Source: Pseudomonas saudimassiliensis
GTDB taxonomy: Bacteria > Pseudomonadota > Gammaproteobacteria > Pseudomonadales > Pseudomonadaceae
Assembly (NCBI RefSeq): GCF_000939975.1
Contig: NZ_LK391969.1
Location: 2,942,600 to 3,006,599, forward strand
Direction: 5' to 3'
Length of the DNA: 64,000 nt
Part shown: positions 1 to 64,000 of the stretch, piece by piece
Numbering within the stretch: the stretch's first letter is position 1
Layout: every line of letters begins with the position of its first letter
Position numbers and translations under genes: made by a program
The notes under the pieces: model-generated
The model's database searches: none
What the model was told of the DNA's origin: nothing
Seen by the model: only the letters and a program-made list of their open reading frames with translations

Positions 1-1566
1 GGCACCTTCGGTAGTTTCCCGGGCCAATTCGGCCGCCTCGGTGACGTTGCGGTTCACGTCCTCGACCACGGTCGACTGCTGGGTGGTGGCGCTGGCGATC
101 GAGGCGTTGAGACTGACCAGGTGGGCCATGGAGTTGGCGATCTGCTCCAGTGCCTGGCCGGCGGCGTTGACCTGCTCGACACTGAGCTCTGAATAGCGGC
201 TGCTTTCATTGATCACATTCACCGCCGACTCGGTGTTGGTCTGCAGCCGGGTGATCATGCTGTGGATTTCTTCGGTGGATTTCTGGGTGCGCTGGGCCAG
301 GTTGCGCACTTCATCCGCCACCACAGCGAAGCCGCGGCCCATTTCGCCGGCGCGGGCGGCTTCGATGGCGGCGTTCAACGCCAGCAGGTTGGTCTGCTCG
401 GCGATGGCGCGGATCACATCCAGTACGGTGGCGATGTCCTTGGCGTCGCTGGAGAGGGTGTGCATGTGGCTGACGGCGGTGCTGACGCTGCTGGACAGGT
501 GCTCGATCTGCTCGATGGTGCGCTTGACCTGGTTGCGGCCGACATCCGCCCCTTCGTTGGCGTTCTCCACTTCCTGGGCGGCGGCGTTGGCATTCTGCGC
601 CACGTCCTGTACGCCGTAGGTGATCTCGTTCACCGCGGTGGCCATCAGCTCCATGCGCTCGGATTGGCGGGTCATGCCGTGCAGGCTGGCGGTGCTGATC
701 TGGTCCAGTTGCTGGCTGGCGCTGATCATCTGGTTGGCGCCATCACCCAGCTGCTGGATGAGGGTGCGCAAGGTGCCGGTAAAGGTATTGAAATGCCGAG
801 CCAGCTGCGCAAGCTCATCCTGACCGTTGGCATCCAGGGTGTGGGTCAGGTCGCCTTCACCGTGGGCGATGTCGCCCAGGGCGCGTACCACCTGATTCAG
901 TGGGCGGGTGATGCTGCGCCCGATCAGGTAAAGGCTGGCGAACATGATGAGGATGATGACCGCGACCACCGACAGGGCCCAGATGACCTGACTGCGGAAG
1001 CGGCTCTCCACATCGGCGAGGAATACGCCGGTGCCGACCATGTAATCCCAGGGCTTGAAATGGGTGAAGGCTGCCAGGCGTCGTACCCCGTCGCCTTCAC
1101 CGACCACGCCGCCGGGCTTGACCCACAGGTATTCGTGGAAGCCGGTGCCCTGGGTGCGGGCCATGTCGACCATTTCCTTGATGACGTTGGGGCCATTGGC
1201 CGTGCTCAGGGTGCTGAGGTCCACGCCTTCGGTTTCCGGGGCGAAGGGGTGCATGCGCATGACGTAGTTCATGTCATTGACCCAGAAATATTCGTTGCCG
1301 GCATAGCGCAGGCCGCGCAGGGCCTCCAGGGCCTGCCGGCGAGCCTCCTCGCCGGTCAGCTCGCCCTTGAGCTCGCGGGCATGGAAGTGGGCGAGCAAAC
1401 CATGGGCGGTTTCTACCAGGTGGGTCGCCTTGGTGACCTGGGCGCTGTGGATTTCATTGCGCAGATGATTGAGCGAGATGAAGGTGAGCGCCAACAGGCT
1501 GGCGAGCGAGACGATGAGGATAAGCCACATCCGTTGGTTGATTCTTATTTTGCGCAACAGGTCCAT
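1..1566 (-). CDS. methyl-accepting chemotaxis protein, C-terminus cut by window edge
   Basis: Inner-membrane chemoreceptor that would signal to CheA/CheW. The reading frame starts at 1566 behind a GAGAGGGA ribosome site and remains open to the window edge (522 codons present). Order of parts: a short cytoplasmic start, a first membrane helix (about residues 12-30), a periplasmic sensor with the sCache-like signature region (YFWVNDMN, then [10 protein letters not shown]), a second membrane helix at about 205-225, a HAMP segment, and the methyl-accepting coiled coil. The hairpin tip reads [18 protein letters not shown], the most conserved stretch of the family. The ligand cannot be told from sequence; small organic acids are common for sCache receptors. 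The class is nearly certain. Confidence 0.95.
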
Positions 1567-1856
1567 TATTCCCTCTCCGACAACTGTCTTTCTGGTAACT
1601 GCGGTCTGGTCAAACCAGACTACCTAGTGCTGTATCGGTCGAGCCCGCCGATACTGAAGGACTTTTTTCCCGGTGTCAGTGGCTGGTCGCCACTATTGGT
1701 CAGCTGAATCTCGGATATAGACCAGAGGCGGTGTTTCAGGGGGGTTGGCCCCTTCCGGCAATACCCAACGCGTGCTAAATTGCCGCCGCAATTCGGCAGG
1801 GATGGCACTTTCCGCCGGCGCTCCGGTCTATCTGTTTGTTTCCCAAAGGATATTTT

Positions 1857-2549
1857 ATGCAGTTATCTATCAAGAGCCTGTCCCTTGCGGCCCTGCTGAG
1901 TGCAGCCGTGGTATCCCCTGGCCTCATGGCCGATGGCAAGGAAGCAATCGAGCCGTCGGAAAATGCCGTTCTTACCGAAGACGTCGCTGGCAAGGTGGTG
2001 GTGGGCTGGGTCGAGAAGGGCCTGATCCTCCCGGAAGAGGCGGTGGTCAAGGTCAAGGTCGATTCCGGCGCCCTGACCTCATCCATGCACGCGGTGAACA
2101 TGGAGCGCTTTACCCGCAAGGGCAAGCGCTGGGTGCGTTATGACGTGCCGGTGACCGATGCCGAGACCGGGAACAAGGTCACCCTGCAGTTCGAACGTCC
2201 GGTGTACCGCCAGATGACCGTACGCGGCGCCGGTGGTGAGGATTACCGGCCGGTAGTGAAGATGCGCATGTGCATCGGCAATCGCATCTTCGAAGAACAG
2301 TTCTCCCTGCGCGACCGCAGCGACATGACCTATCCGGTACTGCTGGGCCGTCGCACCATCGAGCATATCGGCCTGATCGATGTATCCAACACCTTCATGC
2401 TGCCGCTGGAGTGCCCGGATGCGGCCAGCGAGGAAGAGCGTGATCGGCAGCAACAGATGAAGGACGATGCCGAGCTGGTCGACGACAGCCAGATGGACGT
2501 GCCGTCCGAGCCTGAAGAGGAAGACGACGAGCAGGAATCCGGGGAGTAA
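1857..2549 (+). CDS. secreted retropepsin-like putative zinc protease (PF05618-type)
   Basis: A 230-residue protein with an N-terminal signal peptide (about residues 1-25). The domain is the retropepsin-like fold annotated as 'ATP-dependent zinc protease' (DUF785/PF05618). The active-site-like motif is VDSGALTSSMHA with Asp69, matching the D-[ST]-G-A pattern of the family, and LLGRRT follows near the end of the domain. The last 40 residues are a very acidic Glu/Asp tail. The ATG at 1857 is chosen because AAAGGA lies 6 bases upstream and the signal peptide then starts cleanly; an upstream ATG at 1836 has no such site. It converges on the chromate transporter with a 16-base gap. The substrate is unknown. 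Confidence 0.8.
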   Translation: MQLSIKSLSLAALLSAAVVSPGLMADGKEAIEPSENAVLTEDVAGKVVVGWVEKGLILPEEAVVKVKVDSGALTSSMHAVNMERFTRKGKRWVRYDVPVTDAETGNKVTLQFERPVYRQMTVRGAGGEDYRPVVKMRMCIGNRIFEEQFSLRDRSDMTYPVLLGRRTIEHIGLIDVSNTFMLPLECPDAASEEERDRQQQMKDDAELVDDSQMDVPSEPEEEDDEQESGE

Positions 2550-2565
2550 TTACCCCCGCGCCGAG

Positions 2566-3774
2566 TCAGGCTGCCAGCCAGCCCAGCGCCGCCGTGGCCA
2601 GTACCACCAGCCATGGCGGCAGCTTCCAGAATACCAGCGCAATCAACGCCGCCAGCCCCAGGGCAAAATCCTGCGAACTCTTGATGGCGCTGGACCATAC
2701 CGGCTGATACAGCGCCGCCAGCAACAACCCCACCACCGCCGCGTTGATGCCCGCCAGGGCCGCCTGGGTCCGTGGGCTGTGGCGTAGCTGTGCCCAGAAC
2801 GGCAGGGCACCCACCACCAGCAGGAAGGACGGCAGGAAAATGGCGGCCAGGCAGACCAGCCCGGTGAGCCAGCTCGGCAGGCCGGTATTTATTGCCGTGC
2901 CGAGGAAGGCGGCGAAGGTGAACAACGGGCCGGGTATGGCTTGGGTCGCACCATAACCGGCGAGGAAGGTATCGATATCGAGCAGCCCGGCTTGGACCGT
3001 CTCGGCCTCCAGCAGCGGCAGCATGACGTGACCCCCGCCAAATACCAGGGCGCCGACCCGGTAGAAGCTATCTACGATACTCAGCAGTTGACTGGGGAAC
3101 AGACTGGCCAGCAACGGCAGACCCACCAGCAGCACCAGGAACAGGCCAAGCGCCAGACTGCCTGCCCGGCGGCTGACCCGCACGGGCAGGTCATCCTGTT
3201 GTTCTTCGGTAGTCGGCTTGATCAGCAGCACACCAAGCAGGCCCGCGCCCAGCAATACCAAGGGTTGGCTCCAGATGAAGGGCAGCAGCAATACCAGCAC
3301 CGCACTGGCGGCCATCAAGGTGACTCGCAGACGATCGGGGCAGAGGGTGCGCGCCATGCCCCAGACGGCCTGGGCCACCACCGCCACGGCCACTACCTTC
3401 AAGCCCTGCAATACGCCTGCATGTAGGGAGCCCTGGAACGCCAGCGAGGTAGCAAACAGGATGAGGATCAGTGCGGACGGCAGGGTAAAGCCAGCCCAGG
3501 CGGCGAAAGCGCCCCGGTAGCCGGCCCGGGACAACCCGAGCGCCAGTCCGACTTGGCTGCTGGCTGGACCGGGCAGGAATTGGCAGAGGGCGACCAGATC
3601 GGCGTAACTGCGCTCGGACAGCCAGCGGCGGCGGACGACAAACTCGTCACGGAAGTAGCCAAGGTGCGCCACGGGCCCGCCAAAGGAAGTCAGGCCCAAA
3701 CGCAAAAAGATCAGAAAGACGGACCAGGGACGGTTGCCGGCTGCAGAATCGACCGGGGAAACGGCTGGCTTCAT
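2566..3774 (-). CDS. chrA: chromate transporter
   Basis: Inner-membrane CHR-family transporter, 402 residues, matching the long-chain bidomain members that export chromate. Both half-repeats are visible: FLRLGLTSFGGPVAHLGYF with LCQFLPGPASSQ in the first half, and VGALVFGGGHVMLPLLE with GYGATQAIPGPLFTFAAFLG in the second. About ten hydrophobic segments alternate through the chain. The start at 3774 gives a short polar N-terminus before the first helix. It lies 28 bases downstream of the DUF2058 gene on the same strand, so the two may be co-transcribed. Chromate export is known for the family; other anions are possible. Confidence 0.92.
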   Translation of the reverse strand: MKPAVSPVDSAAGNRPWSVFLIFLRLGLTSFGGPVAHLGYFRDEFVVRRRWLSERSYADLVALCQFLPGPASSQVGLALGLSRAGYRGAFAAWAGFTLPSALILILFATSLAFQGSLHAGVLQGLKVVAVAVVAQAVWGMARTLCPDRLRVTLMAASAVLVLLLPFIWSQPLVLLGAGLLGVLLIKPTTEEQQDDLPVRVSRRAGSLALGLFLVLLVGLPLLASLFPSQLLSIVDSFYRVGALVFGGGHVMLPLLEAETVQAGLLDIDTFLAGYGATQAIPGPLFTFAAFLGTAINTGLPSWLTGLVCLAAIFLPSFLLVVGALPFWAQLRHSPRTQAALAGINAAVVGLLLAALYQPVWSSAIKSSQDFALGLAALIALVFWKLPPWLVVLATAALGWLAA

Positions 3775-3802
3775 GGCGCGGCCCTCGGGTCCATCAGGGG
3801 AG

Positions 3803-4333
3803 TTACCACATCAGGTCGTCGGGTACCTTGAAGTCGGCGTAGGGATCGTCTTCATCGGGCTGGGCGGCTTCCACCTTGGCAATGATCACCGGCCAGTGCG
3901 GGGCGCGCTCGGCGACCTTTTCCGCCACTTCCAGCGGGATCACCTCGAAATGGCCCGACAACCGCACGATACCCAGCTTGCCGCGGCTGAGCTTGTCGAA
4001 CTGCTCGGCCGTGACATAGATTTTCTTGATCTTGTTCTTGGCGACAAACTGGTACGCGGTCTCGCCACCGGTACGGTCCAGCTTGGCCTGTTCGATCAGC
4101 TGCTTGGCCTGGGCTTCGCGTTCCTTACGGGCCGCTTCTTCCTGGCGTTGCAGGTTCAACTGACGGTCACGCTCGGCCTTCTCGGCACGGGCCTTTTCTA
4201 CCGCCGCCGCGGTGTCATGCACCTTCTCGGGGGTATTCTTTACGGCCTTTTTCTTGGCCCGCTGAGCCTGTTTGAGTTTCTTTTCATCAACCAGTCCAGC
4301 CTTGAGCAACTGGGCTTGTAGTGAATTGACCAT
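3803..4333 (-). CDS. DUF2058 family protein (YaiL-like)
   Basis: A 176-residue soluble protein. The first half is a charged, Lys/Arg/Glu-rich helix predicted to be coiled coil (about residues 5-85). The second half carries the DUF2058 core, seen as YQFVAKNKIKKIYVT and GKLGIVRLSGHFEVIP. Database entries often call this family a nucleoprotein or polynucleotide-associated enzyme, but no reaction is established. It is translated away from the tRNA-Asp region and may lead an operon with chrA. Confidence 0.85.
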   Translation of the reverse strand: MVNSLQAQLLKAGLVDEKKLKQAQRAKKKAVKNTPEKVHDTAAAVEKARAEKAERDRQLNLQRQEEAARKEREAQAKQLIEQAKLDRTGGETAYQFVAKNKIKKIYVTAEQFDKLSRGKLGIVRLSGHFEVIPLEVAEKVAERAPHWPVIIAKVEAAQPDEDDPYADFKVPDDLMW

Positions 4334-4467
4334 GCGTTGGGCTACCTGTGACAGCGAGAAATGGAAAGCGCATTCTAGGGGCGGTTCCTGTTTTCAGCAA
4401 CGCAACCCGGGACCAAAGGGGGCTTATCTGCTGTCTTATCTGCGTCTCGGGCCTTTCCGGCGATCGC

Positions 4468-4638
4468 TCACCGCTCTCGCCGCCGATCCTCGGCCTCCAG
4501 TTCCGCCTGCCGCTCCTTGATGCGCTTCATCTGCTCGTCGCCAATGGGCATCTTGTTGGCGGTCTTGCGCAGCATATAGAGCCCGCCGATGACAGTGGCA
4601 ATGATGATCAACAGGAAAATCCAGCCGAAAGGGGACAT
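4468..4638 (-). CDS. small membrane protein, DUF2897 type
   Basis: A 56-residue protein with one N-terminal membrane helix (SPFGWIFLLIIIATVIGGLY) followed by a charged Lys/Arg/Glu tail that should lie in the cytoplasm. The start at 4638 is preferred over a longer frame because GGAG lies 8 bases upstream and the product then begins directly at the helix. The size and layout match DUF2897 proteins of Pseudomonas. The function is unknown. Confidence 0.75.
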   Translation of the reverse strand: MSPFGWIFLLIIIATVIGGLYMLRKTANKMPIGDEQMKRIKERQAELEAEDRRRER

Positions 4639-4744
4639 AGGGAGTGCTCCATGGCGATGGGTTCGTACAGAGAGGATGGCCAAGAGTTGGCGGGAAGGCA
4701 ATTGCAGCGGTCAGCTGCGTTTGAAATTGTGAGCAGCTTATGGC

Positions 4745-4772
4745 TTGACTTGGGTGTGCAAACGATTAAAAT
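4745..4772 (+). promoter_or_regulatory. promoter of tRNA-Asp
   Basis: TTGACT (4745-4750) and TAAAAT (4767-4772) are separated by 16 bases, close to the sigma-70 consensus. The bases just after the -10 box are GCGCGCC, a GC-rich discriminator typical of stable RNA promoters under stringent control. The tRNA begins about 41 bases downstream. Confidence 0.8.
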
Positions 4773-4813
4773 GCGCGCCTGCTTCGGTAACAACGCTGTT
4801 ATCAGGTAGATGC

Positions 4814-4890
4814 GCAGTGGTAGTTCAGTTGGTTAGAATACCGGCCTGTCACGCCGGGGGTCGCGGGTTCGAGTCCCGTCCACTGCGCCA
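4814..4890 (+). tRNA. tRNA-Asp (anticodon GTC)
   Basis: A 77-base tRNA with CCA encoded. The acceptor stem GCAGTGG pairs with CCACTGC, followed by discriminator G and CCA. The anticodon GTC lies at 4848-4850 in the loop CTGTCAC, and the T arm has the GGTTCGAGTCC pattern. It sits at the left edge of the accessory block, though no copy of its 3' end is visible near the other edge. Confidence 0.98.
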
Positions 4891-4895
4891 TATCC

Positions 4896-4929
4896 AAAAC
4901 CCTTGCATCGAAAGATGCGAGGGTTTTTT
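4896..4929 (+). terminator. intrinsic terminator of tRNA-Asp
   Basis: A 14-base stem, AAAACCCTTGCATC (4896-4909) with GATGCGAGGGTTTT (4914-4927), closed by a GAAA tetraloop and ending in a run of six T. One mismatch lies inside the stem. It immediately follows the tRNA. Confidence 0.92.
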
Positions 4930-5032
4930 CGTTTCTGAAGATGGGTTTTAAGCCAGCCCGATAACCCTTCCCCTGGACGCCAAACTGTCGCATCATCGGG
5001 CCAGTATTTTTTTGGCTAACAGTGTTGTGAAT

Positions 5033-6202
5033 ATGAAGAACAAGTTTCTAGTTGGTTTATTGCTGATCTCCACCTTGATCAGCATGTCCGCTTATGCCGA
5101 GGAGTGGTCTCGTGAGAGGGTGCTTTCCTTTGATACGCGCAAGGTGCTTGGCCAGCTTCAAAAGGCCCTCGCTGTGCAAGACGAGATCCCTACACTGGAG
5201 AAGTCCAGGCTCCTGGGCCGCGACCAGAAGTCGGCAGAAAGCGACCTCGACGAGCTCATTCAGGAGGCCATCGGACTCCTTGAATCCGATGGCATCAACC
5301 AGTTGAGAAGCCAGTATCAACGCTTGGAAGACCGGATTGCAACCGAGAAGCGGCGTCTTACCCAGTTGCGACGGGAACGGGTGCTGGCACCCAGCGATGG
5401 GCGCAGCTTGAGCATCAATATCATGCCCGGTGAGACCTTGAAGCAATGGGTGGCTTCTACGCGGGCAGACTACGATCTGTTGATTGAGGCGACCGCGAGC
5501 AATATCGAGAGCTACGAAGAAGAGAAGACACGCACCCTGGATGAAATGACTGCTGCGCTGGCCGCCATTGATGTGAATCTCACGAGCGAACAGCTCGACA
5601 CCATGATGTCATCCGTCACCGGGAACGACATCATGAGCATGGCGGTGGTTTTCAGTGCCATCAAGGATCTGACCGTACAGCTCAGCGTACTCACCCAAGA
5701 GTCCGGGGAAGATCTGGAGCACGCCAAGCGATACTACGGCATGGTGGTAGTCCTGCACCGTCTCACCGGAACCATGCAGAAGCAGTTTCTGACCGAGGTG
5801 AATGGCAACTATCTGCCCAAGCTGGCGGAATTCCGCGTCACTGCCAATGACAACCTGAAAGAGGCCCAAGCCCTGATGGCTGCTGGGGCCAATCGCGAGA
5901 TGATGAGAAGCAATATCGAAGCCAACGAAATGACCATTCGGGTCGTCAAACTTTACGAGAAGCTTCTGAATGACCAAAAGGACAAGGTGGGCAAGGCGCT
6001 GCAAGTAACCGAGAAGGAAATCCGGGTTGCCAGCAACACCTACAACACGGTGTCTCTCAGCTCGGCAGTGGTGGGCATGATTCGCGAGGGTGCCAATACC
6101 TTCGAACAGCTCATCTCCCTGCAGATGCCTGACGTACGTCAATTCCAGAGCGAGCATATGAAGGAAGAGTTCCGGCGTCTGACCGCGCGGATGTCACCCT
6201 GA
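5033..6202 (+). CDS. secreted coiled-coil protein of unknown function
   Basis: Family not recognised. The 389-residue product starts with a clear signal peptide (KNKFLVGLLLISTLISMSAYA, cleavage near residue 22). The rest is almost entirely helical and charged, with predicted coiled coil around residues 65-115, 140-185 and 255-330, few cysteines and no obvious catalytic motif. ATG at 5033 is chosen so that the signal peptide starts at MKNK; the upstream ribosome site is weak. Codon use is less GC-rich than in the flanking core genes. It stands alone between the tRNA-Asp terminator and the restriction operon, in the same direction, with 206 bases before hsdM. It may be accessory cargo rather than part of the defence operon. 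Confidence 0.7.
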   Translation: MKNKFLVGLLLISTLISMSAYAEEWSRERVLSFDTRKVLGQLQKALAVQDEIPTLEKSRLLGRDQKSAESDLDELIQEAIGLLESDGINQLRSQYQRLEDRIATEKRRLTQLRRERVLAPSDGRSLSINIMPGETLKQWVASTRADYDLLIEATASNIESYEEEKTRTLDEMTAALAAIDVNLTSEQLDTMMSSVTGNDIMSMAVVFSAIKDLTVQLSVLTQESGEDLEHAKRYYGMVVVLHRLTGTMQKQFLTEVNGNYLPKLAEFRVTANDNLKEAQALMAAGANREMMRSNIEANEMTIRVVKLYEKLLNDQKDKVGKALQVTEKEIRVASNTYNTVSLSSAVVGMIREGANTFEQLISLQMPDVRQFQSEHMKEEFRRLTARMSP

Positions 6203-6408
6203 CAGGCGCGTGCCGAGCTTTACTCCCCGGCGGCCAATGGATAATGTGAACAACATCATGTAATGGCAGTTCGCGGCATCCCAGGGACGGCGCTTCAAGA
6301 TATCGGCAGATCTGCTCTGCCAGTCACCCCACGTCCCTCTCATCCAGCGGCTGCCATCCCCGAATGCGGTTGCGCACAGCCATTCTTTGTGCGCGTGAGG
6401 AGTGTTGG

Positions 6409-8316
6409 ATGACTGATTTGGCTGAACTCGGCAGTGCTGTGCTGGCCGAGGTGCCGGTTGATGGCAGCAGTATTGGTAATCAGACCTTGTTTGAGCGTTT
6501 GAGAGCGCGCTTTCCTGAAGTGACGGGCGAACAGCTGTGGGCAGCGCGCGATGCCTTGGTCGAGCAGGGTGTGCTGGTCAAGGGGCGCGGGCGCGGTGGT
6601 TCGGTGCTGCGTGCCCAGAATACTGCGATGCATCTTACACCCGCTGCGCCGGCCGCTGCCGCGCTGGTCAAGGAGGTGTCGGCAGGTTATCTGGCCGAGG
6701 CCGTCCGCGCCGTCAAGGCCAAGCCCAGCAAGACTCAACCGGCCACCAGCATCGAGGACATGCAGAAGACCCTCTGGGCCACCGCCGACAAGTTGCGCGC
6801 CAATATGGACGCCGCCGAGTATAAGCACATTGTGCTCGGGCTGATCTTCCTCAAATACATTTCCGACAGCTTCGCCGGCCGTCGCACCGAGCTGAAAGGC
6901 AAGTTGCTGGATGAGAGCGACGACTACTATCTGGGCGACGATGATCCGGAAGTGCTCAATGCCGAGCTGGAAGACCGCGACTATTACCGCGAAGTGAACG
7001 TGTTTTGGGTGCCGGAGGTAGCGCGTTGGGAGTCGATCCGCGCCGCCGCCAAGCAGGTGGATATCGGCAAGCGCATCGACGACGCCCTGGCCGCCATCGA
7101 GGCAGAAAACCCACGCTTGAAGAACATCCTCGACAAGCGCTACGCCCGCGCTCAATTGCCGGACGGCAAGCTGGGCGAACTGGTAGACCTTATCTCCACC
7201 ATCGGCTTTGGCGATGACACCAGTAAAGCCCGCGACCTGCTTGGCCAGGTCTATGAATACTTTCTTGGCCAGTTCGCCAGCGCCGAAGGCAAGAAGGGCG
7301 GCCAGTTTTACACGCCGGCCAGCATCGTCAAAACCCTGGTAGCGGTGCTCAACCCGCACCACGGCAAGGTATATGACCCATGCTGCGGCAGCGGCGGCAT
7401 GTTTGTGCAATCAGAGAAATTCATCGAAGCCCACGGCGGCAAGCTGGGCGACGTGTCCATCTACGGCCAGGAATCCAACCCCACCACCTGGCGCCTGGCG
7501 GCGATGAACCTGGCCATTCGCGGCATCGACTTCAACCTCGGCAAGGAGCCGGCGGATACCTTTATACGCAACCAGCACGCAGACCTGCGTGCTGACTTTG
7601 TACTGGCCAACCCGCCGTTCAATATCAGCGACTGGTGGCACGGCAGCCTGGAAGGCGACCCGCGCTGGGTATATGGCACGCCGCCACAAGGCAACGCCAA
7701 CTATGCCTGGCTGCAACACATGCTTTACCACCTGAAACCCAACGGCCGCGCCGGCATCGTGCTGGCTAACGGCTCCATGAGTTCCAGTCAGAACAGCGAA
7801 GGCGAGATTCGTAAAGCCATGGTCGAGGCCGACGTGGTGGAGGTGATGGTCGCACTGCCCGGCCAGCTGTTCTTCAACACCCAGATTCCCGCCTGCCTGT
7901 GGTTCCTCACCAAACAGAAAACCGCCCGCCCCGGCGAAGTGCTGTTTATCGACGCGCGTAAACTCGGCACCAACGTCAGCCGAGTGCAGATCGAACTGAC
8001 CGACGCCGATATCGAACGCATTGCCCAGACCGTCGCCAGCTGGCGCGGCGAGCCGCTGGATGTCGGTGGCGAGATCGCCGAATACCAGGACATCCCCGGC
8101 TTCTGCCGCAGCGTCAAATTCGCGGAAATCGCAGAGCACGGCCATGTACTTACACCGGGCCGTTATGTTGGTGCCGAAGCGGTGGAAGATGACGACGAAG
8201 TTTTTGCCGAGAAGATGCAGAAGCTCGCCGAAAAACTGGGCGAGCAGATGCAGAAAGGCGCGGAACTCGATCAGTTGATCCGGCAGAAGCTGGGGGGGCT
8301 GGGGTATGAGTTCTGA
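6409..8316 (+). CDS. hsdM: type I restriction-modification N6-adenine methyltransferase subunit
   Basis: Modification subunit that, with HsdS, methylates adenine at the host's recognition sites. The 635-residue product has three parts. Residues about 1-75 form a winged-helix-like extension ([16 protein letters not shown]) found only in some HsdM proteins. An HsdM_N helical bundle follows ([20 protein letters not shown]). The N6 methyltransferase domain has motif I DPCCGSGG at 323-330 and catalytic NPPF at 401-404. The start at 6409 is set by GAGGAG 6 bases upstream; an upstream ATG at 6364 lacks one. Its end overlaps hsdS by 11 bases, implying coupled translation. Confidence 0.96.
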
Positions 8317-9622
8317 GTGGAAGGAGATAACTGTCGGTGAAGTGTCATTAGTTATTACAAAAGGTACAACGCCGACGACTGTTGGCCACTCTTTTAAAGA
8401 TGCAGGGGTGAGGTTCGTTAAAGTCGAGACATTGACTGATGAAGGCAGATTCATTGATGACAAGTTCGCATATATTTCTGAACAAGCCCATTCGATATTA
8501 TCTCGCTCGCAACTTCGAGAGAATGACGTTTTGTTTACTATTGCGGGCACGATCGGTCGCACAGGGATTGTGGGTTCTAGGTACTTGCCTGCGAATACGA
8601 ATCAGGCAGTCGCGATAGTTCGGCCGGTTACGGATATAATAATTCCGAAGTTTCTGCGATATGTATTTAGTAATCCATCTTTCACGCGGAACGCACAAAG
8701 TAAGACTGTCCAGTCTGTACAGGCGAATTTCAGCCTTGGGGAGTTGAGGAAGGCAAAGTTTTTTCTTCCTCCACTTAAAACTCAGTGGGCGATAGTCTCT
8801 TTGCTTGGCGCTCTCGACGACCGCATCACCCTGCTACGCGAAACCAACGCCACCCTGGAAGCCATCGCCCAGGCACTGTTCAAATCCTGGTTCGTTGATT
8901 TCGACCCCGTGCGCGCCAAGGCCGAAGGCCGCCAGCCTGAAGGCATGGACGCTGCCACTGCTGCCCTGTTTCCCGATAGCTTCGAAGAGTCCGAACTGGC
9001 CTTGGTGCCGAAAGGGTGGGGCTTCGGAGTATTGGGCGACCTTGCTGATCTTAACCCTGAGTCCTGGTCGGCCAAGCGTCGGCCTGAAACAGTGGCATAT
9101 ATTGATTTGGCAAATGCTAAGGAAAATGTGATCGCAGAGATTACAGACTACCCGTTTGATGATGCCCCAAGCCGGGCGCGTCGGGTTTTGCGTGATGGTG
9201 ACACGATAGTTGGCACCGTTCGTCCTGGTAATAGGTCATTCGCTTTTATTGCGAACGCGGCTGAGAATCTGACAGGCAGTACCGGTTTCGCAGTTTTACG
9301 TCCGAAATGCACCGAGAACACAGAGTTTGTCTACTTGGCGGCAACTTTAGACGCCAGTATTGATCACTTAACTCACATCGCCGATGGGGGTGCCTATCCG
9401 GCTGTACGGCCAGAGGTAGTAGCTGGATTGAGTACGGTGCTACCACCTATTCAGATCCTTATGGCATTCCATGAGATTGCTAAAACACTATTTGTGCGGC
9501 TTACTGAAAGTCATGAACAAGCCCAAACCCTAACCCAGCTCCGCGACACTCTCTTACCCCGCCTGATCTCCGGCAAGCTGCGCTTGCCGGAAGCCGAAAC
9601 CATATTGGAGAAGGCTCTGTGA
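8306..9622 (+). CDS. hsdS: type I restriction-modification specificity subunit
   Basis: DNA-recognition subunit, 438 residues, with the usual two target-recognition domains, each followed by a conserved helix. The first helix region is [20 protein letters not shown], leading to [18 protein letters not shown]; the second is [18 protein letters not shown], leading to [14 protein letters not shown]. Both recognition domains (about 8306-8790 and 9060-9500) are visibly more AT-rich than the conserved linkers, a mosaic expected from recombinational exchange. The recognition site cannot be predicted. It overlaps hsdM by 11 bases and the next gene by 4 bases (GTGA). Confidence 0.95.
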
Positions 9623-12111
9623 GCGACACCATCAGCCAATTATTCAAGGACTGGATGATTGCCACGGGCAAATCCAAAAACACCGCCAGCAACTACTTTA
9701 CCGGGGTGAATATTGTCTCGAAGCATTGCGGGCGTGATGTGTTCCAGATTGAAGATCTTCATGAACTGGAGCGACTCTACCGACAGTATGGCCCGAAGGG
9801 TGAACATGCAGAGGTCGGCACCAGCAACAGCGGTAATGTGCACAGCGGGCTCAGGCAGTGGCTGGAATATCAGCGACTGTGGCAAGCCGAAGAAGACCCC
9901 AGTATTGACCCGGTGGAGGGCCGCCAGCAGTGGCAGGCTTTTCTGGCGCGCTGGCCCGTGGACCAGCTGCGGGCTTTGACGCTGGACCAATACTACGGCG
10001 CCGAAGGCGATGATAGTTTTTATAGCTGGCTTCGTGACCATACGGCCAAGCTGGGGCACTTCAAGGAGGGTATTTTGAGTGCTGGTGTGCGCCCGCGTGG
10101 CCGCAATGCCATTGGCGAGCCGGGGGCAGGGATGCAGGCCGATGAGCGGTATATCTGGTACACCATTCTGGGCAATAGCGCGCAAGAAGCTTTTGAGCAC
10201 CTCAAGCAGGAATTGTTGATAGCTGTAGAGGCTGTGCGCAGTGGCGAGTTGAGTTCGATAGTTGGGCGCAAGACTGCACCGGGCGCGTTGGTCTGGAAGT
10301 TGATGTTTCTTTATCAGGACGAGGCCCGCCCACAGGTTCTGCCGTTCTACACAGTCAAGCGGTTGAAGTGGGTTGCGGGTGCTGATGCATCAGGTAGCCC
10401 TCTGGCGTTACAGGAGCGTTTGTTAAGTCAACGTGGCGAGCGGGACGTGCTGACGTTTGCTGCCGGTCTGGAGCGGCTGGCGATGAAGGCGCATACGGTA
10501 AAACCACTCAAGGAGAGTCCGAGCATGGACAGTTCTCTCGTGCCGCTTAACCAGATTCTGTTTGGCCCGCCCGGCACAGGTAAGACGTATGCCACTGTCG
10601 AGGCGGCGCTTGAAGTACTCGATCCCGATTATCTCCGCGAGCCGTTGCGTCACCGCAGCGAGTTGAAGCAGCGCTTCGATGAGTTGGTACAACAAGACCG
10701 CATTCGCTTTGTGACCTTTCACCAGAGCTTCAGTTACGAGGACTTTGTCGAAGGGCTACGCGCGACCACTGACGACGCCAGCGGGCAGCTGCGTTATGAA
10801 GTGGTGGATGGGGTTTTCAAGTCGTTGTGCGATGCTGCAGCAGTCAAGGTTACACAGCAGGCCGCCGCGCCGAACGAGCTGGACCAGCGCCGCGTCTGGA
10901 AAATGTCGCTGGGTAATACTCTGGGCGAGGATGCCAGCATTTACCAGGAATGTGTGGCCGGTGGTTATGTTTTGTTGGGTTATGGTGGAAGCGTCGATTT
11001 CGCCGGTTGCACCAATCGCCAGCAGGTACAGGCGCGCTTTGCTGATGCTGGCGTGGTGCCGGAGAACCCTGCTACGGATTACGGCATTACCAGCGTGACG
11101 GCCTTCGTCGCGAAGATGAGGGTGGGCGATCTGATTGTAGTGTCCGATGGCAACTTCAAGTTTCGCGCCATTGGCGAGGTGATGGGTGATTACCAGTTCA
11201 AGCCCCACGCTGAATTTGAAGATGGTTACGCTCAACTGCGACCGGTCAAGTGGTTGCGCCAATATCAACCGTCGTTGCCCCATACTGAATTGCTCAATGC
11301 CCAGTTCAGTCAGATGACCTTGTATGAGCTGCGCAGCCCAACCTTGAACAAGGACAAGCTGCAAGCGCTGTTGGCCGCTGGAACTGAAGTCAGTACTGCG
11401 CCTGATTCGCGCGTGCTGATCATCGATGAAATCAACCGCGGTAATATTTCCCGCATCTTCGGCGAGCTGATCACTCTGATCGAGCGGTCCAAGCGGGCGG
11501 GTGCTGATGAAGCGTTGTCGGTGGTGCTGCCGTATTCCAAGGAGCGGTTCAGTGTGCCAGACAATGTCTATCTCATTGGCACCATGAACACCGCCGACCG
11601 TTCGCTGGCAGGGCTGGATATTGCCCTGCGCCGGCGCTTCGTATTCCGTGAAATGCCGCCAAAGCCAGAGTTGCTGGATAGCGTGGAGGTGCAGGGGCTC
11701 AACATCGGCCAGCTGTTGCGGGTGATGAATCAGCGCATTGAGGTGCTATTTGACCGAGAGCATTGTCTGGGGCACGCCTACTTCATGCCGTTGAAAGAGG
11801 ACGCCTCGCTGGCGCGTCTGGAGGGTATCTTGCGCAACGAGATTTTGCCGCTGTTGCAGGAATATTTCTTTGACGACTGGCAGCGCATTCAGTGGGTTCT
11901 CAATGATCACCGTAAGCCAGTGATTGATCGCTTCGTGCAACAGGATACCCAGGATCTGGCGGGATTGTTCGGTGATATCAGCGTGCCTGCGCAGGGAGGG
12001 GTATGGCGGATCAATGATGCGGCGTTCAAACGGATTTCTGCGTATAGGGGGGTTCTCGGGGTGCCTTCCTCAGACGACATTCCCGCCGTGCTTGAGGAGA
12101 CGGGTGCTTGA
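9619..12111 (+). CDS. mcrB: McrB-like AAA+ GTPase/ATPase with inserted PUA/EVE-like domain
   Basis: Motor and recognition subunit of a type IV, modified-DNA-dependent restriction system, 830 residues. GTG at 9619 overlaps the hsdS stop codon (GTGA). Residues about 1-85 resemble the helical core-binding domain of tyrosine recombinases (KSKNTASNYFTGV). Residues 85-300 should read DNA but match no motif I know. Walker A is GPPGTGKT at 316-323. Residues about 422-575 (RVWKMSLGNT to FRAIGEVMGDY) look like an EVE/PUA-like module inserted in the ATPase. Walker B and the McrB-type DEINR begin at Asp603, GTMNTADRS spans 654-662, and LRRRF supplies the arginines. Domain limits are estimates by eye. Confidence 0.88.
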   Translation: MSDTISQLFKDWMIATGKSKNTASNYFTGVNIVSKHCGRDVFQIEDLHELERLYRQYGPKGEHAEVGTSNSGNVHSGLRQWLEYQRLWQAEEDPSIDPVEGRQQWQAFLARWPVDQLRALTLDQYYGAEGDDSFYSWLRDHTAKLGHFKEGILSAGVRPRGRNAIGEPGAGMQADERYIWYTILGNSAQEAFEHLKQELLIAVEAVRSGELSSIVGRKTAPGALVWKLMFLYQDEARPQVLPFYTVKRLKWVAGADASGSPLALQERLLSQRGERDVLTFAAGLERLAMKAHTVKPLKESPSMDSSLVPLNQILFGPPGTGKTYATVEAALEVLDPDYLREPLRHRSELKQRFDELVQQDRIRFVTFHQSFSYEDFVEGLRATTDDASGQLRYEVVDGVFKSLCDAAAVKVTQQAAAPNELDQRRVWKMSLGNTLGEDASIYQECVAGGYVLLGYGGSVDFAGCTNRQQVQARFADAGVVPENPATDYGITSVTAFVAKMRVGDLIVVSDGNFKFRAIGEVMGDYQFKPHAEFEDGYAQLRPVKWLRQYQPSLPHTELLNAQFSQMTLYELRSPTLNKDKLQALLAAGTEVSTAPDSRVLIIDEINRGNISRIFGELITLIERSKRAGADEALSVVLPYSKERFSVPDNVYLIGTMNTADRSLAGLDIALRRRFVFREMPPKPELLDSVEVQGLNIGQLLRVMNQRIEVLFDREHCLGHAYFMPLKEDASLARLEGILRNEILPLLQEYFFDDWQRIQWVLNDHRKPVIDRFVQQDTQDLAGLFGDISVPAQGGVWRINDAAFKRISAYRGVLGVPSSDDIPAVLEETGA

Positions 12112-13451
12112 GCGCACTCGTTAGCGTTCGTGAGTATGCTCGCCTGACAACGGCCGCTGTCGCGCCCGGCAACCTTGATTGCGCGCAAATTACCGAAAGT
12201 GCCTTCGAGTGGTTATGTGAGCTGAGCGCCAGCTTCAATCGCAACGGTGCCACGCTGCTGCAGCTGGAAGGACGCCGTTCGTTAAGGTGGGACTCCTACG
12301 TGGGTGTGCTGGAAACACCCTGCGGTACGCGTCTGGAGATTCTGCCCAAGCACCATGAGCAGGATGATTGCGTGCTGAAAAGCCGGCGTTTGCTGCGCAA
12401 GCTAATTCAGCACGGCTTGCAACTCAAACCACGCGAGGCGTCGGTGGCAAGCCTCGAATTGTTTGACGCCCCGCTCAGTGAGTGGGTGATGGGGCAGTTT
12501 CTGACGGAGCTGGATCTGCTGGTGAAACGTGGGGTGCGCTTCGACTATCAGCGTATCGAGGAGGAAAAGCGGTTCCTGCGCGGCCAGCTCAACGTGGTGG
12601 CGCAGATGCGTCAGCCACCGGGGCGGCAGCATCACTTTCAGATCCGCCACGATGTGTTTCTGCCGGACCGCCCCGAAAACCGCTTGCTCAAGCTGGCGCT
12701 GGAGCACGTAGCCAAAGCCACTCAGGATGCCGCCAACTGGCGTCTGGCCAACGAGTTGCGGGCGATGCTCGCGGAGTTGCCAGCCAGCCGGCAGGTGAGT
12801 CAGGACTTGCGGGCATGGAGCCGCGATCGGTTAATGGCGCATTACCAGGCGGTCAAACCCTGGTGTGAGTTGATCCTCAATCAACAGATGCCCATTGCAG
12901 TGACTGGCGAGTGGCGCGGCATGAGTATGCTGTTCCCCATGGAAAGGCTGTTCGAGTGCTATGTGGAAGGCTGGTTGCGTAAGCAGTTAGCACCTGCTGC
13001 GCGGTTAACCAGCCAGGCCAGCCGCGCTTACTTGTGTGAGCATGGCCAGGGGCGGATGTTCTGCCTGAAGCCGGATCTGCTGATCGATACTGCTGAGCAG
13101 CGCTGGATTCTTGATACCAAGTGGAAGCGGGTGGACACAGGAAAACCCGAGAAGAATTACGACCTCAGCCAGAGCGACTTCTATCAGCTGTTTGCCTATG
13201 GTCATAAATACCGCATCAACAGGGGTACGCCGAAGCTGGTGCTGATTTATCCCTATTGGTCAGGCCTGACAAAGGCGCTGCCCACGTTTGATTACGGGCA
13301 GGGGATGAGCCTGTGGGCTTTACCTTTTGACCTAGACAGTGATCGACTGTTGGATGCAGATGTTGCCGATATTCCGTTGGCCGGTAAGCACACCGATCAA
13401 GTAACCGTACAAGTAAGCGATCAAGCATATGCAGCAGCAATTGCCAGATAA
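12108..13451 (+). CDS. mcrC: McrC nuclease subunit
   Basis: Endonuclease partner of McrB. The 447-residue product has an N-terminal McrB-binding beta-rich region ([15 protein letters not shown]) and a C-terminal PD-(D/E)xK nuclease, seen as LKPDLLI followed by WILDTKWKR near residues 323-340. The apparent start is a TTG at 12108 that overlaps the mcrB stop (TTGA), a layout that favours translational coupling. It ends 11 bases before hsdR. Together with McrB it should cut DNA carrying modified bases such as methylated or hydroxymethylated cytosine; the exact target is not predictable. Confidence 0.92.
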
Positions 13452-13462
13452 GGCCGATAAGA

Positions 13463-16400
13463 ATGACTGAAGACCAACTGGAACAGGAAACCCTCGGCTG
13501 GCTGGGTGAGCTGGGATACAGGCACCTCTATGGCCCGGATATCGCCCATGATGGGGCCGATCCGGAGCGTGAGAGTTACCGCGATGTGCTGCTGAGCATG
13601 CGCTTGCGCTCGGCGGTGGCCAGGCTGAATCCGCAGATTCCAGCTGCGGCCCGGGAGGACGCAGTCAGGCAGGTGCTGGATCTGGGCTTGCCTGTGCAGT
13701 TGTCTGCCAATCGCCTGTTCCATCGACTGTTGGTCGGCGGCGTGCCGGTGGAATACCAGAAGGATGGTGAAACCCGCGGTGATTTCGTGCGCTTGATTGA
13801 CTGGGTCGATCAAGGCGCCAATGAGTGGCTGGCGGTCAATCAGTTCAGTATCCAGGGGCCGAAGCGTACCTGCCGGCCGGATATCATCCTGTTCGTCAAC
13901 GGTTTGCCGCTGGTACTGCTCGAGCTGAAGAACCCGGCTGATCTGAATGCGGATCTGGGCAAGGCTTTCAACCAGCTCCAGACCTACAAGGATGTGATCC
14001 CCGATGTATTCAACTACAACGAGATCCTGATCATCACCGATGGCAGCGAGGCGCGGATGGGTTCGTTGTCGGCGGACATTGAGCGCTTCTCGCGCTGGCG
14101 CACCATCGATGGGGTTACGGTCGATCCGCTGGGTGAGTTCAATGAGCTGGAGACGCTGATACGGGGTGTGCTGCAGCCGACGATGCTGCTGGATTACCTG
14201 CGTTACTTCGTGCTGTTCGAGGACGACGGCAGGCTGGTGAAGAAAATCGCTGGTTATCACCAGTTTCATGCGGTGCGGGCTGCGATTGAACAGGTGGTGC
14301 ATGCCTCGCGCCCCGGTGGCTCGCAGAAGGGCGGGGTGGTCTGGCATACCCAGGGCTCGGGCAAGAGCATCACCATGACCTGCTTTGCAGCGCGGGTGAT
14401 GCAGGAAGCGGCGATGGAGAACCCGACCATTGTGGTGATCACCGACCGCAACGATCTGGACGGCCAGTTGTTCGGGGTGTTTTCACTATCCCAGGATCTG
14501 TTGCGCGAGCAGCCGGTACAGGCTGTAACGCGCGGTGATCTGCGCGAGAAACTCGGCAACCGGCCCAGCGGTGGCATCGTTTTCGCGACCATCCAGAAGT
14601 TCATGCCGGGGGAGGATGAAGACAGCTTCCCGATCCTGTCCACACGCTCCAATATCGTGGTGGTGGCTGATGAGGCGCACCGCACCCAGTATGGTTTCAG
14701 CGCCACCTTGAAAGCGCCGGGCCTGCAGGCAGCTGAGCCCAGCGCACGTTATCAGGTCGGCTATGCCCAGCATCTGCGCGATGCTCTGCCTAACGCCACT
14801 TTCGTGGCTTTTACCGGCACCCCGGTATCCAGTGAGGATCGCGATACCCGCGCCGTATTCGGCGACTATATCCACGTCTATGACATGCAGCAGGCCAAGG
14901 AAGATGGCGCGACGGTTGCCATCTACTACGAATCTCGGCTGGCCAAGCTGTCGCTGAAGGACGTCGGTCTGGAACAGCTGGATGACGAGGTCGACGAGCT
15001 GGCCGAGGATGAAGAGGAAGACCAGCAGTCGCGACTCAAATCGCGCTGGGCGGCACTGGAGAAGGTCGTCGGTGCCGAGCCGCGGATCAGAAGCGTGGCG
15101 GCGGATCTGGTCGCGCATTTTGAGGAGCGCAATCACGCCCAGCCTGGCAAGGCGATGATTGTCGCGATGAGTCGCGAAATCTGTGTGCACCTGTACAACG
15201 AGATTGTGGCGCTGCGTCCGGCGTGGCACGACGATGATGCTGACAAGGGGGCGATCAAGGTCGTCATGACCGGCAGCGCGTCGGACAAGGCGCTGCTGCA
15301 ACCGCATATCTACCCGAGCCAGGTCAAGAAACGCCTGGAGAAGCGCTTCAAGGATCCCCATGACCCGTTGCGGCTGGTGATTGTGCGGGATATGTGGCTT
15401 ACCGGCTTTGATGCGCCTTCAGTACATACCATGTACGTAGACAAACCCATGAAAGGCCACAACCTGATGCAGGCCATCGCCCGGGTGAACCGGGTGTTCA
15501 AGGACAAGCAGGGTGGTCTGGTGGTGGATTACATCGGCATCGCCAACGAATTGAAGGCGGCGCTGAAGGAATACACCGCCAGCAAGGGCAGAGGGCGGCC
15601 GACGGTTGATGCCCATGAGGCCTACGCCGTGCTGGAGGAAAAGCTGGATGTGCTGCGGAGTCTGTTACACGGCTTTGATTACGGCGACTACCTGGCGGGT
15701 GGGCACAAGCTGCTGGCTGGAGCGGCGAACCATGTATTGGGGCTGGACGATGGCAAGAAGCGCTTCGCTGACAACGCCCTGGCGATGAGCAAGGCCTTTA
15801 CCCTGTGCTGCACCCTGGATGAAGCCAGGGCCGTGCGCGAGGAGGTGGCTTTCATGCAGGCCATCAAGGTGTTATTGACCAAGCGTGAGATCAGCGCGCG
15901 GAAGAAGACCGATGAAGAACGTGAGCTCGCTATCCGCCAGATCATAGGTAATGCTGTGGTGTCCGGTGAGGTGGTGGATGTTTTCGAGGCGGTCGGACTG
16001 GATAAGCCCAATATCGGCCTGCTGGATGATGAGTTTCTCGCCGAGGTGCGCAACCTGCCGGAGAAGAACCTGGCGGTAGAACTGTTGGAGCGGCTGCTGG
16101 AAGGGGAGATCAAGAGCCGGTTTTCCAGCAACCTGGCTCAGGAGAAGAAGTTTTCCGAGCTTCTGGACAGTGTGATCAAACGCTATCAGAACCGCTCCAT
16201 CGAAACCGCTCAGGTCATCGAAGAACTCATCGAAATGGCGAAGAAATTCGCTGCAGCCAGCAAGCGCGGCGATCTGTTGGGCCTGAACGACGATGAGCTG
16301 GCCTTTTATGATGCTCTGGCCAATAACGAGGCGTCAGTGCGCGAGCTGGGTGATGAGATTCTGGCGAAGATTGCCCACGAGTTGACGTCCAGCCTGCGGC

Positions 16401-16564
16401 AGAACGTCACCGTCGACTGGAACAACCGCGAAAGCGTTCGCGCCAGACTGCGCTTGATGGTCAAGCGCATACTGCGCAAGTACAAGTACCCGCCGGATCA
16501 GCAGGAAGAAGCAGCGCAATTGGTCCTGGCGCAGGCGGAGACGTTGTGTGAAGCGTGGCTTTGA
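13463..16564 (+). CDS. hsdR: type I restriction endonuclease/translocase subunit
   Basis: Restriction subunit of the type I system, 1033 residues, which translocates DNA using ATP and cleaves unmodified DNA. The N-terminal nuclease core has [10 protein letters not shown] and LLELKNP, giving the PD-(D/E)xK residues Asp140, Glu154 and Lys156. The SF2 motor has Walker A GSGKS at 298-302, DEAH at 403-406, FTGTPV, and late motifs [10 protein letters not shown] and AIARVNR. A C-terminal helical region of the DUF3387 type follows and should contact the methyltransferase. All catalytic motifs are intact, so the system looks active. It starts 11 bases after mcrC. Confidence 0.96.
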
Positions 16565-16627
16565 GGTGGTGGCAGAGTAGTATCTATCTGATGGGGAAAC
16601 GGCAGCCTTAGCGGGAAGTAAAGCGTA

Positions 16628-17851
16628 ATGGATATACGGCATTGGATTGCATTAAACAAAGAGAGGTTTGATAGCCCTTATGAGCAAATGTTCGCAGAGC
16701 GTGTGCTGGTGGGGGTGGATGGGCTGGATCTGAGTACGGTTGCAACCCAGTATCAGTTCAGGGATCTGGACAACAAGACCCGCTATTGCGACTTCGTCAT
16801 CCAGGAAGGCTCCATTCGTATCGCCATCGAGGTTGATGGTTACGACAAGAAAAACCGCGGAAGTGGCATGACTCATGAGGAGTTTGTCGATTGGCAGCGT
16901 CGTCAGGCTGCGCTGACTTCAGCTGGCTGGCATGTACTGCGCTTTGCCAACCGCGATGTATGTAATCACCCTGGTCGCTGTAAACGCTACATTGAACTCC
17001 TGCTCAGGGATCAGCGCAGCAAAAGCCAGCACCAGAGTAGCCTTGAATCAGCCATTGCCCAAATGAGTAGGGAGCTGGAAGCGGCCCAGCGCAAGGCGGG
17101 TACCGCAGACCAGGTGGGCCGTCTCACTCGACAGATCAATCTATTGAAAAACCAGTTGCTGATAGCGCAAAGCGCTCAGCCCCTGACTGAGCGTGACAGA
17201 CGGGAAATGGAACAACTGGTAACTCGGCTTGAGGAAGAAAACCGCGAGCTGAAACATGAAAAAAACAAGCTGGAAAAACAATCACAGATATTGGGTGGTG
17301 AGAATTCGACCATGAAAACAACCGTTTGGGCATTTACGCTGATTATCGGTTTTCTAATAGCGGCGGGGGCTTATGTATTAGGTGGGAGAAATAACAGCGT
17401 GCCGGTTACCGCCAATGTCTCGGTTGCCCCGCCCCAAACTGCGGTGTTAGCAGCTCAGTCTGCGCCTGTTGCTGCCCGGCCTCAGCAGATCGCAGCTTCG
17501 TCTGCTTCAACGGTATCTGCGGTCCAGGCTGGCCAGTCGTGCGCTGCGCCGATCGATTGGCGCAACGCACGAGATTTTGCTGATCAGGAGGTCGCCGTAG
17601 TAGGGCCGGTAGCAGAATATCGTTACATGCCAAACGTGAATGGCTCGCCAACCTGGATTAATCTGGGCACAAAGTACCCGCAGAAAAATCGCTTGGCGGT
17701 AGTGGTCTGGGGAGACGACAGAAGCAATTTCGGTGATGCGTTGACGAGCAATCTCGTGAATCGTCAGGTTTGCGTTATAGGCACGGTACAGATGCGTGAC
17801 GGTGTGCCACAAATAGCTATCAGCCAGCCGCAGAGCCTCTTAACCAAGTGA
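16628..17851 (+). CDS. membrane-anchored nuclease-like protein with C-terminal OB-like domain
   Basis: A 407-residue protein with an unusual build. Residues about 10-125 resemble a DUF559/Vsr-like PD-(D/E)xK nuclease, with Asp55 (RYCDFVI) and Glu68-x-Asp70 (AIEVDGYDKK) as likely metal ligands. Residues about 135-222 are charged coiled coil. A single membrane helix spans about 232-252, followed by an Ala/Pro/Val-rich linker. Residues about 318-405 (VAVVGPVAEY, WINLGTKYP, VVWGDDRSNF) look like the small OB-fold domain seen in some secreted nucleases. It follows hsdR by 63 bases on the same strand and is probably the last gene of the defence operon. Nuclease activity and orientation in the membrane are inferences. 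Confidence 0.7.
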   Translation: MDIRHWIALNKERFDSPYEQMFAERVLVGVDGLDLSTVATQYQFRDLDNKTRYCDFVIQEGSIRIAIEVDGYDKKNRGSGMTHEEFVDWQRRQAALTSAGWHVLRFANRDVCNHPGRCKRYIELLLRDQRSKSQHQSSLESAIAQMSRELEAAQRKAGTADQVGRLTRQINLLKNQLLIAQSAQPLTERDRREMEQLVTRLEEENRELKHEKNKLEKQSQILGGENSTMKTTVWAFTLIIGFLIAAGAYVLGGRNNSVPVTANVSVAPPQTAVLAAQSAPVAARPQQIAASSASTVSAVQAGQSCAAPIDWRNARDFADQEVAVVGPVAEYRYMPNVNGSPTWINLGTKYPQKNRLAVVVWGDDRSNFGDALTSNLVNRQVCVIGTVQMRDGVPQIAISQPQSLLTK

Positions 17852-17968
17852 CTCGCTATCGTCGAGTCTGATGATAACAACGGAGTATTGGAAGGGACTG
17901 GGCCGAGTTGTTCACGCGGAAAAGACAGACTCCCTACGGAGCCTTATTGCTGCGGCATAAGCATCGTT

Positions 17969-17993
17969 CCCCTGGCGACTCAGCCGCCAGGGG
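17969..17993. terminator. hairpin between the defence operon and the copper genes
   Basis: A perfect 9-base stem, CCCCTGGCG with CGCCAGGGG, around a 7-base loop, lying between convergent genes. Neither side carries a proper T tract, so it may act as an RNA 3'-end stabiliser or weak terminator rather than a classical one. Confidence 0.45.
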
Positions 17994-17999
17994 CCTAGC

Positions 18000-18446
18000 T
18001 CAGTTACCGGGATACTCTGCAACCACTTCCAGCTCACCGGCTTTGGTCAGGCCGACCACCTGGTAGGGATCCTGGCGGTCACCGTATTCCATGCCCGGCG
18101 AGCCCACCGGCATGCCCGGTACGGCGATACCCAGCAGGTCGGGGCGCTCCTTGAGCTCCATTACCTGGGCGGCGGGTACGTGGCCTTCAACGAACTGGCC
18201 GTTGATCAACGCGGTGTGGCAGGAACCCAGGCGCGGGGGCACGCCGACCTCCTGTTTCAGCTCGGCCATGTTGGCTTCGACGTGATCATTGACGGTAAAG
18301 CCGTTGCTTTCCAGATGCTTGATCCAGTCCTTGCAGCACCCACAGTTGGCGTCGCGATGGACGTCGATCACCAGGCTGTCCGCCGCCTGGGCCATGCCGC
18401 CCGCCAGCAGGGCGGCCAGGGCGATGAAGCGTACACTCTTGCGCAT
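18000..18446 (-). CDS. DUF411 periplasmic metal-binding protein
   Basis: A 148-residue exported protein with a signal peptide (RKSVRFIALAALLAGGMAQA, residues 2-21) and the DUF411 core. The metal-binding motif is NCGCCKDWIKHL, with three cysteines, and a later Cys/His pair lies in SCHTALI. Members are usually found in copper or other metal resistance operons. The start at 18446 is set by GAGGA 8 bases upstream; a longer frame would put a non-hydrophobic stretch before the signal peptide. It lies 26 bases downstream of copZ, so the two should share the copper-responsive promoter. Confidence 0.88.
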   Translation of the reverse strand: MRKSVRFIALAALLAGGMAQAADSLVIDVHRDANCGCCKDWIKHLESNGFTVNDHVEANMAELKQEVGVPPRLGSCHTALINGQFVEGHVPAAQVMELKERPDLLGIAVPGMPVGSPGMEYGDRQDPYQVVGLTKAGELEVVAEYPGN

Positions 18447-18472
18447 ACCAGGTTTCCTCGTCAGGCCCAAAA

Positions 18473-18718
18473 TCAGCTGCAACCGCCGCAGCAGGTGGTG
18501 TGGCCATCGTGGGCCGGCGCCGGTGCGGCGGGGTAGCCTGCCGCGTCCAGGGCGGCAACCAGTGCCTTGCTGTCGGCATTGCCGGTGACGCTGACTTTAC
18601 CTTTTTCCAGGTTGACCTTGACGTCAGACACGCCAGCAACGGCGGAGAGGGCCTCGGTAACGTGGGTGACGCATTTTTCGCAGGTCATGTCCTGCACGTT
18701 CAACTGGATGGAACTCAT
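18473..18718 (-). CDS. copZ: CopZ-like copper chaperone
   Basis: An 81-residue heavy-metal-associated domain protein with the binding motif MTCEKC at residues 11-16 and a typical ferredoxin-like pattern (VSDVKVNLEKGKVSV, ALVAALDAAGY). The C-terminal tail HTTCCGGCS adds three more cysteines, which is not part of the core fold and may hold extra Cu(I). It is expected to carry cytoplasmic copper to an exporter, though no copper ATPase is present in this window. It is the first gene after a MerR-type promoter. Confidence 0.88.
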   Translation of the reverse strand: MSSIQLNVQDMTCEKCVTHVTEALSAVAGVSDVKVNLEKGKVSVTGNADSKALVAALDAAGYPAAPAPAHDGHTTCCGGCS

Positions 18719-18751
18719 GGTGCTTTGCTCCTGAAATGTTGGGTCAGATGC

Positions 18752-18782
18752 AGTTTCAACCCTGACACCATGGCAAGGTCAA
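18752..18782 (-). promoter_or_regulatory. CueR/MerR-type promoter of copZ
   Basis: Read on the minus strand, TTGACC (-35) and GAAACT (-10) are separated by 19 bases, the overlong spacer typical of MerR-family control. Within the spacer lies a dyad, ACCTTG and CAGGGT, spanning 18759-18779, with one mismatch. CueR promoters have the same ACC...GGT dyad. No cueR gene is in the window. Confidence 0.65.
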
Positions 18783-18980
18783 TCGGCTTTTTACCTCTTG
18801 GTTAGCTGGTTATCAAAGCTCTGCCAAGCGGGTGGAAACCGCACTGCCGAGGGCTCGCATGCAGATGGCCGGCACGCTAGCCTGAACTTTTTCCCGGGGC
18901 CTTCATCTGATTGTAATGCAGGGGGCATAGGGTGATTTTATGCACGTCACCCCTGCTTAAGGGAAACGGAGGAAAACAAG

Positions 18981-19061
18981 ATGAACGACTACGAAGAAGA
19001 ATTGCTGGAGCAGCGTGCCCAGGATTGGGATCACGAGGTAGAAGACGCGCAGGAGATGTAG
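18981..19061 (+). CDS. possible 26-residue acidic small protein
   Basis: A short frame starting at ATG 18981 and ending at TAG 19061, behind a very strong ribosome site (ACGGAGGAAAAC, with GGAGG 8 bases upstream). The product MNDYEEELLEQRAQDWDHEV continues for six more residues, is strongly acidic and predicted helical. It lies in a 374-base gap that otherwise holds only the copZ promoter. The good start signals argue for translation, but conservation is untested. Confidence 0.45.
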   Translation: MNDYEEELLEQRAQDWDHEVEDAQEM

Positions 19062-19092
19062 CTGTCTGCTGACGGAGGGAGCAGCGGTCCAC

Positions 19093-20121
19093 TCATGGTA
19101 CTCGATGCCCCTCCCGACCTTGCCGCCGAAACTGCCCTGGCGCCACGCCGGTCCAGCGTTTGAAGGCGCGCTGAAAGGCTGCGGGGGACGAGAACCCCAG
19201 CAGGAACGACACCTCCCCTAAGGCTGTTTCCGTATCGCGGATATAGCTCAGCGCCAGATCCCGCCTGATGTCATCAATAATGTCCTGAAACCGCGTGCCG
19301 TCTTCGATCTTCAGCCGCCTGCGCAGGGTCCAGCCGGGCAGGCCGAGTTGGCGGGCTACCTCATCCAGGGTCGGCAGGCGGCTATGCAGCTGCGGCGAGA
19401 CTATTTCTTCCACCCGTTCCCGCAGCCGGCGGTGGCGGGTCAGTTCCTGCAGTTGCCCGTGGCATAACTCCAGCAGCTGGGCGTGGGTGGTCGCCGCCTG
19501 CTGCACCGGTGGCAGTTCCAGGCTGGCCGGCTCCCACAGTAGTTGATTGTGCTCCTGCTCGAACAATACCGGACAGCCGAACAGCGCTTCGTACCGGTCG
19601 GCGTAATCCGGCGCGGGGAACTCGATGTGGACCTCTCTCACCCTTGCTGCGCCGACGGTCAGTTGCCGGGCCAGTTGCAGGCGGGAGGCCAGGGCCGAGT
19701 CCACCACGAACAGGTTGAAGGCGTTATAGGGGCTGATCGAATAGAAGCGGGTCGCCGGGGGGAGAAAGCTGGAATGGCCCCGGTAGTTCTGGCTGATCAG
19801 CCGCTCGAAGCGCACCAGGACGTCGAAGGCCTGCCCCAGGCTGGGCGCGCACTGGGCGGTGATGCCCGGCAACCCGAGGTGGGCCGGCTGGCTATGCAGG
19901 CCCATGAGCAGGCCGAAGTCGGCCCGGCCGCTGAGCTGGATGGCGGCATGGCCCAGGCGCATGAAGCGCGGGATGCTGATGCGTGCGCCGGCCTGGTTCA
20001 GCAGCGCGGGGGTGATGCGGTAGCGCTGCAGCAACGGGTCCGGGTCATGGCCGAGGCTGCGCAGGGTCGCCTGCAGGCTGTAGAGAAATCCTACCGAGAG
20101 ATCACCAAGTTTCATCGTCAT
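19093..20121 (-). CDS. AraC family transcriptional regulator
   Basis: A 342-residue regulator with the long N-terminal Arabinose_bd-type (PF12625) sensing domain of the OruR/ArgR-like AraC group and a C-terminal double helix-turn-helix (LPTLDEVARQLGLPGWTLRRRL; then TALGEVSFLLGFSSPAAFQRAFKRW). The start codon ATG at 20121 is followed by a second, MKLGD, two codons later; either may be used. It is divergent from fadH with about 150 bases between, so it is a good candidate for controlling fadH. The effector is unknown, possibly a fatty acid or related metabolite. Confidence 0.9.
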   Translation of the reverse strand: MTMKLGDLSVGFLYSLQATLRSLGHDPDPLLQRYRITPALLNQAGARISIPRFMRLGHAAIQLSGRADFGLLMGLHSQPAHLGLPGITAQCAPSLGQAFDVLVRFERLISQNYRGHSSFLPPATRFYSISPYNAFNLFVVDSALASRLQLARQLTVGAARVREVHIEFPAPDYADRYEALFGCPVLFEQEHNQLLWEPASLELPPVQQAATTHAQLLELCHGQLQELTRHRRLRERVEEIVSPQLHSRLPTLDEVARQLGLPGWTLRRRLKIEDGTRFQDIIDDIRRDLALSYIRDTETALGEVSFLLGFSSPAAFQRAFKRWTGVAPGQFRRQGREGHRVP

Positions 20122-20186
20122 GGAGCCGGGGCCAAGGGAAGCAGAATGTAACCCAGGGTTATGAAAATGTCATTTAGGGTGATTGA

Positions 20187-22304
<2,118 letters not shown>

Positions 22305-22421
22305 CTGCCAAATACGTCACAGGGTAGTAATTCGTGATCCCGCCGGTAGGCCTGGGCTGATGCAATCGGTCGAAAAAAAGGGCAAAGTTGGCGGAATCAC
22401 AATAATCCAGGGGACGGACCG

Positions 22422-23276
22422 ATGAGCGCAGGCGAGACGGGCAGAACACAGCAACCGCTATTGACCGAGGCGGTGATGTTCTTTTCTGATCAGGGCATCT
22501 CGCGGGAAATGCTGTTCCCTGAGTTCGAAGCGCTGCTCGATGGCCTGGTCGCCGCGCCTGAATGCGCCGATGAGACCATCGAGGCAGTCTTCCTGCAGAT
22601 CAATCACCGGCTGCATGTGCGCGCTGCGGTGTTTTTTACCCTCGATTTCGACATGGATGGCTACGTCAACCGGCTGTGGAACATGCCGTTGCGCCAATTG
22701 GCGGAGAAGGCTGGGCGCGGGCCGGACATGGGCGGCGGCCCGATTCGCCTGGCCTGCCTCGGCTTCTGCACGGCCAGCGCCTATCTCCCCGGCATGTGGA
22801 AGCCGGGCCAGCGCGGCGGCAAGGCGGACCTGAGCCTGATCAAGCAGGCGGTCACCCGCAACGCCTTGGGGATCCTCGGTGAGGATGAGGAGGCGCGGGC
22901 GGTGCTGGAATCCGACAAGCTGCAGATGGCCGCCGAGGATGCCTGGTACGGTGGCAACCCGGTGCCGGTGGGCGAGGCTGCGGCCACAGTGGCGGACCCG
23001 ACAGCCGAGCTGGACGCACTGAAAGCGGCCCACGCCGGGGAGGTCGCCGAGTATCTGGGGCAGATCATGGAGCTGAACAGTCGCCTGAGCGTCCAGGAAC
23101 AGATTCACCGGCAGCAATTGGCGGCGCTGCGCGAGGAGCATGCCGAACAGCTGGCGGTGGGGCAGGGCGAGTTGCTGGATATCAAGCAGGAGCTTGCCGA
23201 GCAGCAGCGGCTCAACGCGCTGATGCGCCGTGAACTGAGCCGATTGCAGAACCGCACCGCGGCCGATACCGGCTGA
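22422..23276 (+). CDS. conserved hypothetical protein with C-terminal coiled coil
   Basis: Family not recognised by name. The 284-residue cytoplasmic protein has a globular N-terminal part (about residues 1-165, with LFPEFEALLDGL and AAVFFTLDFDMDGYVNRLW), a linker rich in Ala and Pro, then a long helix predicted to be coiled coil (about 195-278). No signal peptide and no catalytic motif is seen. It is followed, after 124 bases containing a small GAAGCAC hairpin at 23308-23326, by nadK. Confidence 0.7.
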   Translation: MSAGETGRTQQPLLTEAVMFFSDQGISREMLFPEFEALLDGLVAAPECADETIEAVFLQINHRLHVRAAVFFTLDFDMDGYVNRLWNMPLRQLAEKAGRGPDMGGGPIRLACLGFCTASAYLPGMWKPGQRGGKADLSLIKQAVTRNALGILGEDEEARAVLESDKLQMAAEDAWYGGNPVPVGEAAATVADPTAELDALKAAHAGEVAEYLGQIMELNSRLSVQEQIHRQQLAALREEHAEQLAVGQGELLDIKQELAEQQRLNALMRRELSRLQNRTAADTG

Positions 23277-23400
23277 TTTGCCAGAACCCGACAGGCTGCG
23301 GATAATTGAAGCACTCTCCGTGCTTCGAGGAGCCGCTGCGGCAGCGGGTCAACTCCTGAACACTTGCGCGGATTTTCTCAGCCAACATTAGCGAGTGGTT

Positions 23401-24285
23401 ATGGAGCAATTCCGCAACATCGGCTTGATCGGGCGTCTGGGCAGTGGCCAGGTCGTGGATACCGTGCGACGGCTCAAGCGCTTCCTGCTGGACCGAGGCC
23501 ATACCGTCATTCTGGAAGATGCCGTGGCAGATCTGCTACCCGGCCATCAGCAGCAGGTCTGTACCCGCAAGATGATGGGTGAGGTATGCGATCTGGTGAT
23601 TGTGGTGGGCGGGGACGGCAGCCTGCTGGGCGCGGCGCGGGCGCTGTGTCGCTTCGACGTGCCGGTGCTCGGCGTCAACCGCGGCGGTCTGGGCTTTCTG
23701 ACCGACATTTCCCCTGACGAGCTGGAAGAGCGGGTCGGCGAAGTGCTCGACGGCAAGTACCTGGTCGAGTCGCGCTTCCTGCTGGACGCCTTCGTCCGCC
23801 GCGACGAGGAGCAGCTCGGCACCAGCGAGGCGCTCAACGATGTGGTGCTGCATCCGGGCAAGTCGGCCCGGATGATCGAATTCGAGCTGCATGTGGATGG
23901 CCAGTTCGTCTACAGCCAGAAGTCCGATGGCCTGATTGTCGCCACGCCGACCGGTTCCACCGCCTATTCCCTGTCCGCCGGCGGGCCGATCATGCATCCC
24001 AAGCTCGACGCCGTGGTGCTGGTACCGATGTTCCCCCATACCCTGTCGAGCCGGCCGATCGTGGTGGACGGTAACAGCGAGCTGCGGGTGCGCATTTCCA
24101 AGCAGAATGGTATCTATCCCCAGGTCAGCTGCGATGGGCAGGTACACATCGCCTGCGCGCCGGGGGACACCCTGGTGATCCGCAAGAAGCCGCAGAAACT
24201 GCGCCTGATCCACCCGCTGGACCACAACTTTTACGCCATCTGCCGTAGCAAACTGGGCTGGAGCAGCCGCCTGACGGAGCGATGA
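23401..24285 (+). CDS. nadK: NAD kinase
   Basis: Phosphorylates NAD to NADP using ATP or polyphosphate; cytoplasmic and usually essential. The 294-residue product has the GGDGS motif at residues 70-74, NDVVLHPG, and the glycine-rich TPTGSTAYSLSAGGP segment. The ATG at 23401 is preferred to a GTG two codons earlier because it fits the family's N-terminus (EQFRNIGLIGR). Its stop overlaps the next start (ATGA), so it leads a three-gene translationally coupled set with the phosphoesterase and the rhomboid protease. Confidence 0.96.
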   Translation: MEQFRNIGLIGRLGSGQVVDTVRRLKRFLLDRGHTVILEDAVADLLPGHQQQVCTRKMMGEVCDLVIVVGGDGSLLGAARALCRFDVPVLGVNRGGLGFLTDISPDELEERVGEVLDGKYLVESRFLLDAFVRRDEEQLGTSEALNDVVLHPGKSARMIEFELHVDGQFVYSQKSDGLIVATPTGSTAYSLSAGGPIMHPKLDAVVLVPMFPHTLSSRPIVVDGNSELRVRISKQNGIYPQVSCDGQVHIACAPGDTLVIRKKPQKLRLIHPLDHNFYAICRSKLGWSSRLTER

Positions 24286-25241
24286 CTATGGCGGATCAGT
24301 GGCAGGGGTACGACATCATCGGCGACGTGCATGGCTGTGCCCGCACGCTGGAAGCCCTGCTGGAGCAGATGGGTTATGCGCGCATCGGCGGCGTGTGGCG
24401 GCATCGGCAGCGTCAGGCGCTGTTCCTGGGCGACATCATCGACCGCGGACCGCGCATCCGCGAGGCGCTGCACATGGTGCGGGACATGGTCGAGGCGGGC
24501 GCGGCCCGCTGCATCATGGGCAACCACGAATTCAACGCCCTGGGCTGGGTGACCCCGGCCCCCGCCGGCAGCGGCCGCCAATACGTGCGCGAGCACACCG
24601 ATCGCAACCGCCGGCAGATCCAGGCCACCCTGGACCAGTTCGCCTCCCGGCAGGCCGAATGGGATGACTTCATCGACTGGTTCTGGACCCTGCCGCTGTA
24701 TCTCGACATGGGCGATTTTCGCCTGGTGCATGCCTGCTGGGATGAGGGGCTGATCGAGTCCTTCCAGTCGCAGTATCCGGATGGTTGCCCGGATATCGAA
24801 TTCGTCCAGGCCTCGGTGGAGCGGGACGGGTTCGCCGACCAGGTGTTCGATCGCCTGTTGCGCGGTACCGGCATGCCCTTGCCCCACGGGCTGACCATGA
24901 CCGGCCGCGATGGCTTCACCCGGGCCATGTTCCGCACCAAGTTCTGGGAAGAGGACCCGGAAACCTACGGCGATATCGTCTTCCAGCCCGATGGCCTACC
25001 GGAACACATCGCGATCCGGCCGCTGACCGACCGGCAGAAGTCCGAGCTGCTGGTCTACGGTGCTGATGAACCACCCCTGTTCGTCGGGCATTACTGGCAG
25101 GAGGGCGAGCCGCGGGCGATCCGGGGCAACCTGGCCTGCCTCGACTACAGCGCGGTCAAGTTCGGCAAGCTGGCGGCCTACCGCTGGAGCGGTGAGTCGC
25201 GGCTGCTGCGGGATCACTTCGTCTGGGTGAATGTACGATGA
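24282..25241 (+). CDS. calcineurin-like metallophosphoesterase
   Basis: A 319-residue cytoplasmic phosphoesterase of the PP2A/Ap4A-hydrolase-like type. The dinuclear metal motifs are in order: DIIGDVHG near the start, LGDIIDRGP, then MGNHEF, with a late FVGHYW histidine. Substrate is not set by sequence; diadenosine polyphosphates or phosphoproteins are possible. It overlaps nadK by 4 bases at its start and the rhomboid gene by 4 bases at its end. Confidence 0.9.
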   Translation: MTMADQWQGYDIIGDVHGCARTLEALLEQMGYARIGGVWRHRQRQALFLGDIIDRGPRIREALHMVRDMVEAGAARCIMGNHEFNALGWVTPAPAGSGRQYVREHTDRNRRQIQATLDQFASRQAEWDDFIDWFWTLPLYLDMGDFRLVHACWDEGLIESFQSQYPDGCPDIEFVQASVERDGFADQVFDRLLRGTGMPLPHGLTMTGRDGFTRAMFRTKFWEEDPETYGDIVFQPDGLPEHIAIRPLTDRQKSELLVYGADEPPLFVGHYWQEGEPRAIRGNLACLDYSAVKFGKLAAYRWSGESRLLRDHFVWVNVR

Positions 25242-26077
25242 GCAAATGCCGGGCGCTGCAATGCGGGCTGGATGAAGACCTGACCAACCTGACCCGGTTC
25301 CTGCGTAGCCACGGAGTGCCCCACCGGATTACCGAGGAGCGCGGGCAGCAGGTGGTGTGGACCCGGGATGAAACCGCAGCCAAGGTGGTGCGCGAGCTGT
25401 ACGCCCAGGGCGTGCCCGAGCCGCTGGCCGGGCCAAGCCCGCGGCGGGCGACGCCACAGCTGGACTGGCGGCGCATGTTGCGCCTGATCCCGGTGACCAT
25501 GCTGGTGCTGTTGGTGACGGCGCTGGTGGCACTGGTTACCCGGCTGGGTACCGACGTGCAGGCCATCGCCCTGTTCACCTTCACCCCGGTGACGGCGAAC
25601 GGCTACATCGCCGCGGCGCCGGATATGCAGCAGTGGTGGCGTCTGGTGGCGCCGATGCTGCTGCATTTTGGCTGGTTGCACCTGGCCTTCAATGCGCTCT
25701 GGTACTGGGAGCTGGGCCGGCGTATCGAACTGCGTTCAGGCAGTGTTTGGCTGCTGGGGCTGACCTTGCTGTTTGCGCTGATCTCCAATACCGCCCAGTG
25801 GCTGTTCGGCGGGCCGGGTGTGTTTGGCGGGCTGTCCGGCGTGCTCTATGGGTTGCTGGGCTATTGCTGGCTATACCAGCTGCTGGCGCCGAACGTGCAT
25901 TTTGATCTGCCCCGGGGCGTGGTGGTCATGATGCTTGGCTGGCTAGTGCTCTGTCTGACCGGGCTGGTGACCATGCTCGGCTTTGGTGCTATCGCCAACG
26001 CGGCCCACGTCGGCGGGCTGGTCATCGGCTGCCTGTGCGGTGCAATCGCCGGGGGGCTGCAGCGCAGGGTACAATAG
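25238..26077 (+). CDS. rhomboid family intramembrane serine protease (GlpG-like)
   Basis: A 279-residue protease of the GlpG group. An N-terminal cytoplasmic domain of about 80 residues precedes six membrane helices. The active-site Ser200 lies in GGLSGVLYG and the partner His257 in NAAHVGG; the helix with HLAFNALWYWELGRRIE carries the conserved N and E-x-x-x-G features. The substrates are unknown. It overlaps the phosphoesterase gene by four bases (ATGA). Confidence 0.92.
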   Translation: MSKCRALQCGLDEDLTNLTRFLRSHGVPHRITEERGQQVVWTRDETAAKVVRELYAQGVPEPLAGPSPRRATPQLDWRRMLRLIPVTMLVLLVTALVALVTRLGTDVQAIALFTFTPVTANGYIAAAPDMQQWWRLVAPMLLHFGWLHLAFNALWYWELGRRIELRSGSVWLLGLTLLFALISNTAQWLFGGPGVFGGLSGVLYGLLGYCWLYQLLAPNVHFDLPRGVVVMMLGWLVLCLTGLVTMLGFGAIANAAHVGGLVIGCLCGAIAGGLQRRVQ

Positions 26078-26110
26078 CCGGCTAATCCCGAATCATGCTG
26101 CGGAGAACCC

Positions 26111-26383
26111 ATGAATACCTTTATCGACATGTTGCGCAATATCTCTCCCGAGGTGTATGAGAGCCTCAAGCAGGCCATCGAGCTGGGCAAGTGGTCCGAC
26201 GGTCGCAAGCTGACCCAGGAGCAGAAGGAACTCTGCCTGCAGGCGATCATCGCCTGGGAGACGGATAACCTGCCGGAGGAGCAGCGCACCGGCTATATCG
26301 GCCAGACCTGCAAGAACCAGGCAAAGGCCCCGACCAATCTGGATGAATCGCTGTTCGCACCGGCCAAGGGCACCCTGCACTGA
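26111..26383 (+). CDS. DUF1315 family protein (YeaC-like)
   Basis: A 90-residue soluble protein, mostly helical, matching the YeaC/DUF1315 pattern (PEVYESLKQAIELGKWSDGRKL, then LPEEQRTGYI). The start at 26111 has GGAG nearby. Its TGA stop overlaps the next gene's ATG (TGATG). Function is not known. Confidence 0.85.
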   Translation: MNTFIDMLRNISPEVYESLKQAIELGKWSDGRKLTQEQKELCLQAIIAWETDNLPEEQRTGYIGQTCKNQAKAPTNLDESLFAPAKGTLH

Positions 26384-27219
26384 TGTCGTTGGTCATTGGT
26401 GAAGGCAGCGTCCGCAAGCTGCTGGGCAACCTCGGTGAGCCGGTGGTCGATTACAGTCTGCCCCTGGGCGAGCAGCAAGTGCCGCTCAACGCCCTGCTGG
26501 GGCGCACGGTACGCCTCCAGGCACTGGGTGAAATCCACTGCATGCACTGCGGCAGGCGCACCAAGAAAAGCTACAGCCAGGGCTACTGCTACCCCTGCAT
26601 GACCAAGCTCGCGCGCTGCGACGTCTGTATCGTCAGCCCCGAGCGCTGCCACTTCGAGCACAATACCTGCCGCGAGCCGGCCTGGGGTGAGCAGTTCTGC
26701 ATGACTGACCATATCGTTTACCTGGCCAACTCTTCGGGCCTGAAGGTCGGTATTACCCGTGCCACCCAGATTCCCACCCGCTGGATCGACCAGGGTGCCA
26801 GCCAGGCGTTACCGATCCTGCGGGTAGCGACCCGGCAGCAGTCGGGGCTGGTGGAAGACCTGCTGCGTAGCCAGGTGGCGGACAAGACCAACTGGCGCGC
26901 ATTGCTGCGCGGCGAGCCTGAGCCGATCGATCTGCTGGCCGAGCGTGACCGGCTGCTGGCCGGTGCCCGGGAAGGACTCGAAGCGCTGCAAGCCCGCTTC
27001 GGCCTGCAGGCGATCCAGCCGCTGCCCGCTGCCCAGGTGCAGGACATCCGCTACCCAGTGCTGGAATACAGCCCCAAGCCGCAATCGGCGAACCTCGACA
27101 AGGAGCCGGTGCTGGAAGGCACCTTGCTCGGCATCAAGGGTCAATATCTGTTGCTGGATACCGCTGTCATCAATATTCGCAAGTACACCGCCTACACTCT
27201 GGCTTTCAGTGCTTCCTGA
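26383..27219 (+). CDS. DUF2797 family protein with cysteine-rich cluster
   Basis: A 278-residue protein of the DUF2797 family. The centre carries a zinc-finger-like cysteine/histidine series (CMHCGRRTKKSYSQGYCYPC, further Cys residues in CDVCIVSPERCHFEHNTC). After it comes a GIY-like stretch, DHIVYLANSSGLKVGITR, that resembles the GIY-YIG or UPF0161 nuclease-like beta hairpin, though catalytic residues are not all evident. Start is coupled to DUF1315 (TGATG). It ends 9 bases before pepN. Confidence 0.85.
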   Translation: MSLVIGEGSVRKLLGNLGEPVVDYSLPLGEQQVPLNALLGRTVRLQALGEIHCMHCGRRTKKSYSQGYCYPCMTKLARCDVCIVSPERCHFEHNTCREPAWGEQFCMTDHIVYLANSSGLKVGITRATQIPTRWIDQGASQALPILRVATRQQSGLVEDLLRSQVADKTNWRALLRGEPEPIDLLAERDRLLAGAREGLEALQARFGLQAIQPLPAAQVQDIRYPVLEYSPKPQSANLDKEPVLEGTLLGIKGQYLLLDTAVINIRKYTAYTLAFSAS

Positions 27220-27228
27220 GGAGTCCCC

Positions 27229-29883
27229 ATGCGTACAGAACAACCCCAGACCATTCGCCTCACGGATTACCGGAAGCCCGATTACCTGATCGACGAGACC
27301 CACCTGACCTTCGAGCTGTTCGAGGACCACGCGCTGGTGCACAGCCGCCTGGCGATGCGGCGCAATGCCGAGGCAGGGGAGAGCGGGTTGCCGCCGCTGG
27401 TGCTGGATGGCCAGGAGCTGACCCTGGTGAGCGTCGCGCTGGATGAGCAGGCCCTGGCCAGCGCCGATTGGCAGGTGGACGAGCATAGCCTGACGCTGCA
27501 GCCGCTGGCCGCTGAGTTCGAGCTGGCCATCACCACCCGCATCGAGCCCCAGAACAATACGGCCCTGGAGGGCCTGTACAAGTCCGGCGGCATGTTCTGT
27601 ACCCAGTGCGAGGCCGAGGGCTTTCGCAAGATCACCTACTACCTGGACCGCCCCGATGTGATGAGCCGCTTCACCACCACGGTGATGGCGGAGCGGGGCG
27701 CCTATCCGGTGCTGCTGTCCAACGGCAACCTGATCGCCAGTGGCGAGCACGAGGGCGGCCGGCACTGGGCGACCTGGGAAGATCCCTTCCCCAAGCCGGC
27801 CTACCTGTTCGCCCTGGTCGCCGGGGACCTGTACCGCATCGATGACAGCTTCACCACCATGAGCGGCCGCAATGTCGAGCTGCGCATCTATGTCGAGCCG
27901 GAGAACCGTGAGCAGTGCGGGCACGCCATGGACAGCCTCAAGCGCTCCATGCGCTGGGACGAGGAGGTCTACGGCCGCGAGTACGATCTGGACATCTTCA
28001 TGATCGTGGCGGTGAACGATTTCAACATGGGCGCCATGGAGAACAAGGGGCTGAACATCTTCAACTCCAGTTGTGTGCTGGCCCATCCGGACACCGCCAC
28101 CGATATGGCCTTCCAGCGGGTGGAGGCGGTGGTCGCCCACGAGTACTTCCATAACTGGTCCGGCAACCGGGTGACCTGCCGCGACTGGTTCCAACTGTCG
28201 CTGAAGGAGGGCTTCACGGTATTTCGTGATGCCGAGTTCAGCGCCGACATGAACTCGCGCACGGTCAAGCGCATCGAGGATGTCACCTTCCTGCGGGCCA
28301 ACCAGTTCGCCGAAGATGCGGGCCCCATGGCGCACCCGGTACGGCCGGACTCCTATATGGAGATCTCCAACTTCTACACCCTGACCATCTACGAGAAGGG
28401 TGCCGAAGTGGTGCGCATGCTGCACACCCTGCTGGGGCCCGAGGGCTTCCGCAAGGGGACCGATCTGTACTTCGAGCGCCATGATGGCCAGGCGGTTACC
28501 TGCGACGACTTCATCGCTGCGCTGGAAGATGCCAACGGCGTGGATTTCACCCAGTTCAAGCGCTGGTACAGCCAGGCCGGCACCCCGGTGCTGCAGGTCG
28601 ATGGCCGCTATGACGCGGCTACCTCGACCTTCCAGCTGCTGTGCCGCCAGAGCTGCCCGGCCACCCCCGGGCAGGCGGAAAAGCTGCCCTTCGTGATTCC
28701 CCTGCGCCTGGCGTTGCTGGATGGCGAAGGCCGGGAAATGCCGCTGCAGCTGGCGGGCGAGCAGCAGGGCCGCGGCACCGAGACCGTGCTGGCGGTGACC
28801 GAGGCCGAACAGCTGTTTGTGTTCGAGGACATCAGCGAGGCGCCGATGCCGTCGCTGTTGCGCGGTTTTTCCGCCCCGGTGAAGCTGGTCTACCCTTATT
28901 CCCGGGATGACCGGGTGTTTCTCGCCAAGCACGATCCGGACGGTTTCAACCGCTGGGAAGCGGCCCAGTCCCTGGCCGTGGACGTGCTCCAGGGCCTGAT
29001 CGAGATCCACCAGGCCGGCCGGCCGCTGCTGCTCGACCAGCGTCTGCTGGAGGTGCAGCGCACGGTACTGGAAGACCTGACACTGGACCCGGCGATGGTG
29101 GCCGAGATCCTGCGGTTGCCATCGGAGGCCTACCTGGTCGAGCTGGCCGAGGTCGCCGATGTCGACGCCATCCACCATGTGCGTGACTGGGTGCGCCAAG
29201 AGTTGGCCACCGCCCTGGCCGAACCGATGTGGGCGCGCTTCCGTCAACTGGCCGAGCCCCGTGGCGCCTACAGTGCCGATGCAGCGTCCATGGCCCGGCG
29301 CAGCCTGCGCAACACGCTGCTGGGCTACCTGATGCTGACCGAGTCGTCCGCAGCCCTGTCGGCCTGCGTCCAGCAGTTTGTCGAGGCGGGTAACATGACC
29401 GATCGCCAGGCGGCGCTGGTGGCCTTGGTCAACTCGTCCCATGAGCAGCAGAAGCAGGCTGCCCTGGAGGAGTTCGCCCAGCGCTGGAGCGCCTATCCGC
29501 TGGTCATGGACCAGTGGTTCAGCATCCAGGCGGCCAGCCCGCTGCCCGGTGGGCTGGAGCGGGTGCAGAAGCTGATGGAGCATCCCGCCTTCAACATCCG
29601 CAACCCGAACAAGGTGCGGGCATTGATCGGTGCCTTTGCCAACCAGAACCTGGCCAACTTCCACCGCGCCGACGGTGCCGGCTACCGGTTTGTTGCCGAT
29701 CGGATCATCGAGTTGAACAAGCTCAACCCGCAGATCGCCTCGCGGATGCTGACGCCCTTGACCCGCTGGCGCAAGTTCGATGGTGCTCGCCAGGAACTGA
29801 TGAAAGCGGAGCTGGCGCGGATCATGGCAACCGACGCACTATCGCCAGATGTGTACGAGGTGGTCAGCAAGTCGCTGGCCTGA
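27229..29883 (+). CDS. pepN: aminopeptidase N
   Basis: Zinc M1-family aminopeptidase of the cytosol, 884 residues, which removes N-terminal residues from peptides. Visible motifs are the substrate-binding GAMEN at 268-272, the zinc motif HEYFH at 304-308 and the third ligand Glu327 in KEGF. The C-terminal helical domain is complete and ends normally. Length matches the gammaproteobacterial enzyme. GAGGAG lies 7 bases before the ATG. A long antisense open frame across this gene is a codon-bias shadow. Confidence 0.97.
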   Translation: MRTEQPQTIRLTDYRKPDYLIDETHLTFELFEDHALVHSRLAMRRNAEAGESGLPPLVLDGQELTLVSVALDEQALASADWQVDEHSLTLQPLAAEFELAITTRIEPQNNTALEGLYKSGGMFCTQCEAEGFRKITYYLDRPDVMSRFTTTVMAERGAYPVLLSNGNLIASGEHEGGRHWATWEDPFPKPAYLFALVAGDLYRIDDSFTTMSGRNVELRIYVEPENREQCGHAMDSLKRSMRWDEEVYGREYDLDIFMIVAVNDFNMGAMENKGLNIFNSSCVLAHPDTATDMAFQRVEAVVAHEYFHNWSGNRVTCRDWFQLSLKEGFTVFRDAEFSADMNSRTVKRIEDVTFLRANQFAEDAGPMAHPVRPDSYMEISNFYTLTIYEKGAEVVRMLHTLLGPEGFRKGTDLYFERHDGQAVTCDDFIAALEDANGVDFTQFKRWYSQAGTPVLQVDGRYDAATSTFQLLCRQSCPATPGQAEKLPFVIPLRLALLDGEGREMPLQLAGEQQGRGTETVLAVTEAEQLFVFEDISEAPMPSLLRGFSAPVKLVYPYSRDDRVFLAKHDPDGFNRWEAAQSLAVDVLQGLIEIHQAGRPLLLDQRLLEVQRTVLEDLTLDPAMVAEILRLPSEAYLVELAEVADVDAIHHVRDWVRQELATALAEPMWARFRQLAEPRGAYSADAASMARRSLRNTLLGYLMLTESSAALSACVQQFVEAGNMTDRQAALVALVNSSHEQQKQAALEEFAQRWSAYPLVMDQWFSIQAASPLPGGLERVQKLMEHPAFNIRNPNKVRALIGAFANQNLANFHRADGAGYRFVADRIIELNKLNPQIASRMLTPLTRWRKFDGARQELMKAELARIMATDALSPDVYEVVSKSLA

Positions 29884-29980
29884 GCGAGGCGGCTCCGGGC
29901 GGCGCTTGCAGCCCGCTTCGGAGCGGTTGCCTGGCACCCGGTATTGATACAGAATGCCTCTTTGTCCGGCTCGGTAAACT

Positions 29981-30035
29981 GATTACAAAAGATTACCGAT
30001 CCGGCATTGGTGCCTTGCCGGATTCGCTCTAATAT
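29981..30035 (+). promoter_or_regulatory. promoter with tandem-repeat operator, upstream of first RND gene
   Basis: TTGGTG (30007-30012) and TAATAT (30030-30035) are 17 bases apart. Nine bases upstream of the -35 box is GATTACAAAAGATTACC (29981-29997), a direct repeat of GATTAC with a 10-base period. The promoter at 32777-32832 carries nearly the same motif at nearly the same distance, which suggests a shared activator. Confidence 0.6.
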
Positions 30036-30081
30036 GAATCACCCGACCATCCAGGGTGATCAATAACAACAAGGGGTTCCC

Positions 30082-30261
30082 ATGCGTAATGTCCTGAAGG
30101 AACAGGTGTGCGCGGCGCTGTCGATGACGGCTATCCATCTCGCTCCAGCGGAGCCGATCTCCTTTCTTGTCCTTGTTCGTCCTGCATTCTTGGGTCGGGC
30201 CCGTATCCGGTCTCGGCATGCGGCTGTCTGGCCGTGTCCGTACCGAGTCCTGACCGCCTGA
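30082..30261 (+). other. 59-codon leader frame, possibly remnant of a lost cistron
   Basis: The 443-base gap between pepN and the first RND gene holds this ATG-started frame behind an AAGGGG site, 47 bases after the -10 box. Its first residues (MRNVLKEQVCAALSMTAIHL) could begin a signal peptide, but the rest is Arg/Val-rich with no export pattern and ends at TGA 30261. The start signals resemble those of the YCF48-like gene (AACAAGGGG then ATG). It may be a leader peptide or the scar of a deleted gene. Confidence 0.35.
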
Positions 30262-30326
30262 CGGGCTCTGCAGCGCCCACCTTTCTTTGATCTGACCCAA
30301 AAACAATTACAACCAGGAGAGTCTGG

Positions 30327-32705
30327 ATGTCCCAGAATGATCAGGAACAAGCTACCTTCATGGAGCGTCTGGTTTTCAACCATCGGTTGACGGTCGTGGT
30401 GCTGTTCGCGCTGGTTACCCTCTTTCTCGGCTATCAGGCGACCAAGGTCAGACCCGATACCAGCTTCGAGAAGATGATCCCCCTCGAGCACCCCTATATC
30501 GTCAACATGATCGAGCATCAGGACGACCTCGCCAGCCTGGGTAACTCGATCCGTATCGCCGTGTCGATCAAGGACGGCGATATCTTCTCCAGCGAGTACA
30601 TGGAAACCCTCAAGCGCGTCAACGACGAGGTGTTCTTCCTCCCGGGCGTGAACCGGGCGGGGTTGCGTTCGTTGTGGACGCCGAACGTGCGCTGGACCGA
30701 GGTGACCGAATACGGCTTCGACGGCGGTCCGGTCGCCAGCCGGCCGGCCTACGAAACCGAGGGCGATCTCAACGAGCTGCGGATCAACGTGCTCAAGTCC
30801 GGCGAGATCGGCCGGCTGGTGGCGAACAACTTCAAATCGACCATCATTGAAGTGCCGCTGCAGGAATACTATCCCAACCCGGACAACCAGTCCGAGCTGC
30901 TGCGCCTGGATTACGGTCAGTTTTCCGACCTGCTGGAGGAGAAGATCCGCAGCGAGTTCCAGAACGAGAACCCGAACATCCAGATCCATATCGTCGGCTT
31001 CGCCAAGAAGGTCGGCGACCTGATCGATGGCCTGATGGCGGTCATGCTGTTCTTTGCGGTGGCGGTGGGTATCACCTTCTGCCTGCTGTACTGGTTCACC
31101 TGGTGTATCCGCAGCACCCTGTCGGTACTGGTGACCACCCTGATCGCAGTGGTCTGGCAGCTGGGGCTGATCCACCTGATCGGCTTCGGGCTGGATCCCT
31201 ATTCGATGCTGGTGCCCTTTTTGATCTTCGCCATCGGTATTTCCCACGGTGTGCAGAAGATCAACGGGATCGCGCTGCAGTCCAGCGGCGCCGACAACGC
31301 GCTGATGGCGGCGCGGCGTACCTTCCGCCAGCTGTTCCTGCCCGGCATGATTGCCATCCTGGCCGACGCGGTGGGTTTCATCGCGCTGCTGATCCTGGAT
31401 ATCGGCGTGATCCACGAGCTGGCGATCGGCGCCTCCGTGGGTGTGGCGGTGATTGTGTTCACCAACCTGATCATGCTGCCGGTGGCGATCTCCTACATGG
31501 GTATCAGCAAGCGGGCCGTTGAGCGCAGCAAGCGCGATGCGGTGCGCGAGCACCCGTTCTGGCGGGCCCTGTCCAATGTTGCCCATCCCCGTCTGGCCCC
31601 GGTGATCGTGGTACTGGGCCTGGTGGCCGGGGTGGGCAGCTTCCTGTACCAGAAGGCCAACCTGCAGATCGGTGACCTGGACCCCGGCGCGCCGGAACTG
31701 CGTGCCGACTCCCGCTACAACCTGGATAACGACTTCATCATCAGCAACTATTCCACCAGCTCCGATATCCTGGTGGTGATGGTCGAAACCGCGCCGGAAA
31801 TGTGTTCGGCCTACCCGACCATGGAAGCCATCGACCAGCTCGAGTGGCGCATGAACAACGTGCCCGGCGTGCAGTCGACGGTGTCGCTGGTGACCGTGGC
31901 CAAGCAGGTGATCATGGGCAACAACGAGGGCAACCTGAAGTGGCAGAGCCTGTCGCGCAACCAGGATAACCTCAATACCGCCATCAGCCGCGCGCCAGAG
32001 GGCATGTTCAACAGTGGCTGCTCGCTGGCGCCAGTGCTGGTCTATCTCAACGACCACAAGGCCGAGACCCTCGAACGCGCGACCGATGAGGTCAAGGCCT
32101 TTGCCGAGGAATACGATACCGATACGCTGAAGTTCAAGCTGGCGGCGGGTAATGCCGGCATCGAGGCGGCGACCAACGAGATCATCGCCAGCTCCGAGCT
32201 GACCATCCTGGTGCTGGTTTACCTCTGGGTAGGCGCCATGTGCCTGTTCACCTTCCGCTCCATTCCGGCGACCATCTGCATCGTGCTGCCGCTGATCCTC
32301 ACCTCGGTGCTGGGTAATGCGCTGATGGCGTTCCTGGGGATCGGCATGAAAGTGGCCACGCTGCCGGTCATCGCCCTGGGTGTCGGCATCGGCGTGGACT
32401 ACGGCATCTATATCTACAGTCGCCTGGAAAGCTTTCTGAAAACCGGCATGCCGCTGCAGGAAGCCTACTACCAGACCCTGCGCTCGACCGGTAAGGCCGT
32501 ACTGTTCACCGGCCTGTGCCTGGCCATCGGCGTGGCGACCTGGATCTTCTCGGCGATCAAGTTCCAGGCGGATATGGGGCTGATGCTGACCTTCATGTTC
32601 ATCGTCAACATGTTCGGTGCCATGCTGCTGTTGCCCGCCCTGGCGCGCTTTCTCATCAATCCCGAAAAGATCCGCAACAAGAAGGATTCCTTTCTGCAGC
32701 ATTGA
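30327..32705 (+). CDS. RND/MMPL-family transporter (first paralogue)
   Basis: A 792-residue inner-membrane transporter of the RND superfamily, MMPL/hydrophobe-exporter type. Two similar halves each have one membrane helix, a large periplasmic domain, then five helices. Signature stretches include FEKMIPLEHPYIVNM, FAIGISHGVQKING and the C-terminal VIALGVGIGVDYGIYIYS. AGGAGAG lies just before the start. The cargo is unknown; related proteins are linked to lipids or hydrophobic compounds. A second close paralogue lies at 34103 with a YCF48-like gene between. Confidence 0.9.
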   Translation: MSQNDQEQATFMERLVFNHRLTVVVLFALVTLFLGYQATKVRPDTSFEKMIPLEHPYIVNMIEHQDDLASLGNSIRIAVSIKDGDIFSSEYMETLKRVNDEVFFLPGVNRAGLRSLWTPNVRWTEVTEYGFDGGPVASRPAYETEGDLNELRINVLKSGEIGRLVANNFKSTIIEVPLQEYYPNPDNQSELLRLDYGQFSDLLEEKIRSEFQNENPNIQIHIVGFAKKVGDLIDGLMAVMLFFAVAVGITFCLLYWFTWCIRSTLSVLVTTLIAVVWQLGLIHLIGFGLDPYSMLVPFLIFAIGISHGVQKINGIALQSSGADNALMAARRTFRQLFLPGMIAILADAVGFIALLILDIGVIHELAIGASVGVAVIVFTNLIMLPVAISYMGISKRAVERSKRDAVREHPFWRALSNVAHPRLAPVIVVLGLVAGVGSFLYQKANLQIGDLDPGAPELRADSRYNLDNDFIISNYSTSSDILVVMVETAPEMCSAYPTMEAIDQLEWRMNNVPGVQSTVSLVTVAKQVIMGNNEGNLKWQSLSRNQDNLNTAISRAPEGMFNSGCSLAPVLVYLNDHKAETLERATDEVKAFAEEYDTDTLKFKLAAGNAGIEAATNEIIASSELTILVLVYLWVGAMCLFTFRSIPATICIVLPLILTSVLGNALMAFLGIGMKVATLPVIALGVGIGVDYGIYIYSRLESFLKTGMPLQEAYYQTLRSTGKAVLFTGLCLAIGVATWIFSAIKFQADMGLMLTFMFIVNMFGAMLLLPALARFLINPEKIRNKKDSFLQH

Positions 32706-32776
32706 AGGAAATACGAGAAAACACTGATCCTGGCTCATCTGCAGTGATGATGAGCCGGGATCATCATCACTTTCAT

Positions 32777-32832
32777 GATTAACAAAAGATAACCAAGCCC
32801 GGTTGGCGCGCCTCGGTAAAGCCCGATAATAT
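32777..32832 (+). promoter_or_regulatory. promoter with tandem-repeat operator, upstream of YCF48-like gene
   Basis: TTGGCG (32803-32808) and TAATAT (32827-32832) are 18 bases apart. GATTAACAAAAGATAACC (32777-32794) lies 8 bases upstream of the -35 box and is a near copy of the motif at 29981-29997, again with two GATTA/GATAA half-sites about one helical turn apart. Confidence 0.6.
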
Positions 32833-32882
32833 CGGCAGGCATGCCAATTGGCAGAGTATCTATAAAAACAAGGGGAAGGACT

Positions 32883-34046
32883 ATGCACGAGCCAAATTCC
32901 TGGCGCGTTTCATCCTTTGGAGCGGCTGGAGCAACACAGCCCGGCAGAGGGAACATAACGGCGTTGTCGCGTCGCATCATCATGACGCTGGGGTTGTCTG
33001 GCGCGTTGATGGGCAGCGCATCGCTGGCCATGGCACAGGATGTTGCCAAAGAAGAGCTGAAACCGTCGATCATTTCGCTCAAGGCGAGCAAGACCCTGTT
33101 GCTCGATGTCGAGCAGGCCGGCGAGCGCCTGATCGCGGTCGGGTCCCGTGGGCATATAGTCTATTCCGATGACCAGGGCGGCAACTGGCTGCAGGCGCCG
33201 GCCCCGGTTCGGCAGCTGCTGACCGCGGTGGATTTTGTCGATGAGCGCCACGGCTGGGCCGTCGGTCATGATTCGCTGATCCTGCATTCCGCCGATGGCG
33301 GTGAAAGCTGGTCGGTCCAGTACCGCGATCCCGAGATCGATGCCTCCGCAGAAGGCTTCGACTTCCTTGAAAAACCCCTGATGGACGTCTGGTTCCGCGA
33401 TGCCCGCACCGGCTTTGCCGTGGGCGCCTACGGCCTGTTCCTGCGCACCGAGGACGGCGGCAAGACCTGGGAAGACGTGTCCTTCGACATCGATAACCCC
33501 GACGGTTTCCACTACAACGCCCTGACCATGGTCAAGGACACCGGCCTGTTCCTGGTTGGCGAGATGGGCACCATGTACCGTTCGCCCGATTTCGGCGACA
33601 CCTGGGAAACCCTGACCGACATGCCCTATGACGGTTCCTGGTTCGGCGTCACCGGTACCGGTGAACCCGGCGGCGTGCTGGCCTGGGGGCTGCGTGGCAA
33701 CATGTTCCGTTCGACCGACTTCGGCGATACCTGGGAACAGGTCACGTTGCAGAGCCCGAACAATGGTGAGCTGGAAGCGACCCTGGCCGGTGGCCAGTTG
33801 ACCGCAGACGGCCGGATCATCGTGGTCGGGGCAGGTGGCGTGGTTGCCATCAGCAAAGACCGTGGCCGCAGTTTCGAGGTCACGGTGCGTCCGGATCGGG
33901 TGGCATTGGCCAATGCCACCGGCCTGGCTGATGGCGGTGTCCTGCTGGTGGGTCAGCGAGGCGTCATGAAAGCCGACGAGAAAGGCCTGTCGGCGGCGGG
34001 TGGAACCGCCCTTACCTTGCCCGTGCCAACGGCAGAAGAAGAATAA
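32883..34046 (+). CDS. YCF48-like secreted beta-propeller protein
   Basis: A 387-residue exported protein. A longish N-terminus precedes a hydrophobic signal core (MTLGLSGALMGSASLAMA, ending near residue 51). The rest is built of repeats with Asp-box motifs of the BNR/sialidase-like type: YSDDQGGNW, HSADGGESW, RTEDGGKTW, RSPDFGDTW, RSTDFGDTW and ISKDRGRSF, giving a beta-propeller. Ycf48/HCF136 homologues in non-photosynthetic bacteria often sit beside RND/MMPL transporters, as here. GGGGAAGGA lies just before the ATG. Presumably a periplasmic partner of the transporters; no enzyme activity is implied. Confidence 0.85.
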   Translation: MHEPNSWRVSSFGAAGATQPGRGNITALSRRIIMTLGLSGALMGSASLAMAQDVAKEELKPSIISLKASKTLLLDVEQAGERLIAVGSRGHIVYSDDQGGNWLQAPAPVRQLLTAVDFVDERHGWAVGHDSLILHSADGGESWSVQYRDPEIDASAEGFDFLEKPLMDVWFRDARTGFAVGAYGLFLRTEDGGKTWEDVSFDIDNPDGFHYNALTMVKDTGLFLVGEMGTMYRSPDFGDTWETLTDMPYDGSWFGVTGTGEPGGVLAWGLRGNMFRSTDFGDTWEQVTLQSPNNGELEATLAGGQLTADGRIIVVGAGGVVAISKDRGRSFEVTVRPDRVALANATGLADGGVLLVGQRGVMKADEKGLSAAGGTALTLPVPTAEEE

Positions 34047-34102
34047 TTCGCAGCATTCGGTGACGTTTGCGCATAAGAAGAATTGAAGGCAGGAGAATCT
34101 GG

Positions 34103-36454
34103 ATGTCCAGACACCATCAGGAGACCGGTCCGCTTGTGGAGCGGATCATCTTCAACAACCGATTGATCATGCTGCTGATTTTCGCAGCGCTGACGCTGTT
34201 TTTCGGTTATCAGGCGACCCAGGTACGCCCCGTCACCAGTTTCGAGAAGATGATTCCTCTCGAGCACCCCTATATCGTCAACATGCTGGAACACCAGGAC
34301 GATATGGGCAATCTCGGCAACTCGATCCGGATTGCCGTTGCCATCAAGGACGGCGACATCTTCTCCACCGAGTACATGGAGACCCTCAAGCGTATCAACG
34401 ATGAGGTGTTCTTCCTGCCCGGTGTGGATCGCGCCAACCTGCGTTCGCTATGGACGCCCAACGTGCGCTGGACCGAAGTAACCGAATACGGTTTCGACGG
34501 CGGTCCGGTGGCCAGTCGCCCGGCCTACCTGACCGAGGAGGACCTGGAAGAGCTGCGCATCAACATCCTCAAGTCCGGGGAGATCGGTCGGTTGGTGGCG
34601 AACAACTTCAAGTCCACCATCATTGACGTGCCGCTGCAGGAGTCCTATCCCAACCCGGAAAACCAGTCGGAGCAGATCCGCCTGGATTACGGTGAATTCT
34701 CCCGGCTGCTCGAGGAGAAGATCCGCAACGAGTTCCAGAGTGAAAACCCGAATATCAGCGTCCACATCATTGGCTTTGCCAAGAAGGTGGGTGACCTGAT
34801 CGACGGGATCATCAAGGTGGTGATGTTCTTCGCCGGCGCCTTGCTGATCACCTTTGTCTTGCTGCTGATCTTCACCCGCTGTCTGAAAAGCTCGCTGACC
34901 ACCCTGGTATGTTCGGTCATTGCGGTGATCTGGCAGCTCGGACTGCTGCGGACCATGGGTTTCGGCCTGGATCCCTATTCGATCCTGGTGCCCTTCCTGG
35001 TCTTTGCCATCGGTATCTCCCACGGGGTGCAGATCATCAACGCCATGGCGATCGAGTACGCCGGTGCGGATGATGCCTACACTGCGGCCCGCCGTGCGTT
35101 CCGCTCGCTGTACATCCCTGGTATCGTCGCCCTGGTCTCGGATGGCGTGGGGTTTGTGACCCTGCTGTTGATCGAGATCGAAGTAATCCGTGAGCTGGGT
35201 ATTGCGGCCTCGGTGGGTGTGGGCGTGATTATCCTGACCAACCTGATGCTGCTGCCGATCCTGATGTCCTACATCGGTATCAGCAAGCGCGCCGTTGATC
35301 GCAACCGCGACCTGGCCTCCCGTCCGCAGAAGCTGTGGCAAACCATCTCCGGTTTTGCCCACCCCGCGGTAGCACCGATTTCCGTGGTGCTGGCGATCCT
35401 GGCCTTCGGCTTTGGTATCTACTACGGCAAGAACGTCGAGATCGGCGATCTGGACCCGGGTGCACCGGAGCTGCGTGCCGACTCGCGCTATAACCTGGAT
35501 AACGACTTCATCATTCGCAACTACTCGACCAGTTCCGACGTGCTGGTGGTCATGGTCAGCACGCCGCCGGAAATGTGCTCGGCCTACGAGACCATGGAAG
35601 CGATCGACCAGTTGGAATGGCGCATGAGCAACCTGGCGGGCGTACAGTCGGCGATGTCGCTGGTGACCGTCGCCAAGCAGGTGATCATGGGGAACAACGA
35701 GGGCAGCCTGAAATGGCAGGCGCTGTCGCGTAACCAGGACAACCTCAACACCGCCATCAGCCGGGCGCCGGAAGGCATGTTCAATGCCAGCTGTTCGCTG
35801 GCGCCGGTGATGATCTTCCTCAATGACCACAAGGCTGACACCCTGAGCCGCGCTACCGCTGCGGTGGAAGAGTTTGCCGAGGAATACAACACCGAGAACA
35901 TCACCTTCAAGCTGGCAGCGGGTAACGCCGGCATCGAGGCGGCGACCAACGTCGTGATCGAGAAGTCCCAGACCAAGATGCTGCTGACCGTCTATGCGGT
36001 GGTGATCCTGATGTGTCTGATCACCTTCCGCTCGATCCGTGCGGTGCTCTGCATCATCATCCCGCTGGCGCTGACCTCGGTCCTGGCCAACGCTCTGATG
36101 GCCTTCCTGGGCATCGGCGTGAAGGTGGCGACTCTGCCGGTTATCGCCCTGGGTGTGGGCATCGGGGTCGACTACGGTATCTATATCTACAGCCGTCTGG
36201 AAACCTATCTGCGTCAAGGACTGCCGCTGCAGGAGGCCTACTACGAAACGCTGAAGACCACGGGTAAGGCGGTGACCTTTACCGGCTTCACCCTGGCCAT
36301 TGGCGTGGCGACCTGGATCTTCTCGGCAATCAAGTTCCAGGCTGATATGGGTATTCTGCTGACCTTCATGTTCCTGTGGAACATGTTCGGTGCCCTGTGG
36401 CTGCTGCCGGCCCTGGCGCGCTTCCTGATCCGTCCGGAGAAGATGCGCAGCTGA
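34103..36454 (+). CDS. RND/MMPL-family transporter (second paralogue)
   Basis: A 783-residue inner-membrane transporter closely similar to the one at 30327. Shared blocks include FEKMIPLEHPYIVNM, the periplasmic LDPGAPELRADSRYNLDNDF, AGNAGIEAATN and VIALGVGIGVDYGIYIYS; differences cluster in the membrane helices and linkers. It lies 56 bases after the YCF48-like gene without an obvious promoter, so the two should be co-transcribed. AGGAGAA precedes the ATG at 34103. The pair may form a heteromeric exporter or work on different substrates. Confidence 0.9.
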   Translation: MSRHHQETGPLVERIIFNNRLIMLLIFAALTLFFGYQATQVRPVTSFEKMIPLEHPYIVNMLEHQDDMGNLGNSIRIAVAIKDGDIFSTEYMETLKRINDEVFFLPGVDRANLRSLWTPNVRWTEVTEYGFDGGPVASRPAYLTEEDLEELRINILKSGEIGRLVANNFKSTIIDVPLQESYPNPENQSEQIRLDYGEFSRLLEEKIRNEFQSENPNISVHIIGFAKKVGDLIDGIIKVVMFFAGALLITFVLLLIFTRCLKSSLTTLVCSVIAVIWQLGLLRTMGFGLDPYSILVPFLVFAIGISHGVQIINAMAIEYAGADDAYTAARRAFRSLYIPGIVALVSDGVGFVTLLLIEIEVIRELGIAASVGVGVIILTNLMLLPILMSYIGISKRAVDRNRDLASRPQKLWQTISGFAHPAVAPISVVLAILAFGFGIYYGKNVEIGDLDPGAPELRADSRYNLDNDFIIRNYSTSSDVLVVMVSTPPEMCSAYETMEAIDQLEWRMSNLAGVQSAMSLVTVAKQVIMGNNEGSLKWQALSRNQDNLNTAISRAPEGMFNASCSLAPVMIFLNDHKADTLSRATAAVEEFAEEYNTENITFKLAAGNAGIEAATNVVIEKSQTKMLLTVYAVVILMCLITFRSIRAVLCIIIPLALTSVLANALMAFLGIGVKVATLPVIALGVGIGVDYGIYIYSRLETYLRQGLPLQEAYYETLKTTGKAVTFTGFTLAIGVATWIFSAIKFQADMGILLTFMFLWNMFGALWLLPALARFLIRPEKMRS

Positions 36455-36472
36455 TAGCTGGAGCACGACCAG

Positions 36473-36503
36473 AAGGCCGCTCGGGTAACCGAGCGGCCTT
36501 TTT
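36473..36503 (+). terminator. intrinsic terminator after the second RND gene
   Basis: A perfect 12-base stem, AAGGCCGCTCGG with CCGAGCGGCCTT, around a GTAA loop and followed by a T run. It ends the RND/YCF48 cluster. Because the stem begins with AA on the other strand, it could also serve the converging batD transcript. Confidence 0.93.
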
Positions 36504-36563
36504 CATTGTCGGGTATTGGTGGTGGAGCCGGGGCAGGGGCCTTGTTGGGGCGTTAGCCGACCC

Positions 36564-38222
36564 TTACACGTCCGGGTACAGCCCCTCAGGCTTGGCGGCC
36601 TGGTCTTCCTCGGCCTCCCGGCGGCGGCTCTGGATGACCATGCGCACCGCGCGCCACAGGGGTTTGCCGCGCCAGGTATGGTGGGCGCGGCCGAACAGGC
36701 AGGCATTGAGGTCGTCCAGGGCTTCTTCCAGTTCCAGGTAGTTGTGCGCCAGACCGATCAGGCCTTCGCTGTGCTGCTGACGCGCCCAGGCTTCCAGCGC
36801 CTTGCGGGCTTCTGCCGGCTGGTTGGTGCGGCAGGCGGCCTGCAGGTCCGCCAGGGGGTTGCCCTGGTCCTCGTCCCCCAGGTCCTCCTGGGCCTCCGGC
36901 AGGCTGAAGTCCACCAGCGCCAGTCGCGCCCGGCGCAGGAAATACAGGCTCACCGCCAGGGCCAGCGCCAGCAGTGCCGTAGCCAGCTGCCAGGGCCAGA
37001 GCACGCTGGGCTCGCCGGTGGGGAAGGCGAGGGGCCCGCCGCTGGTGGCGAAGTCGCCGCTGCGGCTGACGTTCAGGGTGACGGCCTCCAGGGTGGCGGT
37101 TTCCAGCCGGTCTTCCCGGGTATTCCACCAATTCACCACGACGGGCGGCAAGGTGTAGGAGCCTTCCTGCAGGGCCACCAGGGCGGCGCTGTCGTGACGC
37201 ACGCTGCTGACGCCGGTGTCACTGGTGCGGTTTTCCAACCGCGGCTGGTCGGCGTACTGGCGCAGCTCATCAATCGGCTCGCCCACCAGGCTTTGCAATG
37301 CGGGCAACTGGCTGGCGTTGAGGCCCTCGGCCTCGAGGATCAGGGTCCGGGTGAGGGGCTCGCCGCTGAGCAGGTCAATGCCCGGGTCGGGTTGCCAGGT
37401 CTGGCCAAGGCTCAGGGCCGCGGCGGGGATCCAGGGCGCGCCCGGGGGATAGCTGTCCGGTACCGGCTGCACCTGCAGGCGGATACTGGGTGAGCGCACC
37501 TGGACCAGCCTGCCGGTGCGCGCCGAGAAGCGTTCGTTGCTGGTCGGCTGCAACACGGTAGCGCTGAACAGCTGGGAGGGGATATCCAGCTCGCCGCTCT
37601 GCTGGGCGAAGATGGCGTAGCGCATTTCGATCACGCCGTGGCGCACGCCATTCATGGTGCGCTCGAAGTGCCGTGGCGGCCCCAGGCTTTCCACCCGCGC
37701 GTTGGGAATGTCCAGTCCGCTCAGGCTGGAATCATCGAACAGCGAGACCGAGTGGTAAATGCGCAGCGTCAGCAACACCTGGGCCTGCACGTAGGGCGTT
37801 TCGATGTCCACTTCGCTGTCGATGAACACCGGCGCCAGTTGCGCACTGCTGTCGTTGGCGGCCTGGGCGGCCGACAGCACCTGCAGGGTGATCGGCTGGC
37901 TGCTGGCCCCGGCCAGTTGCAAAGGCGGGATCACCACGAAGCCGGTCCGCAGCGGCAGGAGGGTGATGACCCAGCGGGTGACGGGCGTGGTCTTGCCGCC
38001 GACCTGGCTGACCAGGCTGAGCTGCCGGGTGCGCTGCACCTCGAAGTTCTCTTCCAGCGGGGCGAGGTCCAGGTCGCTGAGGCGACTGGCGGTGGGGGTC
38101 TCCAGGGTCAGCTCCAGGGCTTCGCCTTCCACCAGGCGCGTGCGGTCAACGCTGGCGTCGAGGGCGGCCTGCGCCAGGGGGCTGAGCAGCGCCAGCAGGC
38201 ACAGTAGTATCCATCTGATCAT
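36564..38222 (-). CDS. batD: BatD-like protein
   Basis: A 552-residue membrane protein of the BatD/'oxygen tolerance' family. It has a signal peptide (IRWILLCLLALLSPLAQAA), a long periplasmic beta-rich region with Ig-like repeats (LVEGEALELTLET, RTRQLSLVSQVGG), one membrane helix near the C-terminus (LWPWQLATALLALALAVSLYF), and a cytoplasmic helical tail. The start at 38222 overlaps the preceding gene's stop (ATGA). It is the last gene of the moxR/bat operon. Exact role unknown; Bat proteins support envelope or stress functions in several bacteria. Confidence 0.88.
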   Translation of the reverse strand: MIRWILLCLLALLSPLAQAALDASVDRTRLVEGEALELTLETPTASRLSDLDLAPLEENFEVQRTRQLSLVSQVGGKTTPVTRWVITLLPLRTGFVVIPPLQLAGASSQPITLQVLSAAQAANDSSAQLAPVFIDSEVDIETPYVQAQVLLTLRIYHSVSLFDDSSLSGLDIPNARVESLGPPRHFERTMNGVRHGVIEMRYAIFAQQSGELDIPSQLFSATVLQPTSNERFSARTGRLVQVRSPSIRLQVQPVPDSYPPGAPWIPAAALSLGQTWQPDPGIDLLSGEPLTRTLILEAEGLNASQLPALQSLVGEPIDELRQYADQPRLENRTSDTGVSSVRHDSAALVALQEGSYTLPPVVVNWWNTREDRLETATLEAVTLNVSRSGDFATSGGPLAFPTGEPSVLWPWQLATALLALALAVSLYFLRRARLALVDFSLPEAQEDLGDEDQGNPLADLQAACRTNQPAEARKALEAWARQQHSEGLIGLAHNYLELEEALDDLNACLFGRAHHTWRGKPLWRAVRMVIQSRRREAEEDQAAKPEGLYPDV

Positions 38223-40006
38223 CGCGGCGGTTCCTGTTGCTGCAGATGTTGGTAAAGAAACTTGCGGCGCAGCAGCTCCGCCGGATCGTCCGGGATTTCC
38301 ATGAGCCACTGCTGCAATGCCTGGCGTTGTTCCAGGGCGGCCCCGCTGGGCTGGGCGGGAGCGCTACCGGCTGAGGATTCGCCACCAGCTTCGCCCAGCT
38401 TGCCTGCGGCTAGATCCTGCGCCTGGCCAGCGGTGCCGCCGGCCGGGGCCGGGTCGGTCGCCGCCGATGGACCGCCCGCCGTGGCCCCCTCGTCGGCAGG
38501 CGGTGGGGTGCTTGCGCCAGTGTCGCCATTGCCGTTGCCCGGCGGACTGGTATCGGCAGGAGTGGCGCCGCCGGGTACCTCCGGGGTAGCCCCGTCGGCG
38601 GCCTCGTCTGCCCCGGCGGCTTGCTGCTCCTGCTGCTGGCGGAGTTGTTCGAGCAGGGCTTCGATCACCCCGCGGTTGTGTCGGGCGGCGGTGTGATCGG
38701 GGTCGCGGGTCAGGGCCTGCTCATAGGCCTCGAGCGCCTCGGGCAGGTGACCGGCCATGGCTTGGGCGGTGCCCAGGTTGAAATGATATTCGGGGTTGTC
38801 CGGTGCTGCAGCCAACAGCTCGGCCCAGCGCGCCGCGGCCTGTTCATAGTCGCCGGCCTGGTACAGCGCCCAGGCCTGCCACTGCGGGTCGACAAACCGC
38901 TCCGCGGCGGCGCCGGGTTGCTGTTGCTCCAGTAATTGCATGGCCTGCTGATCGGGGCGCTGCCACAGGTCGGCCCAGCTCAGGGCCTGGGCGGGGGGCG
39001 GCAGCAGGGCAGCGACCAGCAGCACGCCGAGCCAGCCCCGGCGGGCACCCAGCGCTGCCAGTGGCAGCAACAGCAGCACCAGCCAGTGCCCCTGATCCAG
39101 CGGCAGGCGCCCTTCACCGGGGTCGGTGGCGACTGTGCGCATGGGTTGCAGCAGGTAATCCAGATCCCGGTTGCCGACGGTAATGCCGTGATAGCGGCTG
39201 CCATGCTGGCGAGCTACCGCTGCCAATTGCTGGCCATTGAGCCGCGGCAGCAGGATACGTCCCTCGCTGTCGCGCATGAAGCCGCCTTCGGCCAGCGGCA
39301 CCGGGGCGCCGGCGCTGGTGCCGACACCCAGAATCGCCAGTTGGGCGCCCAGCTCCCGGGCGTGGCCGTCCAGTATCTTGCGCTGCTCGCCGTCCAGTCC
39401 ACTGGTCACCAGGAGGATGCGGGAGGCGCTCTGGGGCTGGCCATCGAGCATCTGCCGCGCCAGGGTCATGGCCTGATCGAGGTTCTGGCCATCGACCGGC
39501 ATGATCTCGGGCTCCAGCGCGGTCAAAAGGCTGCGCAGGGTATTACGGTCGCGGCTCAGGGGGCTGACCCGATGCGCACTGCCGGCGTAGGCGACCAGGG
39601 CCAACTGGCTGTCGGGGTAGTCCTGCATCAACGCGCGGATCTTGTGCTTGCTGCGCTGCAGCCGGTTGGGTGCCAGATCATCGGACAGCATGTTGCGCGA
39701 CACCTCCAGCACGATCACCACGGCGTTGTCGGATAGCCGGTGGGGTTGGGCGTTGCTGTGCACCAGCGGCCCGGCGAGGGCGAGGATAGCCAGTGTCCAG
39801 ACCAGCCCGAGGATGGCGAAGCGCAGCGCATGGGTGCCGCCGGCATGCTGCTGCAGCAGCCAGGGGCGCAGCGCGGCGGGCAGCAGTGGCTCCCAGCCCG
39901 ATAGTCGCCAGCCGCGCCGGTATAGCAGCACCAGCACAACTGCAGCGGGCAGCAGTGCAAGCAGCCAAACGGGCCGGGCGAAGGACAGGCTGGAAAACTC
40001 AAGCAT
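38219..40006 (-). CDS. batB: BatB/BatC fusion: VWA domain plus TPR protein
   Basis: A 595-residue membrane protein joining a BatB-type von Willebrand A domain to a BatC-type TPR region. Two N-terminal membrane helices lead to the VWA domain (about residues 93-280), one more membrane stretch, then TPRs (QAWALYQAGDYEQAAARW, NPEYHFNLGTAQAMAGHLPEALEAYEQAL) and a Gly/Ala/Pro-rich linker. The metal-site motif, normally DxSxS, reads EVSRN (101-105), so metal binding may be altered or lost. It overlaps batA by 8 bases and batD by 4. Confidence 0.88.
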   Translation of the reverse strand: MLEFSSLSFARPVWLLALLPAAVVLVLLYRRGWRLSGWEPLLPAALRPWLLQQHAGGTHALRFAILGLVWTLAILALAGPLVHSNAQPHRLSDNAVVIVLEVSRNMLSDDLAPNRLQRSKHKIRALMQDYPDSQLALVAYAGSAHRVSPLSRDRNTLRSLLTALEPEIMPVDGQNLDQAMTLARQMLDGQPQSASRILLVTSGLDGEQRKILDGHARELGAQLAILGVGTSAGAPVPLAEGGFMRDSEGRILLPRLNGQQLAAVARQHGSRYHGITVGNRDLDYLLQPMRTVATDPGEGRLPLDQGHWLVLLLLPLAALGARRGWLGVLLVAALLPPPAQALSWADLWQRPDQQAMQLLEQQQPGAAAERFVDPQWQAWALYQAGDYEQAAARWAELLAAAPDNPEYHFNLGTAQAMAGHLPEALEAYEQALTRDPDHTAARHNRGVIEALLEQLRQQQEQQAAGADEAADGATPEVPGGATPADTSPPGNGNGDTGASTPPPADEGATAGGPSAATDPAPAGGTAGQAQDLAAGKLGEAGGESSAGSAPAQPSGAALEQRQALQQWLMEIPDDPAELLRRKFLYQHLQQQEPPR

Positions 40007-41000
40007 GGGCGCGGCTCCGGCGGACCATATTGGCCGACAGCGACAGGCTCAGCAGCAGTGCCAGGGCCAGCGGCCAGGGATACAGCGGGGTGGCTTGGCG
40101 GTCGGGCAGGCCGTCACGCAGTGCCGGCTCCAACTGGTCCAGCTGTGCATAGATCGCCTGCAGATCAGCCTCGCTGCGTGCGCGGAAGTAGCTGCCGCCG
40201 GTGAGCAGGGCAATTTCCTGGAGACTGCCTTCATCCAGCTCGATGGAGGGATCGAACTGCAGCCCCCGGAGGCTGACGCTCACGCCGTCCTGGGCCTGGG
40301 TATCGGCGCCCACGCCGATGGTGAAGATGCGAATACCGTGGTCCGCCGCCAGCCGGGCCGCCCGCAGCGGGCTGACGGTACCCGCGGTGTTGGCGCCATC
40401 GGTGATCAGGATCAACACGCGACTGGCTGCCGGCTCGTCGAGCAGGCGCTTGATCGCCAGCCCGATGGCATCGCCGATGGCGGTTTCGCGACCGGCCAGA
40501 CCGATGAAGCTTTCCTCCAGCCAGTCGCCGATCGCCTGGCGGTCATGGGTCAGGGGCGCCTGGACGTAGGCCTGCGAGCCAAACAGGATCAGGCCCAGGC
40601 GGTCCCCCCGGCGCCGGTCGATGAACTCGCCGAGCAGGTGCTTGACCAGCGTCAGCCGGTCGACCGCTTCGCCCGCGAGCTGCATGTCACGAAACTCCAT
40701 GCTGCCGGACAGATCCAGGGCCAGCATCATGTCCCGCCCGGTGACTGCGGTGGGCAGACTTTCGCCCAGCAGCTGCGGGCGCGCCGCAGCGCACAGCAGC
40801 AGCAACCACACCACGACAAAAGGCCATTTGCGCCCGGCACTCGCAGGCTGATCGGCCAGGGGCTGCAGGGCTTGCAGCCGTTCCATGAAGCCGACCTGGA
40901 GGGCGGCGGAGCGATTCTGCGCCGGCGGCAACCAACGGCGATATAGCCAGGGCAGCGGCAGCAGCAAAAAGCACAGCGGCCAGTGGAATTCAAACATCAT
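39999..41000 (-). CDS. batA: BatA-like VWA domain protein
   Basis: A 333-residue membrane protein. N-terminal helices (HWPLCFLLLPLPWLYRRW and WPFVVVWLLLLCAAARP) flank a linker, then a VWA domain with an intact metal site DLSGS (in ALDLSGSMEFRD) and LILITDGANT, then a C-terminal membrane helix. Two adjacent ATG codons (41000 and 40997) could start it; both overlap the DUF4381 stop region. In this operon BatA keeps its metal site while BatB does not. Confidence 0.9.
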   Translation of the reverse strand: MMFEFHWPLCFLLLPLPWLYRRWLPPAQNRSAALQVGFMERLQALQPLADQPASAGRKWPFVVVWLLLLCAAARPQLLGESLPTAVTGRDMMLALDLSGSMEFRDMQLAGEAVDRLTLVKHLLGEFIDRRRGDRLGLILFGSQAYVQAPLTHDRQAIGDWLEESFIGLAGRETAIGDAIGLAIKRLLDEPAASRVLILITDGANTAGTVSPLRAARLAADHGIRIFTIGVGADTQAQDGVSVSLRGLQFDPSIELDEGSLQEIALLTGGSYFRARSEADLQAIYAQLDQLEPALRDGLPDRQATPLYPWPLALALLLSLSLSANMVRRSRAHA

Positions 41001-41454
41001 GGTGACGCATCCAGCGGCGCAGTTCGCCGACCAGTGCCTGGCGCTGGGCCGGGCTGAGTTCAACCTGCGGTCGATACAGATCGGCGGCCAGGGGCTGCAG
41101 CGCCTGGCGCTGGGCCTGCGGATAGCGCTGGCACAGGTAATCGAGCCAGGCTTCGCCGAACAGCCGGGTGGCCTCAATTTCACCACGCTGCTTCAGCAGT
41201 TGCTTGAGCCGGGTGTTGATCGCCGCCAGCCACAGGGCATCCGGCAAATTGGCCGGCACATCGGCCAACACCCGCCACCCCGGGCGCCGCTGCCGGCGCT
41301 GGCGTCGCCGCACACGGCGCACCGCCCAGGGCAGTACCAGGGCAAGCAGCAGCAGGGCGATGGCCAGCAACCACCAGCCGGGCGCCGGCGGCCACCAGGA
41401 GATCGGCGGCGGGGCGGCGGGGTGCGTCAGTTGCGCCTGCAGGGTCTGTTCCAT
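40990..41454 (-). CDS. DUF4381 family membrane protein
   Basis: A 154-residue protein with one N-terminal membrane helix (WWLLAIALLLLALVLPWAV) and a basic cytoplasmic domain (AINTRLKQLLKQRGEIEATRLFGEAWLDYL). This is the DUF4381 protein regularly found between the DUF58 and BatA genes. Start and stop are coupled to its neighbours (TGATG with the DUF58 gene). Confidence 0.88.
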   Translation of the reverse strand: MEQTLQAQLTHPAAPPPISWWPPAPGWWLLAIALLLLALVLPWAVRRVRRRQRRQRRPGWRVLADVPANLPDALWLAAINTRLKQLLKQRGEIEATRLFGEAWLDYLCQRYPQAQRQALQPLAADLYRPQVELSPAQRQALVGELRRWMRHHDV

Positions 41455-42380
41455 CAGTGTTTCCGCCGGGCATGCATGCTGAGCAGCAATTGCAGTTGAT
41501 CGATCGCGCTACGGCTGGTATCCAGCGGCAGCAGTCCGCAACGGGAACGGCTGGCCAGTCGCTGCCAGCCCTGTTGCCGGGTGAGGAACTGTGCGGCCCA
41601 GGCCTCGCGCAGCTGTGGGCTGGTGGTGTTGAGGGTCAGCCGTTGCTCACCCTGGATGAACTCCAGCCCGGGGCTGCTGGGCAGGCTGGCCTCCAGCGGA
41701 TCGAAGATCGGCAGCAGCACCAGGTCATTGTGGGCGCCCAGGGCATTGAGCAATGGCTGGCTCAGCCGGTCGATGGCCGCGTGATCACATAACAGATAGA
41801 GAATGCTCCCGGGGCGGACCACCTCGCGGCTGTGGCGCAAGGCCAGGTTCAGCGGCTCGTGGTCCGGTGGCAGCGCGCCCGGCTGCAATGCATGATTGCC
41901 CTTGAGCACCTCGCTGAACAGCTGCAGGATCGCCCGGCGGCTGCGGCGCGGGCGCACCTCGTGACACTGGCTGGCATCGAAGACCATACCGCCGATGCGG
42001 TCGTTATGGGCCAGGGCCATCCAGGCGATCAAGGCGCAGGCCTCCGCCGCGAGCACCGATTTGAAGCGCAGCTGGGTGCCGAAGAACAGCCGGGCGCTCT
42101 GTTCGCAAATGACAAATACCGGCCGCTCGCGTTCCTCGTTGAACACCTTGGTGTGGGCCTTGCGGGTGCGCGCGGTGACCCGCCAATCGATGTTGCGGAT
42201 GTCGTCGCCGGGTTGATACAGGCGCACCTGGTCGAAATCGATACCCCGCCCGCGCAACCGTGACAGCTGCTGGCCCGCCTGGCGCCCCGGATGCAGCGGG
42301 CGACCCGCCAGGGGCAGCTCGCGGCAGTGCCGCCGCGCCTCCAGCAGGGCGTCGAGGGTGACGTACACCGAGTCAGTCAT
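41454..42380 (-). CDS. DUF58 domain protein
   Basis: A 308-residue protein of the DUF58 family with the conserved core GRGIDFDQVRLYQPGDDIRNIDWRVTARTRKAHTK and a VWA-like C-terminal half. No membrane helix is evident. Family members act with MoxR ATPases. It follows moxR by 14 bases. Confidence 0.92.
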   Translation of the reverse strand: MTDSVYVTLDALLEARRHCRELPLAGRPLHPGRQAGQQLSRLRGRGIDFDQVRLYQPGDDIRNIDWRVTARTRKAHTKVFNEERERPVFVICEQSARLFFGTQLRFKSVLAAEACALIAWMALAHNDRIGGMVFDASQCHEVRPRRSRRAILQLFSEVLKGNHALQPGALPPDHEPLNLALRHSREVVRPGSILYLLCDHAAIDRLSQPLLNALGAHNDLVLLPIFDPLEASLPSSPGLEFIQGEQRLTLNTTSPQLREAWAAQFLTRQQGWQRLASRSRCGLLPLDTSRSAIDQLQLLLSMHARRKH

Positions 42381-42394
42381 GCTGGCCGCCGGCC

Positions 42395-43354
42395 CTAGAC
42401 CACGGCAACGGATTCGACCAGCAAGGTGATTGCCCGGTCGGCATCGATACCCGCTGCTTCGGCCTCGAAGCTGAGCATCAACCGGTGCCGCAGCACATCA
42501 TGGACAATGGCCTGGACATCCTCGGGGCTGACGAAGTCGCGGCCGGCCAGCCAGGCGTGGGCGCGGGCGCAGCGATCCAGGGCGATGGTGCCCCGCGGGC
42601 TGGCGCCCATCTGCAGCCACTCGGCCAGCTGCGGGTTGTACAGCTCGGGGCGCCGGGTGGCCATGATCAGTTGAATCAGGTATTCCTCCACGGCATCGGC
42701 CATGAACAGCCCCAGCACCTCCTGGCGGGCGGCAAGAATGGACGCCTGGCTGACCCGTTCGCCAATGCGCGGCTCGAAACCCTTGGCTTCGCCCCGGGCC
42801 AGGTGGAGGATCTCGCGTTCCAGGGCCGCATCGGGAAAGCCGATGCGCACGTGCATCAGGAAGCGGTCCAGCTGGGCTTCGGGCAGGGGATAGGTGCCCT
42901 CTTGCTCGATGGGGTTCTGGGTCGCCATCACCATGAACAGTTCCGGCAGCGGCCAGGTCTCCCGACCGATGCTCACCTGCCTCTCGGCCATGGCCTCAAG
43001 CAGGGCGGACTGCACCTTGGCCGGCGCCCGGTTGATTTCGTCCGCCAGCACCAGGTGATGGAAGATCGGCCCCTGCTGAAAGCTGAAGCTGGCCGTCTCC
43101 GGCCGGTAGATCTCGGTGCCGGTGATGTCCGCCGGCAACAGGTCCGGGGTGAACTGGATGCGGTGGAAGTCCGCTTCGATCCCCTCGGACAGCACCTTGA
43201 TCGCCTTGGTCTTGGCCAGCCCCGGCGCGCCTTCCACCAGCACATGGCCGCCGGCAAGCAGGCAGATCAGCATGCGGTCGATAAGCTGCTCCTGACCGAA
43301 GATCTGCTGGGCCATGAAAGCTTTCAGCTGGAGCAGTGACTGGCGATGGGACAT
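42395..43354 (-). CDS. MoxR family AAA+ ATPase
   Basis: A 319-residue AAA+ ATPase thought to act as a chaperone for the VWA-domain proteins encoded downstream. Motifs: Walker A EGAPGLAKTK, Walker B LVLADEINRAP, sensor ATQNPIEQEGTYPLPEAQLDRF, which is diagnostic for MoxR. Start at 43354 has AGGA 8 bases upstream; a longer frame to 43390 lacks one. It leads the six-gene operon down to batD and is divergent from gdhB with about 115 bases between. Confidence 0.93.
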   Translation of the reverse strand: MSHRQSLLQLKAFMAQQIFGQEQLIDRMLICLLAGGHVLVEGAPGLAKTKAIKVLSEGIEADFHRIQFTPDLLPADITGTEIYRPETASFSFQQGPIFHHLVLADEINRAPAKVQSALLEAMAERQVSIGRETWPLPELFMVMATQNPIEQEGTYPLPEAQLDRFLMHVRIGFPDAALEREILHLARGEAKGFEPRIGERVSQASILAARQEVLGLFMADAVEEYLIQLIMATRRPELYNPQLAEWLQMGASPRGTIALDRCARAHAWLAGRDFVSPEDVQAIVHDVLRHRLMLSFEAEAAGIDADRAITLLVESVAVV

Positions 43355-43469
43355 GTAGCGAATTCCTTGGCTGATCGGTACTTCCTGCAATGGCTGCCAC
43401 TTTACCGAAAAGGCCGTGGTCTAGACTAGGGTGAGTTGTCCTTTGATCCACGGCCTGCCAGGAGGTGCC

Positions 43470-46400
43470 ATGGCGTTTATTGTTGCCAGCGACCGGAACG
43501 AGTTTCTGCAGATCATCGATCAGCGCCTGCAGGCGCTGGTCGAGCCGGCGGAGCGCGAGCCCCTGGCCCTGTTTGCCCGATCCTTCTTCGGTATTGCCAC
43601 CCTCGACGAGCTGCTTACCCGGCAGGACACCGACCTGCTGGGCGCCCTGTTGTCGGGCTGGCGGATGCTGCAGCAGTTTGACGGGGATCGGGGCAGTGTC
43701 CATGTGTTCAATCCCCAGGTGCAGAACCACGGTTGGCACTCGCCCCACACGGTGGTGCAGCTGCTGCATCTGGATTCGCCCTTCCTGGTGGACTCGGTGC
43801 GAATTGAGTTGAGCCGGCAGGGGCATGCGATCCATGCGCTGTATAACAGTACCTTCATGGTCGACCGCGATGCCGGCGGACAGCTGCGCGCCTTGCATCC
43901 GGCTGCGGCCCGGGGCGAGGGGCTGCGCGGTGAGTCGGTCATGCATATCGAGGTGAGCCGCTGCGCGACGCCGACCGATCTGCTGGCTCTGCAAGCGGGA
44001 CTGAAGGAGGCGCTGGGCCATGTGGAGGCGGCAGTGGCCGCCTTCGAGCCGATGCGGGGACGGGCGCGGGAGCTGGGCACGCGCCTGCGGGAAGGGGATA
44101 TCGGCTGGTTCGACGCCGATGACCGTGAGGAGGCGGCGCTGTTTCTCGACTGGCTGCAGGAGCATTTCGTGTTGCTGGGCTACACCCGCTTTGCCCTGCG
44201 CGAGGGCAAGCAGGAGGGGCGTCTCGGGATCCAACCGGAACACAGTCTGGGCATCGCCGCGCTGGACCCGCCGGACGAGAATATTGCGGATATGCCGGCG
44301 CAGGTGCTGGAGTACCTGCAGTCGCCCAAATTGCTGTCCTTCGCCAAGGGTGCGCAGAAAAGCCGCGTACACCGGCCGGCCTATCCCGACTACGTGTCCA
44401 TCCGTGAAATAAACGGTGATGGTGAGGTGGTGCTGGAACACCGCTTTGCCGGGCTGTTTACCTCCCGCGTGGCCAATGCGGACGTCACCAGCATCCCCTG
44501 GTTACGCCGCAAGGTGGCCGAGGTGCGCCGTCAGGCCGGCTTCGAGCCGGGCAGCCATCTGGGCAAGGAACTGGAGCAGGTGCTGCAGGAATTGCCCCGG
44601 GACGACCTGTTCCAGGTCTCGCAGCAGCAACTCGGCGAGACGGCGTTAGGCATCGTGCAGATCCAGGAACGCAATCGGGTCCGGGTGTTCCTGCGCCGGG
44701 GCAATTACGCCCAGTTCTACTACTGCCTGGTCTACGTGCCGCGGGAGATCTATTCCACCGCCGTCCGCCAGCAGATACAGCAGGTATTGATGTCGCGTCT
44801 GGAGGCCTCCGACAGTGAGTTCTGGACGCTCTTTTCCGAATCACAGCTGATCCGGGTCCAGTTCATCCTCAGTGTGGACCCGCGGCGCAATCTGGAAGTT
44901 GACTACGTGAAAATCGAACGGGATGTAACCCAGGCCTGCCGTAACTGGGCCGATGACTTCAACGAACAAGTACGCGCAACGCTGGGCGAGGCCGCTGGCA
45001 GCGAGGCGTTGGCCCGGTTTGGCGCGGGTTTTCCGCCGGGATACAGCGAGCGTTTCAACCCGGCCACGGGCGTGGTGGATATTCGCCATCTGCTAGCGCT
45101 GGATCAGGACAACCCCCTGGCGATGAGTTTCTACCAGCCGCTGCAACACAAGCCAGGGCAACTGCACTGCAAGTTGTATCACCTGGGCGAGCCGCTGCCG
45201 CTGTCGGATGTCATGCCGGTGCTGGAAAATCTAGGCCTGCGCGTGCTGGGCGAGTTCCCCTTCGAGCTGCGCAGCCAGGACGGCCAGAGCTACTGGATCC
45301 ACGATTTCGTGTTCAGCTCGACGCTGGACCCCGCCATGGAAATGCAGGACGTCAACCAACTGTTCGGGGAGGCGTTCGCCGCGATCTGGGGCGGCCAGGC
45401 GGAGAATGACAGCTTCAACCGACTGATCCTGCTGGCGGGCATCCACTGGCGTGAAGTCGCCATGCTGCGCGCCTACGGGCGTTATATCAAGCAGATCCGC
45501 ATGGGTTTCGAGCTGCCCTACATTGCCGCCACCCTGATCAACCACGCGCCCATTGCCCGGGAGCTAGCGCGCCTGTTCAAGACTCGTTTCTTCCTGGCGC
45601 GCAAGGCCACCGCCGGGGAGTTGGAGGACAAGCTGGAGCAGGCCATCACCGCGGCGCTGGAGGAGGTGGCGGTGCTCAACGAGGACCGCATCCTGCGCCG
45701 CTTCCTGGCATTGATCAAGGCGACCGTGCGGACCAACTTCTATCAGCCCGACGCCCAGGGCCAGCCCAAGGACTACATCAGCCTGAAGTTCGACCCTTCA
45801 GCCATTCCGGAACTGCCCCTGCCCCGACCGATGTACGAGATCTTCGTCTATTCGCCCCGCTTCGAAGGGGTGCACCTGCGGGGCGGCAAGGTGGCCCGCG
45901 GGGGCTTGCGCTGGTCCGATCGGGAAGAGGACTACCGCACCGAGGTACTCGGTCTGGTCAAGGCGCAGCAGGTCAAGAACGCGGTGATCGTGCCGGTCGG
46001 TGCCAAGGGCGGTTTCGTGCCGCGGCGCTTGCCGGTGGCTGCCGGCCGAGAGGCGATCCAGCAGGAAGCCATTGCCTGCTACCGCCTATTCATCCAGGGG
46101 TTGCTGGATCTGACTGACAACCTGGTCGACGGCCAGGTGGTGCCGCCGGCCCAGGTCATTCGCCACGACGAGGACGATTATTACCTGGTCGTGGCGGCGG
46201 ACAAGGGTACCGCCAGCTTCTCCGATATCGCCAATGGCATCGCCGCTGATTATGGCTTCTGGCTGGGCGATGCCTTCGCCTCGGGCGGCTCCGCCGGTTA
46301 TGACCACAAGGCGATGGGCATTACCGCGCGCGGCGCCTGGATTTCGGTACAGCGGCATTTCCGCGAGCTGGGTATCAACGTGCAGGAGGACCCGATCACG

Positions 46401-48353
46401 GTGATCGGTATCGGCGACATGAGCGGGGACGTGTTCGGCAATGGCCTGCTGCGTTCGCGCTCAGTCAAGCTGCTGGCCGCCTTCAACCACCTGAATATCT
46501 TCATCGATCCCGACCCGGACCCGGAGCGCAGCTTTGCCGAGCGCCAACGCCTGTTCGAGCTGCCGCGGTCAAGCTGGCAGGATTACGATCCCCAGCTGAT
46601 TTCCGCGGGCGGCGGCGTGTTCCCCCGCAGTCTCAAGCAGATCACCCTGACGCCGCAGATGAAGGAGGTGTTCGCCATCGACGAGGATCAGCTGACTCCG
46701 GCGGAGCTGATCAATCGGCTGCTCAAGGCGCCGGTGGACCTGTTGTGGAATGGCGGCATCGGCACCTACGTCAAGGCGTCGACCGAAAGCCACGCCGATG
46801 TCGGCGACAAGGCCAATGATGCGGTACGGGTAGATGGTCGGGAGCTGCGCTGCAAGGTGATAGGCGAGGGCGGCAACCTCGGCATGACCCAGCTGGGTCG
46901 GGTCGAATATTGCCTCAACGGCGGTGCGGCCAACACCGACTTCATCGACAACGCCGGCGGTGTGGATTGCTCCGACCACGAGGTGAATATCAAGATCCTG
47001 CTCAACGAAGTGGTGGCGGCCGGCGACATGACCGTCAAGCAGCGCAACCAGCTGCTGGCAGAAATGACCGACGCCGTGGCCGGGCTGGTGCTGATGAACA
47101 ACTACCAGCAGACCCAGGCCATCAGCCTGGTGCAGCGCCAGGCGCACCGGGCCATGGGCGAATACCGCCGTTTCATTACGGTCATGGAGGCCAGCGGCCG
47201 CTTGAATCGCGCCCTGGAGTTCCTGCCCGAGGATGACCAATTGGCGGAGCGCTCGGCCAAGGGCCTCGGCCTCACGCGCCCGGAAATGTCCATCCTGATT
47301 TCCTATGCCAAGGCGGATCTGAAGGAAAAGCTGGTCGCCTCCGATGCACCGGAAGATCCCTGGCTGGCCCGGGAAATGGCCACGGCCTTCCCGCCGCAGC
47401 TGGTCCGGGACTACACCGCCGCACTGGCCCGGCATCGGCTGCGTCGGGAAATCATCGCCACCCAACTGGCCAACAACCTGGTCAACCACATGGGGGTGAC
47501 CTTTGTGCGACGTCTGGAGCAGGCCACCGGTGCCGGGGCCGGCGAGATCATGGCGGCGTACGTGGTAGCGCGGGACGTGTTCCGGCTGATGGAACAGTTC
47601 GACGGCATCGCCCGCCTGGACCATCAGGTGTCGGCGGATATCCAGTTGGAGATGATGGACGAGCTGATGCGCCTGGCACGCCGGGCTACCCGCTGGTTTA
47701 TCCGGCGCAGCGGCCAGCAGCCCATTGGGCAGCAGCCTCGCACCGCCGAGCTGGTGGAGCATTTCGGCAAGCAGTTGCAGGCACTCAATGAGCATTTCGA
47801 CGAGATATTCGATGGCTCGGTGCGCCAGCTCTGGGAAGCGCGCTGCGAGTACTACACCGCAGCCGGCGTTCCGATGGAGATCGCCCAGCGGGTCGCCGGG
47901 GCGGCCCATTCCTATACCATGCTGGGGGTGATCGAAGCGGCGGATGCCACCGGCCAGCCCCCGCGCCGGGTGGCGGAGGTACTCTTCGCCCTGGGCAGCG
48001 AACTGCAGATGCCCTGGTTCGCCGGCCAGATCAATGCCCTGCCAGTCGAGTCCCATTGGCAGGCGCTGGCCCGGGAGGCCTACCGCGACGAGCTGGAAAA
48101 CCAGATGGGGAGCATGGCAATATCCGTGCTGCAGCTCGGCGAGCGCGATATCGCTACCGAGCTGCTGATGGCTGACTGGCTGGAGCGCTACGCGGCGCGG
48201 GTACGTCGCTGGCAGGATTTGCTGGGCGATCTGCGCAACAGCGGTCAGAACGACTACCCCATGATTGCGGTGGCCATGCGTGAACTGGGCGATCTTGCCA
48301 GCACCGTCCGACAAGCGCCCCCTCTGGAGCAACATGCAGGAACTGATCATTGA
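43470..48353 (+). CDS. gdhB: NAD-dependent glutamate dehydrogenase, large type
   Basis: Catabolic NAD-glutamate dehydrogenase of the large (about 180 kDa) class, converting glutamate to 2-oxoglutarate and ammonia. The 1627-residue length matches Pseudomonas GdhB. An N-terminal regulatory region carries ACT-like segments, and the catalytic part includes VARGGLRWSDREEDYRTEVLGL, GAKGGFVPRR, and the dinucleotide-binding area with GIGDMSGDVFGNG. The ATG at 43470 follows GGAGG closely. Arginine and glutamate use usually depend on it in pseudomonads. Confidence 0.97.
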   Translation: MAFIVASDRNEFLQIIDQRLQALVEPAEREPLALFARSFFGIATLDELLTRQDTDLLGALLSGWRMLQQFDGDRGSVHVFNPQVQNHGWHSPHTVVQLLHLDSPFLVDSVRIELSRQGHAIHALYNSTFMVDRDAGGQLRALHPAAARGEGLRGESVMHIEVSRCATPTDLLALQAGLKEALGHVEAAVAAFEPMRGRARELGTRLREGDIGWFDADDREEAALFLDWLQEHFVLLGYTRFALREGKQEGRLGIQPEHSLGIAALDPPDENIADMPAQVLEYLQSPKLLSFAKGAQKSRVHRPAYPDYVSIREINGDGEVVLEHRFAGLFTSRVANADVTSIPWLRRKVAEVRRQAGFEPGSHLGKELEQVLQELPRDDLFQVSQQQLGETALGIVQIQERNRVRVFLRRGNYAQFYYCLVYVPREIYSTAVRQQIQQVLMSRLEASDSEFWTLFSESQLIRVQFILSVDPRRNLEVDYVKIERDVTQACRNWADDFNEQVRATLGEAAGSEALARFGAGFPPGYSERFNPATGVVDIRHLLALDQDNPLAMSFYQPLQHKPGQLHCKLYHLGEPLPLSDVMPVLENLGLRVLGEFPFELRSQDGQSYWIHDFVFSSTLDPAMEMQDVNQLFGEAFAAIWGGQAENDSFNRLILLAGIHWREVAMLRAYGRYIKQIRMGFELPYIAATLINHAPIARELARLFKTRFFLARKATAGELEDKLEQAITAALEEVAVLNEDRILRRFLALIKATVRTNFYQPDAQGQPKDYISLKFDPSAIPELPLPRPMYEIFVYSPRFEGVHLRGGKVARGGLRWSDREEDYRTEVLGLVKAQQVKNAVIVPVGAKGGFVPRRLPVAAGREAIQQEAIACYRLFIQGLLDLTDNLVDGQVVPPAQVIRHDEDDYYLVVAADKGTASFSDIANGIAADYGFWLGDAFASGGSAGYDHKAMGITARGAWISVQRHFRELGINVQEDPITVIGIGDMSGDVFGNGLLRSRSVKLLAAFNHLNIFIDPDPDPERSFAERQRLFELPRSSWQDYDPQLISAGGGVFPRSLKQITLTPQMKEVFAIDEDQLTPAELINRLLKAPVDLLWNGGIGTYVKASTESHADVGDKANDAVRVDGRELRCKVIGEGGNLGMTQLGRVEYCLNGGAANTDFIDNAGGVDCSDHEVNIKILLNEVVAAGDMTVKQRNQLLAEMTDAVAGLVLMNNYQQTQAISLVQRQAHRAMGEYRRFITVMEASGRLNRALEFLPEDDQLAERSAKGLGLTRPEMSILISYAKADLKEKLVASDAPEDPWLAREMATAFPPQLVRDYTAALARHRLRREIIATQLANNLVNHMGVTFVRRLEQATGAGAGEIMAAYVVARDVFRLMEQFDGIARLDHQVSADIQLEMMDELMRLARRATRWFIRRSGQQPIGQQPRTAELVEHFGKQLQALNEHFDEIFDGSVRQLWEARCEYYTAAGVPMEIAQRVAGAAHSYTMLGVIEAADATGQPPRRVAEVLFALGSELQMPWFAGQINALPVESHWQALAREAYRDELENQMGSMAISVLQLGERDIATELLMADWLERYAARVRRWQDLLGDLRNSGQNDYPMIAVAMRELGDLASTVRQAPPLEQHAGTDH

Positions 48354-48555
48354 CCTGGCGCTGCCCGCCGAGCGCTACCTGGCCTGGTACCGGGGCCAGG
48401 CCGGGCGAGTAATGATGCGCAGCCGTGATGGCCGCAGCATCAGCCTGCCGGCCCATCACCTGCGCCCCTTCCTGACCCATGAAGGGGTGTACGGCAGTTT
48501 TGTCATGCGGTTCACCGCGCAGGGCAAGCTGGTGTCGCTGGAACGGCTGGTCTGA
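48334..48555 (+). CDS. DUF2835 family protein
   Basis: A 73-residue soluble protein (MQELIIDLALPAERYLAWYR, then RSRDGRSISLPAHHLRPFLT and FVMRFTAQGKLVSLERL), the pattern of DUF2835. It starts inside the last codons of gdhB in another frame, 20 bases before that gene's end, with GGAG upstream, so its translation should depend on gdhB. Function unknown. Confidence 0.85.
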   Translation: MQELIIDLALPAERYLAWYRGQAGRVMMRSRDGRSISLPAHHLRPFLTHEGVYGSFVMRFTAQGKLVSLERLV

Positions 48556-48690
48556 TCCAGCGCATCACCGCCGCATCCCGAGTGGCATTCTCAGCAACAG
48601 GCCCGCCGGCGATTCAGGCCGATTGCGGCGCATGATCCGGGGCCTTTTACGGTATACTCCCGCGCAGCCATTCATTACCGGGGCCTCTCC

Positions 48691-49737
48691 ATGTATTCCA
48701 ACCTGCGTTCCCTGATGTTTCGCCTGCCTGCAGAAACCTCCCACGATCTGGCACTTGACATGATCGGCGCCGCTGGCCGCCTGCATCTGGCGTCCCGGCT
48801 GGCACGGCCGGTGCAATCCCATCCGGTGAAACTGCTGGGGATGACCTTCGATAACCCGGTCGGGCTGGCCGCAGGGCTGGACAAGAACGCGGTGGCGGTC
48901 GACGGACTCGCGGGCCTGGGCTTCGGCTTTCTCGAAGTCGGCACGGTGACCCCCCGGCCGCAGGCGGGCAACCCCAAGCCGCGGCTGTTCCGCCTGCCGG
49001 AAGCCAATGCAATCATCAACCGCATGGGCTTCAACAACCTGGGGGTGGAGGCAATGATGGAGCGTCTTGCCCGGACGCGCTATCGGGGGCCGCTGGGTAT
49101 CAACATCGGCAAGAACGCCGACACGCCGGTAATCCGGGCGGTGGACGACTACCTGTACTGCCTGCGCAAGGTCTACAGCCATGCCAGCTATGTGACGGTG
49201 AACCTGTCCTCGCCGAATACGCCTGGCCTGCGGACGCTGCAGTACGGCGACACCCTGAAGCTGCTGCTCGCCGATATCAAGGCCTGCCAGCAGGAACTGG
49301 CCAGCCTGTATGACCGCTACGTCCCCATTGCCATCAAGATCGCCCCGGACATGACCCCCGAGGAGCTGACCATGGTGGCCCGGACCCTGAAGGAGCAGGG
49401 GATGGATGCGGTGATTGCCACCAATACCACCCTGGATCGCGCCCGGGTTGCCGGCCTGCAGCATGCCGACGAGGCCGGCGGGCTGTCCGGCGGGCCGCTG
49501 ACCGATGTCTCCACCGAGGTGATTCGGGTGCTGGCCAGTGAGCTGCAAGGCGCGATGCCGATCATCGGCGTGGGCGGCATCCTGACCGGCGCCCACGCAG
49601 CAGAGAAGATCGCCGCCGGGGCCAGCCTGGTGCAACTCTACAGCGGCTTCATCTACCGGGGGCCGGATCTGGTGCGCGAATGCGTGGACGCCATTGCCGC
49701 CCTGAAGTCGGGCGCCGCGGAACAGGTCGGGAGCTGA
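48691..49737 (+). CDS. pyrD: dihydroorotate dehydrogenase (quinone), class 2
   Basis: Membrane-associated FMN enzyme of pyrimidine synthesis that oxidises dihydroorotate to orotate and passes electrons to quinone. The 348-residue product has the N-terminal helices typical of class 2 ([21 protein letters not shown]), [33 protein letters not shown] with the catalytic serine, and [24 protein letters not shown] box at 48653-48658 may be its -10 element, though no good -35 is seen. Confidence 0.96.
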
Positions 49738-49744
49738 ATTGAAT

Positions 49745-49764
49745 GGCCCCCGTAAACGGGGGCC
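49745..49764. terminator. hairpin between pyrD and rmf
   Basis: A perfect 8-base GC-rich stem, GGCCCCCG with CGGGGGCC, around a TAAA loop directly after pyrD. It lacks a T tract on either side, so it may be a weak terminator or a stabilising 3' hairpin for the converging transcripts. Confidence 0.5.
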
Positions 49765-49825
49765 TGGGGCCTCGCAGGCCCGACGCTTGGAGTAAGCGCC
49801 TTGGGAGAAAGGGGTGAAGAGGGGA

Positions 49826-50041
49826 TTACCCTACGGCGCGCATCTCGTTGAGTCGATGGACGCCTGAAATACCGGTGAATCCTGCCCAGTGATCGGCTCT
49901 GCCTTCACGCCAGCCATTGATCCAGTTCTGCCTGGCGTTGATGCTGTTGAAGGGGCAGGAGTCTTGAGACTTACCTTGGACGCCGTTCTGATATCCGCGC
50001 AAGTATGCTCGTTCCATCGGATCACGCTTTAGTCTTCTCAT
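49826..50041 (-). CDS. rmf: ribosome modulation factor
   Basis: A 71-residue basic protein that dimerises 70S ribosomes into inactive 100S particles during stationary phase. The sequence shows the family pattern: RDPMERAYLRGYQNGVQGKS, CPF, RQNWINGWREGR. The ATG at 50041 follows a GAGG site and a structured leader. It is convergent with pyrD, as in other pseudomonads. Confidence 0.95.
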   Translation of the reverse strand: MRRLKRDPMERAYLRGYQNGVQGKSQDSCPFNSINARQNWINGWREGRADHWAGFTGISGVHRLNEMRAVG

Positions 50042-50044
50042 AAA

Positions 50045-50200
50045 GTACAGCCCTCGTGTGGTATGACAACCCGACCTCCGTTCCCGGTCGGGATTTGGTG
50101 CAGGGGAACAGCCCCCGCACCCCGGAAACCGCGTTTTGCGGATTCCTTATTCGGTTACCAACGCAAAGTCATGAGGCCCGTTGTACCCTATTGGTACCGG
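50045..50200 (-). ncRNA. structured leader of rmf (rmf RNA motif candidate)
   Basis: Upstream of rmf lie three successive hairpins: CCGACC/GGTCGG (50071-50076 with 50086-50091), GGTGCAGGGG/CCCCCGCACC with one mismatch (50097-50121), and CCGC/GCGG around a five-base loop (50129-50141). A conserved 'rmf RNA motif' is known upstream of rmf in Pseudomonas. The position fits, but I could not compare covariation, so limits are approximate. Confidence 0.5.
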
Positions 50201-50287
50201 GTTAGAAAGATCAAATTGGCATAGCGGCTTCATTGTTTAGAAGCCGTGTTGCAACATAAACGTAATACTGTTCTGGAAATCAATCAG

Positions 50288-52379
50288 ATGCGCGACACCC
50301 TTGAATTTTTTATCACCTGCCCGAAGGGCATCGAGGGGCTGCTGCTCGACGAGCTGCGCGGCCTGGGTGCCGAATCGGCCCGGGAAACCGTAGCCGGTGT
50401 TTTCGCCCAGGGCGACCTGGAGCTGGGCTACCGGATCTGCCTGTGGTCGCGTCTGGCCAACCGTGTGCTGTTGGTGCTGGATCGCTTCCCTGCCAGCGAT
50501 GCCCAGGGACTCTACGACGGCGTGGCGCGCATCGACTGGGCGGAGCATCTGGCGGCGGATGGCAGCCTGGCGGTGGACTTCACCGGCCAGTTGGCGGGCG
50601 TGGACAATACCCACTTCGGCGCGTTGCGGGTCAAGGACGCCATAGTCGATCGCTTGCGCACCGCCGACGGTACCCGGCCTTCGGTGGACAAGGTAAGCCC
50701 GCATTTGCGCGTCAATGTGCATTGCCGCAACGGGGAAGTGCAGCTGGCGCTGGACCTGTCTGGCAACAGCCTGCACCAGCGTGGTTATCGATTGCAGCAG
50801 GGCGCCGCACCGCTCAAGGAAAACCTCGCCGCCGCCGTGCTGATCCGGGCCAACTGGCCGGCATTGGCGGCCGAGGGCGCAGCGCTGGCCGATCCCATGT
50901 GCGGCTCGGGCACCTTCCTGGTCGAAGCGGGCTTGATGGCCGCGGACATTGCGCCGAACCTGCATCGCCAGCACTGGGGCTTCAGCCACTGGCTGCAGCA
51001 TGTGCCGGCGCTGTGGCAGCGGCTGCATGCCGAGGCGCAGCAACGGGCTACCGCCGATCAAGGTCTACCAGGGCGAGCTGGCGACCTTTGCGCCCAACCC
51101 GGACCGGGGGCAGGCCGGGCTGATCGTTTGCAACCCGCCCTATGGTGAGCGTCTGGGCGATGCGGCGAGCCTGGTCTATCTCTACCAGAAACTGGGCGAT
51201 GTGCTGCGCCATGAGTGCACCGGCTGGCAGGCGGCGATCTTTACCGGCAACCCCGAACTGGGTCGGCGCATGGGTATCCGCAGCCACAAGCAGTATTCCC
51301 TGTTCAATGGTGCCTTGCCCTGCAAGCTGCTGATGATGGACCTGCAGCCCGAACGCTATATCACCGGCGGCGCGCCCCAGGCGACCGAGAGCAGCGAACA
51401 GGGGCGCGCTCCCAGCGCCCCGGTCGAGTCCGCCGCGCGGCTCAGCGAGTCGGCACAGATGTTTGCCAACCGGCTGAAGAAGAACCTCAAGACCCTGGGC
51501 AAATGGGCACGTCAGCAGGACATCAGCTGCTATCGGCTGTATGACGCCGACATGCCCGAATTTGCCGTGGCCATCGACCTCTATGGCGACTGGGCCCACG
51601 TGCAGGAATATGCCGCGCCGTCCAGTATCAGTGAAGAGAAAGCCCAGGCCCGCTTGCAGGATGTGCTGGTGGCGCTACCCCAGGTGCTGGGGATTCCGGC
51701 CAGCCAGGTAGTGCTCAAGCAGCGCCAGCGTCAGACCGGCAAGCAGCAGTACCAGCGCATGGACCGCCGCGGCGAGTTCATGACGGTGACCGAAGGCCAG
51801 GTCAAGCTGCTGGTCAACCTGACGGACTACCTGGACACCGGGCTGTTCCTCGACCACCGGCCGATCCGCCTGCGCATCGCCGACGAGGCCCGGGGCAAAC
51901 GTTTCCTCAACCTGTTCTGCTATACCGCCAGCGCCTCGGTGCACGCGGCGGTGGGCGGCGCGCGCAAGACCACCAGCGTCGATCTGTCGAAAACCTACCT
52001 GGACTGGGCGCGGCGCAACCTGTCGCTGAATGGGCTGTCGGACCTGCACCAACTGGTGCAGGACGATGTGATGAAGTGGCTGGAGCAGGATCGTGGCGAG
52101 TACGAGCTGATCTTCATCGACCCGCCGACCTTTTCCAACTCCAAGCGCCTGGACGATGTGTTCGATGTGCAGCGCGACCATGTACGCCTGCTGGACATGG
52201 CCATGGCGCGCCTGGCGCCGGGCGGCGTGCTGTATTTCTCCAACAACTTCCGCCGCTTCCGCCTGGACCCGGCGCTGGCCGAGAAGTACCAGGTGGAGGA
52301 TATCTCAGCCCAGACCTTGGACAAAGACTTCCAGCGCAACAGCCGCATTCACCGGACTTGGAGGTTGGCGCGCCGCTGA
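50288..52379 (+). pseudogene. rlmKL: 23S rRNA methyltransferase RlmKL, frameshifted with internal deletion
   Basis: Normally one bifunctional protein of about 720 residues making m2G2445 (RlmL half) and m7G2069 (RlmK half) in 23S rRNA. Here the N-terminal part (from MRDTLEFFITCPKG at 50288, with THUMP region and motif ADPMCGSGTFLVEAG) reads in one frame to about 51046. The protein then resumes in another frame as GLPPIKVYQGELATF (51045 on), with NPPYGERLGD and the full RlmK half to 52379. By comparison with Pseudomonas RlmL, roughly 25-30 residues including the acidic SAM-binding motif region are missing at the junction. The first frame ends at a stop at 51146-51148. RlmK might still be made from an internal start. 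Confidence 0.88.
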
Positions 52380-52387
52380 GCGGCGCG

Positions 52388-52485
52388 AGTTGGAAGCTAG
52401 AAGCTAGAAGCAAAAGCACCGTCCCGCGCAGGGTGAGCCGCCTGACTGCGGGCAGCTTCCAGCTTCAGGCTTCTAGCTTCCAGCT
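52388..52485. repeat. intergenic inverted repeat with AGCTTC-type arms
   Basis: The arm AGTTGGAAGCTAGAAGC (52388-52404) is the reverse complement, with one mismatch, of GCTTCTAGCTTCCAGCT (52469-52485). Extra copies of the CTAGAAG and CAGCTTC units flank both arms. It fills the 130-base gap between the convergent rlmKL and dacB genes and looks like one of the short dispersed palindromic repeats seen in pseudomonad intergenic DNA. Confidence 0.6.
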
Positions 52486-52509
52486 GCCGATAATCGCTAA
52501 CGCTCCGCG

Positions 52510-53982
52510 TCAGCGACTGTCGGCCACATCCGTCGGACCACGCCGGTAGACGTCGCCGAGCAGGTTGTCCAAGGCCTGGCGGCTGGCGCCGGCGGCGGGG
52601 TGGTTGACGATGGCGGCGACGGCCCAGCTCTGGCCGTTGTTGTCCCGGGTGATACCGGCAATGGCCCGGACGTTACGCAGCGAGCCGGTCTTGATATGCG
52701 CCTGGCCGGCGACCGGGGTGTTGCGCATGCGCCGGCGCATGGTGCCGTCCATCGCTGCCAGGGGCAGGGAGGCGACAAATTCCGCGGCGTAGGGGCTCTG
52801 CCAGGCCTGGGCCAGCAGGTTTGCCATGTCCCGCGCGGTCATCCGCTCCAGCCGGGACAGGCCTGACCCGTTATCCAGCACCAGCCCGTTGGGTTGAATA
52901 TCCTTATCCGCCAGCCACTGGTTGATGATGCGATTGGCGGCCTTGTGGTCGTCGGCGTCCGCGGCGCTGCGCTGCTCCCGGCCTATGGTCAGAAACAGCT
53001 GCCGGGCCATGGTGTTGTTGCTGTACTTGTTGATGTCGCGCACGACACTGACCAGGTCCGGAGAGGTATTGCGGGCCAGTAGCCGGGCATTGCTCGAGGA
53101 ATGGCCGATGCGGTTGCCGCCGTGGATTCGGCCACCCATTTCGTGCCACAGGGTGCGGATCAGGCTGGCGGTATAGACAGGGGCATCAAGCACCGAGAGA
53201 TAGCGTTCGGCATGGCAGCCCTGGTGCAGGGAGCCGGTGAGGGTGATGGTCGCGCGCTTGCCATCGTCCTGGATGTTGTAGGCCACGTTGGGCCAGGGGC
53301 AGCTCTTGACCGCCGGCAGGGTGGTCAATTGATTGTTGATGGTCACCTCCGGCAGTGCCGGTTCCAGGTGGGTGCGGATGCCATCGCCATCAGCGAAGGT
53401 TTTCAGCGACAGCAGCTTGAGATTGGTCAGCAGCGGGTCGGGCTCGACCAGGAAGGGCTTGCTCGGGTCGTTGCCGTCATCCTGAAAGCTCCCCGCATCC
53501 TGCGGCACCCGCAGGTCTGCCGGCTGCAGCACCAGATCCCCACGTACCTCCCGCACCCCGGCGGCGCGCAGATCGCGCAACAACAACCAGACGCGCTCCA
53601 TGGTCAGCTTGGGATCGCCGCTGCTGCGGAAGATCAGGTCGCCCTCCAACTCGCCCCCCTTGATGGCGCCCGTGCCATAGAGATCGGTCTGCCATTGGTA
53701 GTTGGGGCCGAGCAGTTCGAGGGCGGCGTAGGTGGTGACCAGTTTCATGGTGGACGCCGGGTTGACCGGCTGGTCGGCATTGACGAACTGTGCCAGCCCC
53801 TGGCCTTCCAGGGGAATGACCGCCAGGGCCATGGCATCGCCGGGAATCTTCGCCGCGGCCAGGGCCGAACTCACCTTGGCGGGCAGTGTGCCGCGATCGC
53901 TCTGGGCGAGCAGGTCGCCGCCGGCAAACAGGCCGGCAAGGGGAATCAGGCAATACAGGGATAGTTTTTTCAGACGCAGCAT
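52510..53982 (-). CDS. dacB: D-alanyl-D-alanine carboxypeptidase/endopeptidase (PBP4)
   Basis: Periplasmic low-molecular-mass penicillin-binding protein of class C, 490 residues, which trims and opens peptidoglycan cross-links. Signal peptide LRLKKLSLYCLIPLAGLFAGGDLLA; catalytic SxxK is STMK at 77-80; SxN is in NKYSNNTMARQ; KTG is in AHIKTGSLRN. The large insertion between SxxK and SxN is typical of DacB. The start at 53982 gives the signal peptide directly; the frame extends upstream without one. In Pseudomonas, loss of dacB is linked to ampC induction. Confidence 0.95.
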   Translation of the reverse strand: MLRLKKLSLYCLIPLAGLFAGGDLLAQSDRGTLPAKVSSALAAAKIPGDAMALAVIPLEGQGLAQFVNADQPVNPASTMKLVTTYAALELLGPNYQWQTDLYGTGAIKGGELEGDLIFRSSGDPKLTMERVWLLLRDLRAAGVREVRGDLVLQPADLRVPQDAGSFQDDGNDPSKPFLVEPDPLLTNLKLLSLKTFADGDGIRTHLEPALPEVTINNQLTTLPAVKSCPWPNVAYNIQDDGKRATITLTGSLHQGCHAERYLSVLDAPVYTASLIRTLWHEMGGRIHGGNRIGHSSSNARLLARNTSPDLVSVVRDINKYSNNTMARQLFLTIGREQRSAADADDHKAANRIINQWLADKDIQPNGLVLDNGSGLSRLERMTARDMANLLAQAWQSPYAAEFVASLPLAAMDGTMRRRMRNTPVAGQAHIKTGSLRNVRAIAGITRDNNGQSWAVAAIVNHPAAGASRQALDNLLGDVYRRGPTDVADSR

Positions 53983-54103
53983 TGAGCGCGACTCCCAGGG
54001 AAAAGCGGGTGGTGGGCTGTGTGGAGAGCATCCATTCCCGGGGTTACAGCCGGTTGGTGACAGGATAGCGTAAGGAAGTGGGGGAAAACTACTGATGGTT
54101 GGC

Positions 54104-54892
54104 TCAACCCAACCGAAAAAAGCCCCGCGCCGTCGCCGTCGTGTGCTCCGCCAACTGCGCCAGCGTCTCACCCCGGCACTGCGCAACCATGGTCGCTACC
54201 TCGGGCAGCCAGCATGGCTCATTGCGCCGGTTCTTCGGTTTGGGTGACAGGGTCCGCGGCAGCAGCCAGGGGGCATCGGTTTCCAGCATCAGCCGCCCGC
54301 TCGGAATATCCCCGACCAGCGACTGCAGGTGAGTGCCCCGGCGTTCGTCGCAGATCCAGCCGGTGATGCCGATATGCAGGTCCAGATCGAGATAGCCGTA
54401 CAGAGACGCCTTGTCCGCCGTGAAGCAGTGCACGACCGCAGCCGGCAGCCGGTCGCGGAAATCACGCAGGATACCTACCAGGGTGTCGCTGGCCTCGCGC
54501 TCATGCAGAAACACCGGATAGCCCAGCTCGACGGCCAGTTCCAGTTGTTGTTCAAGGGCTTTGATCTGTTGCGGGCGGGGGGAGAAGTCGCGGTTGAAAT
54601 CCAGGCCACACTCGCCAATGGCGCGTACGCAATCGGCCCCCGCCAGCAATCGCAGGTCAGCTGCCTGGGTGGCAGTCCAGTGACGGGCTTCGTGGGGGTG
54701 TACACCGGCGGTGCAGAACAGCCGGAGCGGGTCCTCGGCGCATTGCGCCTGAATGGCAGCGCAATGATCCACCGAGGTGGCGGTCAGTATCATCTGGCTG
54801 ATACCGGCCGCCCAGGCCCGTTCCAGAACGGCTTCGCGGTCCTTGTCAAAGGCGGCGTCAAGCAGGTTGACGCCGATATCGACCCATTCCAT
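54104..54892 (-). CDS. tatD: TatD family metal-dependent hydrolase
   Basis: A 262-residue cytoplasmic metallo-hydrolase of the TatD DNase group. The first motif is DIGVNLLD, the TatD form rather than the DxHxH of YcfH-type paralogues. Other metal ligands are in [38 protein letters not shown] and [10 protein letters not shown]. It lies 14 bases after the DEAD-box gene and is probably co-transcribed with it. Confidence 0.93.
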
Positions 54893-54906
54893 GAAGTCGC
54901 GCCTAC

Positions 54907-56613
54907 TCAGCCTTGCCGGGGTGGCTTGGCTGCGCGGGGCTTGCTGGCGAAGTCCTTGCGCGGCGGACGCGGGCTGCGCGGACGCTCGCTTTCACCGGGC
55001 GGCAGCGGCCATTCGCGGATCTGCAGCGCGACGCCATTGACTTCGATGCCGGCCAGCTTGCTGAGTACCGAGGAATCCAGCTGCGGCAGGAAGACACCGG
55101 TATGCTCGGTGAACATCTTGATATGGCCGATCTGCTGGCGGCGCAGGCCGCCGTGCTTGACCAGTGCATCCACCAGCGGCTTGGGCATCAGGTTGTTGGA
55201 GCGACCGCCCTGCACCTTGTAGCGCACCAGGCCGCTGTCGCGGTCATCGGTGGTCTCGCGGCGCGGCGGGGCGACCGGCAGGTCAGCGACTGGCTCGACC
55301 AGCGTCTTGGCACCGGGCAGGATAGCCAGCAGCGCAGCGGCCAGCTCCAGCGGTTCCATGCTGGTCAACTGCAGCAGGTCGTCAACCAGTTGCTGATGCA
55401 GCGAGCCGGTGGACTCGGCGGCAGTCTGCAGGCGAGTACCCAGCTTGCTCAGGCGACCACTGCGTACCGCATCGGCGGTCGGCAGGGCCTGTTGCTCGAT
55501 CTTCTGGCCAGTGGCCTTTTCGAGCATGCCGAGCATACGCCGTTCGCGTGGGGTGACAAACAGGATGGCGGTGCCGGAGCGACCAGCGCGGCCGGTACGG
55601 CCGATCCGGTGAACATAGGACTCGCTGTCGTGGGGCAGATCGTAGTTGAGTACGTGGGAGATACGCTCCACGTCCAGACCACGGGCGGCCACGTCGGTCG
55701 CGACAACGATGTCCAGCAGGCCACGCTTGAGGCGGTCTACCACCTGCTCACGCAGTTGCTGGCTGAGGTCGCCGTTCAATGCTGCGGCAGCAAAGCCACG
55801 GGCTTCCAGGCGCTCGGACAGCTCCAAACTGGCGGTCTTGGTGCGGACGAAGACGATCATCGCCTCCACCGGCTCGACTTCCAGCAGGCGCGTCATGGCG
55901 TCCAGCTTGTGGTGGTTGGCCACTTCCCAGACTTTCTGGGTAATGGTGTCCAGGCTGCTGCTCTTGCCGCTGTGCAGGCGGATTTCCTTCGGGTCACGCA
56001 TGTGCTTGCGGGCGACAGTGCGCACGCCGGCGGGCATGGTGGCGGAGAACAGGGCCTTCTGGGTGTTTTCCGGTACTTTCTCGAATACGGCATCGAGGTC
56101 GTCGGCAAAGCCCATCTTGAGCATTTCATCGGCTTCGTCGAGCACCAGGAAACGCATGTTCTCGAACTTGATGCTGCCGCGACGCATATGGTCGGTCAGG
56201 CGGCCGGGTGTGGCGACGACGACATGGGCGCCTCGCTCCAGCGCCTTGAACTGCGGAGCGAAGGGGGAGCCGCCGTACAGGGCCAACACGGAAAAGCCGC
56301 GCATGTTCTGTGCGTAGCGCTGCAGGGCTTCCGCCACTTGCAGGGCCAGTTCGCGGGTAGGGGTAAGTATCAGCGCCTGGGTGGCGCGGATGCTGACGTC
56401 GATGCCTGCCAGTACGGGCAGCGCAAACGCAGCGGTTTTGCCGGTGCCGGTCTGGGCGAGGCCCAGCAGGTCATCGCCGGCAAGGAGAGTCGGAATAGCC
56501 TCGGCCTGGATAGGGGAGGGTGTTTCATAGCCGAGGCTGTTCAGAGCCTCAAGCAGCGGTGCAGGCAAGCCGAGATCGGCAAACTGCGGTGCCGCCGGAG
56601 CGGTATCGGACAT
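54907..56613 (-). CDS. deaD: DEAD-box RNA helicase, DeaD/CsdA type
   Basis: RNA helicase used in ribosome assembly and cold adaptation, 568 residues. Helicase motifs in order: Q motif ([14 protein letters not shown]), I AQTGTGKT, Ia [50 protein letters not shown]. The C-terminus has a DbpA-like RNA-binding domain ([22 protein letters not shown]) and a basic Pro/Arg tail. The start at 56613 is chosen because SDTAPA leads into the Q motif; the ribosome site is weak and the 129-base leader upstream is AT-rich, as is common for cold-shock genes. Confidence 0.93.
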
Positions 56614-56742
56614 ACTTGGAGTAAACCTTGGGGGATTGAAGATCGCGTAGTATACCTGTATTGCCACGTAATTACTGCATCGATTTTTTATCTGTCCCTC
56701 TATCTGGCACACTCAAGGCCAACTTCGCTCAGGAGCATCGCT

Positions 56743-57702
56743 ATGGGACGCTTGGTAAATGGCATCTGGCATGACGAATGGTACGACACGGGCGCCACTG
56801 GCGGCGCCTTCGTGCGCGAGGACGCGGGGTTTCGCCAGCAGATCGAGGAGGGCGGGCGCTTCCCGCCTGAGAGCGGTCGCTATCACCTGTATGTATCCCT
56901 GGCCTGCCCCTGGGCGCACCGCACGCTGATCCTGCGCAAGCTCAAGGGCCTGGAAACCCATATCGGGGTCACCGCCGTGCATCCGCACATGCCCGACCGG
57001 GGCTGGGTCTATGACCCGGCAGAGCCACTGTATGGCTTTGAGTGTCATCATCAGCTGTACACCCTGGCCAAGCCGGACTACACCGGCCGGGTGACGGTAC
57101 CGGTGCTGTGGGACACGCAGGAGCAGACCATAGTCAACAACGAGTCGGCAGATATCGTGCGCATCTTCAACAGCGCCTTCAACGGGCTGACCGGCAATAC
57201 CGAGGATTATTATCCCCAGGTGCTGCGGCCGGAGATCGACCGCTTGAATGCGCGCATCTACGACGAGGTGAACAACGGCGTCTACAAGACCGGGTTCGCC
57301 ACCGCCCAGGAGGTGTACGAAAAGGAATGCACCACCCTCTTCGCCGCCCTGGACTGGCTCGATGGCCTGCTGGCCGAGCGGCGTTACCTGGCCGGGGAGC
57401 GGGTTACCGAGGCGGACTGGCGGCTGTTCACCACCCTGGTGCGGTTCGATCCGGTCTATCACGGGCATTTCAAGTGCAATATCCGGCGTATCCAGGACTA
57501 CCCGCAGCTCTCCGGATACCTGCGGGAGCTATACCAGTGGCCGGGCATTGCCGAGACGGTGAACTTCGAGCACATCAAACAGCACTACTATTACAGCCAC
57601 GACACCATCAACCCCACGCGCATCGTACCGCTGGGCGAAGGTCAGGATCTGACCGCCGCCCATGGCCGCGGTGAGCCGCTGGCGTCGTGGTTGGGACTTT
57701 GA
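56743..57702 (+). CDS. glutathionyl-hydroquinone reductase (YqjG/PcpF type)
   Basis: A 319-residue Xi-class glutathione transferase that reduces glutathionyl-hydroquinones. The catalytic cysteine is in SLACPWAHRTLI near residue 63, and family blocks such as VPVLWDTQEQTIVNNESADIVR and the C-terminal helical domain (EADWRLFTTLVRFDPVYHGHF) are present. The ATG at 56743 has AGGAG 7 bases upstream; a long in-frame extension further upstream runs antisense to deaD and is spurious. greB follows by 15 bases. Confidence 0.93.
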   Translation: MGRLVNGIWHDEWYDTGATGGAFVREDAGFRQQIEEGGRFPPESGRYHLYVSLACPWAHRTLILRKLKGLETHIGVTAVHPHMPDRGWVYDPAEPLYGFECHHQLYTLAKPDYTGRVTVPVLWDTQEQTIVNNESADIVRIFNSAFNGLTGNTEDYYPQVLRPEIDRLNARIYDEVNNGVYKTGFATAQEVYEKECTTLFAALDWLDGLLAERRYLAGERVTEADWRLFTTLVRFDPVYHGHFKCNIRRIQDYPQLSGYLRELYQWPGIAETVNFEHIKQHYYYSHDTINPTRIVPLGEGQDLTAAHGRGEPLASWLGL

Positions 57703-57717
57703 CATCAGGAGCAAGGA

Positions 57718-58194
57718 TTGAAGACGCCGTTGATTACCCGGCAGGGCTACGAGAACCTGCGTCGGGAGCTGGATGAGCTCTGGCGGGTCGAGCGCCCGGA
57801 TATCACCAAAAAGGTCACCTGGGCGGCGAGCCTGGGCGACCGCAGTGAGAATGCCGACTACCAGTACAACAAGAAGCGCCTGCGCGAGATTGACCGTCGG
57901 GTGCGCTATCTGCGCAAGTGCCTGGAGTACCTCAAGGTGGTGGACTACCGGCCCGAGCAGGAGGGCAAGGTGTTCTTCGGCGCCTGGGTGGATATCGAAA
58001 GCGAGGAGGGTAAGCAGCTGCGACTGCGCATTGTCGGCTACGACGAGATCTTCGGTCGCCGGGATTACATCTCCATCGACTCGCCGATGGCCCGGGCGCT
58101 GCTGAAGAAGGAAGTGGATGACGAGGCCGAGGTGACCACCGAGGCGGGGACCACGGTGTGGTACATCAACGCCATCGAATATGAGAAGGGCTGA
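57718..58194 (+). CDS. greB: transcription elongation factor GreB
   Basis: A 158-residue factor that enters the RNA polymerase secondary channel and stimulates transcript cleavage in backtracked complexes. The N-terminal coiled coil has the acidic tip LGDRSENADYQYNKKRLREID, with Asp/Glu at the tip as required; the C-terminal globular part includes RLRIVGYDEIFGRRDYISIDSPMARALL. The start is TTG at 57718, with AGGAG 6 bases upstream; no ATG or GTG fits the family N-terminus. The rare start may keep expression low. Confidence 0.94.
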   Translation: MKTPLITRQGYENLRRELDELWRVERPDITKKVTWAASLGDRSENADYQYNKKRLREIDRRVRYLRKCLEYLKVVDYRPEQEGKVFFGAWVDIESEEGKQLRLRIVGYDEIFGRRDYISIDSPMARALLKKEVDDEAEVTTEAGTTVWYINAIEYEKG

Positions 58195-58252
58195 GACGAA
58201 CTGAGAACCACCGCGCCGGGCCAGGGAGCGGTGGCTTTCTCTGAGCCAGCGT

Positions 58253-60751
58253 TCAGCCACCCCGGTTGAGCAGTTTCATCGGACTCTGGTTGACCACCGC
58301 GCGGGTGCCGAGGGCACCGGTGACGCCGATCAGCAGCGCCCCCGCCAGCGGCACCAGTACCCACAGCAGCAGGTGCGGCTGCCAGTCCAGATTCAGGGCA
58401 AAGCGATAGAGCAGCCAGGTGATGAGTTCGGCGGCAACGATGGCCAACAGGCCGGCCAGGGCGCCGAGCAGGCTGAATTCCAACCGGTTGGCCTGGCGCA
58501 GCAGTTGTCGTCGAGCCCCAAGAGTGCGTAGCAGGGCGCCCTCGTAGAGCCGGGTGTCCAGCGTGGATTGCAATGACGCGAACAGCACCGTGAAGCCGGC
58601 CAGCAGAACAAATACCAGTACGTACTCCACCGCCAGGGTGACCTGATCGAGGATCTCCCGCAGTTGCTGGAGAATGGCTTCAACCTCCAGCAGCGTCATG
58701 GCGGGGAAGGCCCGGGTCAGCTCGCGCAGGCCGTCGCGCTGCTCAGGGGGCAGATGGAAGCTGGTCAGCAGCGTAGTAGGCGCGCCGTCCAGGGCGCCAG
58801 GCGAGAACACCATATAGAAGTTGGGCGTGAAGTTGTCCCAGTTAACCTCGCGGATGCTGGTGACCTCGGCGTCCAGGCTGCGACCGCCGACCAGGAAGCC
58901 GAGCCGGTCGCCCAGGGCCACGCCTAGGCTATCAGCCAGTTCTGCCTCGATGGACACCTGGTGCTGCTCGCCGCTTGGCGGTTGACTCCACCAGAGGCCT
59001 TCGCGCAGCACATTGTCCGCCGCCAGGTCTGCCGCCCAGGTCAGGCTCAGGTCCCGGTTGATTGCCCGCTCGCCGGGGCTGTCCTTGGTCACGTGTTCGC
59101 GCACGGGCTCGCCATTGATGGTTGCCAGGCGTCCCGGGGTGACCGGGTACAGGGGGGCGCTGCGCGCGCCGATGTCCGCCAGGGCCTGGCGAAACGCCGG
59201 TTCTTCCTCCGGCAGGATATTCAGCGCGAAGTGGTTGGGTGCATCGTCCGGCAACTGGGCCTGCCAGCTATCCAGCAACTCGGTGCGCAGGATGAAGATC
59301 ACCACCATGGACATCAGGATCAGGCCGAAGGCGAGAATCTGCCCGGCGGCGGCGCTGGGTTGTTTCAGCAGCTGACCGCTGCCCAGGCGCCAGGCCAGCC
59401 CGGCATTACGCAGTCGATTGGCGCTGGCGCGCAGCAGCAACCAGGCCAGGCTGCCGAGCAGCAATGCGGCCAGGGCGCCGCCAAAGATCACCGCCAGGGT
59501 CATGGGCAGGTTGCCGGTAAACTGCCACATCAGCAAGCTCAGGCCGGACAAGGCCAGGCCGTAGATCAGCCAGGCGCTGCCCGGCAGCGGCGTGAGCTCG
59601 CGGCGCAGTACCCTTAGCGGTGACACCCGCCCCAGGCGCAGCAATGGCGGCAGCGCAAAGCCGAACAGGCCGATCAGGCCGGTGGCCGCACCGACCAGCA
59701 GGGGCTTGGGGCCGGCCGGGGGCAGGTCGGGCGGCAGCAGCTCGCGCAGCAGGTATACCAGCCCCCATTGCATGAACCAGCCGAGCAGCAGACCGATCAG
59801 GGTGGCAACCAGACCCAGGCCCAACAGCTGGATCAGGAACAGCCGCAGGGTGCGCTGGCGACTGGCGCCCAGGCAACGCAGCAGGGCGCTGGTGTCGTAG
59901 TGGCGGGTGGCAAAGCGGCTGGCGGACAGCGCCACGGCGCCCCCCGCCAATACCACGGCGGCGATACTGGCGAGCCCGAGGAACTGGTTGGCCCGCTCCA
60001 GGGCGCTGCCGATCTGGCGGTTGTCATCGGCGACCGAGGTCAGCCGCTGGTGCGCCTCCAGGCGCGGCTCCAACCATTGCCGGTAGGTCTGCAGGTCGGC
60101 TTCGCTGCCACTGAGCAGCAGGCGATAGCGTACCCGGCTACCGGGTTGCACGACCTGGGTAGCCTCCAGGTCAGCCAGGTTCATCAGCACCCGGGGCGTG
60201 AGGCTGTAGAAGTCGCCGGCGCGATCTGGCTCGTGGGTGAGCAGGGCGGCAATGCGCAGCTCGGCGTAACCGATTTCGAGGGGGTCGCCGATGTTGAGGC
60301 CGAGCACATTGAGCAAGCGTGGCTCGATCCAGATCGTACCGCGCTCGGGAATGCCCTCGGCGAGCTGGTCGGCGCCGAAGGGCTGCTGGCTGGTGCGTAC
60401 CTCGCCGCGCAGGGGGTAACCGGGCGCGACCGCCTTGATGCTGCTCAGCTGCATCTCGGAAGCACTTGAAGTTACGCTTGAAAAGTCAACCAGATCAGTG
60501 TGTTGCAGGTTGTTCCTGATGGCTTCCTGAAGAAACTCTTGCGGTAACGGCTCCCGGGAGGAGATGCGCATGTCGGCGCCGAGGAACTCCGCTGCGCGGG
60601 TAGCCATGCCCCGTTGCAGGCGATCGGTAAAGAAGCTGATTGCGGTGCTGACCAGCACCGCAATGACCAGCGCCAACAGCATGATGCGCAGCTCGCCGGC
60701 GCGCCATTCGCGCAGCAGCAGGCGCGAGGCTAAGGGCAGGTCGCGGCTCAT
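58253..60751 (-). CDS. ybbP: ABC transporter permease, FtsX-like (YbbP type)
   Basis: An 832-residue inner-membrane permease of the MacB/FtsX superfamily. One N-terminal helix (IMLLALVIAVLVSTAISFF), a large periplasmic domain, then helices in two FtsX-type blocks (ALSASRFATRHYDTSALLRCLG; ALLRTLGARRQLLRQANRLEF). It partners YbbA, overlapping that gene by 4 bases (ATGA). Such pairs are mechanotransmitters or lipoprotein/lipid handlers; the substrate is not known. Confidence 0.9.
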   Translation of the reverse strand: MSRDLPLASRLLLREWRAGELRIMLLALVIAVLVSTAISFFTDRLQRGMATRAAEFLGADMRISSREPLPQEFLQEAIRNNLQHTDLVDFSSVTSSASEMQLSSIKAVAPGYPLRGEVRTSQQPFGADQLAEGIPERGTIWIEPRLLNVLGLNIGDPLEIGYAELRIAALLTHEPDRAGDFYSLTPRVLMNLADLEATQVVQPGSRVRYRLLLSGSEADLQTYRQWLEPRLEAHQRLTSVADDNRQIGSALERANQFLGLASIAAVVLAGGAVALSASRFATRHYDTSALLRCLGASRQRTLRLFLIQLLGLGLVATLIGLLLGWFMQWGLVYLLRELLPPDLPPAGPKPLLVGAATGLIGLFGFALPPLLRLGRVSPLRVLRRELTPLPGSAWLIYGLALSGLSLLMWQFTGNLPMTLAVIFGGALAALLLGSLAWLLLRASANRLRNAGLAWRLGSGQLLKQPSAAAGQILAFGLILMSMVVIFILRTELLDSWQAQLPDDAPNHFALNILPEEEPAFRQALADIGARSAPLYPVTPGRLATINGEPVREHVTKDSPGERAINRDLSLTWAADLAADNVLREGLWWSQPPSGEQHQVSIEAELADSLGVALGDRLGFLVGGRSLDAEVTSIREVNWDNFTPNFYMVFSPGALDGAPTTLLTSFHLPPEQRDGLRELTRAFPAMTLLEVEAILQQLREILDQVTLAVEYVLVFVLLAGFTVLFASLQSTLDTRLYEGALLRTLGARRQLLRQANRLEFSLLGALAGLLAIVAAELITWLLYRFALNLDWQPHLLLWVLVPLAGALLIGVTGALGTRAVVNQSPMKLLNRGG

Positions 60752-61428
60752 GCCTGGTCCGCCTTGAGGCGTCCGGCCTCCAGATGCAAGGCGCTGTCAC
60801 AGCGCAGCGCCAGACGCTCATCATGGGTGACCATCACCAGGGTGGTACCTTGTTCGCGGTTGAGTTCGAACAGCAGGTCGGTGATCCGCGCGCCGGTGAC
60901 CGCGTCGAGGTTACCGGTGGGCTCATCGGCAAACAGGATGGCCGGGGTGCAGGCGAAGGCCCGGGCGATGGCCACCCGCTGTTGCTCGCCACCGGACAGC
61001 TGGCGCGGATAATGGGTGAGGCGATGGCCCAGGCCCACCCGTTCCAGCAGTTCGCGGGCCCGGGCGGCGGCGTCGCGGCGGCCTTCCAGCTCCAGGGGCA
61101 GCATGACGTTCTCCTGGGCATTGAGACTGTCGAGCAGCTGGAACGACTGGAACACGAAGCCCACCTGCTCGGCGCGCAGGGCTGCGCGCTGATCCTCATC
61201 CAGGTTGTTGAGATTTACGCCTCCCAACAGCACCTCGCCGCTGCTCGGCAGGTCGAGGCCGGCAAGCAGGCTCAACAGGGTCGATTTGCCCGACCCGGAG
61301 GCGCCGACGATGGCCACGCTGGCGCCGCGCGGGATGCCGAGACCGACGTCATCGAGGATGGTCAGCGTTGCTTCCGGGGCATCGACGACTTTGCTAAGGT
61401 GGCGAGCAATGATAACGCTGTCTGACAT
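60748..61428 (-). CDS. ybbA: ABC transporter ATP-binding protein (YbbA/LolD-like)
   Basis: A 226-residue ATPase of the LolD/MacB-type. Walker A GASGSGKST, Q-loop FVFQSFQLLDSLNAQEN, signature LSGGEQQR, Walker B ILFADEPTGNLD, H-loop VTHDE. It energises the YbbP permease encoded next. Its start codon is only 14 bases from that of the divergent tesA. Confidence 0.95.
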   Translation of the reverse strand: MSDSVIIARHLSKVVDAPEATLTILDDVGLGIPRGASVAIVGASGSGKSTLLSLLAGLDLPSSGEVLLGGVNLNNLDEDQRAALRAEQVGFVFQSFQLLDSLNAQENVMLPLELEGRRDAAARARELLERVGLGHRLTHYPRQLSGGEQQRVAIARAFACTPAILFADEPTGNLDAVTGARITDLLFELNREQGTTLVMVTHDERLALRCDSALHLEAGRLKADQA

Positions 61429-61442
61429 GGGTATCGGCCTTG

Positions 61443-62054
61443 ATGAATATCTGGAAGAAGAGCGCGGCTCTGATCTTGTTGTGCCTGCTGGCGATGCCGG
61501 CCTCGGCGCGGAATATCCTGCTGGTCGGCGATAGTATCAGTGCCGCTTTCGGTCTGGAAATCGACCAGGGCTGGGTCAGGCTGCTGGAACAGCGCCTGGC
61601 TGAGGAAGATCTACGCTACGAGGTGGTCAATGCATCGGTGAGCGGGGATACCACCGCAGGCGGCCTGGCCCGGCTCCCGGCGCTGTTGGCCGAGGTGAAG
61701 CCGGAGCTGGTGGTGATCGAGCTGGGCGGCAACGATGGCCTGCGCGCGCTGCCGGTAACGAATATGCAACAGAATCTTTCGGCGATGGTGGCGCTGTCCC
61801 GTGAGGCCGGCGCCGAGGTCATTCTGTTGGGGATGCGCATTCCGCCGAATTACGGCCCGCGTTACTCGAAGGCCTTCGAACAGGCCTTCGTGGCAGTGGC
61901 CGAGGAGCACGATGTGCCCCTGGTGCCCTTCCTTTTGGAGGGTGTCGGCGGGGTGAAAGGCATGATGCAGAGCGATGGAGTGCACCCAACCGCTGCAGCG
62001 CAGCCACTTTTGCTGGATAATGCCTGGCCGGCCATCAAACAGGCCCTGGAGTGA
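61443..62054 (+). CDS. tesA: acyl-CoA thioesterase I / arylesterase
   Basis: Periplasmic SGNH hydrolase with thioesterase, esterase and lysophospholipase activities in the family, 203 residues. Signal peptide MNIWKKSAALILLCLLAMPASA; block I GDSIS with catalytic Ser31; block III GGNDGLRAL; block V DGVHPT with Asp and His. ATG at 61443 is used, next to a TTG three bases earlier. Divergent from ybbA in the same arrangement as in other Gammaproteobacteria. Confidence 0.94.
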   Translation: MNIWKKSAALILLCLLAMPASARNILLVGDSISAAFGLEIDQGWVRLLEQRLAEEDLRYEVVNASVSGDTTAGGLARLPALLAEVKPELVVIELGGNDGLRALPVTNMQQNLSAMVALSREAGAEVILLGMRIPPNYGPRYSKAFEQAFVAVAEEHDVPLVPFLLEGVGGVKGMMQSDGVHPTAAAQPLLLDNAWPAIKQALE

Positions 62055-62085
62055 TGGCATTTATTCGGTATGAGGAGCAGCTTGG

Positions 62086-62415
62086 GTGACGATGTCCTGG
62101 ATTTCCAGACGGTGGTGTGTGGTGGAGCAGGATGAGCAGCAGGATCTGTTCGTGGGCGATCCCTGGCATTTCCATCTGGTTGATATCAACCTGCGTCTGG
62201 ACGCACCGCTGGAGCGGTCGTTGTGTGGGGACCTGCTGCCGTCGCGGCCGGTCTATCGGGAATTGACCCGGCAATCGCTGAAAAGCCTTTGTCCCCATTG
62301 CCGGGACGCGGCAGAGACCTTACGGGGCGCTGGCCGCAAGGCGACGACCCGGCGGGTAACGCCGGTGCCGGTGATGGGCCAGCAATTCGACCTGTACGCG
62401 CCGGCAGGAGGTTGA
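62086..62415 (+). CDS. conserved hypothetical protein with CPHC motif
   Basis: A 109-residue soluble protein of unknown function lying between tesA and the L,D-transpeptidase gene, a position also occupied by a hypothetical gene in other pseudomonads as I recall. It has four cysteines (WCVVEQDEQ, LERSLCGDLL, LCPHC), of which CPHC looks like half of a zinc or redox site. GTG at 62086 has GAGGAG 8 bases upstream; an ATG at 62092 is an alternative. No signal peptide. Confidence 0.7.
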   Translation: MTMSWISRRWCVVEQDEQQDLFVGDPWHFHLVDINLRLDAPLERSLCGDLLPSRPVYRELTRQSLKSLCPHCRDAAETLRGAGRKATTRRVTPVPVMGQQFDLYAPAGG

Positions 62416-62419
62416 AGGG

Positions 62420-63346
62420 GTGAAATACCTGGCAGACAAGATCACGGTAGGGGTGCTGGCCATCTCGCTGGCCGGCGGGGTGTGGGCGGCTGATTATCCC
62501 CTGGTCCCCGGCCAGGAGGTGGTAGGCGCGGTGCATTCGGTGACGGCGGTGTTCGAGGACACCTTTGCCGATCTGGCCGACACCCATGGTTTCGGCTTTC
62601 TCGAAATGCAGGCGGCCAACCCCGAGGTCGACCCCTGGTTGCCCGGCGAAGGCACGACGATACGGCTGCCCGGCCAGCACATCCTGCCGGATGCGCCGCG
62701 CGAGGGTATCGTCATCAACCTGCCCGAATACCGGCTCTACCATTACCCGGCAGATGGCACCATGGTCAGCACCTGGCCGGTGGGCATCGGTCGGGAAGGC
62801 TGGTCCTCACCCATCGGCCAGACCCGGGTCGCCCGCAAGGAGGCCAACCCCGCCTGGTATCCACCCCAGTCGATCCGTGAGGAACACGCCGCTGCGGGTG
62901 ATCCGCTGCCGGCGGTAGTGCCGCCGGGGCCGGATAACCCTATGGGGCCGTACAAGATGAACCTGGCCATGAGTGGCTATGTGATCCATGGCACCAACAA
63001 ATCCTTCGGCATCGGCATGCGGGTCAGTCACGGCTGCTTTCGCATGAACAATGCCGATGTCACCGAACTCTTCCCCCGCGTCCCCGTGGGCACCCCGGTG
63101 ACTATCGTCAACCAGCCCTACAAGCTGGGGGTGCTGGACGGCAAGCTCTATCTGGAGGTGCACACGCCGCTGGATGAGCATGGCTTGCCATCGGCATTGG
63201 ACAAGCAGGCGGCGATTCAGGAATTGCTGCAGGCGCGCAACGAGTTGGTCAGCCAATACCGACTGGACTGGCAGAAGATCCGCGATATGGTATTTGCCGA
63301 GGAGGGTGTTCCGGCGGTGATCGGCGAACCCTTCGGCGGTTACTGA
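62420..63346 (+). CDS. L,D-transpeptidase (YkuD domain)
   Basis: A 308-residue exported enzyme expected to form 3-3 cross-links in peptidoglycan or attach the abundant outer-membrane lipoprotein. GTG start at 62420 behind AGGAGG. A signal peptide (ITVGVLAISLAGGVWA), a LysM-like segment (DTFADLADTHGFGFLEMQAANPEV), then the YkuD domain with HGTNKSFGIGMRVSHGCFRM, catalytic Cys206 in SHGC (203-206). The next gene but on the opposite strand is oprI, whose product is a plausible substrate for attachment. Confidence 0.94.
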   Translation: MKYLADKITVGVLAISLAGGVWAADYPLVPGQEVVGAVHSVTAVFEDTFADLADTHGFGFLEMQAANPEVDPWLPGEGTTIRLPGQHILPDAPREGIVINLPEYRLYHYPADGTMVSTWPVGIGREGWSSPIGQTRVARKEANPAWYPPQSIREEHAAAGDPLPAVVPPGPDNPMGPYKMNLAMSGYVIHGTNKSFGIGMRVSHGCFRMNNADVTELFPRVPVGTPVTIVNQPYKLGVLDGKLYLEVHTPLDEHGLPSALDKQAAIQELLQARNELVSQYRLDWQKIRDMVFAEEGVPAVIGEPFGGY

Positions 63347-63359
63347 CGGGGCGGGAGTG

Positions 63360-63384
63360 GGCGTCCAACACGAGGTTGGACGCC
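63360..63384. terminator. hairpin between the L,D-transpeptidase gene and oprI
   Basis: A perfect 10-base stem, GGCGTCCAAC with GTTGGACGCC, around an ACGAG loop, between convergent genes. No T tract follows on either strand, so termination efficiency is uncertain, but its position fits a shared 3' end. Confidence 0.6.
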
Positions 63385-63394
63385 GGCCCCGAGC

Positions 63395-63652
63395 TTACTT
63401 GCGGCTGGCTCGTTCGAGCATGCGCAGGGCGCGCTCGTTGGCTTCATCCGCAGTCTGCTGGGCACGCTGCGCCGCAGCCAGGGCCTCGTCGGCCTTGCGG
63501 TTCGCTTCGTCAGCGGTGGACTGGGCGCGCGCGGTGGCGTTTTCGTTGGCGGACAGGCGGGTGCTGGTCTCTTCCTGATACTGATTGCTGCTGCAGCCGA
63601 CTGCCAGCAGGCCAGCCAGAGACAGGGCCGAAAGTTTCAGTGCAATGTTCAT
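63395..63652 (-). CDS. oprI: major outer membrane lipoprotein OprI
   Basis: An 85-residue murein-type lipoprotein. Lipobox LAVGC places the lipid-bearing cysteine at residue 20. The mature chain is a heptad-repeat helix rich in Ala, Glu and Asn ([20 protein letters not shown]), and it ends in RASRK, whose C-terminal lysine is the usual peptidoglycan attachment point. AAAGGGG lies upstream of the ATG. Expected to be very highly expressed. Confidence 0.96.
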
Positions 63653-63859
63653 CGTGATACCCCTTTGGTTAACGATAGTGTCGTTTTTGCCGACCGGTTC
63701 ATTTTAGCAGTAATCCCGACGAATGGAGATTGACGAGCGTCATAAACGGTGACGGCTTGGTGATATTCAGCTCATTGACTGGGCGCGTCCGCAGTTTGTT
63801 CCCGGGGCCGTCTGGGTTAAGGTGATTCCCGCGATAAATACAAAAAAGGATGGCATTTG

Positions 63860-64000
63860 ATGCTGGGTTATCTGGGATTGATTGGCGGGCTGGTACTCTT
63901 GATCTGGTTCGCGCTCCGCGGCGTGAATATCTTGCTGGCGTCGATTATCTGCGCGCTGGTGGTGGCGATTCCCAATGGCATTCTGTTGCCGGCGGCGCTG
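63860..64000 (+). CDS. GntP-family permease, start only
   Basis: The first 47 residues of a membrane protein that runs off the window. The start (MLGYLGLIGGLVLLIWFALR, then GVNILLASIICALVVAIPNG) is two hydrophobic helices with the spacing seen at the N-terminus of GntP/gluconate-type permeases. AAAAAAGGA lies 9 bases upstream of the ATG. The substrate cannot be told. Confidence 0.6.
   Translation, partial: MLGYLGLIGGLVLLIWFALRGVNILLASIICALVVAIPNGILLPAAL

Follow-up and report, generated by a model that had tools for sequence, protein, structure and literature searches.

A predicted membrane-anchored DUF559/Vsr-like nuclease with an OB fold, encoded beside a type I restriction-modification/McrBC operon of Pseudomonas saudimassiliensis

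Membrane-tethered defence nucleases are already known. SNIPE (PD-lambda-1), in which DUF4041 is combined with a GIY-YIG nuclease, is membrane-bound, cuts the DNA of phages while it is being injected and becomes toxic when deprived of its membrane helix (PMC13190303, in excerpt). ShdA (Shield) is a membrane-bound RmuC nuclease which lowers both phage release and transformation, and of which versions lacking the anchor could not be cloned (PMC10270631, in excerpt). Genes for ShdA have been reported inside type I restriction-modification (RM) loci of Pseudomonas, and the E. coli-type branch of McrBC is itself often linked with type I RM (PMC11090510, in excerpt). The family described here, in which a nuclease, a membrane helix (TM) and an OB fold are joined, is absent from PADLOC-DB 2.0.0. 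Its first member comes from a stretch of 64,000 nucleotides of Pseudomonas saudimassiliensis (contig NZ_LK391969.1 of assembly GCF_000939975.1, positions 2,942,600–3,006,599), referred to below as the window; all window features given are on its forward (+) strand.

The gene and the operon upstream of it

The gene (16628–17851) is an ORF of 407 residues with an ATG start, as originally predicted, and is supported by Pfam, AlphaFold2 and our own HMMs, which matched nuclease and OB in the one ORF. The order of its parts is nuclease, coiled coil, membrane helix, linker and OB fold. The sequence GGGAAG (16613–16618), which ends nine bases 5′ of the ATG, is a likely ribosome-binding site. Upstream and co-directional are genes for HsdM (6364–8316; N6_Mtase, E 9.8e-110), HsdS (8306–9622; Methylase_S, E 2.4e-17), a McrB-like AAA+ protein (9619–12111; AAA_5, with a match to NF008457 below its cut-off), a McrC-like protein (12108–13451; McrBC, E 1.1e-104) and HsdR (13463–16564; TIGR00348, E 2.6e-180), in agreement with the placing of the gene at the end of a defence operon. 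The hsdR stop and the start of the nuclease gene are 63 bp apart, and since neither a promoter-like nor a terminator-like site was found when this gap was scanned, the gene is probably co-transcribed with the type I RM/McrBC operon.

Two features of the operon itself may be recorded. The McrB-like/McrC pair sits between hsdS and hsdR of the type I RM operon (6364–16564), and HsdM carries approximately 130 extra N-terminal residues (6364–6762), its HsdM_N match beginning at residue 134. Low G+C content was considered as a mark of import and rejected: the nuclease gene (approximately 0.53) is no lower than hsdS (0.52–0.53), most of hsdR and the downstream DNA being at approximately 0.60, and low G+C therefore does not single the gene out.

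Domain architecture and predicted topology

The nuclease domain occupies residues 1–131 (16628–17020). Based upon profile, predicted fold and conserved residues the protein is a predicted DUF559/Vsr-like PD-(D/E)XK nuclease, the class to which it had been assigned at the outset. Pfam DUF559 (PF04480) matches residues 53–122 with 25.2 bits (E 1.5e-5), above its cut-off of 20.6, and is matched by 20 of 30 relatives at E up to 0.01; a MTES_1575 match of 25.5 bits is under its cut-off of 38.2. AlphaFold2, run on the whole protein with 27 sequences, gave a mean pLDDT of 85.4 and placed a mixed alpha/beta nuclease fold at residues 1–131 with pLDDT mostly over 90, residues 71–80 forming a weak block (average 57). 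VIA-align, run on Foldseek's own list of matches, aligned residues 12–131 with 3hrl [NGO0050; Z 10.9, rmsd 1.8, 92 aligned] and the nuclease with homing endonuclease I-Bth0305I [3r3p; Z 9.9] and the Vsr-DNA structure [1cw0; Z 8.9]. Structure prediction and fold search of the N-terminal part, proposed as the means of showing whether it holds a nuclease fold at all, thus found one.

Asp55, Glu68 and Asp70, singled out by the original prediction, are at those positions and are invariant in all 45 of the related nuclease ORFs described below. D55 (16790–16792) is a predicted metal-binding residue, while E68-x-D70-G-x-x-K74 (16829–16849) forms the predicted active-site core, of which G71 and K74 are likewise invariant (45/45), as is R92. 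The helix glutamate E19 (16682–16684) is conserved in 43 of the 45, with a gap in the other two, and D88 is Asp in 43 and Asn in two. The D...ExDG motif is common to 3hrl and the window nuclease; they differ in that the invariant Lys of the window relatives (K74) aligns, in the HMMER alignment, to a His of 3hrl.

A coiled coil or helical stalk follows (residues 133–231; 17024–17320). AlphaFold2 gave helices at 133–155, 160–182 and 188–251, so that the expected coiled coil is seen as long helices over residues 133–251 which run on into the membrane helix; coiled-coil-type matches were obtained in this region in both the Pfam and the PADLOC profile searches. The membrane helix is single, as had been claimed, but hydropathy (2.23 over 19 residues) sets its limits at 233–251 (17324–17380; also found by AlphaFold2) rather than 232–252. 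It is succeeded by an Ala/Pro/Val/Ser-rich linker (residues 253–298; 17384–17521) which is predicted to be disordered, with pLDDT below 50 nearly throughout.

The remainder of the protein (residues 304–407; 17537–17848) is a predicted periplasmic OB fold. The whole-protein model shows it at about 301–407, and when predicted alone it reached a pLDDT of 97.4 and a pTM of 0.89; our own OB profile also matches, evidence which is circular for the window OB. The OB-like tail of the original prediction was thus recovered by structure prediction and fold search of the C-terminal part, with limits of about 304–406 in place of 318–405. Its best-scoring matches are engineered protein-binding OBodies (10.6). 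The others are mostly nucleic-acid-type OBs, among them those of Asn/AspRS [5zg8; Z 10.1, rmsd 2.5], RPA [3dm3; Z 9.6] and RecG [1gm5; Z 9.0], and OB-type matches are also among the best 50 obtained by Foldseek with the whole model. DNA may be the ligand. OB folds bind proteins as well, and a shared fold shows no function; with a net charge of 0 for the window OB and of −11 to +8 for the fused OBs, DNA binding is not evident from charge.

Exactly two Cys residues lie C-terminal to the membrane helix in all 30 aligned full-length members, the corresponding part of the window protein being 156 residues long, whereas the number on the N-terminal side varies from 0 to 5 in the same 30. In the window protein these are C305 (17540–17542) and C382 (17771–17773). 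The first is found at two different places in two large clades, and the second, in a column at least 90% conserved, is nearly constant. A periplasmic disulfide would explain this pattern best. The N-terminal flank of the helix is also the more positive, with a mean K+R of 3.0 versus 1.33 on the C-terminal side; it is higher in 25 of the 30 members, equal in four and lower in one, the window protein itself being a tie (1 vs 1). Because of the two Cys in 30/30 and the positive N side in 25/30, we read the sequences as predicting the nuclease inside and the OB fold outside, which favours the cytoplasmic N-terminus originally suggested.

Secreted nucleases such as YhcR have an extracellular OB fold tied to the nuclease. 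Compared with that arrangement, as generally described, the window nuclease is predicted to lie on the opposite side of the membrane from its OB fold.

Relatives, distribution and neighbouring genes

Searches with our own profiles yielded 45 related nuclease ORFs, which fall into 39 clusters at 95% identity and are spread over 44 loci. The 44 exclude locus L078, in which the gene sits at the end of its contig and no nuclease ORF was obtained; L045 and L054 are one place fetched twice. The hosts are Pseudomonadota, Actinomycetota and Melainabacteria. The architecture is retained by relatives with 18–56% identity to the window protein, and 33 of the 45 ORFs include the OB fold. Full-length relatives are carried by plasmids of Polaromonas, Acinetobacter and Roseomonas, and a Vibrio relative from the plasmid search reads through to the OB fold. 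With 45 related nuclease ORFs and catalytic residues invariant in all of them, the suggestion that this might be a stray accessory gene was rejected.

The 12 ORFs without a fused OB fold comprise three which are broken or cut (L064, L065 and L067), one in L071 with a sunset domain (NF051437; 59.4 bits, cut-off 27) at its C-end instead, four from Vampirovibrio (three loci) and four on phage contigs. We considered, and rejected, that OB and nuclease are separate genes in L065: the two ORFs overlap and the second one lacks a signal-peptide-like start, for which reason this looks like one gene with its frame broken, as does L064. In L067 the nuclease ORF is cut short beside transposase-like ORFs. 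Among individual members, that of L061 (9890–10936) has an N-terminal CxxC...CxxC zinc-ribbon-like extension and that of L062 an additional N-terminal membrane helix. Two Roseomonas records, L004 and L044, carry the same nuclease-TM-OB gene (100% identity), and in L044 an IS5-family transposase lies between this gene and a NUC1 gene.

The distribution is patchy. No match was found in 57 related genomes besides the window's own. When the window protein was searched against the class as a whole, 6 of 368 other genomes matched, each of them only in part. Phylum-wide, 41 of 398 genomes matched; judged by match ranges, only G487 besides the window genome has both ends in one frame, the other matches being DUF559-only, OB-only or middle stretches. 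In the family of G487, 13 of 199 genomes match at E 1e-6, some through the OB fold alone. First scans of genome contigs and viral contigs with a narrower alignment gave no homologue, and second scans with a wider one gave 33 and four loci, respectively; these scans use short peptide patterns and therefore undercount. No homologue was found at E 1e-5 in annotated phage records. In a tree with four long end branches and a lack of resolution at several deeper forks, the window protein pairs with one from an Oligella metagenome-assembled genome (MAG) with support of 98/92. Since the nearest partner is that of Oligella, yet the 57 other relatives of the host gave no match, horizontal spread of the gene is likely.

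A general tie to hsdR, as the original prediction implied, does not hold. HSDR_N lies within 5 kb of the nuclease in 3 of 34 genomes (0.206 expected, P 1.1e-3), namely the window itself and two of one Acinetobacter lineage, a plasmid of which supplies a further hsdR-linked copy. The same domain order thus does recur beside other hsdR genes, in that lineage but not generally, and because hsdR is near in only 3/34 genomes the family is largely spread without a link to restriction genes. The closest relative, from the Oligella MAG, has mcrBC nearby. McrC was matched in 8 of 369 genomes, the window included; in six of the seven others, G127 with its partial match being left out, the McrC stretches contained no nuclease, OB or hsdR, though two of them are short contigs of 4.9 and 6.8 kb. 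Membership of the gene in McrBC is consequently not borne out.

In 19 of the 44 loci an OB protein of approximately 120 codons, mostly with a signal-peptide-like start (SP-OB), is encoded within approximately 1.4 kb. All 19, of which two are one place fetched twice, fall in a 28-member clade which does not contain the window; the partner is absent from nine of these 28, from all 13 members of the window's branch and from the four Vampirovibrio ORFs. In the Acinetobacter lineage the order is hsdS, nuclease-TM-OB, a TM-coiled coil-TM-OB protein, SP-OB and hsdR. The last two of these encoded proteins before HsdR are seen in L003 (2655–3851) and also in L047–L050, the TM-OB protein having a PF13742 match (E 2.6e-4) below cut-off. 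In the Psychrobacter locus L045 there is a TM-coiled coil-TM protein which lacks an OB. A Microbacterium plasmid (L042, 4671–5315) encodes a lipoprotein-like OB protein of the partner type without the nuclease, and here a type I hsdR lies approximately 2.5 kb downstream of the OB gene on the other strand.

Nucleases of exported families are found near at least 15 of the 44 loci, a lower bound since flank lengths differ and only part of the neighbours were scanned against Pfam. They are NUC1 in L002 (two partial pieces, which match only parts of the family profile), L004, L041, L061 (both sides), L064 and L069 (both sides); endonuclease I in L002, L053 and L072 (short); SNase in L074, L079, L107 and L108, the last three in one Vampirovibrio MAG; and EEP in L068, L070 and L076. 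Many of them, not all, have a signal-peptide-like start, judged by eye as for the OB partners; it is ambiguous in L004 and in one L069 copy, and in L053 it resembles a membrane anchor. The EEP nuclease beside L068 also has a sunset domain at its C-end. The window neighbourhood holds none of PF01223, PF00565 and PF04231.

In a genome-wide control of 34 genomes, NUC1 was near (5 kb) in three (0.065 expected, P 3e-5), SNase in two (0.126 expected, P 7e-3) and endonuclease I in two (0.026 expected, P 3e-4), values which are indicative because PF01223, PF00565 and PF04231 were picked after the neighbourhoods had been seen and the control was not blind. At 10 kb P was 2e-4, 0.023 (weaker) and 1e-3, respectively. 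The control covered these three families and HSDR_N, PF03372 (EEP) being left out, as were two of 60 HSDR_N rows (second pieces of a counted ORF) and one of nine Endonuclease_1 rows (below cut-off).

In the three Vampirovibrio loci (L079, L107 and L108) a DUF559-type protein ending in a small Cys-containing tail is followed by the SNase. The protein of L079 has one hydrophobic helix; in L107 the nuclease and SNase frames overlap, and its tail did not match sunset at E 0.1. Upstream in all three lie two further ORFs, one zinc-ribbon/HTH-like and the other HTH-like, which may mark a repeated mobile cassette.

Several copies have defence genes nearby: a CBASS operon (L074), type III-A CRISPR (L077), HEC-01A with McrBC (L075), AbiEi/AbiEii and DrmD (L071), and Hachiman HamA approximately 9 kb off with gamma-mobile-trio genes between (L002). 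The neighbours of many other copies resemble, by eye, ordinary core genes. The four phage contigs (L080–L083) each carry a version of the nuclease without OB. In L080, L081 and L083 the gene before the nuclease encodes 128 residues with a signal-peptide-like start, and late phage genes follow the nuclease. PHROGs identified a terminase in L080 and L083 and a portal protein in L080; the nuclease proteins of L080 and L083 were assigned to none of its families, nor were the two small partners in L080. These contigs share a three-gene set (L080, 9597–11550), which codes for the 128-residue secreted-type protein, the nuclease-TM protein without OB and a protein of 153–163 residues. Based upon the copies near CBASS, type III CRISPR, HEC-01A/McrBC, AbiE with DrmD and Hachiman, and upon those on phage contigs, the broader notion that this is a defence protein still stands.

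Proposed role and comparison with known systems

Our best explanation, on which we are evenly divided, is a bitopic inner-membrane nuclease which guards against incoming DNA, that of phages foremost. It draws on the domain order, the predicted fold, the conserved catalytic residues, the Cys pair and the neighbourhoods, with SNIPE and ShdA as precedents by analogy. The Vsr/DUF559-type nuclease would hang in the cytoplasm from its coiled-coil stalk, and the OB domain, with the disulfide holding it, would face the periplasm at the end of a flexible linker. When DNA threads through the inner membrane the OB domain would bind the nucleic acid as it comes in, or else the machinery of entry, assisted in many relatives by a secreted-type OB protein or nuclease; this would hold the nuclease at the point of entry, where the emerging DNA would be cut, and the membrane tether would keep it away from the chromosome. 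Part of this explanation, a point on which opinion could fall either way, is that the window nuclease is a system independent of the type I RM/McrBC operon. As an extension which we consider rather unlikely, the protein might be a two-sided envelope checkpoint for DNA which tells self from non-self by geometry, the secreted OB proteins and exported nucleases of several families being interchangeable outside partners of one conserved inside nuclease. The OB outside and the nuclease inside could be reached together only by DNA that spans the inner membrane, so that the chromosome, which is only inside, and free DNA, which is only outside, would both be spared.

The incoming DNA need not be that of a phage. 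The same machine might block natural transformation or conjugative entry, thereby shielding resident mobile elements from DNA taken in by way of the periplasm. Exported-family nucleases adjoin many copies, plasmids carry some of them, the periplasmic and extracellular nuclease Dns of Vibrio cholerae degrades transforming DNA (PMC7693049, in excerpt) and ShdA, besides acting against phage, makes transformation less efficient (PMC10270631, in excerpt). We nevertheless consider this unlikely, as the copies just before terminase and portal genes on phage contigs and the CBASS, CRISPR and other defence genes nearby fit phage better. Alternatively the layout of sensor, stalk and effector in a predicted bitopic protein might be that of a receptor which senses a periplasmic ligand through its OB domain, relays the signal along the coiled coil and sets the nuclease upon the chromosome in an abortive infection. 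Candidate ligands, which the OB and nuclease partners could make or present, are oligonucleotides that secreted nucleases release and the tail or tape-measure proteins of phages. The disordered linker between helix and OB fold (pLDDT below 50) is poorly suited to rigid signal transfer, no device for releasing the nuclease was noticed, and we hold such suicide to be quite unlikely.

We think it very unlikely that the protein serves the type I RM/McrBC operon as an accessory subunit, degrading HsdR- or McrBC-cut DNA at the membrane. Its position 63 bp past hsdR with no promoter- or terminator-like site found between, the three-gene module between hsdS and hsdR in Acinetobacter, the nearness of HSDR_N above chance (3 genomes, 0.206 expected), mcrBC near the Oligella relative and the ShdA genes of Pseudomonas type I RM loci (PMC11090510, in excerpt) speak for it. 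Against this, HSDR_N is near in just 3/34 genomes, of which one is the window and two are one lineage, and the six other McrC stretches, two of them contigs under 7 kb, are without nuclease, OB or hsdR. As little credence is due to a membrane-placed DNA repair or mismatch (Vsr) enzyme, or to a scavenger of nutrient DNA. The predicted fold is Vsr-like, and a Caulobacter DUF559 Vsr-like protein has been proposed for mismatch repair (PMC12907096, in excerpt), but repair has no need of a periplasmic OB fold or exported nucleases and would not be expected to be so patchily distributed (no match in the 57 related genomes), while scavenging leaves a cytoplasmic nuclease unexplained.

With regard to described systems, the window protein gave only weak matches in PADLOC-DB 2.0.0, within residues 111–250 (best E 0.0089) and to no Zorya or Kiwa model, and the open PMC literature searched yielded no named defence protein with the order nuclease, coiled coil, TM and OB, nor its partners. 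Within these two sources the original remark that no such named protein is known therefore stands. The DUF559/Vsr-like nucleases 3hrl (NGO0050), 3r3p, E. coli Vsr (1cw0) and Caulobacter VsrA (PMC12907096, in excerpt) have the catalytic fold in common with it; the window nuclease differs from these in being joined to a coiled coil, a membrane helix and an OB fold. Zorya and Kiwa also act at the membrane, at sites of phage injection, but unlike the window protein are multi-protein systems, consisting of the ZorAB motor with nuclease effectors and of KwaA/KwaB with DNA binding, respectively (PMC12904381 and PMC13190303, both in excerpt).

SNIPE resembles the predicted window protein as a single-pass inner-membrane protein with a cytoplasmic nuclease; its choice of self versus non-self by location and the varying N-terminal regions of its homologues are further likenesses (PMC13190303, in excerpt). 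It differs in its DUF4041 and GIY-YIG domains, neither of which was matched by the window protein in Pfam at E up to 1, and in having an N-terminal helix with nearly all of the protein in the cytoplasm, whereas in the window protein the nuclease comes first, the helix is at 233–251 and the OB fold is predicted outside. ShdA is likewise a membrane-tethered cytoplasmic nuclease with a coiled coil, found in type I RM loci (PMC11090510, in excerpt). Its RmuC domain, of which the same Pfam search found no match in the window protein, follows an N-terminal membrane helix, and an OB domain such as the window protein has is not mentioned in the excerpted descriptions of ShdA (PMC10270631, PMC11090510). 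Lacking the defining domains of both, the window protein at most works like SNIPE and ShdA. If our best explanation is true, a role is suggested for the unnamed OB proteins and exported nucleases of the same loci, and there would be a testable case that what marks DNA as foreign to the cell is its crossing of the membrane and not its sequence or modification. It would also make this a third nuclease family, unrelated to SNIPE and ShdA, to serve as a membrane-tied anti-phage weapon, and apparently the first in which a nucleic-acid-type domain is predicted to lie across the membrane from the nuclease and which has secreted-type partners.
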